Part shown: one piece after another, positions 1-35,524 of the stretch
Layout of the letters: each line of letters starts with the position of its first letter
Position numbering within the stretch: position 1 is the first letter of the stretch
NCBI GenBank assembly: GCA_947258875.1
Contig: CAMYKB010000028.1
Span: 912 to 36,435 of the forward strand
Direction: 5' to 3'
From: an uncultured Gammaproteobacteria bacterium
GTDB taxonomy: Bacteria; Pseudomonadota; Gammaproteobacteria; CAMYKB01
Length of the DNA stretch: 35,524 nucleotides
Position numbers and translations under genes: made by a program
Notes under the pieces: model-generated
Told to the model about the DNA's origin: nothing
What the model saw: only the letters and a program-made list of their open reading frames with translations
Database searches by the model: none

Positions 1-76
1 AGTGCCCTGAAATATCTGATAGAATTCCCGCTTTGACATAATAATCTCATTATATTTTGACAAGGAGTCACCTACA

Positions 77-1354
77 ATGCTTATTACCGATGATGTAAGG
101 ATAGCCGTCATTGGACTCGGATACGTTGGACTGCCTCTGGCAGTCGAATTTGCAAAACAATTCCCAACGGTTGGCTTTGATATCAAGTCACAGCGTATCG
201 CGGAACTCGTCGCAGGTAATGACAGTACACTCGAAGTCAGTAGCGAAGAGCTCGGACTTTCCAACAATCTGAGCTTCACCGACAAGCTAACCGACATTGC
301 CAAATGCAATGTCTACATTGTTACAGTACCAACACCTATAGACAAACATAAACGCCCGGAGCTCGGGCCACTAGAAAGTGCCAGCAAATTGATCGCCGAG
401 GTAATCTCCAGTGGCGACGTCGTCATCTATGAGTCAACCGTCTATCCTGGTGCAACTGAAAGCGTATGTGTACCGATTATCGAAACCCATTCCGGCCTTG
501 AATATAATAAAGATTTTTATGCTGGATATAGCCCTGAACGCATTAACCCTGGAGACAAGGAACACCGCGTCACTTCGATACTGAAAGTAACGTCAGGCTC
601 TACTCCTGACGTTGCTGAATTTATCGATCAACTCTATAAGTCAATCATCACGGCAGGTACCCATAAAGCGTCGAGTATCTGCGTCGCGGAGGCTGCCAAG
701 GTCATTGAAAATACCCAGCGCGACCTGAACATTGCTCTCGTCAATGAACTTGCGCTGATCTTCAACAAACTCGGCATTGATACCCTCGAAGTCCTTGAGG
801 CCGCAGGCACTAAATGGAATTTTCTTCCTTTTCGTCCCGGGCTGGTGGGGGGGCATTGCATCGGCGTCGACCCTTATTATCTGACTCACAAAGCCCAGGA
901 GATAGGATATAACCCGGAAGTTATCCTCTCAGGGCGCAGAATCAATGACGGTATGGGCCCCTATGTGGCGGAACGTATCGTAAAAATGCTGACAAAACGG
1001 CGTGTGCATGTTGCAGGTTCACGGATCCTGATCATGGGATTGGCATTTAAGGAGAATTGCCCAGATCTGCGTAATACTCGCATTATTGACGTGATCGAGG
1101 AACTGCAAAGCTATCACGCCAATGTGGACGTACATGACCCCTGGGTAGACACAGATGAAGCCAAAACTGAATATGGTGTTGAGCTTGTAGACCACCCTGC
1201 TGAGGCGAACTATGATGCGGTGATAGTTGCAGTAGCCCATGACCAGTTCAAGGCAATGGGAGCGGCAAAAATTCGCGCACTATCAAAACCTCATGGCATC
1301 ATATTCGATGTCAAATATGTGTTTCCTCGTGATCAGGTTGATGCCCGCCTGTAA
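77..1354 (+). CDS. tviB: UDP-N-acetyl-D-hexosamine 6-dehydrogenase (TviB/WbpO type)
   Basis: This 425-residue nucleotide-sugar dehydrogenase is expected to oxidise C6 of UDP-GlcNAc or UDP-GalNAc to the uronic acid, using two NAD+, in the cytoplasm for capsule or O-antigen synthesis. The N-terminal Rossmann motif GLGYVG is at residues 13-18. The central [12 protein letters not shown] segment has Lys208, and the catalytic Cys261 lies in [12 protein letters not shown]. The C-terminal UDP-binding half includes the [11 protein letters not shown] stretch. Length and the [13 protein letters not shown] block fit the TviB/WbpO branch better than UDP-glucose dehydrogenase. The ATG follows an AAGGAG Shine-Dalgarno sequence at 62-67. 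The next gene, an epimerase, starts 47 bases downstream, so the two probably form an operon. The exact sugar is inferred. Confidence 0.9.
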
Positions 1355-1401
1355 ACTGAGATATACCGCATTCATACACTAGATTATTAACTGGAGCGAG
1401 C

Positions 1402-2409
1402 ATGAAAGTACTGGTTACCGGAGCAGCGGGATTTATTGGCTCTAATCTGTCTCTACAACTTCTGGATCGGGGCGATGAAGTTATCGGCATCGATAATCTT
1501 AATGACTATTACGATGTAAATCTCAAAAAGGCGCGCCTCGCACGCACCAGCCAACATTCAGCCTATACTGATATTCGTGCCAACCTTGAAGATAACGAGA
1601 AAATTGCGGACATCTTCGCCAAACACAAGCCCGACCGTGTTGTTAATCTTGCAGCACAAGCTGGTGTCCGCTACTCAATCGAAAATCCGATGTCCTATGT
1701 AGAATCGAACCTGGTCGGCTTTATGAATATTCTGGAAGGTTGCCGCTACAATAACGTCGAGCATCTTGTGTATGCCTCCAGTAGCTCTGTATATGGTGCC
1801 AATACTCATATGCCTTTTTCTGTACATGACAATGTCGATCACCCTTTGAGCATGTACGCAGCAACCAAGAAAGCCAATGAATTAATGGCACATACCTATA
1901 GCCATCTATACCGTTTACCTACTACCGGGTTACGCTTCTTTACTGTCTATGGCCCATGGGGCCGCCCGGATATGGCACTGTTTCTGTTCACACGAAATAT
2001 ACTCGCGGGTAAACCAATTGATGTTTTTAACTATGGCAACCACCGGCGTGATTTCACATACATCGATGACATCGTTGAAGGTGTTATTCGCACCCTCGAT
2101 AATATCCCACAGCCGAACTCTGACTGGAGTGGCGATGCACCTGATTCTGCCACCAGTACAGCTCCTTATAAGCTCTACAACATTGGCAACAACAATCCAG
2201 TTGAGCTGGGGCACTACATTGAGGTACTTGAAGATTGCCTGGGCAAAAAAGCCGAGAAAAATCTTTTGCCACTACAACCAGGCGACGTCCCGGACACCTA
2301 TGCCAATGTTGAAGCTCTGGTCGCAGATGTAGGTTACAAACCGGCCACATCAGTTGAAGACGGAATCAGGCGCTTTGTCGATTGGTACAAGGACTATTAC
2401 AAGACCTGA
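1402..2409 (+). CDS. UDP-glucuronate 4-epimerase-like NAD-dependent epimerase
   Basis: This 335-residue extended SDR has the cofactor motif TGAAGFIGS at residues 6-14 and the catalytic SSS...YAATK arrangement (Ser127/128, Tyr152, Lys156). The IDNLNDYYD and [10 protein letters not shown] segments are typical of UDP-glucuronate/galacturonate 4-epimerases. It would interconvert C4 epimers of a UDP-uronic acid in the cytoplasm. This suits its place 47 bases after a UDP-HexNAc 6-dehydrogenase: the pair could make UDP-GalNAcA, as TviB and TviC do in Vi antigen synthesis. The start is supported by GGAG at 1393-1396. It could act on UDP-GlcA or UDP-GlcNAcA; sequence alone does not decide. Confidence 0.87.
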
Positions 2410-2870
2410 AATACAGACCACTGAAGATCAGCGCGATATTCACGCATTCCATTGCGAGTCCTTGACTTCATTCGACGCAATTGATTTGCTTGATAGAGCG
2501 TTCGAACTGGGCAGCTATGGTGTCATGGATGGCGCACCGACAGGTCGTAACTTTTACAGTGCTTATGGATAGTATTACTCTTAGTCACCAGGTCGCTTGC
2601 GGGCGAGGAGTATCATCCTCACCGCCTCTATAAGAAGCATACACCGCCACGCTGATACACTCATATAGTGTCAGTGAAACTGCCATCACCCCAGATTCTC
2701 CAAGCTTGGGAAGCTCACCACCACAGCTTTTTTTAGCTGACGGGCAACACAAGCCCATTGCCCGTGATATCTTACTTTTCGTTATATGATAAGCAGCGTA
2801 GTCCTGCATCGATCACCATCTGTCATAATAAGTACTTAATACCATTCGTTGTCACTATTTGGTAATGCGC
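2410..2870. other. Intergenic region with an 8-bp hairpin
   Basis: About 460 bases separate the sugar genes from the catabolic block. Short ORFs occur on both strands but show no convincing ribosome binding site or recognisable protein. A perfect 8-bp inverted repeat, ACGGGCAA at 2740-2747 and TTGCCCGT at 2758-2765, could form a hairpin. It lacks a following T-tract, so it is at best a weak terminator. The promoter of the downstream dehydrogenase should lie here, but no clear consensus is visible. Confidence 0.5.
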
Positions 2871-4370
2871 ATGACAAAAGTACTCTACCACTACATCAAC
2901 GGCCAGCGGGTTGAGGGCAACAGTCGCCGCTATGGCGATGTGTTCAATCCGGCAAACGGCGAAATATCGGCTCGGGTACCGCTGGCTTCGGCCGACGAAA
3001 CGGCCAATGCGGTCGAGGCCGCCGCTGCAGCCTTTCCCGCCTGGCGGGATACGCCCGCCCTGCGCCGCAGCAGGATACTATTCCGCTTTAAGGAACTACT
3101 GGATCAACACCTCGATGAACTCGCCGAACTGGTTTCCGCAGAACACGGCAAGGTCTTGAGTGATGCCCGTGGCTCGGTCATTCGTGGCCTGGAGGTCGTG
3201 GAGTTTGCCTGTGGGGCGCCTCACCTGCTAAAAGGTGAGTTTTCGGAAAATGTCGGCCGTGATGTCGACAGCCATTCCGTGCGTCAAGCACTTGGCGTCT
3301 GCGCGGGCATTACTCCGTTCAACTTTCCGGCTATGGTACCCATGTGGATGTTTCCATTAGCGATTGTCTGCGGCAATACCTTTATCCTGAAGGTTTCTGA
3401 AAAGGTCCCCTCCACCTCCTTGCGGCTTGCAGAGTTGCTCACCGAAGCGGGCCTGCCGGATGGCGTCATGAATGTCGTCAATGGCGGCAAGCACGCGGTA
3501 GACGCCCTGCTGACGCACCCCAACGTTGCCGCAGTCAGTTTTGTCGGCTCTACACCGGTCGCGCAATATATTCACCGTACCGCCTCCGAACACGGCAAGC
3601 GCGTGCAAGCCCTGGGTGGCGCCAAGAATCACATGGTTGTGATGCCCGATGCTGATCTCGAGCAAGCCGTGGATGCCCTGATGGGAGCCGCGTATGGTTC
3701 CGCCGGCGAGCGTTGCATGGCCATCTCTGTTGCAGTTGTGGTAGGCGACGAGGTGGCGGATGCATTGATTGCTCGACTTGCGCCGCGGGTAGCCAGCTTG
3801 AAAGTCGGGCCTGCTTCACAGCCGGATGCGGAAATGGGTCCACTCATTACTGATGCTCATCGGCAAAAAGTCAAAGCTTATGTCGATCAGGGTGTCCAGG
3901 AAGGCGCCGACCTGGTGGTCGATGGTCGTGATTTGAAGGTTGGAGGCCATGAACAGGGCTTCTTCCTCGGTGGTTGCCTGTTCGACCAGGTCACTACCGA
4001 AATGCGTATCTATCAGGAAGAAATCTTTGGCCCGGTACTGTGTGTGCTGCGCGCAGCCGATTTTGAAACAGCACTGGAAATGGTTAACACCCACGAATAC
4101 GGTAACGGTACTGCGATTTTTACCCGCGACGGAGACACCGCACGCAGCTTTGCATCGCGAGTTCAGGTGGGCATGGTGGGCATCAATATCCCTATCCCGG
4201 TACCCATGGCCTTTCATAGTTTTGGCGGCTGGAAACATTCGCTGTTCGGGGACATGCATGTTCACGGTATGGAAGGCATCCGTTTTTATAGCAAACTGAA
4301 AACCATTACTTCACGCTGGCCAACAGGCATTCGCGCGGGCGCAGATTTCCACATGCCGACAATGAAATAA
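2871..4370 (+). CDS. mmsA: CoA-acylating methylmalonate/malonate-semialdehyde dehydrogenase
   Basis: This 499-residue member of the aldehyde dehydrogenase superfamily has hallmarks of the CoA-acylating MMSDH branch. The catalytic thiol is Cys282 in SAGERCMA, Asn151 lies in TPFNFPAM, and QALGGAKNH replaces the usual ELGGK segment carrying the general-base Glu. The family oxidises methylmalonate or malonate semialdehyde with NAD+ and CoA to propionyl- or acetyl-CoA in valine, inositol or beta-alanine catabolism. In-frame alternatives are TTG 2859 and ATG 2865. I chose ATG 2871 because family members begin near the HYINGQRV segment, but no strong Shine-Dalgarno decides it. The neighbouring reductase gene suggests a shared semialdehyde metabolite. 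Confidence 0.88.
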
Positions 4371-4480
4371 CTTTTTTGCCTGATAAAGACCATCTATAGG
4401 TGTAAAGTAAAAATACACTTGGACAACCTCAGAGTAAATCAGGGGTTTATGAAAACAAGCACACGGGAGAACGTATTCTT

Positions 4481-5365
4481 ATGAGCAAGATTGGTTTCAT
4501 AGGCACCGGTATTATGGGCGCACCGATGGCGGGCCATTTACAAGCCGCTGGACACGAGCTTTATCTGGTCAAACATCACTCTCCTCTGCCCCAGACCTTG
4601 CTCGATGCCGGCGCAATTGAATGCGCATCCTGCAAAGAGGTTGCACAACACGTTGATATAGTTATAACCATCGTGCCGGACACCCCTGATGTCGCGGCAG
4701 CACTCTTCGGACAAGACGGTATCTCAGCAGGGCTAAGCCGCGGCAAAACCGTGATTGATATGAGTTCCATTTCTCCTATTGAGACCAAGTTGTTTGCCCA
4801 AAAAATCAATGCTCTGGGTTGTGACTACCTCGATGCACCCGTTTCTGGCGGCGAAGTAGGCGCGCAGGCGGCAACATTGACCATCATGGTAGGAGGTCCA
4901 GAAGCGGCCTTCGAACGCGCCAAACCACTGTTTGAGTTAATGGGTAAAAATATCACCCTGGTTGGTGAAAACGGCGCCGGTCAAACTTGTAAGGTTGCTA
5001 ACCAGATCATCGTGGCGCTTACCATCGAAGCAGTTGCTGAGGCATTGCTATTCTCTTCCAAGGCAGGCGTGGACCCGGCACGGGTCAGGCAGGCACTCAT
5101 GGGTGGCTTCGCCGGTTCTAAAATTCTCGAGGTGCATGGTGAGCGCATGATCAAGCGGACATTCGACCCCGGCTTTCGCATCAATCTGCACCAGAAAGAT
5201 CTGAACCTGGCACTGCTGGGTGCGAAAGCACTGGGCATCAGCCTCCCCAATACGGCGAGCACACAGGAACTCTTCAATGCCTGTACTGCCCACGGCGGGG
5301 CCGAACTGGATCATTCGGCGCTGGTCAAGGCCCTCGAAGCACTAGCTAACCACGAAGTTACATAA
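4481..5365 (+). CDS. garR: 2-hydroxy-3-oxopropionate (tartronate semialdehyde) reductase
   Basis: This 294-residue beta-hydroxyacid dehydrogenase has the N-terminal dinucleotide motif GFIGTGIMG (residues 5-13), the substrate motif DAPVSGGEVGA near 118-128 and catalytic Lys171 in GQTCKVANQ. The C-terminal segments GFRINLHQKDLNLAL and HSALVKALE match GarR/GlxR better than 3-hydroxyisobutyrate dehydrogenase. The family reduces tartronate semialdehyde to D-glycerate with NAD(P)H in the cytoplasm. A GGGAGA ribosome binding site lies about 10 bases upstream of the ATG. It follows the semialdehyde dehydrogenase by 110 bases. A D-glycerate dehydrogenase is encoded about 6 kb away on the opposite strand, so glycerate/glyoxylate metabolism is a coherent theme. 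MmsB-type activity remains possible. Confidence 0.85.
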   Translation: MSKIGFIGTGIMGAPMAGHLQAAGHELYLVKHHSPLPQTLLDAGAIECASCKEVAQHVDIVITIVPDTPDVAAALFGQDGISAGLSRGKTVIDMSSISPIETKLFAQKINALGCDYLDAPVSGGEVGAQAATLTIMVGGPEAAFERAKPLFELMGKNITLVGENGAGQTCKVANQIIVALTIEAVAEALLFSSKAGVDPARVRQALMGGFAGSKILEVHGERMIKRTFDPGFRINLHQKDLNLALLGAKALGISLPNTASTQELFNACTAHGGAELDHSALVKALEALANHEVT

Positions 5366-5522
5366 ATCCACCCAGCGTGCGCGGTGTGCATGAATATTGC
5401 CTTTCACCATAAAGTGCGCAAAGCAAACATGAAACTAATTCATTCGTATTTAGTAGCATCCTTTGCGGTGATTTTTTTATGGCGTGCACTTCATTTAATT
5501 GCAACAATCCAAGGAGCACAGT

Positions 5523-5921
5523 ATGTCCACGATTCACATTAGCGTAGATCAACTTGATCACAGCGCATCACAGGCCCAGGCACGTGATCATGCACTGATA
5601 CTGGATCGTCCTGAGGCCAAGGGTGGACAGAATAAGGGCCCAATGGGAGGTGAAGCCATGTTAATGGGTTTGGCTGGATGCTTTATGAGTAACCTGCTGG
5701 CGGCAGCCGCTGCCAGGGATATTGAACTCCGTAACGTCAAGGCCGAGATTGCCGCCGAACTGGCCGATGCGCCAGCGCGCTTTAGCGATATCCACATGAA
5801 GGTCACGGGTGATAGACCGTCGTTGGATGAATTTGAAAAACTGATCAGGCTGGCTGATCGTGGCTGCATATGCGCAAACACGCTTCGGCAGGCCGTAAAC
5901 CTCACTATCGAATGTGCTTGA
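5523..5921 (+). CDS. OsmC family peroxidase-like protein
   Basis: This 132-residue protein has the OsmC fold pattern. The first redox cysteine, Cys53, lies in GLAGCFMSNLLA. The second is in RGCICANTLRQAV, where Cys115 aligns with the usual C-P-V-x-N-T-L cysteine and Cys117 is an extra. Family members reduce organic hydroperoxides or act as related thiol proteins in the cytoplasm. The ATG at 5523 follows an ideal AAGGAG at 5510-5515; an in-frame upstream ATG at 5499 has no such site. It is the last plus-strand gene before the convergent minus-strand block. Its link to the catabolic genes is positional only. Confidence 0.85.
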   Translation: MSTIHISVDQLDHSASQAQARDHALILDRPEAKGGQNKGPMGGEAMLMGLAGCFMSNLLAAAAARDIELRNVKAEIAAELADAPARFSDIHMKVTGDRPSLDEFEKLIRLADRGCICANTLRQAVNLTIECA

Positions 5922-5932
5922 TTAGAGGTTTC

Positions 5933-6115
5933 CTAGGTCTCCTTACCACCCGACTTTACAGATTGCACGAAGTGAGCATAGTTCATGACGAGCACAACAC
6001 TCACGATAATCGGAAATGCAATCGAACCGGTGTTGCCCCAGATTGAAATGGCCAGACCGCCGGCAAATAACGTCAGCACAATAGACGCCAACAAACCACA
6101 GATAAAATTAACCAT
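5933..6115 (-). CDS. Small two-helix membrane protein
   Basis: This is a 60-residue ORF with two hydrophobic helices, roughly residues 4-26 and 31-53, joined by a short Trp-Gly-Asn-Thr-Gly turn and ending in a polar KSGGKET tail. It would be a small inner-membrane protein. The ATG is preceded by GGGAGG about 12 bases upstream, slightly far but strong. No family is recognised. It lies downstream of the amidase on the same strand, convergent with the OsmC gene. A small membrane protein is plausible, but the short length limits certainty. Confidence 0.55.
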   Translation of the reverse strand: MVNFICGLLASIVLTLFAGGLAISIWGNTGSIAFPIIVSVVLVMNYAHFVQSVKSGGKET

Positions 6116-6202
6116 CAGATCTTATAACCTCCCGACAGTTTCTTACAAACTGACGCGCTATTTTATAGACAGTGTATCCCAAACACAGGCTGCATCATAA
6201 CC

Positions 6203-7531
6203 CTACTCCGCGCTGGCCGCCGTTGCGAACCAACGGGCGGTACGCAACAAACGTGCATCATCACCACGGGAAGCAACCAACTGCACACCAACAGGCATGC
6301 CGTTAGAGCCCTGCATCACGGGAGCGGTTATCGCAGGCACTCCGCACAATGTCCACAACGTGCAGAATATAGGGCTACCTGTCGACTCCAGGCCCAGCGG
6401 CGCTTCACCCGTCGTTGCTGGGGTGATGATGGCGTCATAATGCAACAAGATTTCATCCAGCACTTTATTCATGGCAGATATTTGCGCGACCGCACGATTG
6501 TATTCCACAGCTGAATATCCAAGACCACGCTCGATCATTTCACACAGGGTGTCACTGAGTTGTTCTTTACCCTGTTGATAATCACGCTCAAAACTTAGCG
6601 CCAGATCCGCTTCCATGATGGTGCGATGCCACATCACGGCGTCCTGGAATGCTTCAGGCAACTCCATGACCTCTATGCTGTTACCGAAGTGTTCTGCAAG
6701 TTCCTCAAACGCACCGTGCACATATGCTTCCGCATGGTCCCACACCGCAGTCTTGATCATAGCCAAACGAGGCGGGGATGGCGGTTCCTGGGCCGTAGTT
6801 TCTATCAGCCTGGGGCGCGCGCGCGGGCGCATATCAGGGTCCCTATCATCAAACGCCATAAGCTGTTCGGCTATCAATGCCACATCCCCTAGCGTACGTC
6901 CGAACACACCGACATGGTCCAGTATTCGTGATTGCTGCAAAACCCGGTAACGCGAAATCAACCCATGGCTGGGCTTATAACCATAAACTCCACAATAAGA
7001 TGCCGGTCGGATGATGGAGCCATTGGTTTGTGTACCTACTGTCAGCGGCACCATGGCTGCCGCAACCGCTGCCGCCGAGCCACTGGATGAACCGCCCGGC
7101 GTGCGTTGCGGGTCGTGCGGATTAGTCGTTTTGCCGGGCGCATACACCGCCAACTCGGTTGTTATAGTTTTACCCATAATCACCGCGCCCGCTTCCCGTA
7201 ACAGTTCAACTACCGTGGCGTCATAGCTTGGTGCCCGGCCCGCATGGAGTGCCGTACCGTGTTCTGTAGGCATATCATGCGTATCGAAGATATCTTTGAC
7301 ACCGACAGGAACACCATGCAGTGGACCCAGCGACTCGCCTGCACGGCGTGCGCTATCGGCTGCCTGCGCCTGACTCAAGGCATAACCGGGGTCAAGATAG
7401 GCCCAGGCACCGATGCTATCTTCCAGTGTACTAATGCGCGCAAGACAATCCTGCACCAGTTCCTCCGCTGTGATCTCGCCCGCACGAATCGCTGCAGCCA
7501 TATCAACCGCAGTCATTTGAAACAAACCCAT
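6203..7531 (-). CDS. Amidase signature family hydrolase
   Basis: This 442-residue amidase-signature enzyme has the Ser-cisSer-Lys triad: Lys79 in GVKDIFDT, the cis-Ser region GGSSSGSAAA near 147-156, and nucleophile Ser172 in TQTNGSIIRPAS. The last motif carries Asn where many relatives have Gly. The family hydrolyses carboxamides to acid and ammonia; this subgroup has no assigned substrate. ATG 7531 was chosen over the overlapping TTG at 7534; ATG 7516 is also possible. It starts 32 bases after the TRAP large-permease gene on the same strand. Co-transcription is likely, and the transported compound may itself be an amide or give one. Confidence 0.88.
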   Translation of the reverse strand: MGLFQMTAVDMAAAIRAGEITAEELVQDCLARISTLEDSIGAWAYLDPGYALSQAQAADSARRAGESLGPLHGVPVGVKDIFDTHDMPTEHGTALHAGRAPSYDATVVELLREAGAVIMGKTITTELAVYAPGKTTNPHDPQRTPGGSSSGSAAAVAAAMVPLTVGTQTNGSIIRPASYCGVYGYKPSHGLISRYRVLQQSRILDHVGVFGRTLGDVALIAEQLMAFDDRDPDMRPRARPRLIETTAQEPPSPPRLAMIKTAVWDHAEAYVHGAFEELAEHFGNSIEVMELPEAFQDAVMWHRTIMEADLALSFERDYQQGKEQLSDTLCEMIERGLGYSAVEYNRAVAQISAMNKVLDEILLHYDAIITPATTGEAPLGLESTGSPIFCTLWTLCGVPAITAPVMQGSNGMPVGVQLVASRGDDARLLRTARWFATAASAE

Positions 7532-7563
7532 CAATCAAACACCTTATTCACCAGGCTGGGTAC

Positions 7564-8910
7564 TCAACCAAACAGCTGCACCGGTAACCACAGCGCAATA
7601 CCGGGGTACAGATACATCAATATCATGGCCAATATCACAATACCCAGGTACGGCATGATACCTCTGAAGATATCAACGAGTTCTATACCCAACGGCGCGA
7701 CTCCTTTTAAATAATAGGCCGACATAGCCATGGGTGGTGTCAGGAACGAGGTCTGCAGGTTCAAGGCGACCAGCACACCAAAGAACAGCGGATCGACATT
7801 GAAGATAGCCAACATGGGCAGGAAAATCGGTACAAAAATGATGATGATCTCACTCCACTCCAGCGGCCAGCCCAAAAAGAAAATGATCAACTGCGCCATA
7901 ATGAGGAACTGCAAGGGGCTGAGTTGCATACCGAGCACCCATTCCTCGATCAGCCCATGACCACCCAGATACGAAAATACTGAAGCAAACGTCCAGGAAC
8001 CCACGAACAACCAACACACCATTGCAGAGGTGCGGGCGGTGAGAAACACGGCTTCCTTAAGACGCTGCCAGGTCAGAGCACGATACACAGCCGCCAATAC
8101 CAGTCCACCCAAAGACCCCACACCGGCGGCTTCCGCCGGAGTCGCTATGCCCGCCAGGATAGAACCCAGTACACCCAGGATTAAAACCGCGAGCGGTACG
8201 AAGGAGGTCAACAACTGTAATAGAATCATGCCAATTGGTGGAACGGATTCTTCCGGTGGTTTAGGTGCCAGTTTCGGGTTGAATGAGGCCCTTACAATGA
8301 CATAAACCATATACATACTGGCGAGCATCAAACCCGGAAACAATGCAGCCGCATACAAACGCACCGGTGATACCTGGGCAATAGCGGCATAGACAATCAA
8401 CATGATGCTTGGTGGGATCAAAATACCCAATGTGCCACCCGCACAAATGACACCGGTTGCAAGTTTCTTTTCATATCCAGCCTTAAGCATCGCCGGCAGT
8501 GCCAGCAAGCCCATTAGCGTCACTACTGCACCGACGATGCCGGTAGCTGTCGCAAACAAGGCACAGGTGGCCAATGCCGCCAACGCCATGGAACCTGGCA
8601 AGTGGCGGGCCGCGAGCTGAATACTGTAGAACAACCGCTCAACGATATTGGCACGTTCAACCACATAACCCATGAATAGGAACAATGGCACCGCGACCAG
8701 CACATCGTTGGACATCACCGAAAATGTATTTTGCACAAACAGATTGAATATCCGGTTGTCCAGGATATGCTCCATTTGATCCGGCGTGGCGTAGGCGTAA
8801 TAGCCAAAACCCAGGCCCATAGCAATCAGTGTGAATGCGATAGGAAAACCCAGCAGCACGATGAGGATAAACAATCCCAACATCATGATAGCGATTTGAG
8901 GATCAGTCAT
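7564..8910 (-). CDS. dctM: TRAP transporter large permease, DctM type
   Basis: This 448-residue, highly hydrophobic DctM-family protein has many predicted membrane helices and the family features GVVGAVVTLMGLLALPAM, GTLGILIPPSIMLIVYA and the re-entrant-loop ATPAEAAGVG segment. It would be the ion-coupled (Na+ or H+) translocation subunit of a tripartite periplasmic transporter in the inner membrane. Its ATG overlaps the stop of the small-permease gene as ATGA, so translation is probably coupled. The amidase gene follows on the same strand. The substrate cannot be read from the permease. Confidence 0.93.
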   Translation of the reverse strand: MTDPQIAIMMLGLFILIVLLGFPIAFTLIAMGLGFGYYAYATPDQMEHILDNRIFNLFVQNTFSVMSNDVLVAVPLFLFMGYVVERANIVERLFYSIQLAARHLPGSMALAALATCALFATATGIVGAVVTLMGLLALPAMLKAGYEKKLATGVICAGGTLGILIPPSIMLIVYAAIAQVSPVRLYAAALFPGLMLASMYMVYVIVRASFNPKLAPKPPEESVPPIGMILLQLLTSFVPLAVLILGVLGSILAGIATPAEAAGVGSLGGLVLAAVYRALTWQRLKEAVFLTARTSAMVCWLFVGSWTFASVFSYLGGHGLIEEWVLGMQLSPLQFLIMAQLIIFFLGWPLEWSEIIIIFVPIFLPMLAIFNVDPLFFGVLVALNLQTSFLTPPMAMSAYYLKGVAPLGIELVDIFRGIMPYLGIVILAMILMYLYPGIALWLPVQLFG

Positions 8911-9539
8911 TTGCCTGCACCTCCCCTGCTGCTCTCATCCACCTGCGTCTTTTTAAGAACCTCAGGCAATTTTTGTTCATTTTCATTACGATGCTGCGCC
9001 ATGGTTTCAGTTTCTTCGACATCATGCAGACGCGCGGGCCACTGGCCACTGCGGATGCACATCACACAGCGCACGGCTTCGGCTATGCCTTGCAACAGCA
9101 CCAGGAATCCCGCGATCGGAATCAATGTCTTGAAGAAATAGATCTGCACCCTTGCCGGGCTGCTCCAGCTGACTTCTTTATAGCGCCACGAATCGGCTGC
9201 AAACTCATAGCCGTACCAAATCAACGCAAACACGCCAGGCAAGAGAAACAGGATATACAAAGCAAGATCAATACTCGCCTGTGCACGCACCGGCAACAAG
9301 CGATGAATAATGTCCCCCCTTACGTGACCGTTACGCGCCAGCGTATAGGCTCCTGCCATCATGAACAGGGCGCCATACATCTGGACACTCATATCGAACG
9401 CCCATACTGTCGGTGCATTCAATACATAACGGACAAATACCTCATAGCAGGTTGCGAAGGTCAGCACCAGAATACACCAGCCAAACGCCTTCCCCATCCA
9501 GGTACTGAGCGAATCAATGAAATACAAAAAAGGATTCAT
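8907..9539 (-). CDS. dctQ: TRAP transporter small permease, DctQ type
   Basis: This 210-residue protein has four predicted membrane helices and DctQ-like features such as FVRYVLNAPTVWAFDMSVQMYG and ARNGHVRGDII. The C-terminal roughly 50 residues are polar and longer than in many DctQ proteins. It pairs with DctM in the inner membrane. ATG 9539 is preferred over an upstream TTG/ATG context because GGAAG lies about 6 bases upstream and the protein then begins MNPFLYFIDS, a usual DctQ start. Its stop overlaps the dctM start. A strong hairpin separates it from the upstream dctP gene. Confidence 0.88.
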   Translation of the reverse strand: MNPFLYFIDSLSTWMGKAFGWCILVLTFATCYEVFVRYVLNAPTVWAFDMSVQMYGALFMMAGAYTLARNGHVRGDIIHRLLPVRAQASIDLALYILFLLPGVFALIWYGYEFAADSWRYKEVSWSSPARVQIYFFKTLIPIAGFLVLLQGIAEAVRCVMCIRSGQWPARLHDVEETETMAQHRNENEQKLPEVLKKTQVDESSRGGAGK

Positions 9540-9577
9540 AACAACTTCCACAAGCAATACTTGCAACGGCTATTAAT

Positions 9578-9611
9578 AAAAAGGGCGGCGCAGTCATGCG
9601 CCGCCCTTTTT
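9578..9611 (-). terminator. Strong hairpin terminator/attenuator between dctP and dctQ
   Basis: A perfect 10-bp GC-rich stem (GGGCGGCGCA at 9583-9592, TGCGCCGCCC at 9597-9606) with a GTCA tetraloop is flanked by five A and five T residues. It should therefore work as a rho-independent terminator in either direction. It lies between dctP and dctQ. It probably stops or attenuates most transcription after dctP, so that the abundant binding protein is made in excess of the permeases. Confidence 0.88.
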
Positions 9612-9657
9612 ATGATTACAAAACACAAAAAATCATCCGGCTAACCGTGGCGATTCG

Positions 9658-10815
9658 TTATCCGAAATAGTGTTTGTACGCAGCCGCATAATCAGGCGCA
9701 TTCGTCATTTCGTAGAAGCCCACGCGTTTCATCCAGGCCTTCTGCGATTCAACAACCTTAGCGAAGAACGCATCCTTAGCTGTGAACTGCGCAATCACCT
9801 TGTCCCAGGCCTTCAGTTGGGCTGTCATGATCGAATCCGGTGTGCGGTGAACTTTGACACCGTGCTTGTCCTGCAACACCTGCAAGTCTTTGGAGTAACG
9901 ATCCTGATATTTCCATGACATATCAGCCGAAGCGGCTTCAGAGGCAATACGTAGAATCGCCTGATGTTCCTTCGACAGTGAGTTGTAGCGTTTCTTATTA
10001 AAGATGATCTCGAAGGTTTCCTGAGACTGGTGGAAACTCGCCAGATAGTAGTTTTTGGCTACGTCCTGCATACCAAAATCTTTATCGGAGGTCGGGTTGT
10101 TGAATTCCGCCGCATCGATCAGGCCGCGCTCCATTGCCGGCTGGATTTCGCCACCAGGAAGCTGCACGACTGACATACCCATTTCCTGCAACACATTGGC
10201 CGCCAGACCCACGGTGCGATACTTCAGGCCTTTGATATCCTCGACACCTTTGATTTCTTTCTTGAACCAGCCAAACGGCTGTGCCGGCATGGGACCTGTG
10301 AAGAAGCCAACAATATTGAGCTTGAGAATATCGTTCATCAGCTCATCATAAAGCTCCTTACCGCCACCATAGGCCATCCAGCCCAGCAGTTGGTTGGCAG
10401 TCCAACCCCAGCAGGGGCCCGTACCAAACAAGGATGCGGCTGCATTCTTGCTGTACCAATACGCGGTTACAAGATGCGCACCATCAAGCACACCTTGATG
10501 AACTGCAGTTTGCATCTCAGCCGTTTTAACAACGGCACCAACATCCAGATAATCAACCTTCAATGAGCCACCCGACATCTCATTGACACGATCGACATAA
10601 TCAACGGCAAATTCTTTGAATATACCCCCACCCCATGCACCTTGCAGTTTCAGTACGGTCGGCTTGGCTGCGGTAGATATCATCGGGAAACCAACAGCAG
10701 CTGTACCGGCTGCCGCAGCAAGACCGCCTTTAAGGAATTTGCGGCGGCCAGGTGAAGATTTGGCGTCCTTGGTTGCTGGGGTTAGCGTATCGTTGTTTTT
10801 CTGTACATCTTTCAT
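9658..10815 (-). CDS. dctP: TRAP transporter periplasmic substrate-binding protein, Tat-exported
   Basis: This 385-residue DctP-family protein has a twin-arginine signal (GRRKFLKGGLAAAAGT, Arg24-Arg25), so it is exported folded to the periplasm. Family features include the conserved arginine segment KYRTVGLAANVLQEMG, the GGEIQPAMERGLIDAAEFNNPTSD region and FNKKRYNSLSKEHQAI. The segment LYDELMNDILKLNIVGFFTGPMP resembles TRAP proteins that bind 2-oxo or aromatic carboxylates, but the ligand is not certain. A GGAGG site lies about 8 bases before the ATG. It heads the dctP-(terminator)-dctQM-amidase transcription unit. A twin-arginine signal on a TRAP binding protein is a recurring subgroup feature. 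Confidence 0.92.
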   Translation of the reverse strand: MKDVQKNNDTLTPATKDAKSSPGRRKFLKGGLAAAAGTAAVGFPMISTAAKPTVLKLQGAWGGGIFKEFAVDYVDRVNEMSGGSLKVDYLDVGAVVKTAEMQTAVHQGVLDGAHLVTAYWYSKNAAASLFGTGPCWGWTANQLLGWMAYGGGKELYDELMNDILKLNIVGFFTGPMPAQPFGWFKKEIKGVEDIKGLKYRTVGLAANVLQEMGMSVVQLPGGEIQPAMERGLIDAAEFNNPTSDKDFGMQDVAKNYYLASFHQSQETFEIIFNKKRYNSLSKEHQAILRIASEAASADMSWKYQDRYSKDLQVLQDKHGVKVHRTPDSIMTAQLKAWDKVIAQFTAKDAFFAKVVESQKAWMKRVGFYEMTNAPDYAAAYKHYFG

Positions 10816-10978
10816 TTGGTGTATCCTCCAGTAGAACTATCACATACATAGTATAGTTATTTAGCGGACTTAAATTACGGGCTGGGCCTCCTTATTATTA
10901 ATTACACACAACAACTCAATAATCATGCGTATATTTCGGGTGTTACCTACTGCTGCTCAAACATTGAATCCTTAGCTA

Positions 10979-11944
10979 TCACACCAGTCTGTCATGGGGT
11001 TCACGCCCTGCAAAAAGAGCATCAAGATTATCCAATGCCCGAAAGCCCATCGCATCCCGCGTCTCGCGCGCTGCGCTGCCAATATGGGGCAGCAGGAAGC
11101 TGTTCTGCAGGTCCCGGTAGCCCGGATTGATATCGGGTTCATTATTGAACACATCCAGCCCCGCAGCAAACAACTTGCCTGAACGTAACGCCGCAATCAG
11201 GGCCTCGTCATCAATAATAGCACCGCGGGCGGTATTGACGACCACCGCCCCATCTGGGAGTAGCGCAATACGCCGGGCATTCAGTAAGTGATGTGTTTCC
11301 GGCGTAGCCGGACAGTGGATCGACAGGAAATCACAGTGTGGCAGCAAAGCCTCAACGGTCTCATAGTAAGTGGCGCCGGTCTCATACTCAGAGCCGAGTC
11401 TGTGTCGGTTGTAATAATGAATTTCCATATCGAAGCCACGGGCGCGACGTGCCATGATCTGCCCAACTCTCCCCATGCCGAGAATCCCAAGCCGCTTGCC
11501 GGTCACGCCGATACCCAGATTATAAGTCGGGCTCCACTCAGACCAGGTATTGGTGCGTATCAACTGCTCACCCTCGTGGGCCCGACGGGCCGCGCCCAGT
11601 AGCAATAGCATAGCGATTTCCGCCGTGGCATCACTCAGGACTTCAGGCGTATTAGTGACTATAATTCCACGGGCCTTAGCAGATTCAAGGTCAATATGAT
11701 CGTAACCCACTGAATAACTGGCAATTGCGCGTACGCTCTCTGGCAAGTGCTGTATCACGTCGGCCGAGAGCTTCTCCGTGTGGGTAGGAATAATCGCATC
11801 CGCGCCGGCCGCAAGCTTGATCAGTTCATCTCCGGAATAAACCCGATCATCCTGGTTGAAACGCGCCTCATAATCATGCCCCAGACGCTCCTCAACTGCC
11901 TGGGGCAGTTTCCGGGTTACCAAAACAACGGGTTTATCCTGCAT
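10979..11944 (-). CDS. gyaR: D-glycerate dehydrogenase / glyoxylate-hydroxypyruvate reductase
   Basis: This 321-residue D-2-hydroxyacid dehydrogenase has the NAD-binding motif GMGRVG at residues 156-161 and the catalytic trio Arg240 (NTARGAIID), Glu269 (DVFNNEP) and His287 (LLPHIGS). The SYSVGYDHID segment (76-85) is typical of glyoxylate/hydroxypyruvate reductases. It would interconvert glyoxylate with glycolate or hydroxypyruvate with D-glycerate in the cytoplasm. It lies upstream of dctP on the same strand, separated by about 160 bases. With the GarR-like reductase it points to glycerate as a hub metabolite. Substrate specificity within the family is broad. Confidence 0.87.
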   Translation of the reverse strand: MQDKPVVLVTRKLPQAVEERLGHDYEARFNQDDRVYSGDELIKLAAGADAIIPTHTEKLSADVIQHLPESVRAIASYSVGYDHIDLESAKARGIIVTNTPEVLSDATAEIAMLLLLGAARRAHEGEQLIRTNTWSEWSPTYNLGIGVTGKRLGILGMGRVGQIMARRARGFDMEIHYYNRHRLGSEYETGATYYETVEALLPHCDFLSIHCPATPETHHLLNARRIALLPDGAVVVNTARGAIIDDEALIAALRSGKLFAAGLDVFNNEPDINPGYRDLQNSFLLPHIGSAARETRDAMGFRALDNLDALFAGREPHDRLV

Positions 11945-12810
11945 AAGACTTCGCTGTAGCTATCCTGATAATGCATACTTAATACTATTGATATTATAGA
12001 AAGTAGCATACTCAGAAACTGCAGGGTTTCAACGACCTTCTCTGCCGGATAGTGAAAGCTGATACGCAAGCCACTCATTCCTTGGCGTTTAGGTACCCAT
12101 AAACTGAGATATTTGAGATATATCGACTGGCCAGGTGAATCTGTCATTTACCCAGAATATATTCATCAACCGCATGAAAAACCAGAAGTGTAATCGTACC
12201 AAAGAGAAAAATCAGAATGACAGTCGAGTCCGAAACATGATGCTGCCAAATTAAAGATAAGTGAGAGGACCGTTTCCAAGCGGGCCGAGACGATGGCATC
12301 ACGTCCGTATAGGCGCTAGTTATGGATGACAAGTTGAAGGACGCTATACAAGCCGCAGCATTGAGGACGTGTGATCACGCGCTACGGGCGTTCGATGACC
12401 GCCTACGGGCTACTAAAGCAGGAAGTTTTACTTCTTACTAGGAAATTGAAGATCAGTGCAATAACTTATTGATAACCTGAAGATATTTTTTGGAATCCCA
12501 TCACGAAAATACCTGTTCAGCCTATACTGATTTCTTCATTTTTAACCTATTGTTTTTTATAAATATATTTATTCTGGCATGGAGACTGCTCTTTAGTTAA
12601 ACGAATGTGCCATTCGCAACATTTATGTTCTACAGTTAAAGCCAGTAGCTAAAATAAACTAGTCAGGCAGCGTCCATGGCCCTGCTATGGACAGAGGCTG
12701 TGATCCAGATCTGTCAGCAAAGAGGTCTGAATTTAACCCATCATCAGTGCGTTTTAGCGCTGCTGAGACAATTAACGACGGCTTTATGATGCGTCGAAGG
12801 AAGGACGGTT
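11945..12810. other. Long intergenic region at the left edge of the conflict island
   Basis: About 870 bases carry no recognisable gene. Two minus-strand frames (11917-12147 and 12144-12332) touch through an ATGA overlap, and each has one hydrophobic segment. The upstream one relies on a TTG start and neither resembles a known protein; they may be decayed coding sequence. A small hairpin, GTCCAT/ATGGAC, lies at 12672-12692. The section around 12480-12660 is clearly more AT-rich than the flanking genes. No integrase, transposase or copy of the tRNA-Glu end was seen. Confidence 0.4.
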
Positions 12811-13146
12811 ATGAGCAGTAATCCACTGGCAGATCTCAATCCGATTAATTTCTTGCAAACAATCGTCAACCAAAGCGCCAAAGTGGCTAGCCAACACAGT
12901 TGTTCGAATTGCGGAAGCCACCTCAGTTATATCGAACACCTTGGCTTGGCCGCAAGCAGTTGTTCCGAAACGACATACCGTGAGCAAAACGAACTCGATA
13001 GCAAGATTAACCTGGCTGAGTATTCCGATCTGATCGTCAGCAGAAAAAATCAAATCGGCGGCACCTTCTCTCGCGCATCCAGTGAGCCCGGTGTAGTGCG
13101 TGTGGTTAACACACGTTGCATCAGGGGCGAGTCAAATAACCCATAA
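12811..13146 (+). CDS. Hypothetical protein with a CxxC motif
   Basis: This 111-residue ORF is not recognised. It is supported mainly by a strong AAGGA Shine-Dalgarno at 12801-12805, 5 bases before the ATG. Near residues 31-34 it has a CSNCG motif that could be half of a zinc-binding or redox site, but no second CxxC follows. The C-terminus overlaps the 3' end of the broken TIR-like gene on the opposite strand by about 26 bases, so the last residues may be post-rearrangement sequence. A 6-bp inverted repeat, CGTGTG/CACACG, lies at 13099-13115. It could be a truncated gene. Confidence 0.4.
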   Translation: MSSNPLADLNPINFLQTIVNQSAKVASQHSCSNCGSHLSYIEHLGLAASSCSETTYREQNELDSKINLAEYSDLIVSRKNQIGGTFSRASSEPGVVRVVNTRCIRGESNNP

Positions 13147-13395
13147 CCCGTGATTTATGCAACACCCACTGGTGTGTCGTCCAACCACCACTCGCCAGTT
13201 GTTCTCTCCGTGTCAGCAATCCTATGAGGGCATCTGCTTGATCGATGCGCTCTGTGACCGCATCCGTCAACTGATCACCACCCAGGTGCTCGCCTGTAAT
13301 CATTTTTATGTTATGGCTCGCTAGCAGCACTTCAATATTCGTAGCCAGTTCACGATCTTCGTTCCTGAACGCAAACCCAAGAAATATTTTTTCAT
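13121..13395 (-). pseudogene. Broken TIR-like domain gene
   Basis: The translated segment FLGFAFRNED...TERIDQADALIGLLTRRE...GGWTTHQWV looks like the first part of a TIR-like nucleotide-binding domain. It ends abruptly where such proteins normally continue with a conserved Glu-containing helix after the THQWV segment. Position 13395 has an ATG with a perfect GGAGGA at 13401-13406, but the following run of six A residues puts that ATG out of frame. One extra A would join it to KIFLGFAFR. The only in-frame start is a TTG lying within the Shine-Dalgarno region. The gene therefore appears frameshifted at its start and truncated at its end. A sequencing error in the A-run is the alternative explanation. 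Confidence 0.6.
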
Positions 13396-13546
13396 GCCCA
13401 TCCTCCAATAAGGCGGTATTGCCAGCTCATCATTCCCCTATTTATACCTTCAATAACCCGTGTCACCTGCTGTAATAAAGTAAACTCATTATTTATCCAG
13501 AGATTTCATACGATTGACCATTACGTATCAACCTACACTCAACCCT

Positions 13547-14875
13547 CTAACCCTGCGCTCTGCGTGATAACGCTTGCTCAACATCGCTTGCCCACTCGAT
13601 GTTCTCACCGCGCTTCTCGCGCGCATCGTGGATCAGTTGCAGATTGCGTGCCGTGGTTTCCGGCTCCCAGGACTCGCGTACGTTCGCCAGTGCATCAGAT
13701 AACGCGGCTGAAGCCCCCGCTTCGTCCTTGGCAAGCACCGCCAGCTCCAGTCTCGTGGCATGATCCCAATAATCGGGTTTGCCACTGGCAATACGTCGTT
13801 CCACTCCATAACTGACTACCGGGATCAGTTGTTCGCGGCGCGGGTCGGGAGGATCTTTCAGCTCCATTAGCGTAACCGCATTGATGCCCGGATAGGCATC
13901 GCGCCAGTCTGCCTCGAAACCTTTCAGGTAGGCAGCGATGGCCTTATCCAGTAACCCACGCGCCAGTAATTCATCGCCTGCGTTAAGTGCTGCCTCCCAG
14001 CGGTCTTTGTAGACGCGCCCTAGGATGCCGTAGGTCTCACTACTCGGCCCGCGTTGCGCTATTAAATCAGTGAGAATCTGTTCCGCCTCCTCACCGTGCC
14101 CGGCGCGGTTGAGCGCCAGACCCAATTGCTCTTGCACCATCACGGTTGCAGCCAGCGGCGATGACATCTTAGGTACCAGCGCGATCATATCGTCCCAGGA
14201 TTTAACTGCGCGATAAGACAGAAACAAATCGATCACTACTGCGGCCTCAGCATCGGCAATGTCACCCAGTTCGGTCGCTACCGTCCTCACCGCATCGACA
14301 CCTTGTTTGCGCGCCTGCGCCAGTCGTCGCTTCATCGACTCGGAATAATGGACGCGATCACGAAATACATCAGTCTTCAAACGCTGGATATCGGGGAATC
14401 CCTCGACCATTTGGAATACGGGGCTATCCGGGGCTGCATCGCGGGCTTCACGCAGTTGATCCGCAAGCGCGGATTGCGTGCTTGTCATGTTATCCGGCTT
14501 GCCACCTGCATCTAACCGGTAAGGCAAGGCACGCAGAGGGGCCACATCAAACGGTAGCTGTCCCGCGCCCTCGGCAAACAGCAATACGGTGCTGTGTGGC
14601 CGCACTGCATGGCGAAGACCCAGCTCATAGAATACATTGGCATTAGCTGTCGTGAGGTCACATACGGCGTACTCACAGAGGATAAGGCGTTCGAACATGG
14701 GCTTATGGATAATGCCCCCGGTCATTTCTTCATCCGCGCGCAGCGGTTCGAGATCTGCTGCTTCAATAGCCGGCCTGATAAGTTCCTGATAAACCGCATC
14801 AAAATCGACCAGCTGCCCACCGCTGGTCGGCTTTTGACCGAAAGGCATCAAGACAAAACAGAGTGGATTGGGCAT
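13547..14875 (-). CDS. TIR-like / deoxyribosyltransferase-like domain fused to TPR-S (DUF4071)
   Basis: This 442-residue protein has two parts. Residues 5-120 form a Rossmann-like domain starting CFVLMPFG, with FERLILCEYAVCDLTT and NVFYELGLRHA. The last carries Glu84, as in nucleoside 2-deoxyribosyltransferase- and TIR-related nucleotide-processing domains. Residues about 190-430 are helical, with TPR-like pairs. They match the TRAFs-binding/TPR-S (DUF4071) family through ETYGILGRVYKDR, YPGINAVTL and DYWDHATRLE. The same block recurs in the protease encoded at 20565-22313. Family context points to biological conflict or immunity, with the N-terminal domain sensing or cleaving a nucleotide and TPR-S acting as scaffold. 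The enzymatic role is inferred. The ATG gives MPNPLCFVLMPFG, a normal start for this domain. Confidence 0.8.
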   Translation of the reverse strand: MPNPLCFVLMPFGQKPTSGGQLVDFDAVYQELIRPAIEAADLEPLRADEEMTGGIIHKPMFERLILCEYAVCDLTTANANVFYELGLRHAVRPHSTVLLFAEGAGQLPFDVAPLRALPYRLDAGGKPDNMTSTQSALADQLREARDAAPDSPVFQMVEGFPDIQRLKTDVFRDRVHYSESMKRRLAQARKQGVDAVRTVATELGDIADAEAAVVIDLFLSYRAVKSWDDMIALVPKMSSPLAATVMVQEQLGLALNRAGHGEEAEQILTDLIAQRGPSSETYGILGRVYKDRWEAALNAGDELLARGLLDKAIAAYLKGFEADWRDAYPGINAVTLMELKDPPDPRREQLIPVVSYGVERRIASGKPDYWDHATRLELAVLAKDEAGASAALSDALANVRESWEPETTARNLQLIHDAREKRGENIEWASDVEQALSRRAQG

Positions 14876-15047
14876 TTATTTTTCCGTTAGCCAGTGTAAA
14901 CGATCGCCAGCTTCACCAGGACTGCAGCCAACTAAGAAAAATTCATCGGCCACCATCTTTATCTATGCCTTCCTTTGCAGCAGCCTTAAGACATGATTAT
15001 TCTGCTTGGCATGTTAGAAGTATTGGTTTCAAGACCTCTTTGTTTAG

Positions 15048-16745
15048 TTATAGTGGACTATCTTTGCCTTGTACAGCCGAAGACAATGCCGAAACCAGAC
15101 CTGCAATATGTTGAGTGCCCAAACGTGACAATCGGAAAAGCCTCAGTTCTACTTCAGAAGACTCTATATTAGGCGAGTCGGCACTCACCTGGTCCCAGGC
15201 GTTGGTGATAGTATTCTCCAAAAAACCATAGTCTGTAGTATCATCTATCGCCAGAACAACGCGCTCAAGAGGCACCACATTGATAAGTTCAGTGAGTTCG
15301 CGTACACAGCCGGCATTTTGTGGTGAGAAGCCACGCAGGTCCATAAATACGACGTCACTTTCTTCGACAAGCCTGGATAACACCATCTCCCAGGTATCGT
15401 CGTAGCAGAAAAAATCATTGACACGATAGCGACTGTCAAAATCCGGTTTTACGTCAAGTTGTAACATCCTGCTATCGAGCATTGCTTTTCCATCAATAAA
15501 CAGGCGCGAAATTCTACCGCTCAGAAATTCCAGGAACTCCTGTGGCTCGACAGTGGTTGTTGCCAGATCCGGCCCTGCAATAAGTTGCACGCTGCCGGCG
15601 TAACGCCAACGCTTTGTGATCGCGTCGAATAACCTCTCACTCCGTTTCCCCAATGAAAACACCCTTAACAGCAGGAGTCTTGCGTTGAATGTTTTAGAAT
15701 TTTGTTGTGCCTGAACTGTTCTAAATCCAATCCATACTGTCATTTTATAAGCAATAAATGCAGCCAACCCGGATAAGACCCAGAGTGGCGCTTCGAATAC
15801 GAGGCCAATTGACTGGCTAATAGCAAACAGCACCCACAGCGCATCGAGTGTGATCGATTGGTCGCTGAGTTTTTTAGATTGATAACCCCACCGGATCCAG
15901 GTGACTGCCAGCCACCCTACCCCCGCAAACATCAAAAATCCACCAATGACGATTCCGATAAAGGTAGCCGAGGCACTCAGTCCGATACTGGACCCCACAT
16001 TAGAGATTATGCGAAGAAGGCCTGCATTAGCCCCGGCGACCGCCAACGCTATCACTGATCCTGTGGCGGATATAACCATAAAAGTCAGTACCATTGGGCC
16101 TACCGCACGAATACGCCGAGCAAGGAATGCAAACAAGAGTACAGTTGGCGGGAGATTCGTTATAGTCCATAACATAACTATCTGATTCAGGGTGAGTTGT
16201 GTACTTCTGGCAACGGCTACCGACGTGATTAGCAAAAGGATAACGAAGTAGATAAATCCAGTCATCAACATGACGCGCCGCGTCGATGCAGCTATGAAAT
16301 TCACTGTCAGTACTACCGGCCAGGCGTAAACCCAAAAAACCATGAGATAGCGAACCACAGACACTTCCATGTTGCCTGAAACCAAAACGGCCATGACCAT
16401 AACCAGCGTGAACACAACTCCAGCAAACCCGTAGATCAATGCGGCGCGCCAGGCACCATGTTGCGCACATGTGTATATCGGAGATTTCAGGACCCGCCCT
16501 GTTTCTTCGACACGCAACTTCAGCCCAACACCCACTGTCGGTGCGGCATGCGAGCCTGTATGTAACGTGTTCCGGTTACCCTCGCCTCTCACATGAGATC
16601 GTCTCCCCATTGTCCTAAGAACTGCGCGGCGATATAACCACAAGAGAAGCAGAGAGCATGGAAATGCAACAACTGACGCAACCAGAATGACGAAGGGTAA
16701 TTGCCCAGTCAAAGCAAGTGTAAGTGGATCAGCGTTCTGGGACAT
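15048..16745 (-). CDS. Polytopic membrane protein with cytosolic Rossmann-like C-terminal domain
   Basis: This 565-residue protein has one N-terminal helix (about 15-38), a polar loop, and then roughly seven to nine more hydrophobic helices between 100 and 340. From about residue 355 comes a soluble domain of around 200 residues with the markers FDAITKRWRYAGSVQLIAGPDLA (373-394), FFCYDDTWE (445-453) and SDVVFMDLRGFSPQNAGCVREL (463-484). The alternating strands and helices, and the VVFMDLRGFS strand followed by a Cys/Glu helix, suggest a TIR/SLOG-like nucleotide-binding fold. I cannot name the family. AGGAG precedes the ATG. It is divergent from the DUF4062 gene and may be the membrane effector or sensor of the island. 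Confidence 0.8.
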   Translation of the reverse strand: MSQNADPLTLALTGQLPFVILVASVVAFPCSLLLLWLYRRAVLRTMGRRSHVRGEGNRNTLHTGSHAAPTVGVGLKLRVEETGRVLKSPIYTCAQHGAWRAALIYGFAGVVFTLVMVMAVLVSGNMEVSVVRYLMVFWVYAWPVVLTVNFIAASTRRVMLMTGFIYFVILLLITSVAVARSTQLTLNQIVMLWTITNLPPTVLLFAFLARRIRAVGPMVLTFMVISATGSVIALAVAGANAGLLRIISNVGSSIGLSASATFIGIVIGGFLMFAGVGWLAVTWIRWGYQSKKLSDQSITLDALWVLFAISQSIGLVFEAPLWVLSGLAAFIAYKMTVWIGFRTVQAQQNSKTFNARLLLLRVFSLGKRSERLFDAITKRWRYAGSVQLIAGPDLATTTVEPQEFLEFLSGRISRLFIDGKAMLDSRMLQLDVKPDFDSRYRVNDFFCYDDTWEMVLSRLVEESDVVFMDLRGFSPQNAGCVRELTELINVVPLERVVLAIDDTTDYGFLENTITNAWDQVSADSPNIESSEVELRLFRLSRLGTQHIAGLVSALSSAVQGKDSPL

Positions 16746-17256
16746 ACATCTCCTATACTTAATTCATCCTCAGTGCCGTTGCTTGTTTCTGGCAGATCAG
16801 CATTCACGAACAAGTTTGAATACTTCGAACCATAGTTCCTGGTGCCTCACAATGAGAACATGAACTAGATCACTGGCCGCCAAGTACTTTTTTATAGCGC
16901 CAGATATGAGTATATCCTGAACCTGAGTGAACTTAGATAAATATGATAACTAACACAAGGCTGCGACAAACGATGATATCTATGCAATCTGCAATAACCA
17001 ATAAACTCTTACCGTAATGTTTATCACCAAATCGGATAGCCATAACACACAAAGATTACCGGTCGATAATAGCGCTCATTCTTAATTTAGGGTTAGTTTA
17101 ATAACCGTCCATCTCTGCAATGTGCCAGCAACACGGTAATCTGGAATAATCACAAAGTTGTACTATTCTCTTAGTACTAGATTTATTTTAGACATCACGT
17201 GATCTCGCAAGCAACCGTTCCGATTCCGCCAGCTATCGTCATGGAGTGACTTGAAA
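16746..17256. other. Divergent promoter region between two membrane-effector genes
   Basis: This AT-rich stretch of about 510 bases separates the minus-strand polytopic protein gene from the plus-strand DUF4062 gene. It must hold both promoters. No convincing -35/-10 pair, operator or RNA gene was identified by eye, and no ORF longer than about 60 codons with a ribosome binding site is present. Confidence 0.45.
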
Positions 17257-17940
17257 ATGAAAAGCAAACCACTCGTCTTCATCAGCTCAACATCCGATTT
17301 GCAGGATGAACGAACCACAATCGCGGCTTCACTAAAATCTGATTACGAACCTTATCTCTATGAAGAAGATCGGGCGCGCCGAAAATCACCAGAGGATCGT
17401 TGTCAGGAAGTCATTCAGCACTCTGAGGTGTTTATCGGAATTGTCGGAGAAGAATACGGCTCATCTTATAAAGACACTGATCCGCGTTCAATTTGCGAGT
17501 GGGAATTTGATCAGGCCAGAGAAAATAAGGACATCGCTATCATGATGTTGTTGGCGAAAACACCTGAACCGACCGCAATAGACCCCAAACAAAAACGCTT
17601 TCGAGACAAGGTGACGCAATTTAGAAGTGGTGTCTGGTGCCGATTCTTCGAGTCGACCCAGGAACTCGTTATTTTGGTGCGGAAATCGCTGACCACATGG
17701 CTGGTCGAATATTTTGTACAATCCCGGGAAAACGCTGATAAACGACGAGATTGGCTAAGCCACCTGATTGCCTGGCTTGGAATCAGCACCGTTGGGGCGC
17801 TCGCGCTGGTCATTGGCGCCAATTTTATTTTCAACTTTTTATCCCCAAACCACACCATCGCACTCTGTGGACTGACTTTATCAGTACTTGTTTTATTGCT
17901 GCTGCTGTATTTTACCGAGGTAGGAGGAAAAAATGTCTGA
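17257..17940 (+). CDS. DUF4062 domain protein with two C-terminal membrane helices
   Basis: This 227-residue protein begins with a DUF4062 (TIR-related) domain: VFISSTSDLQDER at 7-19, VFIGIVGEEYGS at about 58-69 and CEWEFDQA at about 80-87, where a Glu lies at the TIR-like active-site position. Two hydrophobic helices, about 168-190 and 198-218, anchor it with the domain in the cytosol. DUF4062 proteins are frequent in predicted immunity loci, often as N-terminal sensor or effector modules. ATG 17257 sits 10 bases after GGAG (17243-17246); TTG 17251 is closer but less likely. Its stop lies within the start region of the next gene (8-base overlap), so the two are translationally coupled and probably form a complex. 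Confidence 0.85.
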   Translation: MKSKPLVFISSTSDLQDERTTIAASLKSDYEPYLYEEDRARRKSPEDRCQEVIQHSEVFIGIVGEEYGSSYKDTDPRSICEWEFDQARENKDIAIMMLLAKTPEPTAIDPKQKRFRDKVTQFRSGVWCRFFESTQELVILVRKSLTTWLVEYFVQSRENADKRRDWLSHLIAWLGISTVGALALVIGANFIFNFLSPNHTIALCGLTLSVLVLLLLLYFTEVGGKNV

Positions 17941-18685
17941 AACCGAACATGATCAGGATTTTTCACTTTTATCTGAGCGCATAGCCAACACAGTCGCACG
18001 TGAAGACAAACGACGACGTAGTATTCTCACTCTTTTCATACTGCTGACATTAGTTCCGATCGCTATCGGTGCATACATATTCATGCGCGGCAAAGATGAG
18101 TCAGGCTGGATACAAAAAACGGCTCAGCAGACGGCCTCACAAGAAATAATGAGTATACGCCCACTTATAGATCAGACACGTGAATTAAGTGAAGAACTAC
18201 CTGAAATACGACGACTTAGCGAACAGCTACCACAACAACAACAGCTACTCACAAGCGTCCAGAATAAACAGGATGCGCAAGCCAATGAATTGGAAACATT
18301 TCGCCCACAAATACAACAACTCACTAAACAATTACCAGATCAGGAACTACGCTTATCTACACTTGAGCAAAGGCAGGATAGTAACGTTGCTCTACTCCAA
18401 CGCCAATGGGAAGAATCACTTAATGAGATACGAAAGCAGAACACGACGAACCTAAAACGATTAGAAGAACGCCTCAAAGCGGCCCCTACTATTGATCCTG
18501 GTTTTGCCAGGGAGCTACGTGAAATCAGGAAACAACTCGACACACAAAACAAAATGATTACCCAGATCTCCGCAGAACAGCGCTCGTTTGCTTCACGTAT
18601 TGGCCAAAACACGGATAAATTGAATGAACTTGATCGCAGGCTAGAAATACGAAGAATTGAGCCTTCAGTTATAACTCCTCGCTAG
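17933..18685 (+). CDS. Membrane-anchored coiled-coil protein, partner of the DUF4062 protein
   Basis: This 250-residue protein is not assignable to a named family. It has a short charged N-terminus with RREDKRRR-like basic residues, one membrane helix at about 34-52 (LTLFILLTLVPIAIGAYIF), and then some 190 residues of predicted coiled coil. Repeats of the type LSEELPEIRRLSEQLPQQQ and LTKQLPDQ are regularly interrupted by Pro. The basic N-terminus suggests an inside N-terminus, which would place the coiled coil in the periplasm. It overlaps the DUF4062 gene by 8 bases. It may sense envelope change and signal to the DUF4062 domain across the membrane; this is inference. Confidence 0.75.
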   Translation: MSETEHDQDFSLLSERIANTVAREDKRRRSILTLFILLTLVPIAIGAYIFMRGKDESGWIQKTAQQTASQEIMSIRPLIDQTRELSEELPEIRRLSEQLPQQQQLLTSVQNKQDAQANELETFRPQIQQLTKQLPDQELRLSTLEQRQDSNVALLQRQWEESLNEIRKQNTTNLKRLEERLKAAPTIDPGFARELREIRKQLDTQNKMITQISAEQRSFASRIGQNTDKLNELDRRLEIRRIEPSVITPR

Positions 18686-18761
18686 AGGGATCACAGCTTG
18701 AAAGTCATTATGTGCCTATACTAAAACAAGATGTTTCAGTCCTTAGCTCTAGTCGAGACAT

Positions 18762-18810
18762 CTTAATCTGACAGCCACCTTTGAGATTAAGCGGTAGCTG
18801 TCAGATTAAG
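18762..18810. terminator. Perfect 14-bp inverted repeat between convergent genes
   Basis: CTTAATCTGACAGC at 18762-18775 pairs perfectly with GCTGTCAGATTAAG at 18797-18810 around a 21-base loop. It lies between the coiled-coil gene (plus) and the TIR gene (minus), where a bidirectional terminator is expected. It is not followed by a T-run on either strand, so it may instead be a transcript-stabilising hairpin or a protein-binding site. Confidence 0.5.
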
Positions 18811-18908
18811 TTAGGATTACAGCGCTTCTATCACTTATCACCGCATCCAGTGGTCATTAAGACATGTTCAACGCTCGTATTCACGAAGTACAGCAGCCTG
18901 CCGTGACA

Positions 18909-20276
18909 TCAGTCCAATTTAGCGAGAAGCTCAAGATGCCGTTTCGCAAAAACACACAAGAATTGCTTATTAACTCGTCGTATTTCATCCAAAGCCACAG
19001 TAACTTGCTTCGGATTATTGTCGCTTATCGCTGTCATGAGCTCGCCGCGTACCTCTGCCCACCTGTTAGAGGCTTCGCGGATCACATCCTTATCATCTTG
19101 CTCATCAAACAGTTCTTCAATGTTTTCTATTACTTTAAAGCCACAATCAATCGCCTTGAGCTCGACTTTTTTGATCGACATTTTTACTTTATTCAGATAT
19201 TTGGATACTTCTTCATCCGTTGCAGGATTCATCATCAGACGCCGTATTTTAAAACTATGCTCGTCAATAACGCCCCATCTAAAATCCTGCGCCATCTGCA
19301 GGAGATCACAAATACTTCCAAGGTTACCTCTAACCTCTGGCTTACATTGTCCGGTGGCCTTGATAAGCAGTATCTTGAAACAAATCGACTGATCAGACAT
19401 CTTATCCAAACGGTAGACGACCGGGCGATAGAGCTGCTGTTTGTCACCCGGAGGATGGAACCTCGAGATAGGATATCTCGGCACCCTCTGTAGACATGCA
19501 TCCTGCATGATACACCCGAGAGCATCTATCCATCCGAGTGATTCTTCATCTAACTGTTGCTTGATGTCAAACCATTCACACCGGTCAGTGTTCAGGTTAA
19601 ATAGCTTCAACGACGAGATGTCTGAAGTAACCTCCGCTTTGTCGTCGATACACCCGTCTTCTCTGAGCTTCGTTATTTGGTTCCCCCCCAAAGTAAGGCG
19701 GAAAAAATTTGTCCACCAGAACTGCTCTGGTTTAGTACCGAAAGCATCAACAATCTCCGCAGCGGTACTGGTAAGGGTATCGCGGTAATCTTCTACAAGG
19801 TCGTGTCGGATCGCAGGCACTCCCTCGCGAGGCGGCTCTCCGTACAACTGCCCCAATAGATTTACTACATTATGCTCGTCAGCCGGAACAGTCTTCCAAC
19901 GCACAATCGGATTGGGTGGCACAATGCCAGGGCTATGCAAACAGATTGGCGCGTGCTTACCTGCTTTAATGCCTGCGGAGAAATAGCCGGTCTCATAGAG
20001 ACACCAGTCCCACTCCGCAGATGGGTCAGTATACAATAGAAATAGCCAGTCGGAACGCTCAAGTGCGGCATGCACTTCATCATCCCAGTTATAGCCAAAC
20101 GCGATGTTTTCGGAAAGAAACATTTCTAGTTGGACGCCCCCAAGAACGCCAAGTTTCTTCTTGATCGTTTCAGCAAGCTTCTTGTCTTTTAGTTTGTGAC
20201 TAATAAAAATATGTAATTTTCCGTCATCATCGACCGCCCGATGAGGAATCTCTGTGACTGCTGCTACAGTGTTCAT
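18909..20276 (-). CDS. TIR-domain protein with uncharacterised C-terminal region
   Basis: This 455-residue protein has an N-terminal TIR domain at about 20-135: LHIFISHKLKDKKLAETI, then FLSENIAFGYNWDDEVHAALERSDWLFLLYT, then WDWCLYETGYF, with candidate NADase Glu95. The remaining 300 residues are mixed alpha/beta, then helical near the C-terminus, and are unrecognised; they may sense a trigger or bind a partner. Bacterial TIR proteins commonly deplete or convert NAD+ when an immune system fires. ATG 20276 was chosen because GAGG sits 6 bases upstream and the TIR fold then begins at residue 20; an upstream TTG (20327) has no support. It lies downstream of the protease gene on the same strand, about 290 bases away. 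Confidence 0.83.
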   Translation of the reverse strand: MNTVAAVTEIPHRAVDDDGKLHIFISHKLKDKKLAETIKKKLGVLGGVQLEMFLSENIAFGYNWDDEVHAALERSDWLFLLYTDPSAEWDWCLYETGYFSAGIKAGKHAPICLHSPGIVPPNPIVRWKTVPADEHNVVNLLGQLYGEPPREGVPAIRHDLVEDYRDTLTSTAAEIVDAFGTKPEQFWWTNFFRLTLGGNQITKLREDGCIDDKAEVTSDISSLKLFNLNTDRCEWFDIKQQLDEESLGWIDALGCIMQDACLQRVPRYPISRFHPPGDKQQLYRPVVYRLDKMSDQSICFKILLIKATGQCKPEVRGNLGSICDLLQMAQDFRWGVIDEHSFKIRRLMMNPATDEEVSKYLNKVKMSIKKVELKAIDCGFKVIENIEELFDEQDDKDVIREASNRWAEVRGELMTAISDNNPKQVTVALDEIRRVNKQFLCVFAKRHLELLAKLD

Positions 20277-20564
20277 AATACACCTCACATATGCTGCATA
20301 CCTCGTCAACTTGGTATTTGGAGGCAACCCTGTACTTTTCCGCCTTTAGCTACTCAGGGTGCATAGTTGACAGGCATAGCTTCAGAATCCTTCTTGACTC
20401 ATATATCGTAGTCCTCTGATGGATTCAGGAAAAGTAAGAAATTCGCATGAAGTGTGTAACTTATTACCTATCCATAGGGAAAGTTGGTGAAGACCAATCG
20501 CTACAAGTAAAGATACAAAAAAACATGCGTTGCCGTACTCTGTGGGTTCAGCTTTACCCTGTAT

Positions 20565-22313
20565 TTATCCCAGCTTGGCTGCAACCGCATCTAGAATGTT
20601 TTGGAAATAAAGGCCTTCGTTGGCTGGATAGGTTCCGGCTTTGCCATTCAGCCTCTCCATGTTCATGCCGCCGGCATGGTGCAACGCGAGCAAGTCCCAT
20701 TGCTGGTTGAATACGGGACTGCCCGAGCTGCCACCCTCGGTGGGTGCCCGGTAATGCACCTTGGGTTTCTCGTGATCGAGAAGAAGGTTGTCATCTATGG
20801 AGTAGCACAGGCCGCCTCCACGGGGATGACCTATGACGTAGACTCGCTGGTTCTTGCCCACCAGCGGAAGCCGCTTGGCAATCGGATAGGGATTTTCATG
20901 TTCGACGAGTGATTGAAGGCTCAGGATTGTGCAGTCCAATTCGGTCCGGGGCGAACTGAAGAGGATCTTATCTACCTCGAACTCCTTGTTTGGATCTTTT
21001 GCCTCGAAACGGATTCGGACCTCGTCCGCGGGTAGAGCAGCCGGCATGGAACTCTGCTCCGCCAGATCATTGCTGATTACATGTGCGTTAGTAACCACCA
21101 CCCATTTCTGCTCGATGCTTGGGTGCACATCCGCACCGCGGATAAGGAAACCGCTGCCACAACCGTTACCAGCGCGGTCACATATTTGGGCTACTCCGGC
21201 AGCCCGATCCAGTCCCATACGATACCACTGGAAGGTCTTGTAGCGCTCCTTGCCGAGGATTTGTTCAAACTGCTTGTCCGCCTCCAACGCTGCAGCGGTA
21301 GCGAGGTTTCGTGTCGGATTTTCGATCTCCACCCGACCGCCCTCCTGGCGCAGCAACGCCGCGCGCAGCAGGTGAAGGATCTGCGCATGCTCCTTTTTGT
21401 CATCATCCAGTTTCCAGACTTCCTCGAACTGGCGCAGGGTACTGGCGTATTCGAAGGAATCGGCGTATTTGTTTTCCTGGGTATACTTGAGAATCCACTC
21501 GAGGGCTTGCGGGTAATCCTTTAATGCCAGGCAAGCCTCTCCTGCAGTTGCGTAATCCCACAGATCGGTTTTCTTTTTTGACGTGATCCGTTTCAGGATA
21601 GTTTTTGCGGTTGTCGTAGCGTTGGGAAAGCCCTTGGAGAGAGGCATCTTGTCGCGTTTCGCGCGCTCCAGCAGGGCCACGGTATTAATCCCGTGCCAGA
21701 TGTGGTCCTGCTTTGCCGCATACACCCCGGCATAGTCTGAAACCGCATCCTCCAGACGCTGTCGGATTATGACGCCCGGGCGTTTGTCTGCGGCAGCATC
21801 CATGTACATCTGTTTCCGCGCGCGACCCATGAGGCCCCGGGTTTCCGCTAATTCGACATCATTGTCTTCTTCCAGGCAGTCTTGTTCCAAAATCTGGAGC
21901 ACACCGAGGCCAGCTGTGATGTAACCTAGATCGAGCATCGCCTGGGCATATTGGCGACGAATGTTCGGCTCATCCTGTCCGGTCTGTATCAACACATCAG
22001 CGACCTCGATGATCAAATCGAAATACCGCTTGCGACGCAGGGTACTGAGAATGGTTTTTGACTCAGCGAAGGGATAGGGCGTCGCGCGTGACCGCAGGTG
22101 AACGGCCAGCTTGCTACACAGCTCTTCAGCCCGTGGCCGGTCGAAAGTACCGAGCGCAATTTTCAACTCCTTGACAAAGCTCTTGGGATGCGTGGCAATA
22201 TTCTCCCGGACATGTTCCACGAGTTTTCTGGATATGATTTCTATCTCAGTGACGTCATACGCTCTGGCTGCAGCATCGATCTGATCGAGGAGACCCTTTA
22301 TGTTGCCGGCCAT
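20565..22313 (-). CDS. TPR-S (DUF4071) scaffold fused to a trypsin-like serine protease
   Basis: This 582-residue protein joins a helical N-terminal part with a C-terminal S1-type protease. Residues 95-300 carry TPR-S landmarks: AETRGLMGRARKQ, WHGINTVALLER and DLWDYATAGEA. These align block by block with the TIR-like/TPR-S protein at 13547-14875. The protease at about 380-575 has His411 (VVTNAHVI), Asp460 (TELDCTIL) and nucleophile Ser530 (TEGGSSGSPVF), so the triad is complete. With no signal peptide it should act in the cytosol, probably held inactive by TPR-S until triggered. ATG 22313 has GGAG 5 bases upstream. It starts 13 bases after the alpha/beta-hydrolase stop, so the two form one operon. 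The longer frame from 22427 overlaps that gene and is unlikely. Confidence 0.87.
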   Translation of the reverse strand: MAGNIKGLLDQIDAAARAYDVTEIEIISRKLVEHVRENIATHPKSFVKELKIALGTFDRPRAEELCSKLAVHLRSRATPYPFAESKTILSTLRRKRYFDLIIEVADVLIQTGQDEPNIRRQYAQAMLDLGYITAGLGVLQILEQDCLEEDNDVELAETRGLMGRARKQMYMDAAADKRPGVIIRQRLEDAVSDYAGVYAAKQDHIWHGINTVALLERAKRDKMPLSKGFPNATTTAKTILKRITSKKKTDLWDYATAGEACLALKDYPQALEWILKYTQENKYADSFEYASTLRQFEEVWKLDDDKKEHAQILHLLRAALLRQEGGRVEIENPTRNLATAAALEADKQFEQILGKERYKTFQWYRMGLDRAAGVAQICDRAGNGCGSGFLIRGADVHPSIEQKWVVVTNAHVISNDLAEQSSMPAALPADEVRIRFEAKDPNKEFEVDKILFSSPRTELDCTILSLQSLVEHENPYPIAKRLPLVGKNQRVYVIGHPRGGGLCYSIDDNLLLDHEKPKVHYRAPTEGGSSGSPVFNQQWDLLALHHAGGMNMERLNGKAGTYPANEGLYFQNILDAVAAKLG

Positions 22314-22326
22314 CGCTGCTCCAGCA

Positions 22327-23274
22327 TTACAATGTGAGCAGCTTCGACAGATGGTTGCACAATGCCTGCTGCCCGTAATACTTATAGCTGCTATGGCGCC
22401 ATTTTCCTGAGTTGCGTACTTTCTCATCGATCACCACTTGATTTCCGCCCTTCTGGTAGTCGTTCTTGATGCGGGCATCAAAGGCCACCGGGTCAAGACG
22501 GTCGTAGACGTTGACCCAGTCGCCGGCAACTCTGTCCGACGGGAAAGCGTCGCGCTTGTCGTAATTCGGCTTAAAGTTGTCGTGCACCTCGCTAATACCG
22601 AGCGGACTACCCACGGTCATGTAGGCGCTGATCGAAGGGCAGTCGGGAACGTTTTTAAGGCAATCGTAGGAAATCACCGTGCCCATGCTATGGCTGACCA
22701 CCACATGCGGCCCTTCCCGATTCGCGGTATCTTGTTTTAACTGGTCCACGAAAAGCCGACGGATATGATCCTGCACCTGGTATTCCTCGCCGGGTCGCGG
22801 GGAGAATTTAGCGTTAAACAGGTAGTGATGCACGTCCTTCAGCAGCGCTTTCATAACCCGCCGCTTGATGAACCATGGCAAAGGAATCGCTTCGAAGTTG
22901 AGTGCCTCCAGTTCGTCTTCATTCCCCTCCAGAGGAGGTGGCGCGTAATGATCGCCCTCCGGGGATTCTATGTCGAAACCGAGTTTTTCGCGAAAGGACT
23001 CAACGAAGGCCTTTTCTTTGGCGGGCAGGTCCTCGACCCACGCCAGCTCCTCGTCTGTTGCCGCTGTGCCCAACCCCTCTTCCACGCTTTCAAAATCAGC
23101 ATCTGGGGCCACTGGCTCGGCATACATCACATCGGCCCAGTAGACCATCGAGGTGGAGACACCACCCGCGGCGAGATCCAGGCCTCCCTGTGCCAGGTAG
23201 GCTTCCCAGTTTTCGAGCAATTTTTCCTTAGGCGGCTTGTTGGCGATACCGTGTATAAACGTGACATGCGGCAT
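22327..23274 (-). CDS. Alpha/beta hydrolase of the conflict operon
   Basis: This 315-residue cytosolic alpha/beta hydrolase has an oxyanion-loop FIHGI at 6-10, nucleophile Ser196 in VSHSMGT, Asp261 in DRLDPVAF and probable catalytic His294 in WRHSSYKYYG. Between the oxyanion loop and the nucleophile lies an acidic insert of about 100 residues that may form a lid. The fold suggests an esterase or lipase; membrane lipids are a plausible target in an immunity context but nothing shows this. ATG 23274, with GGAG 8 bases upstream, is preferred over TTG 23280. It is the first gene of the operon with the TPR-S protease and lies about 235 bases from the end of tRNA-Glu. Confidence 0.83.
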   Translation of the reverse strand: MPHVTFIHGIANKPPKEKLLENWEAYLAQGGLDLAAGGVSTSMVYWADVMYAEPVAPDADFESVEEGLGTAATDEELAWVEDLPAKEKAFVESFREKLGFDIESPEGDHYAPPPLEGNEDELEALNFEAIPLPWFIKRRVMKALLKDVHHYLFNAKFSPRPGEEYQVQDHIRRLFVDQLKQDTANREGPHVVVSHSMGTVISYDCLKNVPDCPSISAYMTVGSPLGISEVHDNFKPNYDKRDAFPSDRVAGDWVNVYDRLDPVAFDARIKNDYQKGGNQVVIDEKVRNSGKWRHSSYKYYGQQALCNHLSKLLTL

Positions 23275-23470
23275 ATGCAATTCTCCTCTTTAGAAGATCG
23301 GCCGGGCCCGCTAAACGTTGCGCGCATTAAGTTAACCATACAACACATTAAAAATATGTCCACCAAAGCTATGGCCCCGTAGGCGCCAGCCACTGGGATT
23401 TGGCTGATAAAATCGCTCCCGGCAATTCTATCAAGCCCGCCCGGGATTCTCGTCAGCTCGGAAACCCCAC

Positions 23471-23505
23471 AAAAAAAGCCCGCCTAAATAATCAGGCGGG
23501 CTTTT
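23471..23505 (-). terminator. Rho-independent terminator of tRNA-Glu
   Basis: A 9-bp stem, AGCCCGCCT at 23477-23485 with AGGCGGGCT at 23494-23502, has an 8-base loop and is followed on the minus strand by a run of T (A-run at 23471-23477 on plus). It lies just past the 3' end of tRNA-Glu on the same strand and clearly ends that transcript. Confidence 0.9.
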
Positions 23506-23509
23506 GTGT

Positions 23510-23585
23510 TGGCGTCCCCAAGGGGATTTGAACCCCTGTTACCGCCGTGAAAGGGCGGTGTCCTAGGCCTCTAGACGATGGGGAC
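23510..23585 (-). tRNA. gltT: tRNA-Glu (anticodon TTC)
   Basis: This 76-base tRNA on the minus strand begins GTCCCCATCGTCTAGAGGCC, has the anticodon loop CCCTTTCACG with anticodon TTC, and the T-arm AGGGGTTCGAATCCCCT. The acceptor stem closes as GTCCCCA/TGGGGAC, the discriminator is G, and CCA is encoded. The sequence is close to the bacterial tRNA-Glu consensus. It has its own promoter and terminator. Its 3' end faces the conflict island, the arrangement left when islands integrate at tRNA ends. The symbol is generic. Confidence 0.96.
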
Positions 23586-23640
23586 CTGACTCATGACCGG
23601 ATCAAAATGAGGTATTTTTGCCCGGTAAAACAAAGCGCGC

Positions 23641-23669
23641 AATGTACGGCCCTGCCCCTCAGTTGTCAA
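23641..23669 (-). promoter_or_regulatory. Sigma-70 promoter of tRNA-Glu
   Basis: On the minus strand a perfect -35 TTGACA (23669-23664) is followed after 17 bases by a -10 TACATT (23646-23641). A GCGCGC discriminator comes next, as in promoters of stable RNAs under stringent control. Transcription would start near 23634, giving a leader of about 50 bases before tRNA-Glu. Confidence 0.85.
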
Positions 23670-23696
23670 GTAATACACTACTAATGGAGTCTTGCC

Positions 23697-24434
23697 TCAA
23701 TCCGCCACTGCCTGTACAGGTTGAAGCTTTGTTTTCAGGCGGTTACGCCGCCTTCTCACGGTCGTGAGGAAAAACAATGTGATACCGCTGAGAACGGCCG
23801 TGGCACCGATTATCGAGGCACTTTTTAGCAGCCAGTTATTAATGTCATCACGTTCATCGTAATCCATGATGTGCAGCATCCAGAGCCAGTCAAATATACG
23901 CCAGAGCGTATTGCGTCGGGCGGTGATCTCACCAGTATTGGCGTCGATATATATCGCTGTATTTTTGCTGTTATCGAAGCTGACACGCCAGGCTGGCAAC
24001 GCCTTGCGGTACTCACCGGTCTCAGGCTGTTCGATGAGCGCGATTTCGCGTATTGAGGCATCGCCAGTGAAGTCCAGCACAGCGATTTCACGAGCCTCAG
24101 CCTCCGTAATAGGCGATGCCAGCAGACCCGATGCAGCATGAAAACGCTCTTTCTCAAGCCTATCTGCCCCGGTGACGATGTAATACACCTGATCATTGAT
24201 CATCTTGATGTGAATTTCCTGCACAACTTCAAAAGTACTGCGTTCAAGGATGTCCATTGGCGACAGATAATCTGTCTTCGGAAGTGCAGTCTCATACACC
24301 GCAGAATCCAATTCGCCGCGCACATTGTGGATGCTGATCCAGGAGAAATACACTCCAGTCAGCATCCAAAGCAGGACCTGGATGCCAATTCCGACAGCAA
24401 TCCATTTGTGCAGATTTCGAATAAATTTCAGCAT
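23697..24434 (-). CDS. PepSY domain membrane protein
   Basis: This 245-residue protein has an N-terminal membrane helix (about 11-33, following NLHKWIAVGIG), a periplasmic PepSY-type region at about 115-180 with LPAWRVSFDNSKNTAIYIDANTGEI, and a C-terminal helix at about 205-228 followed by a basic tail. The RIFDWLWMLHIMDY segment before the last helix is characteristic of PepSY-associated membrane proteins, which often occur near iron-uptake or redox genes. Its role is not known. A possible Fur-like sequence lies upstream. It is the first gene past tRNA-Glu. Confidence 0.83.
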   Translation of the reverse strand: MLKFIRNLHKWIAVGIGIQVLLWMLTGVYFSWISIHNVRGELDSAVYETALPKTDYLSPMDILERSTFEVVQEIHIKMINDQVYYIVTGADRLEKERFHAASGLLASPITEAEAREIAVLDFTGDASIREIALIEQPETGEYRKALPAWRVSFDNSKNTAIYIDANTGEITARRNTLWRIFDWLWMLHIMDYDERDDINNWLLKSASIIGATAVLSGITLFFLTTVRRRRNRLKTKLQPVQAVAD

Positions 24435-24504
24435 AGAATATCACTCAGAAACTTTGTAATTCTTAACAGTAAAAAGATATAAATAACAAATAGATACTGG
24501 TTAT

Positions 24505-24526
24505 TCCTAATACGAATCATTACATA
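24505..24526. promoter_or_regulatory. Possible Fur-like site
   Basis: The sequence TAATACGAATCATTACA shares about 12 of 19 positions with the Fur consensus GATAATGATAATCATTATC, best in the right half (AATCATTA). It lies between the PepSY gene and a divergent plus-strand gene. A match of this quality can occur by chance in AT-rich DNA. Support is indirect, from the TonB-linked genes nearby. Confidence 0.22.
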
Positions 24527-24555
24527 TAAGCCTAACCCCAGGGAATCAACTTCTA

Positions 24556-24858
24556 ATGAACCAACAAACCTTATCCGTGCTTCTCGCCGGCGCCAATGCC
24601 TCCCTGCCCGTTTCCAGCAGGCTCACTGTCTCTGCCTCAATACCAGCGGCAGTGATTTCGATGGACATACTCAAGTTGTTCAGAGAAGCCAATATTCTGG
24701 AAAACAACATAGTACAGACAGCCGCGTCCACAGACGAATCGATCGCAGCCTTTCCTGTTGAAGAACAACTGGTTTATCCCGATGGCACTATTCGCGGCCG
24801 GCCTAATCACAAGATCGGTGTAATGTTATTCTTTTCGACCCACAATATCGGCAAGTAA
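24556..24858 (+). CDS. Hypothetical protein upstream of a GNAT gene
   Basis: This 100-residue ORF matches no family I recognise. Its N-terminal half is rich in small and hydrophobic residues ([14 protein letters not shown]) without a clear signal peptide; the second half is polar. An AGGGAA-like sequence lies about 11 bases before the ATG. The stop is 2 bases from the GNAT start, which supports real co-translation. An antisense frame overlaps most of it but has no such context. Confidence 0.45.
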
Positions 24859-24860
24859 GT

Positions 24861-25340
24861 ATGAATTTCTCCCGCAGATCTAAAACTGCATTGGTAATCC
24901 GTGAGGCATCAATCGCGGATGTCGACACCATTGTTGAATTCAATCGCCTCATGGCCGCAGAAACAGAAGACCGCGAGCTGTCGATAGATATTCTCTCCAA
25001 GGGGGTGCTTGCTGCACTCAAGGATCCCGGAAAGGGGCGTTACCTATTAGCGCTGGTAGACAATAATATTGTTGGCCAGCTTATGATCACTTATGAGTGG
25101 AGTGATTGGCGCAACGCTAACTTCTGGTGGATTCAGAGCGTTTATGTGCACAGAGATCATCGTCGCAGGGGGGTTTTCAGATCAATGTACAACCACGTTT
25201 ACACATTGGCTACTCAGGCAAGTGGCGTATGCGGACTGAGACTTTATGTAGAGCGCTCAAATAAGATTGCACACGTAGTCTATAATCGGCTTGGCTGGCG
25301 CGACCCACACTATGAAATGCTGGAAATCTGCTTTGATTGA
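24861..25340 (+). CDS. GNAT family N-acetyltransferase
   Basis: This 159-residue protein has the GNAT acetyl-CoA-binding motif A, VYVHRDHRRRGVFRSMYNHV (about 93-112), preceded by the strand FWWIQS and followed by LRLYVERSNKIAHVVYNRLGW, the usual motif B. The family transfers an acetyl group to an amine; the substrate is unknown. It starts 2 bases after a small ORF, probably as an operon, and converges with the methyltransferase gene. Confidence 0.87.
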   Translation: MNFSRRSKTALVIREASIADVDTIVEFNRLMAAETEDRELSIDILSKGVLAALKDPGKGRYLLALVDNNIVGQLMITYEWSDWRNANFWWIQSVYVHRDHRRRGVFRSMYNHVYTLATQASGVCGLRLYVERSNKIAHVVYNRLGWRDPHYEMLEICFD

Positions 25341-25355
25341 CGAACACACCCTGCC

Positions 25356-26369
25356 TTATACATCCGCCCGTGTTTCAGATTTTTCAGCGATCAGAGCGAT
25401 ACAGAAGAACTGGTTCTTATAATCGAACGGCTCCAGCCGTGAGATGTTAAACCCATGGCTTTTCAATAACTGTTTCATTTTATCAAGCCGTTTGTCGTCT
25501 ACAGCCGCAAGATGTAGATCGTTCATACGATCACGAAACCGTTGGCCCTCTTCTTCAATATTTTTGAGGATACCGCGCTTGTCTTCTATGGACATGGTGT
25601 TTGCATGTTTTTGGTCATAGATAGCCAACAAGTTACCACAGAAGAATTCTAAAAATGACGGGTTCTTGAATTCTCGACTAAAACGTTTGGCCTTCTTTAT
25701 CTTCTGATCAAATTGCCCCCACAGCTCATTACCTCGTTGACGCTGTATCGCGGTTAGCGAGCCTTGCTGTTCCAGCTTTTCTTGCAGCGCCAGCATTTTG
25801 CCAACGATTTCGAATAGTTGGGAGCGATCACAGTAATTAATCTGCCGCCGGCTATCGCGCTGCTCACTTAGAACTGCTGAGTCCTTGTGGTGCATCATGG
25901 CGGCAAACCGACCACCTTGGGCATTGAGCAAGCGGTCAACTTCAGCTATCGCTGCAACAGTATCACCGTATTCGAAACCGAATTGACTCATCACTAGATC
26001 GAAATAACCAGATGGTAACCCGGTGTGTTCCATACGACACTCTGGAATAAATTTGATATTAGCCAGAAGCCCCTTCAGATCATCTCGTTCAGCGAGGGTT
26101 TCGAGTGGTGTAGTGGAGGCAAAGTCTATACCAGTAACCTCGAAGCTGCGCTGTTGCTGCCGTGAATAACCAGCTGCCAGCAACGCCAGCGCCCCATTTC
26201 CAGTAGCAAGATCTACAATACGCGCATTGGCAGACAGCCCGGCAAAGATCTCATTCCAGAAATCACGCAATGGACCATCATAATTTTCATCAAAATGTCC
26301 ATGGAAACTGGTAAGGGTCTTGTTTCGCCAATAGCTGGACCATTGCTGATGGCTCAAGAGTTCGGGCAT
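25356..26369 (-). CDS. Class I SAM-dependent methyltransferase (paralogue 1)
   Basis: This 337-residue protein has SAM-binding motif I, IVDLATGNGALALLA, near residues 51-65, an acidic residue in VTGIDFAS (motif II), and FDLVMSQFGFEY (motif IV-like) followed by AEVDRLLNAQGGRFA. The C-terminal roughly 170 residues are helical and specific to this subgroup. The opening WSSYWRNKTLTSFHGHFDENYDGPL is shared with the partial gene at the right end of the window. The substrate is unknown. GGGAG precedes the ATG. It starts 51 bases after the M16 peptidase gene on the same strand, so the two may be co-expressed. Confidence 0.87.
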   Translation of the reverse strand: MPELLSHQQWSSYWRNKTLTSFHGHFDENYDGPLRDFWNEIFAGLSANARIVDLATGNGALALLAAGYSRQQQRSFEVTGIDFASTTPLETLAERDDLKGLLANIKFIPECRMEHTGLPSGYFDLVMSQFGFEYGDTVAAIAEVDRLLNAQGGRFAAMMHHKDSAVLSEQRDSRRQINYCDRSQLFEIVGKMLALQEKLEQQGSLTAIQRQRGNELWGQFDQKIKKAKRFSREFKNPSFLEFFCGNLLAIYDQKHANTMSIEDKRGILKNIEEEGQRFRDRMNDLHLAAVDDKRLDKMKQLLKSHGFNISRLEPFDYKNQFFCIALIAEKSETRADV

Positions 26370-26420
26370 CTCGGAATACTCCCAATCTGTCTGAATGATG
26401 CGCCGCTCTGACTAAGCAGC

Positions 26421-29354
26421 TTACTCAAAGACCTCGTCAATAGGTACGATAAGCACACTGTCAGAGGAAAATTGCATAGTCAGATCCTGAATCAACTTAT
26501 CCTCAGCGTACAGCTGCTGATTTTTTTCCGTATTGTATGCCAAGGGTGAAGAGCTATTGTTGATCAAGCGCTCACGCAATTCTTGTGCATCTTTGGTAAC
26601 GAAAACAAACTTGACATTGTCAACCTGCAAATGTCGCTTAATACTTGCATTGACATCATCAGCGGTTAACCGCGCAAGCCCATCTCGTACATATTTAACA
26701 AACTCATCGGTCTTGTAATAGTGGCTATCTAAGCGATAACCAAGCTGGCGATCCTGGCTCTTGGTTAACAGGCCAACAAATTTACTCAGGTAATCACGTG
26801 TGATATTGAAATCATCTTCACTGATACCCTTCTCTAACATGCCCAGTAATTCGTACATTGCTGTGCGCGTAGCGAAATGCGCATCATTTGCCGTACGCAG
26901 CGGTCTGATCCATATCTGAAAAATCTGCTGCGACCGGCCCAGGTTCGTATCAGGATGAAACTGGTGCATGCCCCGCGGGAAATATTCGATGTAGGCGTAG
27001 TCGCCATAATTCATACCGCGTACTTCACGAATACGCTGGAATAGACGTCCATTAAAGCTACGGTGCTCGCCCAACCATGAACGCGCCAGCCACAACGCCA
27101 CCCAATCCGGGTCACCACGACGCACTGAGATCGGAAAACCAAAAGACACTGCTGTTGCCGGTGTTTTTTTCTCGATAATCAGTGCTTGATGGCCCTTGAA
27201 AGATAGCGGTTGCGGGAGCTCCACTGGTTGCATGCTACCAAGTGGTAGTTGATTTAGATCCCGCTGCAGACGCTCCAGGAAATTCCTGTTATAACTTCCT
27301 ATCAAACCCACGACCAGGTTACGTTGTGTAATCATGTCTTTATAGAACGCTTTGACATCATCAAGCGTGATCGATTCGATATCGCTGACTTCCCCCAGAT
27401 TCAGGCTGCCGTACGGGTGCTCGTCCAGATAGATATAGTTATATAAAACTTCCTTGGCAAGCTCTTCGTCGTTATTACCGCGCAGGTCAGTGCGAATGTT
27501 ATTTATCGTCTGCAGCTTGATGCGTTTGAAATCTTCCTCATCCCAACCCGGTGATAGTAATTGCTCCAAGGCAAGCGCATACCAACGATCAAGCTCATCC
27601 TTGTGTACCCTGCCGCTGAAGACCATCATTTCCTTATCAAGCTGATAATTCAAGCCGGACGCAAGTGGAAAATAAGCCTTGCGTATTTCCTTGATGTTTC
27701 GTTGGCTGGTGCCTGCATCAGCTATCATGGCTGCTGTCAATGCCGCCAAACCCTTGTAACCTTCAGGATCATGAACTGCACCCACATTAAACAAGAAACT
27801 GATATCCACCAGTGGAGAAGAAGACGGCATTTCGACAAACTCGAATTCAGGCGTGCGCGGCTGCGCCAACTCCGTAACCTGTTTATCTAATCCCACTTCG
27901 TCTGCCAATCCCAGATCGACACCCTTCTGTGCCAACGAAATGCTGACCCGGCGTGGATCAGTGAAATACTGATTGGCGAAAGATCGCATATCCTCAGCAG
28001 TAATGAGAGCGAAGATTTTATCCGCTGCATTTATCGTTTCCGGCGTACGTTCATAGGTGAGCCAGCGGGCGATATGGCTGGCAATCGCTTCAGAGTTATC
28101 CAGGGCATTGATAATTTCATATTTAACATGTGACTTGAGATCTGTGAGACGTTGCTCACCAACGAGTCTAGTACGCGCTTGTAACACCGCCTGGTTCATC
28201 GCCTCGCGTACGTACCCCGCATCCTGTGGATCGATCAACCTGGCGCCAATGGTCAACAAACCTGGATCTATTCGGCGTGGGAAATGATAAAAGAGTTGAT
28301 CCACCTTTCGTTCTTTTACGACAAGTTTTTGATAAAGATCGGAGGTCGGTGAAAAATAGAGTTGACCAATCAGCTCCGTCGTAAGCATGGCCTTGTCAGT
28401 AGCGGTAAATGCCGGGCCATGAAAAGCGACGGTCACCCATGGTTGGGTCGGGGCTTCCCATTCAATATGGTGTGTTACCGGGCCTTGCGGCTCCGGTTCA
28501 GGCGGTATATCGATGCTGTAGTCACCGCGCTTCCAGCCACCCCAATATTTCTCAACCAATGAAAACGCATACTCAGGATCGATGTCACCGACAATAACAA
28601 TACTGGTTTTTTCGGGACGATACCAGCGATCAAAAAACGTCTGAGCATATTCCATCTGATCGGGCATCGCCTCTATATCGCGGAAAAAACCCATTGTGGT
28701 GTGTTTATAGGGATGCGTGGTATAGGCCTTGTCACGCGTGACCTCAAAGAGCTTTTGAATCGGGTTCGAGTAGTTTTTCAGGTACTCACCTTTAACGGCT
28801 TGTGCCTCTGTCCTGAAGAGCTCCTCGCTATAACTCAGATTCTGGAAACGGTCGGCTTCCAGTTCAAGTACTTGCTCAAGATCATCTTTGGAAAAGGTAA
28901 TATGGTAGTTGGTCAAGTCGTCTGAAGTATAAGCATTCTGATCGGCACCTGCCTTTTTGAGGATATTCCCATATTCCTCAGGCGAATAATTCTCGGTACC
29001 GCGAAACATCATATGTTCGAAGAAATGCGCAAATCCGGACTTACCTGGCTCCACTTCATTACGTGAGCCCGTCTGTACGGGAATTTGCAATGCGACAACA
29101 TCCGGGTAATCAGTCTTTATCAAAACTACACGTAAACCATTCGGCAGATCACGCATAACGTAGGGCAAATCAAGCACTGTTCCTGTAGTGGAAACTCCCA
29201 AAGAGTGAGTCGACTCCCCCGCGGCGATTCCTTGCTCCAGACTTTGATCAAGACGTGATGTATTTGCTGGCCTATGCTCGGGAGTTGCCGGAGTTTGCTT
29301 CCCACAGGCAACAACTAAAACTGCAAAACCCGCTAACAGCGCCAATGCACGCAT
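26421..29354 (-). CDS. M16 family zinc metallopeptidase, predicted lipoprotein
   Basis: This 977-residue peptidase has the inverse zinc motif HFFEH (His110, Glu113, His114), with the third ligand probably Glu190 in EAQAVKGEYL. A second, non-catalytic M16-like half has the same overall pattern but no HxxEH, as in pitrilysin-type proteins with both halves on one chain. Residues 1-17 form a lipoprotein signal ending LVVAC, with lipidation at Cys17, so it should face the periplasm on a membrane. ATG 29354 has GGAG 7 bases upstream; TTG 29360 is less likely. Such peptidases degrade peptides or small proteins. Adjacent methyltransferase and TonB-type genes may be linked. Confidence 0.92.
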   Translation of the reverse strand: MRALALLAGFAVLVVACGKQTPATPEHRPANTSRLDQSLEQGIAAGESTHSLGVSTTGTVLDLPYVMRDLPNGLRVVLIKTDYPDVVALQIPVQTGSRNEVEPGKSGFAHFFEHMMFRGTENYSPEEYGNILKKAGADQNAYTSDDLTNYHITFSKDDLEQVLELEADRFQNLSYSEELFRTEAQAVKGEYLKNYSNPIQKLFEVTRDKAYTTHPYKHTTMGFFRDIEAMPDQMEYAQTFFDRWYRPEKTSIVIVGDIDPEYAFSLVEKYWGGWKRGDYSIDIPPEPEPQGPVTHHIEWEAPTQPWVTVAFHGPAFTATDKAMLTTELIGQLYFSPTSDLYQKLVVKERKVDQLFYHFPRRIDPGLLTIGARLIDPQDAGYVREAMNQAVLQARTRLVGEQRLTDLKSHVKYEIINALDNSEAIASHIARWLTYERTPETINAADKIFALITAEDMRSFANQYFTDPRRVSISLAQKGVDLGLADEVGLDKQVTELAQPRTPEFEFVEMPSSSPLVDISFLFNVGAVHDPEGYKGLAALTAAMIADAGTSQRNIKEIRKAYFPLASGLNYQLDKEMMVFSGRVHKDELDRWYALALEQLLSPGWDEEDFKRIKLQTINNIRTDLRGNNDEELAKEVLYNYIYLDEHPYGSLNLGEVSDIESITLDDVKAFYKDMITQRNLVVGLIGSYNRNFLERLQRDLNQLPLGSMQPVELPQPLSFKGHQALIIEKKTPATAVSFGFPISVRRGDPDWVALWLARSWLGEHRSFNGRLFQRIREVRGMNYGDYAYIEYFPRGMHQFHPDTNLGRSQQIFQIWIRPLRTANDAHFATRTAMYELLGMLEKGISEDDFNITRDYLSKFVGLLTKSQDRQLGYRLDSHYYKTDEFVKYVRDGLARLTADDVNASIKRHLQVDNVKFVFVTKDAQELRERLINNSSSPLAYNTEKNQQLYAEDKLIQDLTMQFSSDSVLIVPIDEVFE

Positions 29355-29694
29355 TATCAAACTCCAAACAGGTAGTTAACAATAGTGTTATTTCTCATCA
29401 GAAGGATAACAGATGACGTAATGTATGCAATGCTAGCAGCAAGTTAACGACAGTAAGGTTGATGCGTTTTCCGATCGAGACAATGACTAATAGCCATACA
29501 CACTAGAGAAAACTTTCATACCAGATAACTCGATGTTAGTTAATGGTTTCGACAGGATATACTTTTTTAAGCAAAAAAAATCAGTTATAGTAATCAGGAA
29601 AGGCTTAGCCTCACCTCCATGGAACATACTTACAACAGTATTAAAAAGCAGATGCGCTGCTATTTACGACTTCCAAAACCGAAAAACATTAAGC
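29355..29694 (-). promoter_or_regulatory. Intergenic region with candidate promoter for the M16 peptidase gene
   Basis: About 340 bases lie between the M16 gene start and the end of the TPR gene. On the minus strand TTGCAT (29430-29425) is followed after 16 bases by TATCCT (29408-29403), a passable sigma-70 promoter about 50 bases before the M16 start. No clear terminator for the TonB operon or other gene is visible. Confidence 0.35.
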
Positions 29695-30903
29695 CTACTT
29701 ATCCTTGAGTTTACGATCAACTTCATCTATCCATTGCACTGCCTGTTTTCTGTATTTGCCATACTTTTTGGCTTTGTTAAATGCCTGCCTGGCACTGTCG
29801 TAATCTTGCAATTGATAATTACACAAACCAAGCAGTAGCAGCGCAGCACCGACATTTTTTACACCACCTTTAGCGAGCCCGTTACTCAGCGCCTTTTTCG
29901 CGCTCTTCCACTCTTCCATGCTGACATATTGCTGGCCTAAACGAACATAAACATCGCCATTCGGGGCAAGCCCGGCAGCGTGTTGCAAGGCTACAATCGC
30001 TTTTTTGGTTTCTCTGGCATGTGTCCAACTATTCGCGAGCAATTCACGATTTTTGAAATTATCTTCAATGATGCCGCGCTCGAATCCGGCAGCGAGTACT
30101 TCCGCTGCCTTGTATGGAATATCCTGAAACATATACATATTGGAAAGATTAATATACTCCTTACCTTCAGTATACAAACCTTTCTTATAGGCCAGCTCCA
30201 TCGTTGCCAGAGCCTTGACGTTATTCTGAAGATTAATGTATGTACTGGATAATTGCGTCCAGTATTGTTTTTTATCAGGTGATAACTGTATGAGTGTTTC
30301 AAGAACAGGCACAGCATTATTATACTGTTTCAACTCGTAATACATCGCGAGCAACAACTGATACCAAGCCTCTTGTGGCTTCTTTGATTTTTTTATTGCG
30401 CTTTTTACATGAGGGATAGCCTTTGCATAGCGTTTTATCTCAGCGTATGCAGTGGCTATCAACATATGAGCCTGTGAGCTTGGGATTTCATCTGTTTTAG
30501 AAAACCATGTTTCCAGCAAAGAGATTCCTTTTTGAAACTGATTATCAGCTATATAGATTTGCCCAAGGTTATACATCATGCTGAGTTGAGGTTTTTCTGG
30601 CAACACATTCATATCCAGGCATTGCTTAAAGTACTCAGCCGCCTTGCCATAATTACCTTTCCCTGAATATGCGTAGCCATAGGTCTGAAGCACGATTGCT
30701 TTCTCATAACCCCGTTTCCCTGACACCAGTTTATCCAGGCCTGAGATCGCAGCGTCATACTGCCCATTCCCTATCATCTCGTGAACACGTGATAATCGCT
30801 TATAGGTGCTTTCAGATAATGTTGCGCTGGCGGCATAAAGTTGGGTCGTCACTGTAAGAGTGACCAGACACAAGCCGAAAATAACTAATAATTTTTTTAG
30901 CAT
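29695..30903 (-). CDS. Secreted tetratricopeptide-repeat protein of the TonB2-type operon
   Basis: This 402-residue protein has a Sec signal peptide (basic MLKK, hydrophobic core to about residue 20, cleavage near YAAS). It is followed by some ten helical TPR-like pairs, for example NYGKAAEYFKQCLDMNVLP, NAVPVLETLIQLSPDKKQYW and DYDSARQAFNKAKKYGKYRKQ. TPR proteins of this kind close TonB2-type operons in gammaproteobacteria and are periplasmic partners of the energy-transduction complex. It starts 24 bases after the TonB stop. Confidence 0.88.
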   Translation of the reverse strand: MLKKLLVIFGLCLVTLTVTTQLYAASATLSESTYKRLSRVHEMIGNGQYDAAISGLDKLVSGKRGYEKAIVLQTYGYAYSGKGNYGKAAEYFKQCLDMNVLPEKPQLSMMYNLGQIYIADNQFQKGISLLETWFSKTDEIPSSQAHMLIATAYAEIKRYAKAIPHVKSAIKKSKKPQEAWYQLLLAMYYELKQYNNAVPVLETLIQLSPDKKQYWTQLSSTYINLQNNVKALATMELAYKKGLYTEGKEYINLSNMYMFQDIPYKAAEVLAAGFERGIIEDNFKNRELLANSWTHARETKKAIVALQHAAGLAPNGDVYVRLGQQYVSMEEWKSAKKALSNGLAKGGVKNVGAALLLLGLCNYQLQDYDSARQAFNKAKKYGKYRKQAVQWIDEVDRKLKDK

Positions 30904-30927
30904 GAGAATTAGACGTATTTCTACTGC

Positions 30928-31551
30928 TTATTCAGTGAGTTTAAATTCAACTACCCGAACAGCCTGTCTTGGCACTGCGGTACCATCAACAATCTTGGGC
31001 TTGAATTTCGATTTGAGCATAGCCCGGGTCGCAGCCCTGTCAAATACACGTCGCGGCTTTGCGTCTATCACCCGGACATTTATTACGGTGCCCAATTCGG
31101 TAACTGTGAATTCCAATTTAACCCAGCCCTCTATCTTGTTCATAGCTGCTTGTCTCGGGTACTGAGGCGCTATGGTTACCAGAGGAATGAGATCCCCATC
31201 ACCATGTGCAGCAGCAGTTGAAAATTCACCGAGATAGGGGCCACCACCAATTTTAATCGGTACGTCGATATTCGGAATATCCATTTTTGGTGTTGGCGCC
31301 TTGGGCTTGGGAGTATCCGTCACCTCAAGCTTGGGAGGTGGTGGCGGCTTTTTAGGCGGTGGCGGCTTTTTAGGTATCTCACGCTCTTTTGTCTTGAGCC
31401 GATCCTCCTTTTTTATCCGAATAAACTCGATCACATCGGATGGTTCTGTTTTTCGCAGCTCACCAGCACCCTTGGTTATCATGAAATGCATGAGCATAAA
31501 CAGGCCGAAAACCACAATAAGCGCAGCAAGGAATGAGGCGATCACACGCAT
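30928..31551 (-). CDS. tonB2: TonB family energy transducer
   Basis: This 207-residue protein has an N-terminal membrane anchor (about 4-26), a Pro/Lys-rich spacer (KKPPPPKKPPPPPK at about 61-74), and a TonB C-terminal domain at about 125-205 with PQYPRQAAMNKIEGWVKLEF. It spans the periplasm and passes proton-motive energy from ExbBD to outer-membrane receptors. The short spacer is typical of TonB2-type transducers. It starts 5 bases after exbD. Confidence 0.92.
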   Translation of the reverse strand: MRVIASFLAALIVVFGLFMLMHFMITKGAGELRKTEPSDVIEFIRIKKEDRLKTKEREIPKKPPPPKKPPPPPKLEVTDTPKPKAPTPKMDIPNIDVPIKIGGGPYLGEFSTAAAHGDGDLIPLVTIAPQYPRQAAMNKIEGWVKLEFTVTELGTVINVRVIDAKPRRVFDRAATRAMLKSKFKPKIVDGTAVPRQAVRVVEFKLTE

Positions 31552-31556
31552 CTTGA

Positions 31557-31964
31557 TTATTTATCGTCGTTTTGAGCTGCAATCGACACATTGCTGACAC
31601 CAGCCAGCTTCGCCTGATCCATTACTTGAATCAGCAGACCTGTCTTGGATTCCTTATCAGCAATGATAACCACCGAACCTTCTGGGTTCTCTGCGTGCAA
31701 ACGCTCCACATTAGCCCTCACAGCCCTGATATCAACTCGTCGTTTATCGATCCAGATTTCACCGGCAGGCGTAATCGCGATCATAATATTGGCACGTTCC
31801 TTCTTTTCCGCTGTGTCAGCTTGTGGGCGATTCACATCAACACCAGCCTCTTTGACAAAAGAAGTGGTTACAATGAAAAAAATCAGCATGATGAAGACGA
31901 TATCCAGCATCGGCGTCATATCAAAAGCGGCTTCTTCTTCAGTCGTTTTATGTCTGCGTCGCAT
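31557..31964 (-). CDS. exbD2: ExbD/TolR family biopolymer transport protein
   Basis: This 135-residue protein has the single membrane helix with the essential Asp, FDMTPMLDIVFIMLIFFIVT (Asp25 in MLDIVF), and a periplasmic C-terminal domain ending in VIIADKESKTGLLIQVMDQAKLAG. It assembles with ExbB to form the proton-driven motor. Gaps of 5 bases on both sides show tight operon packing. Confidence 0.93.
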   Translation of the reverse strand: MRRRHKTTEEEAAFDMTPMLDIVFIMLIFFIVTTSFVKEAGVDVNRPQADTAEKKERANIMIAITPAGEIWIDKRRVDIRAVRANVERLHAENPEGSVVIIADKESKTGLLIQVMDQAKLAGVSNVSIAAQNDDK

Positions 31965-31969
31965 AATAG

Positions 31970-32485
31970 TTACTCATGTAACATGTGATCAGCCGCCTCT
32001 TGTTTTTTACGTTCTGCAATATGTTGAAGGCGTGCATTAAAATAAAGTCCAGACAAGGCGATAACCATGCCTGCCATTGTAGGAATTGTCGCTGCAGATA
32101 CACCTGCGGCCATGGCCCGCGCGTTTCCGGTACCCATCACAGCCATTACATCAAACACCTGTATCATGCCGGTAACGGTACCCAGCAGCCCCAGTAGTGG
32201 ACATAAACCTATTACCGTCTTAATAACTGGTAAATTACGTTGCAGGCTGCAGGAAAGATTCGATATAAAATATTCGCGAATTCGCATGGCGTGCCAGGAA
32301 GATTTATCTTTCCTGTTTTCCCAACTCGAAACCGAATGTTTTATTTTGCTGGGGACAACAAACAAATAGAACCAATAACGCTCAAGTATCAGTGTCCATA
32401 AAACAATAGCAAAGAACAGTATCGCCCAGAGGACGATGCCCCCGGTTTCCATGAAATCGCGAAATGCCTCGAGAAAGCTAGGCAT
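31970..32485 (-). CDS. exbB2: MotA/TolQ/ExbB proton channel protein (short ExbB)
   Basis: This 171-residue ExbB has three membrane helices: about 16-40, then TVIGLCPLLGLLGTVTGMIQVF and MAAGVSAATIPTMAGMVIALSGLYF. The LLGTVTGMI motif is typical of the family. It forms the pentameric channel around ExbD in the inner membrane. It overlaps the upstream long ExbB gene by 8 bases. Confidence 0.92.
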   Translation of the reverse strand: MPSFLEAFRDFMETGGIVLWAILFFAIVLWTLILERYWFYLFVVPSKIKHSVSSWENRKDKSSWHAMRIREYFISNLSCSLQRNLPVIKTVIGLCPLLGLLGTVTGMIQVFDVMAVMGTGNARAMAAGVSAATIPTMAGMVIALSGLYFNARLQHIAERKKQEAADHMLHE

Positions 32486-33332
32486 TGCCGTGATGTTTCT
32501 CCGCAGTCATCGCCACGATACCAGCGCTTTCTTCATCCAGAATCTGAACCAGGCGCTTGCTTTTAGTTGAGAGGACGCTGTGCAATAGTAGTAACGGTAT
32601 CGCAACAACCAGACCCAACACCGTTGTCATCAATGCCTGCGAAATACCACCTGCCATCAGTTTAGGATCTCCTGTGCCAAACAGTGTGATTGTCTGGAAT
32701 GTAACGATCATGCCGGTCACAGTACCCAACAACCCCAGCAAAGGGGCAATACCGGCGAGCAACTTGATCCCTGCAAGTCCACGCTCTAGTTTAGGCGTTT
32801 CCTTAAGAATGGCATCATCGAGTTTAAGTTCCAGCGATTCCACATCTGCAGATGGGTTGTCGTTGTAGACAGACAGCACCCTACCCAGCGCATTCCCCTT
32901 ATCCGGAGTTTCACTTTTTAGCTGGCGCTTAATTTTTCCTCCCTGAAGGTTAAGGGAGATGAAGCGCTCGGCCGCCAGTAGCAAGCCCAAAATACCAAGC
33001 GCAATAATGACATAACCCACTACCTTGCCCTGTTGCACCCTTTCCTTGAGGCTGGGGGCCTGGACCAGCAGTCCAAGAATAGCGCCACGCGAAGGATCAA
33101 GCGCCATGGGCGTCATTTCACCGGGAGCTGCGCCTTCCAGCCCTTTCGCTAATTTCAAATAACGACTTTTAGGCTGTCGATCAAATTCTACAAGTTTGCC
33201 GGCATCAGCCAGATAACGAAGATACTTGCCATCTGAAACCGCATTGAACAGCCCTATTCGAGTAACAACACGCTGTGATTCCTGACCATCTCCGGTTACA
33301 ACATTATGAGTGCTGAAATTGGCTACTCGCAT
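32478..33332 (-). CDS. C-terminal channel half of a split long ExbB (MotA/TolQ/ExbB)
   Basis: This frame, 284 residues from ATG 33332, holds the channel domain of the long ExbB found in TonB2-type operons. Three helices are present: VVGYVIIALGILGLLLAAERF, LAGIAPLLGLLGTVTGMIVTF and LMTTVLGLVVAIPLLLLHSVL. Ahead of them is the periplasmic piece RIGLFNAVSDGKYLRYLADAG. In relatives this region is continuous with the coiled-coil part encoded in the other frame at 33304-33690. Here the two are separated by an apparent deletion and frameshift. The only close ATG has GGAG directly abutting it, a poor spacing. It may be expressed by reinitiation or may be inactive. Confidence 0.78.
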   Translation of the reverse strand: MRVANFSTHNVVTGDGQESQRVVTRIGLFNAVSDGKYLRYLADAGKLVEFDRQPKSRYLKLAKGLEGAAPGEMTPMALDPSRGAILGLLVQAPSLKERVQQGKVVGYVIIALGILGLLLAAERFISLNLQGGKIKRQLKSETPDKGNALGRVLSVYNDNPSADVESLELKLDDAILKETPKLERGLAGIKLLAGIAPLLGLLGTVTGMIVTFQTITLFGTGDPKLMAGGISQALMTTVLGLVVAIPLLLLHSVLSTKSKRLVQILDEESAGIVAMTAEKHHGNA

Positions 33333-33690
33333 CTCCGGCAACCTGGCGTACCACGCCAAACATCTCACCAATAGTCCCCATGCGTTGTTTGAGCTCAGTT
33401 TCCAGCTCACTTAGTGATTTCTCATTGGCATCATATGCTGTTCGAAGCGTTTCACTGCGCTGTTCCTGTGCAGCCAACTCTGCCTTGGCCTTTGTGAGTA
33501 AACTGGCCTGCTGATTACGCGCCGCCTTGAAACGCGCCTCGCGTTCCGCATTCAGCTTTTGCTCTGCCGCACGCGACTGCTTCACATAACGCAATAATTC
33601 ATCAAGCGTTTGAGGAGCAGCATTGGCTCCATTCCAGGAAAACAGAATAAGAGCAGCAGAGATCAGCATGCCGTGGATAATTGTCCTCAT
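33304..33690 (-). pseudogene. N-terminal fragment of the long ExbB, cut off by frameshift
   Basis: This fragment of 128 residues has a signal peptide (to about ANAA) and a coiled coil, LDELLRYVKQSRAAEQKLNAEREARF...ELKQRMGTIGEMFGVVRQVAGDASSQFQHS. This is the usual N-terminal part of long ExbB proteins of TonB2-type systems. It stops at 33304, while the matching C-terminal half continues in another frame. About 50 residues expected after GVVRQVAGD are missing from both. It overlaps the DUF3450 gene stop as ATGA. It could still be made as a short secreted coiled-coil protein. Confidence 0.7.
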
Positions 33691-34466
33691 TTAACTTCCT
33701 CCGCCCCGGCGACCGGTAATTTCAATAAATCAGGTGCAGCCTGCTTACGGGCCACACGCAGTGCCGCGTTAATTGACGTGTGATAACCACTATCAACCGG
33801 AGTCCATTTACGCGCTTTGTTATCCCACACACCCGCCTGTTTACCATCCAGCGTCTGATAGATAAGTATTAACCGGCCTATCCGCAAATAATCAACAGTG
33901 CGCACATCACTGTCACCAAATTTAAGCTCGCCCCGGTAGGCCTCTATCGTTCGTCCATACTCCATCTCCACCTGATAGGCTTCAATAATCTGGCGGTATT
34001 TTTCGGAAGTCGTGACATCAGAACGATCCATTATGTCCTTCAGGGTCAAAAGCCGTTCACTACGCTCATCCTGAAGAAAAGGCACATCGAGCTTTACAAA
34101 TTGATCGAGCGCATCGATCATCTTGAGCATCATTGGCACCACTTCACGCGTAGTAACCTCGATCTGTTCAAGTTGCTTGCTCATCGAATCCAACTCTGCC
34201 TGCTGAGCATTAACCAACACTTCCAACTGATCATTATATGTCTTCAGGCTATCGGCCTCGGTAGTAACCAGGCGGTATTCCTGTAGCATTGTGTCAGTTT
34301 GATCTTCGAGCTTGTCGATCCTCTTTTGACTCTGCCCGGCAGCTGTATTAATGCCGGTCTGCGTCTTGAGTGAACTGCCCAATGCACCCGCAGATGCCTC
34401 CCAGGCCAGCGCCAGACCTACGACACCAACAACTGTAGTTATACAAAATTTACTAGATATAATCAT
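33687..34466 (-). CDS. DUF3450 protein, first gene of the TonB2-type operon
   Basis: This 259-residue protein has a signal peptide (to about ASAG, residues 24-27). A long coiled coil from about 45 to 115 (RIDKLEDQTDTMLQEYRLVTTEADSLK...), then the DUF3450 C-terminal part with VPFLQDERSERLLTLKDIMDR and YRGELKFGDSDVRTVDYLRIGRLILIYQTLDG. DUF3450 proteins sit next to the long ExbB in TonB2-type systems and are thought to be its periplasmic partner. The ATGA overlap with the next gene suggests coupling. The Shine-Dalgarno is weak. Confidence 0.9.
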   Translation of the reverse strand: MIISSKFCITTVVGVVGLALAWEASAGALGSSLKTQTGINTAAGQSQKRIDKLEDQTDTMLQEYRLVTTEADSLKTYNDQLEVLVNAQQAELDSMSKQLEQIEVTTREVVPMMLKMIDALDQFVKLDVPFLQDERSERLLTLKDIMDRSDVTTSEKYRQIIEAYQVEMEYGRTIEAYRGELKFGDSDVRTVDYLRIGRLILIYQTLDGKQAGVWDNKARKWTPVDSGYHTSINAALRVARKQAAPDLLKLPVAGAEEVK

Positions 34467-34905
34467 TAGGAGACCCCGGATCTAAATAACAATAATTCCA
34501 TCATTGTGCCAATATATTTGAAATACTAACAGTGGCAGTTTAACGAAGATAAATCGCTAAACGGTGCTTTCCACAACTTTATTAGCAAGAAGCAGCTTAT
34601 CGTACAGATGAGATGTAGCGAAAAAAACAATGACAGCCTGCATATTGATACGAACTTCTCCCATAATTTTCGTCCGGGATGTTATAAATCGCGACAATTT
34701 ATTAGCGGTTATTATAAGTCATTGTTTTTATTATATTTTATCCCGTCTTGTATTCGCGACACTTTCAAACGCTCGTTTCAATGTGGCTATGGTACGGTGG
34801 AACAAGTATTAATTGCAAGTAAGATCATATACCCAATTTGAGTGATATTTCACAGAAATTCAGCGATCATAACAAGGGTATATTTATGTTCAATGGAGAA
34901 TTGAT
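34467..34905. other. Divergent regulatory region between TonB operon and second methyltransferase
   Basis: About 440 AT-rich bases. On the minus strand TTGGCA (near 34511-34506) with a 17-18-base spacer to TTATTT could be the operon promoter; the spacer AATGATGGAATTATTG is loosely Fur-like. Short plus-strand frames here (for example 34608-34841) have no recognisable product or ribosome binding site. Confidence 0.35.
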
Positions 34906-35524
34906 TTGAACGAGAATCAGCATTGGGAAAGTTATTGGACGCGTGGCGCACTGACCTCTTTCCAAAGTTCATTTCAGGGTAATTATGAGGGTACTCTTCG
35001 CGCCTTATGGGAACAGTTTTTCAGGTCACTCCCTGAGGGCGCACGCATTTTGGATATAGGTACGGGCAATGGCGCTATTGCAATTATTGCAAACGAAATT
35101 TCCTTGTCGGAACACAAGAATCTTGATATTCATGCCGCTGACAAGGCAGCCATCGACCCTCAAAACTCAATGGATATCAGCGGCCTCCATTTAGATAGAA
35201 TCCATTTCCATCCTCAAACACCAACCGAATTCACCGCTCTGGAAAGCAACAGCTTTGGTGCCATTTCTGGTCAATACGCACTTGAATACGCTGACGTCCC
35301 AAGCGCGATAACAGAAATTGATCGTCTACTTATCCAGGGGGGTATTATTTGTTTTGTATTGCACCATATTGATTCAATCATCCTGAAAAAAGCACGCAAT
35401 GACGTTAAGCTCAACAGCATACTTTTCGACGAGACAGATATTTTTTCCAAAGCACGCTCCCTGATAGCGTATCTAGGCAATACAACTTCACCCAAAAAAT
35501 TACAAGCCCTTTCTAGAGACCCTG
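34906..35524 (+). CDS. Class I SAM-dependent methyltransferase (paralogue 2), partial
   Basis: This open frame runs off the right edge, with 206 residues visible. It has SAM motif I, ILDIGTGNGAIAIIA, an acidic residue in IHAADKAA, and YALEYADVPSAITEIDRLLIQGG. The opening WESYWTRGALTSFQSSFQGNYEGTL matches paralogue 1 at 25356-26369 closely. The likely start is TTG 34906, with GGAGA about 7 bases upstream; no in-frame ATG lies nearby. It is divergent from the TonB operon. Confidence 0.8.
   Translation, partial: MNENQHWESYWTRGALTSFQSSFQGNYEGTLRALWEQFFRSLPEGARILDIGTGNGAIAIIANEISLSEHKNLDIHAADKAAIDPQNSMDISGLHLDRIHFHPQTPTEFTALESNSFGAISGQYALEYADVPSAITEIDRLLIQGGIICFVLHHIDSIILKKARNDVKLNSILFDETDIFSKARSLIAYLGNTTSPKKLQALSRDP

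Follow-up and report, generated by a model that had tools for sequence, protein, structure and literature searches.

The 35,524-nucleotide window, the whole stretch of DNA analysed here from an uncultured Gammaproteobacteria bacterium, contains a gene pair that is widespread in bacteria: a serine hydrolase and a protease with a sensor scaffold related to that of human ASK1. The two almost certainly form a functional pair, and their features suggest that activation of the hydrolase by the protease may be how infected cells are killed or arrested. All the genes named in an earlier sequence-only reading of this island are present as open frames, and those on which the argument turns are the following.

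20565..22313, minus strand: TPR-S protease, 582 aa, with the helical TPR-S scaffold at about residues 1-370 and a V8-like serine protease at about 374-582
22327..23274, minus strand: alpha/beta-hydrolase, 315 aa, first gene of the two-gene unit (ORF to 23280; ATG at 23274)
22894..23121, minus strand: residues 52-127 of the hydrolase, a variable and acidic insertion proposed as gate
23089..23091, minus strand: Glu62 of the hydrolase, proposed cut site and first residue of the Glu-Ser that the variable loop conserves
13547..14875, minus strand: NDT/TIR-like domain fused to TPR-S (NDT-TPR-S), 442 aa (Pfam), proposed NAD-signal source or co-sensor

The linkage of hydrolase and TPR-S protease is well supported. 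Among 27 near-full-length loci, the hydrolase lies directly upstream of the protease or is fused to it in 14 (a fusion in one of these). Plasmids matched in 55 records, of which 25 were listed; in six of these 25 the protease match spans 55% or more of the query. Each of the six carries the hydrolase as well, and in the four inspected it ends 9-12 bases upstream of the TPR-S protease. The start of the window protease at 22313, 13 bases past the hydrolase stop, is by this comparison likelier than the ORF start at 22427; the ATG of the hydrolase at 23274 is preceded by AGGAG. Besides the window's own, two of 398 genomes of the phylum have a hydrolase match below 1e-90, and a TPR-S protease adjoins it in both. 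The distance matrices of the two proteins correlate (Mantel r 0.87 for 21 pairs and 0.77 for 14 dereplicated pairs, the latter leaving out L060 and six near-identical pairs; p 1e-4), as would also be expected from joint inheritance alone. Finally, in one locus (L051) a single frame encodes hydrolase, TPR-S and protease together with a calcineurin-like domain. The hydrolase, treated in the sequence-only reading as a bystander, is instead the commonest partner of the TPR-S protease. It is not obligatory, since 13 of the 27 loci lack it (two of them, L044 and L053, begin at a contig end) and some of these have other neighbours: an amidase (L052), an endo/exonuclease-phosphatase (L061), a TIR-type protein (L046) or, by eye, a DUF4062-like protein (L065). 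A further protein (L067) combines TPR-S (4.7e-5, just below the cut-off) and protease with a GDSL-lipase-like domain (2.8e-5, below the cut-off).

That the same scaffold occurs in two proteins of the island is borne out by Pfam, in which both score above the TPR-S cut-off of 27.6 bits (PF20308): 95.8 bits for the NDT-TPR-S protein (TPR-S 2.6e-27, MAP3K_TRAF_bd 1.4e-48) and 38.5 bits for the protease (ORF 20565-22427, minus strand: Trypsin_2 7.4e-17, TPR-S 1.8e-9, MAP3K_TRAF_bd 2.9e-6). The motif pairs aligned by eye in the earlier reading (ETYGILGRVYK/ETRGLMGRARK, PGINAVTLME/HGINTVALLE and DYWDHAT/DLWDYAT) were found, and they line up in a profile-profile comparison of the two scaffolds (probability 99.4, E 1.1e-21). 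The two scaffold profiles match across 208 columns. The proposed kinship with ASK1 also holds: the human ASK1 (MAP3K5) structures 8qgy and 5ulm match the NDT-TPR-S protein as a single sequence (2.2e-5 and 7.4e-5) and its family profile far more strongly (7.2e-16, across 249 profile positions, and 2.7e-15). The protease profile by itself has no ASK1 match in the PDB profile search, so that the homology of its scaffold to ASK1 is established only via the NDT-TPR-S family. The output of ASK1 is a kinase. Glu84 of the YELG motif is invariant in the NDT-TPR-S family (10/10 rows), whereas ASK1 would have His at this place according to a second aligned stretch that is non-significant alone (1.9 bits). 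The first 120 residues of the NDT-TPR-S protein, which we take to be an NDT/TIR-like domain, give a weak PADLOC TIR match (1.9e-6).

The catalytic triad of the protease, described before as complete, is indeed so (H411, D460 and S530 in 32/32 aligned rows; L045 and L054 were left out). By sequence, the domain is closest to the V8/glutamyl endopeptidase family (S1B), the nearest PDB family (8.5e-14). The S1-pocket equivalents are T525 (30/32 rows) and H545 (32/32), which we take to correspond to T164 and H184, S1 residues of V8. Parts of the V8-type pocket are also found in Spl proteases and exfoliative toxins, which appear in the same PDB match list. The AlphaFold2 model (pLDDT 88.8) is matched by Foldseek to the protease domains of FAM111A, DegS and V8. 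Short peptide patterns taken from the single sequence retrieved no relative of the TPR-S protease from viral contigs.

The hydrolase keeps its catalytic candidates S196, D258, D261 and H294 in 21/21 aligned rows (L054 left out). Its Pfam alpha/beta-hydrolase matches (22327-23280) are weak and below the cut-off; the AlphaFold2 model (pLDDT 76.5, pTM 0.80) retrieves esterases and lipases with Foldseek, all weakly, the best being S-formylglutathione hydrolase (1.6e-3), with no match below E 0.001. The insertion is 52-82 residues long (20 rows) and more acidic than the remaining protein in 19/20 rows. The pLDDT falls below 50 at residues 57-73, 109-117 and 121-130, which may be an effect of the thin alignment (14 rows). 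Within this variable loop, position 62 is Glu in 19/21 rows, and Glu-Ser stands at a common offset in 10/13 dereplicated hydrolases, near-identical rows and L038 being left out; shuffling of the ungapped loops reproduced this in at most 6 of 20,000 trials (p at most 5e-5), so that an alignment artefact does not explain the conservation of Glu62. The L060 hydrolase, with a broken frame, was excluded from the variability, length, acidity and Glu-Ser counts. Alternatively, the conserved Glu could be a docking motif instead of a cut site.

Caspases are the partners of more distantly related hydrolases; one site on Agrobacterium plasmids holds such a caspase-paired hydrolase in some plasmids and the TPR-S pair in others. 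The loop of the caspase-paired hydrolases carries K/R/M-Gly (L078, with an internal stop, was left out of this list), and Gly occurs at that position also in some caspase-less relatives (A-G, P-G and L-G in L119, L120 and L126). The Cys motif of the caspase was discarded as a predictor of K/R versus M in the loop, as SDACR occurs in both groups. Another hydrolase relative (L038) adjoins a gene annotated as DNA/RNA non-specific endonuclease.

The second piece that recurs is the NDT-TPR-S protein in the vicinity of another TPR-S protein, whose effector is a protease, patatin or CHAT+LCAT, as seen in the window and in four other loci. In L053 the NDT-TPR-S gene and that of the TPR-S protease overlap by 4 bases, in L046 the two are 1.4 kb apart, and in L099 the NDT-TPR-S gene lies 7 bases upstream of a TPR-S-patatin gene; L099 and L100 were chosen for having two matches, and no co-occurrence rate is derivable from them. 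Neither of the two outcomes that the sequence-only reading named as refuting it came about: both proteins match TPR-S significantly, and homologues can co-occur with the neighbouring genes. Its interpretation as a conflict system is supported, and the shared scaffold, the ASK1 kinship and the co-occurring neighbours of its "multi-effector island" stand; the island as one single conserved unit does not. The conserved units are these two pieces. The TIR, DUF4062/coiled-coil and polytopic genes look separate from them; they are listed below with the short TIR-like frame and the flanking tRNA.

13121..13408, minus strand: short TIR-like frame, probable remnant (TIR_2 0.0047, below the cut-off)
15048..16745, minus strand: polytopic membrane protein with a soluble C-terminal domain, without meaningful Pfam match
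17251..17940, plus strand: DUF4062 (TIR-like) protein with a hydrophobic C-terminal region (DUF4062 1.1e-17, Pfam)
17933..18685, plus strand: coiled-coil protein with one hydrophobic segment (by eye), overlapping the DUF4062 gene
18909..20327, minus strand: TIR-domain protein, 472 aa, TTG start, ATG at 20276 (TIR_2 1.6e-7, Pfam)
23510..23585, minus strand: tRNA-Glu (ARAGORN), at the island edge nearest the hydrolase

The TIR, DUF4062 and polytopic proteins are not regular members of the system. The TIR protein (query 18909-20237), which has weak ThsB matches in PADLOC, has no relative at E 1e-10 in 338 other genomes of the class and no plasmid match at E 1e-5; the DUF4062 protein has none in the same 338 genomes at E 1e-12 and, like the polytopic protein, no plasmid match at E 1e-5. 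Residues 164-223 of the DUF4062 protein resemble SLATT_4 weakly (0.025, below the cut-off), and two contigs of a single MAG, L044 and L045, encode relatives of it no more than about 3.5 kb from a TPR-S protease. Its coiled-coil neighbour gives coiled-coil matches of low specificity only (Pfam, PADLOC). Of the polytopic protein only the tail domain recurs (44% identical in L099, 34% in L058); a TIR/NDT-like identity of this tail was rejected (profile comparison probability 2.6), although the aligned stretch is the expected DL..NA..EL segment. The short TIR-like frame shares 50% identity across 78 aa with the beginning of a 226-aa protein encoded directly downstream of the TPR-S protease in the closest relative (L041). 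The ORF at 12811-13146 has no match in Pfam or PADLOC. Signs of a mobile element at the tRNA were sought and not found: there are no direct repeats of at least 16 bases in 11900-24000, the 27-base tRNA end that was tested occurs just once in the window, and no integrase is among 20 window proteins scanned with Pfam; the island is tRNA-adjacent.

We infer a ligand, an activation step, cleavage, gating, a substrate and an antiviral role for the pair, as follows. The core would be a two-gene effector module of the abortive-infection type, in which the TPR-S scaffold of the protease would receive a signal that depends on infection. This would most likely be an NAD-derived nucleotide from NDT/TIR-type enzymes such as the NDT-TPR-S protein; alternatively, direct contact of TPR-S with TPR-S could be the trigger. 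The signal would activate the V8-like protease, which would cut its partner hydrolase, probably after the conserved Glu62; until then, the disordered acidic insertion would hold the hydrolase inactive or restrain it. The freed hydrolase, probably a lipase or esterase, would then damage the membrane or another essential ester pool. That the protease acts on the hydrolase has, in our estimate, an even chance; the full chain from signal through protease and hydrolase cleavage to damage falls somewhat short of that.

The two enzymes might instead be parallel outputs of one system with one trigger, the protease degrading phage or host proteins and the hydrolase independently attacking lipids. The intact hydrolase triad agrees with this, as do the amidase, nuclease-like and TIR neighbours and the GDSL-lipase-like fusion of TPR-S proteases elsewhere, as for interchangeable effectors; however, it would leave unexplained why a variable loop keeps a Glu-Ser, why the pocket is of V8 type and why the same hydrolase superfamily pairs with proteases of two unrelated folds, and we consider this arrangement rather unlikely. 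The upstream position of the hydrolase, its tight coupling (9-13 bases), reminiscent of antitoxin-toxin order, and the docking-like motif would also suit a hydrolase that binds or inhibits the protease, or neutralises it as toxin partner, and is removed by cleavage. An inhibitor would have no need of a Ser/Asp/His set conserved in 21/21 rows, and L051 joins both proteins with a further enzyme in one fusion, making such protection improbable. An ordinary cellular protease and esterase outside defence is very unlikely in view of the patchy spread over phyla, the plasmid location and the TIR and protease neighbours.

As for the island, the two TPR-S, TIR, DUF4062 and polytopic genes could have gathered independently at a tRNA-adjacent site, with no joint function. 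The tRNA-Glu at the edge and the absence of TIR and DUF4062 relatives from the class genomes searched point this way, and so do the plus-strand genes separating the two TPR-S genes, which make one common transcript for both unlikely. On the other hand, the NDT-TPR-S gene is adjacent to or near a TPR-S effector in the four other loci, so that mere clustering is to us possible rather than probable, and a link between the protease pair and the NDT-TPR-S protein of the same island is moderately favoured.

TPR-S conflict systems were reportedly predicted by Burroughs and Aravind in J Bacteriol in 2020, with TPR-S as the predicted receiver of an NAD-derived signal. The window resembles such systems (PF20308) in that both proteins carry TPR-S, one with an NDT/TIR-like enzyme domain, and in its TIR neighbour, with SLATT in relatives. 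The conserved hydrolase partner, the V8-like protease identity and the proposed gate-loop motif would be additions of the present analysis.

A recent study describes protease-gated nuclease pairs (HamM/HamA, Avs, Lamassu, canu) in which an upstream MBL-fold nuclease gene is followed by a trypsin-like protease fused to a sensor (Tuck et al., 2025; PMC12799240). The partners evolve in a correlated way, the effector has a disordered insertion that contains a conserved residue, and there are parallel versions with caspases. The window pair is alike in its effector gene immediately upstream of a sensor-fused protease, in correlated protease-effector evolution (Mantel r 0.87 and 0.77) and in the caspase-paired relatives of its hydrolase, and its variable, low-confidence insertion with a conserved Glu-Ser, for which we propose a gating role, would be the counterpart of the disordered one; it differs in that the effector is an alpha/beta-hydrolase with Ser/Asp/His, the sensor is TPR-S and the cleavage is predicted. 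By analogy, the pair would work like these protease-gated proenzymes without being one of them. In VMAP ternary systems, caspases occur with alpha/beta-hydrolases and trypsins with Trypco, and NucA-trypsin systems are described as well (Kaur et al., 2020; PMC7159879). The window protease likewise stands beside an alpha/beta-hydrolase, a likeness of enzyme class; there caspases pair with the hydrolase, whereas here a V8-like TPR-S protease does so. MoxR or vWA genes had no match among 20 window proteins scanned with Pfam. The endonuclease gene beside the L038 hydrolase relative resembles the arrangement of the NucA-trypsin systems. Swarozyc is a DUF4062 NADase with a helical stalk protein (Osinski et al., 2026; PMC13174449); the window protein belongs to the same Pfam family but has a hydrophobic C-terminus and a coiled-coil neighbour instead of the stalk protein. 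As to Thoeris, PADLOC gave no ThsA match among 10 window proteins scanned.

Tentatively, the pair could represent a second class of antiviral proenzyme gated by a protease. Its serine hydrolase would have an acidic gate loop, which a Glu-specific protease would cut under the control of an ASK1-like scaffold that reads an NAD signal; the chassis of the hydrolase would have been re-wired at least twice (V8-like protease with E-S loop; caspase with K/R/M-G loop), the versions swapping at one Agrobacterium plasmid site. The divergences of the two proteins are correlated, and the enzyme class involved would have lipids or esters as its targets, not DNA as in the pairs of Tuck et al. A bacterial relative of the ASK1 scaffold here directly precedes a protease with a defined candidate substrate, and the predicted role of TPR-S as signal receiver becomes testable with three purified proteins.

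The window (C28:912-36435 of genome G000, which comprises 3.01 Mb in 67 contigs) contains the following island genes; the presence of those reported by a sequence-only reading of this DNA was confirmed:

13121-13408, minus strand: short TIR-like frame
13547-14875, minus strand: NDT/TIR-like-TPR-S protein (NDT-TPR-S)
15048-16745, minus strand: polytopic membrane protein
17251-18685, plus strand: DUF4062 protein and overlapping coiled-coil protein, located between minus-strand genes
18909-20327, minus strand: TIR protein
20565-22313, minus strand: TPR-S protease
22327-23274, minus strand: alpha/beta-hydrolase; the island end here adjoins tRNA-Glu

The genes scanned in the left flank encode dehydrogenases, an epimerase, an amidase and TRAP transporter components, and those in the right flank an M16 peptidase, a TPR-repeat protein and a methyltransferase. 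An 18-base inverted repeat (18762-18810; arms 94% complementary, 13-base spacer) lies 3′ of the plus-strand coiled-coil gene and is a possible terminator. The sequence-only reading had taken the whole row as one multi-effector island built on the TPR-S scaffold. This island reading was supported in part; the conserved core is the pair formed by the hydrolase and the TPR-S protease, a unit absent from that reading.

Five aligned TPR-S proteases served as the query for a scan of genome contigs, which went through two short peptide patterns taken from their protease domain. This yielded 31 loci (L-numbers denote opened genome or plasmid loci), of which 27 (L041-L067) hold near-full-length protease relatives and four (L068-L071) match in the protease domain only. 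The hosts of the 27 are Gamma-, Beta- and Alphaproteobacteria, Bacteroidota, Planctomycetota, Acidobacteriota and one actinomycete. The hydrolase lies directly upstream and co-directional in 14 of the 27 loci, including a fusion (L051) and a broken frame (L060); two of the remaining 13 (L044, L053) start at a contig end. On plasmids, 55 records match the protease. Query coverage reaches 55% or more in six of the 25 listed; three of these six are near-identical Sinorhizobium plasmids, and all six contain a hydrolase match. In the four plasmids opened, 9-12 bases separate the end of the hydrolase gene from the downstream protease. Among 398 phylum genomes, 17, window genome included, match the hydrolase at E 1e-8 or better; outside the window genome E falls below 1e-90 in two, both with an adjacent TPR-S protease. 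The 55 other genomes drawn as relatives of the window genome have only the class in common with it.

Pairwise distances of the hydrolase and the protease correlate (r 0.87 for 21 pairs and 0.77 for 14 dereplicated ones, p 1e-4 each), a pattern which indicates that the two genes travel together and is not proof of contact, part of it being expected from shared descent or joint transfer. Fusions also occur: in the planctomycete L051 a single frame encodes hydrolase, TPR-S, protease and a calcineurin-like domain, and in a single Hyphomicrobium protein (L067) the protease is preceded by TPR-S and followed by a GDSL-lipase-like domain, both of which score just under the Pfam cut-off. Our literature search found no paper on the pair, although the 2020 paper defining TPR-S may show it.

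Other genes accompany the TPR-S protease among the 27 loci. TIR-SLOG, TIR and NDT-TPR-S proteins are found in L046, and in L053 an NDT-TPR-S gene and the protease gene have a 4-base overlap. In L065 the overlapping gene encodes a DUF4062-like protein (recognised by eye, without such a Pfam match). In the contigs L044 and L045, which both come from a single MAG, a DUF4062 relative lies on the opposite strand at ~3 kb. Further neighbours are an amidase (L052), an endo/exonuclease-phosphatase (L061) and an ankyrin protein (L042). The hydrolase is therefore the commonest, not the sole, partner of the TPR-S protease. In L041, the closest relative, the region 3′ of the protease (11909-13304) encodes a pYEATS-TIR protein and a 226-aa relative of the window short TIR-like frame; of these two the window retains only the short frame akin to the latter, ~7 kb from its protease. 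Another relative of this frame, without Pfam match, occurs in L063.

That the NDT-TPR-S protein and the protease share one scaffold, as first noticed by eye, was borne out by profile searches. Pfam TPR-S and MAP3K_TRAF_bd exceed the cut-off in both, and a profile built from 15 protease scaffolds aligns with one of 10 NDT-TPR-S proteins over 208 columns (probability 99.4, E 1.1e-21), with the three motifs originally read in the two proteins standing in register. NDT-TPR-S matches the human ASK1 structures 8qgy and 5ulm, both as a single sequence (2.2e-5 and 7.4e-5) and as a family profile (7.2e-16 and 2.7e-15). The protease scaffold profile on its own did not reach ASK1, so its link to ASK1 passes via the NDT-TPR-S family. 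TPR-S was reportedly defined in 2020, and it is predicted to act as a reader of NAD-derived signals.

TPR-S exceeds the cut-off in 59 of 369 class genomes. Two strong matches (>59 bits) within 6 kb were found in two genomes outside the window (G248, G276), both of which were opened, and weaker pairs also appear in the class listing, e.g. in G122 and G246 (L110). In L099, a gap of 7 bases separates NDT-TPR-S from the TPR-S-patatin phospholipase downstream; in L100 NDT-TPR-S is on the same strand as an LCAT-CHAT-TPR-S protein, 3.3 kb and two genes apart. These two loci were picked for showing pairs and thus yield no rate of co-occurrence. Five loci (window, L046, L053, L099, L100) have NDT-TPR-S near a second, effector-bearing TPR-S protein; the two kinds of protein belong together beyond the window. 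In L099 (6553-10642) the lipase is placed directly on the TPR-S scaffold, and L100 (13617-19283) encodes a single 1888-aa chain with LCAT-like, CHAT and TPR-S domains. SLATT/DUF4231 membrane proteins stand beside NDT-TPR-S or are fused to it (L101, L106; further DUF4231 neighbours by annotation).

Among 338 other class genomes, no relatives were found of the window DUF4062 protein (E 1e-12) or of the TIR protein (E 1e-10), and both appear to be separate genes for defence or for signal production. PMC13174449 reports the DUF4062 family as TIR-like NADases (Swarozyc); the window protein belongs to the same family, but its own C-terminus is hydrophobic. The tail of the polytopic protein (15048-15719) forms a soluble domain that contains the conserved stretch MDL..G..EL and matches no Pfam family; it recurs beside the TPR-S protease in L058 and near TPR-S genes in L099.

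The closest solved family to the window protease is V8/glutamyl endopeptidase (1qy6, 8.5e-14). The triad H411, D460 and S530 is kept in 32 of 32 rows. At the positions of V8 T164 and H184, presumably the Glu-specificity residues, it carries T525 (30 of 32 rows, Ser in two) and H545 (all 32). The protease is predicted to favour Glu at P1 or, more broadly, a residue with an acidic or amide side chain, a preference stated broadly because Spl proteases, present in the same match list, have parts of the V8 pocket in common. The AlphaFold2 model (pLDDT 88.8, pTM 0.78) places 19 helices ahead of a beta-rich protease, and Foldseek returned FAM111A, DegS and V8.

As for the hydrolase, all 21 rows have Ser196, Asp258, Asp261 and His294. 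Strand 40-45 and helix 134-152 are separated by a 52-82-residue insertion, which is more acidic than the remainder of the protein in 19 of 20 rows. In the AlphaFold2 model (14-row alignment; pLDDT 76.5, pTM 0.80), pLDDT is <50 at 57-73, 109-117, 121-130 and 290-293. Within columns 52-127, weighted conservation exceeds 0.8 only at E62 (0.92), E87 (0.85) and P54 (0.81). E128, at the insertion end (0.92), is retained in one caspase-paired relative and may be a structural residue. Since the E-rich loop could have been mis-aligned, Glu-Ser was tested on ungapped loops: 10 of 13 dereplicated sequences have it 10 or 11 residues past the conserved Tyr51, as compared to at most 6 in 20,000 shuffles and 5 for the next-best dipeptide. 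Glu alone has this spacing in 12 of 13.

Distant relatives of the hydrolase are paired with a different protease. A tblastn search with one of them (L079) found 60 plasmid records, 16 of which were opened; a caspase-family gene lies directly upstream of the hydrolase in 10, seven identified by annotation and three (L114, L115, L118) via a profile built from the annotated caspases. The other six comprise CHAT downstream (L116), a trypsin-like domain in-chain (L120), NACHT downstream (L126), an apparently solitary hydrolase (L125) and two hydrolases for which no partner was recognised (L119, L124). Further caspase-paired hydrolases occur in L039 and in genome loci L075, L079 and L080. Of seven such caspases run against Pfam, four match Peptidase_C14 (L104, L113, L115, L117); L039, L118 and L121 match no family, so their caspase call rests on annotation or the custom profile. 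In the corresponding loop, all 14 intact caspase-paired hydrolases (~12 distinct) have K/R/M then Gly (K/R-Gly in 8, M-Gly in 6), a motif found in none of the 10 other relatives compared; L119, L120 and L126 have a different residue then Gly, and L116 has K-R-S. Neither of two profiles detected a protease in the ~1.5 kb flank of four of those ten (L077, L081, L084, L087). The caspase Cys motif, tried as a predictor of K/R versus M, was not explanatory. In Streptomyces L120 (2412-4400) the trypsin-like domain precedes the hydrolase in a single chain without TPR-S match.

In Agrobacterium plasmids, the TPR-S pair (L036, L037) and the caspase/hydrolase pair (L117, L122) lie between the same ParB-like and DEAD/DEAH helicase genes, which in the compared parts of L117 and L122 are 92-93% (ParB) and 88-91% (helicase) identical to those of L036. 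One plasmid site thus bears either version, and this site is a plasmid defence hotspot. The Sinorhizobium meliloti plasmid L038 (6536-20596) carries a row of DNA/RNA non-specific endonuclease, close hydrolase relative, PAS, CHAT, S8 peptidase and trypsin-like genes.

We propose that infection would raise an NAD-derived signal made by the TIR/NDT enzymes, which the TPR-S scaffold would sense; the V8-like protease would then be activated and cleave the hydrolase gate loop at Glu62, and the hydrolase would attack a cell ester, most likely a lipid. Such activation would parallel the HamM/HamA, Avs and canu proenzymes, in which, according to PMC12799240, the effector is a nuclease that a trypsin-like protease or caspase switches on, and HamM cuts fall at conserved residues within disordered insertions; the paper proposes similar activation as a possibility for other classes of enzyme. 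Pairing of a caspase with an alpha/beta-hydrolase is already known from VMAP systems, as PMC7159879 describes. The hydrolase/TPR-S protease pair is a variant of known conflict-system designs, and Glu62 is a testable prediction.

Follow-up and report, generated by a model that had tools for sequence, protein, structure and literature searches.

The closest described systems are those of the pro-nucleases HamM, Avs1a and CanC, which carry two disordered insertions with a conserved Ile (HamM and Avs1a) or Gly (CanC) and depend on a trypsin or caspase partner for their activation; mutation of the sites reduces or abolishes defence (PMC12799240). A further point of comparison is provided by the VMAP systems, for which Kaur et al. 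report that the caspases always neighbour an alpha/beta hydrolase and propose that the two act jointly (PMC7159879). Analysis of a 35,524-nucleotide stretch of DNA from an uncultured gammaproteobacterium (the window) identified a probable operon of comparable design. On the basis of sequence comparison, structure models and analogy with these systems, it is likely that this operon encodes a two-component effector, in which a pro-lipase is gated by proteolysis at two sites and the protease senses its signal through a TPR-S region.

Both genes of the operon lie on the minus strand. The upstream gene (22327..23274), called from its open reading frame and ribosome binding site, starts with ATG and encodes a 315-amino-acid alpha/beta hydrolase that is predicted to be a pro-lipase or esterase. 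A ribosome binding site, GAGGAG, was read from the sequence 8 nt 5' of this ATG (23283..23288, minus strand). The downstream gene (20565..22313), called from its open reading frame and Pfam matches, starts with ATG, has GGAG upstream and encodes a 582-amino-acid TPR-S/V8-type serine protease. The first-pass annotation of this DNA had described these two genes, 13 nt apart and each with a ribosome binding site, and both reading frames were located accordingly. The catalytic triads that it had assigned, Ser196/Asp261/His294 in the hydrolase and His411/Asp460/Ser530 in the protease, were found at those residues and were invariant in relatives (52-53 hydrolases and 47 proteases). It had also placed the genes under one shared promoter, but promoter-like sites did not exceed the level expected by chance and so gave no support for a shared promoter. 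Operon organisation is proposed because the spacing is tight. No signal peptide was apparent in either protein on reading the sequences. In searches with PADLOC defence models, the hydrolase had no match and matches of the protease were partial and limited to the protease domain; no known PADLOC or NCBIfam defence system fully matched the pair.

Pfam searches of the hydrolase returned only alpha/beta-hydrolase models, all below threshold. The fold was predicted confidently by AlphaFold2 (pLDDT 82.8, pTM 0.85; 47 sequences, comprising the window and genome contigs, with rows from plasmid records left out). The codon of the nucleophile, Ser196, lies at 22687..22689 (minus strand) within the motif SHSMG and is invariant in 52 relatives. 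The nearest solved folds were lipases, although the similarity was weak (LipA, E 9e-4, TM 0.28), so that attack on membrane lipids is a guess.

The protease matched the Pfam models TPR-S (PF20308; E 1.6e-9, 38.7 bits against a curated cut-off of 27.6), Trypsin_2 (E 6.9e-17) and, in its N-terminal solenoid, PF13281 (E 5.6e-6), and was modelled by AlphaFold2 with a pLDDT of 89.3. Residues 1-344 were helical in this model and form a TPR solenoid (21282..22313, minus strand) that is the predicted sensor, as delineated by Pfam, profile and model, with the TPR-S match at residues 98-215. When the family profile was compared with solved chains, the N-terminal half matched the regulatory region of ASK1/MAP3K5 (5ulm, E 3.5e-5). 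The protease domain comprises residues 361-582 (20568..21233, minus strand). Against all solved chains, the protease profile retrieved Staphylococcus aureus V8 protease first (E 1.1e-9), followed by other glutamyl endopeptidases, Spl proteases and exfoliative toxins; Foldseek neighbours of the domain were FAM111A, DegS, V8 and SplA. The S1/oxyanion segment (20679..20741, minus strand) contains Thr525, Ser530 and His545, equivalent to positions 190, 195 and 213, all of which were invariant (47/47). His213 and Ser/Thr190 have been termed mandatory elements of glutamyl endopeptidases (PMC5508998). Other Trypsin_2 proteins encoded in conflict loci have Thr190 and His213 as well, so that these residues permit, rather than prove, specificity for Glu. 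From its sequence, the protease looks to be of V8 type, with a predicted glutamyl specificity.

The hydrolase alone was used as query against plasmids and 84,980 genomes of bacteria and archaea, so that the protease was no criterion of the search. At a cut-off of at least 200 bits, 52 full-length relatives were recovered. The first-pass annotation had made its reading depend on conservation of the pair across genomes, and a homologue of the protease lay directly downstream in 47 of the 52 loci, with gaps of -11 to 124 nt (median 6). Judged by record titles, pairs occurred in Proteobacteria, Bacteroidetes, Actinobacteria (Acidimicrobiia and Rhodococcus), Nitrospira and Acidobacteria, as well as on conjugative rhizobial plasmids, and the pair is mobile. 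A separate set of 398 genomes, sampled evenly across the phylum, contained two other genomes with strong hydrolase matches (G160 and G441), and the genes were adjacent in both. Hydrolase and protease distances were correlated across the 47 pairs (Mantel r 0.83, 0/5000 permutations), which as relatives are not independent. No close hydrolase relative was found in viral contigs, where there were eight more distant relatives of the caspase-paired type.

The remaining five hydrolases had other surroundings. One (L029, S. meliloti) had CHAT, S8 and trypsin neighbours, another (L034) lay beside a pentapeptide/TIR-like protein and had no protease in the DNA examined, a third (L038) was likewise without a protease in the DNA examined, and a fourth (L071) was head to head with the gene of a trypsin-endonuclease protein. 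The fifth was one of two copies on a Mesorhizobium contig (L053, 1187-3759 and 9001-9939); one copy was paired with a TPR-S protease, while the exception lay behind a small gene without a Pfam match and the gene of a V8-like trypsin. Separately, the protease gene of one Acidimicrobiia metagenome-assembled genome (L059, 9985-11549) was frameshifted into two overlapping reading frames, which could reflect assembly error or decay.

An acidic insert of about 100 residues before the nucleophile had been noted previously. Such an insert was present, but in the window protein it spans about 73 residues (residues 55-127; 22894..23112, minus strand), as delimited by the alignment of relatives and the AlphaFold2 model, and its C-terminal end lies about 70 residues before Ser196. 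It was present in all close relatives, with homologous edges and a variable middle, measuring 49-87 amino acids with a net charge of -3 to -20 (median -11). The first-pass annotation would have dropped its reading had the insert been missing or unrelated in homologues beside the protease, and this second check thus came out in its favour. Mean identity within the insert was 25%, versus 56% in the rest of the hydrolase. In the model, pLDDT fell below 50 only at residues 62-67 and 106-129, and the two disordered stretches of the insert were separated by a helix at residues 85-98. The insert is the predicted gate that would keep the hydrolase locked.

Two residues stood out within this variable region. 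Glu62 and Glu128 were the sole invariant columns between Tyr51 and Pro131 (53/53 sequences), and each disordered stretch contains one of them. Their codons, at 23089..23091 and 22891..22893 (minus strand), respectively, mark the predicted cleavage sites 1 and 2, with Glu at P1. Glu62 lay 9-13 residues past Tyr51 in all 53 sequences and exactly 11 residues past it in 42, and the motif [HYFLQ]E[SGA] was found at this position in 47/53, versus a mean of 1.6 in shuffled inserts. Glu128 lay a constant 3 residues N-terminal of Pro131, at the end of the disordered stretch 106-129. Because of this spacing and these motif counts, the invariance of the two residues is not an artefact of alignment; the patterns used to search for genome relatives covered neither residue. 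Even the divergent pair of G441 (L087) had A-E-S at site 1 and A-E-A at site 2.

More distant hydrolases, of 25-30% identity, adjoined caspase-family genes, usually directly upstream. In a joint alignment, where at this identity the register of site 1 is approximate, both gate positions of these caspase-paired hydrolases held Arg/Lys or Met/Gln, mostly followed by Gly, and Glu occurred in 0/19. The residues at sites 1 and 2 were R,R in L030, L084 and L179; K,K in L116 and L127; K,R in L083 and L128; R,K in L148 and L177; M,M in L131, L132, L141, L149 and L150; M,Q in L130 and L133; Q,Q in L140; M,R in L082; and M,K in L129. Three further hydrolases with caspase-model matches (L143, L145 and L166) were left out of the 19, as they belong to more distant groups in which the gate region is unalignable. 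The residue class was the same at both sites in 17 of the 19 (Fisher p 0.0007, uncorrected for kinship), as expected if a single protease cuts both. The adjoining caspases carry the sequence SDACRS, in which an Asp precedes the catalytic Cys by two residues. In MALT1 and metacaspases, P1 Arg is bound at this position. Prokaryotic caspase homologues have been described as cutting after positively charged residues (PMC6426788).

Hydrolase and protease were also found fused in single chains, with a trypsin in L135 and L163 and with a caspase in L179; the trypsin fusion L135 had Glu at both sites (RFE-A and AQE-G). Agrobacterium plasmids have a slot flanked by a ParB-type gene and a gene for a DEAD/DEAH helicase. 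Two plasmids (L026 and L028) held the V8-type pair there and two Ti plasmids (L131 and L132) a pair of caspase and hydrolase, with flanking proteins 77-93% identical. Since one plasmid slot holds either, the V8-type and caspase-type pairs are interchangeable cargo. It is likely that Agrobacterium plasmids use this hotspot more generally to carry defence genes. Taken on sequence comparison, the balance tips somewhat toward the view that, within one pro-lipase family locked by a removable insert with a cut site at either end, the P1 residues at both sites have changed together with the class of the partner protease, being Glu with V8-type TPR-S proteases and Arg/Lys or Met/Gln with caspases.

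The genes surrounding the pair were also surveyed. A TIR-domain protein (18909..20327, minus strand; Pfam TIR_2, 1.6e-7) is encoded 237 nt downstream of the pair and is a possible accessory, not a core component. Of the 47 other pair loci, 10 had a same-strand TIR gene less than 400 nt away and elsewhere it was absent; TIR genes were 2.6 times denser within 3 kb of pairs than further out. In 11 of the 47 pairs (L027, L052, L054, L057, L062, L063, L065, L066, L072, L073 and L075), the hydrolase gene was preceded, at a distance of 12-63 nt, by a GH108 muramidase-like gene, called by a shared sequence motif with a Pfam check in L057. Its product has a conserved C-terminal tail and is possibly a third effector, attacking the cell wall. 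A universal third gene was thus rejected, neither TIR nor GH108 being universal. In two loci, a large TIR protein of about 1,430 amino acids adjoined the pair, namely a TIR-nSTAND1-WD40 protein in L069 (4618-8982) and a similar protein in L027 (10853-15121); these are candidate sensors in some loci.

Within the window, a second TPR-S protein is encoded at 13547-14875 on the minus strand (TPR-S, 2.6e-27; MAP3K_TRAF_bd, 1.4e-48). Its N-terminal region matched a PADLOC TIR effector model (1.9e-6), and these matches make it a probable nucleotide-signal enzyme whose regulatory region resembles that of ASK1. The minus-strand gene at 15048-16745 encodes a multi-helix, membrane-like protein with a TIR-like C-terminal segment and without a Pfam family. 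At 17251-18685 on the plus strand, a DUF4062 protein whose C-terminus includes a hydrophobic stretch is followed by a coiled-coil protein; DUF4062 has recently been described as a TIR-like NADase in Swarozyc, an antiphage system (PMC13174449). The region from 12.8 to 23.3 kb has the look of a defence island and adjoins a tRNA-Glu gene, which lies just upstream of the pair (23510-23585). An integrative island at this gene was considered and rejected, as a search for direct repeats of the tRNA end found none.

We propose that the hydrolase would be made as a cytosolic, lipase- or esterase-like pro-enzyme whose activity is blocked by the acidic, mostly disordered insert. The TPR-S solenoid of the protease would detect a signal of infection or stress, possibly an NAD-derived product of the TIR protein where a TIR gene is nearby; a TIR-made nucleotide is a plausible ligand of TPR-S, but not a general one. 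The V8-type domain would then cut the hydrolase after Glu62 and Glu128, freeing an active site that may attack membrane lipids or another essential ester, and the cell would be stopped or killed. The pair would thus probably serve as a suicide switch when phages or other invaders attack. Sequence comparison establishes the pairing, the conserved triads, the joint inheritance, the predicted disorder, the two invariant Glu and their replacement in caspase-paired relatives. We infer cleavage, activation, substrate, trigger and defence role, and the chain from TPR-S sensing through cleavage at Glu62 and Glu128 to activation is drawn because the pair mirrors HamM, Avs1a and CanC and the VMAP neighbours.

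Other arrangements of the same two enzymes were weighed against this proposal. The protease and hydrolase might be independent effectors under one sensor, the former degrading host or phage proteins and the latter hitting lipids, with neither processing the other. Multi-effector cassettes are common in conflict systems, and the muramidase-like gene in 11/47 loci shows that several destructive enzymes can travel together. However, independence leaves unexplained why two Glu are invariant in otherwise variable, disordered linkers, why both residues shift with the class of the partner and why the protease matches glutamyl endopeptidases, and we regard it as unlikely. The same conserved sites and the same pairing would be predicted if the protease served to turn the hydrolase off, removing or degrading an enzyme that is otherwise always active, for safety or housekeeping; the sequence is silent on the direction of regulation. 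This off-switch is a distinctly poor prospect, as cleavage activates in the tested systems of the same architecture (PMC12799240) and keeping a lipase constitutively active in the cytosol would be costly.

It was also considered that the two Glu serve structure or catalysis in an ordinary esterase, to which the TPR-S protease is merely an operon neighbour. Glu128 abuts a conserved motif, ERIPLPW, and, placed as it is beside IPLPW, could be structural; moreover, both Glu were kept in the five relatives without an adjoining TPR-S protease, including L034 and L038. Glu62, however, lies in a disordered linker among poorly conserved neighbours, and the tight co-transfer across phyla, together with the independent fusions, speaks for a functional link between the two proteins. 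This last account is the least probable of those weighed. Two-site gating of the hydrolase by its partner protease is the reading that we prefer. It supports, and extends, the suggestion of the first-pass annotation that the protease might activate the hydrolase by cleavage, with the insert as a possible lid.

With this reading, coevolution and a double disordered insertion bearing P1-like residues are now seen in an unrelated, lipase-like effector; the gating principle itself is published. The exact candidate cut sites, Glu62 and Glu128, are named and directly testable, and TPR-S, homologous to the stress-sensor region of ASK1, would be tied to a zymogen cascade. A change of residue with the class of the partner would offer a route from sequence to protease specificity and partner identity. 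If that change is real, the family would represent a bacterial equivalent of zymogen activation that is aimed at lipids, with its wiring legible in the sequence of the effector.

As far as the consulted part of the source goes, the VMAP/MoxR-vWA ternary systems share with this locus the neighbouring peptidase and hydrolase, the hydrolases being of the same broad superfamily, but their peptidase is a caspase whereas that of the window is of V8 type, and no gate or cleavage site is proposed there for the hydrolases (PMC7159879), in contrast to those predicted here. A scan of the neighbouring proteins with Pfam, NCBIfam and PADLOC found no MoxR AAA, vWA or VMAP genes. With the S1B glutamyl endopeptidases S. 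aureus V8 and Esp, the protease shares the chymotrypsin fold, the His-Asp-Ser triad and Thr190/His213; V8, however, is secreted and activated by propeptide removal, whereas this protease is apparently intracellular and has an N-terminal TPR sensor. That N-terminus matches the same solenoid models as the regulatory region of ASK1 (PF20308 and PF13281), in which the output is a MAP3 kinase rather than a protease. The resemblance to HamM-HamA, Avs1a-Avs1b and CanA-CanC is broader. There, as here, the effector gene adjoins a sensor-fused protease of trypsin or caspase type, a conserved P1-type residue marks each of two disordered insertions in the effector, the trees of effector and protease coevolve, and effectors of one family are paired with trypsins in some cases and with caspases in others. 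The differences lie in the parts: an alpha/beta hydrolase in place of a metallo-beta-lactamase nuclease, candidate Glu in place of Ile or Gly at P1, and TPR-S in place of HamA, STAND or LmuA as the fusion partner of the protease.
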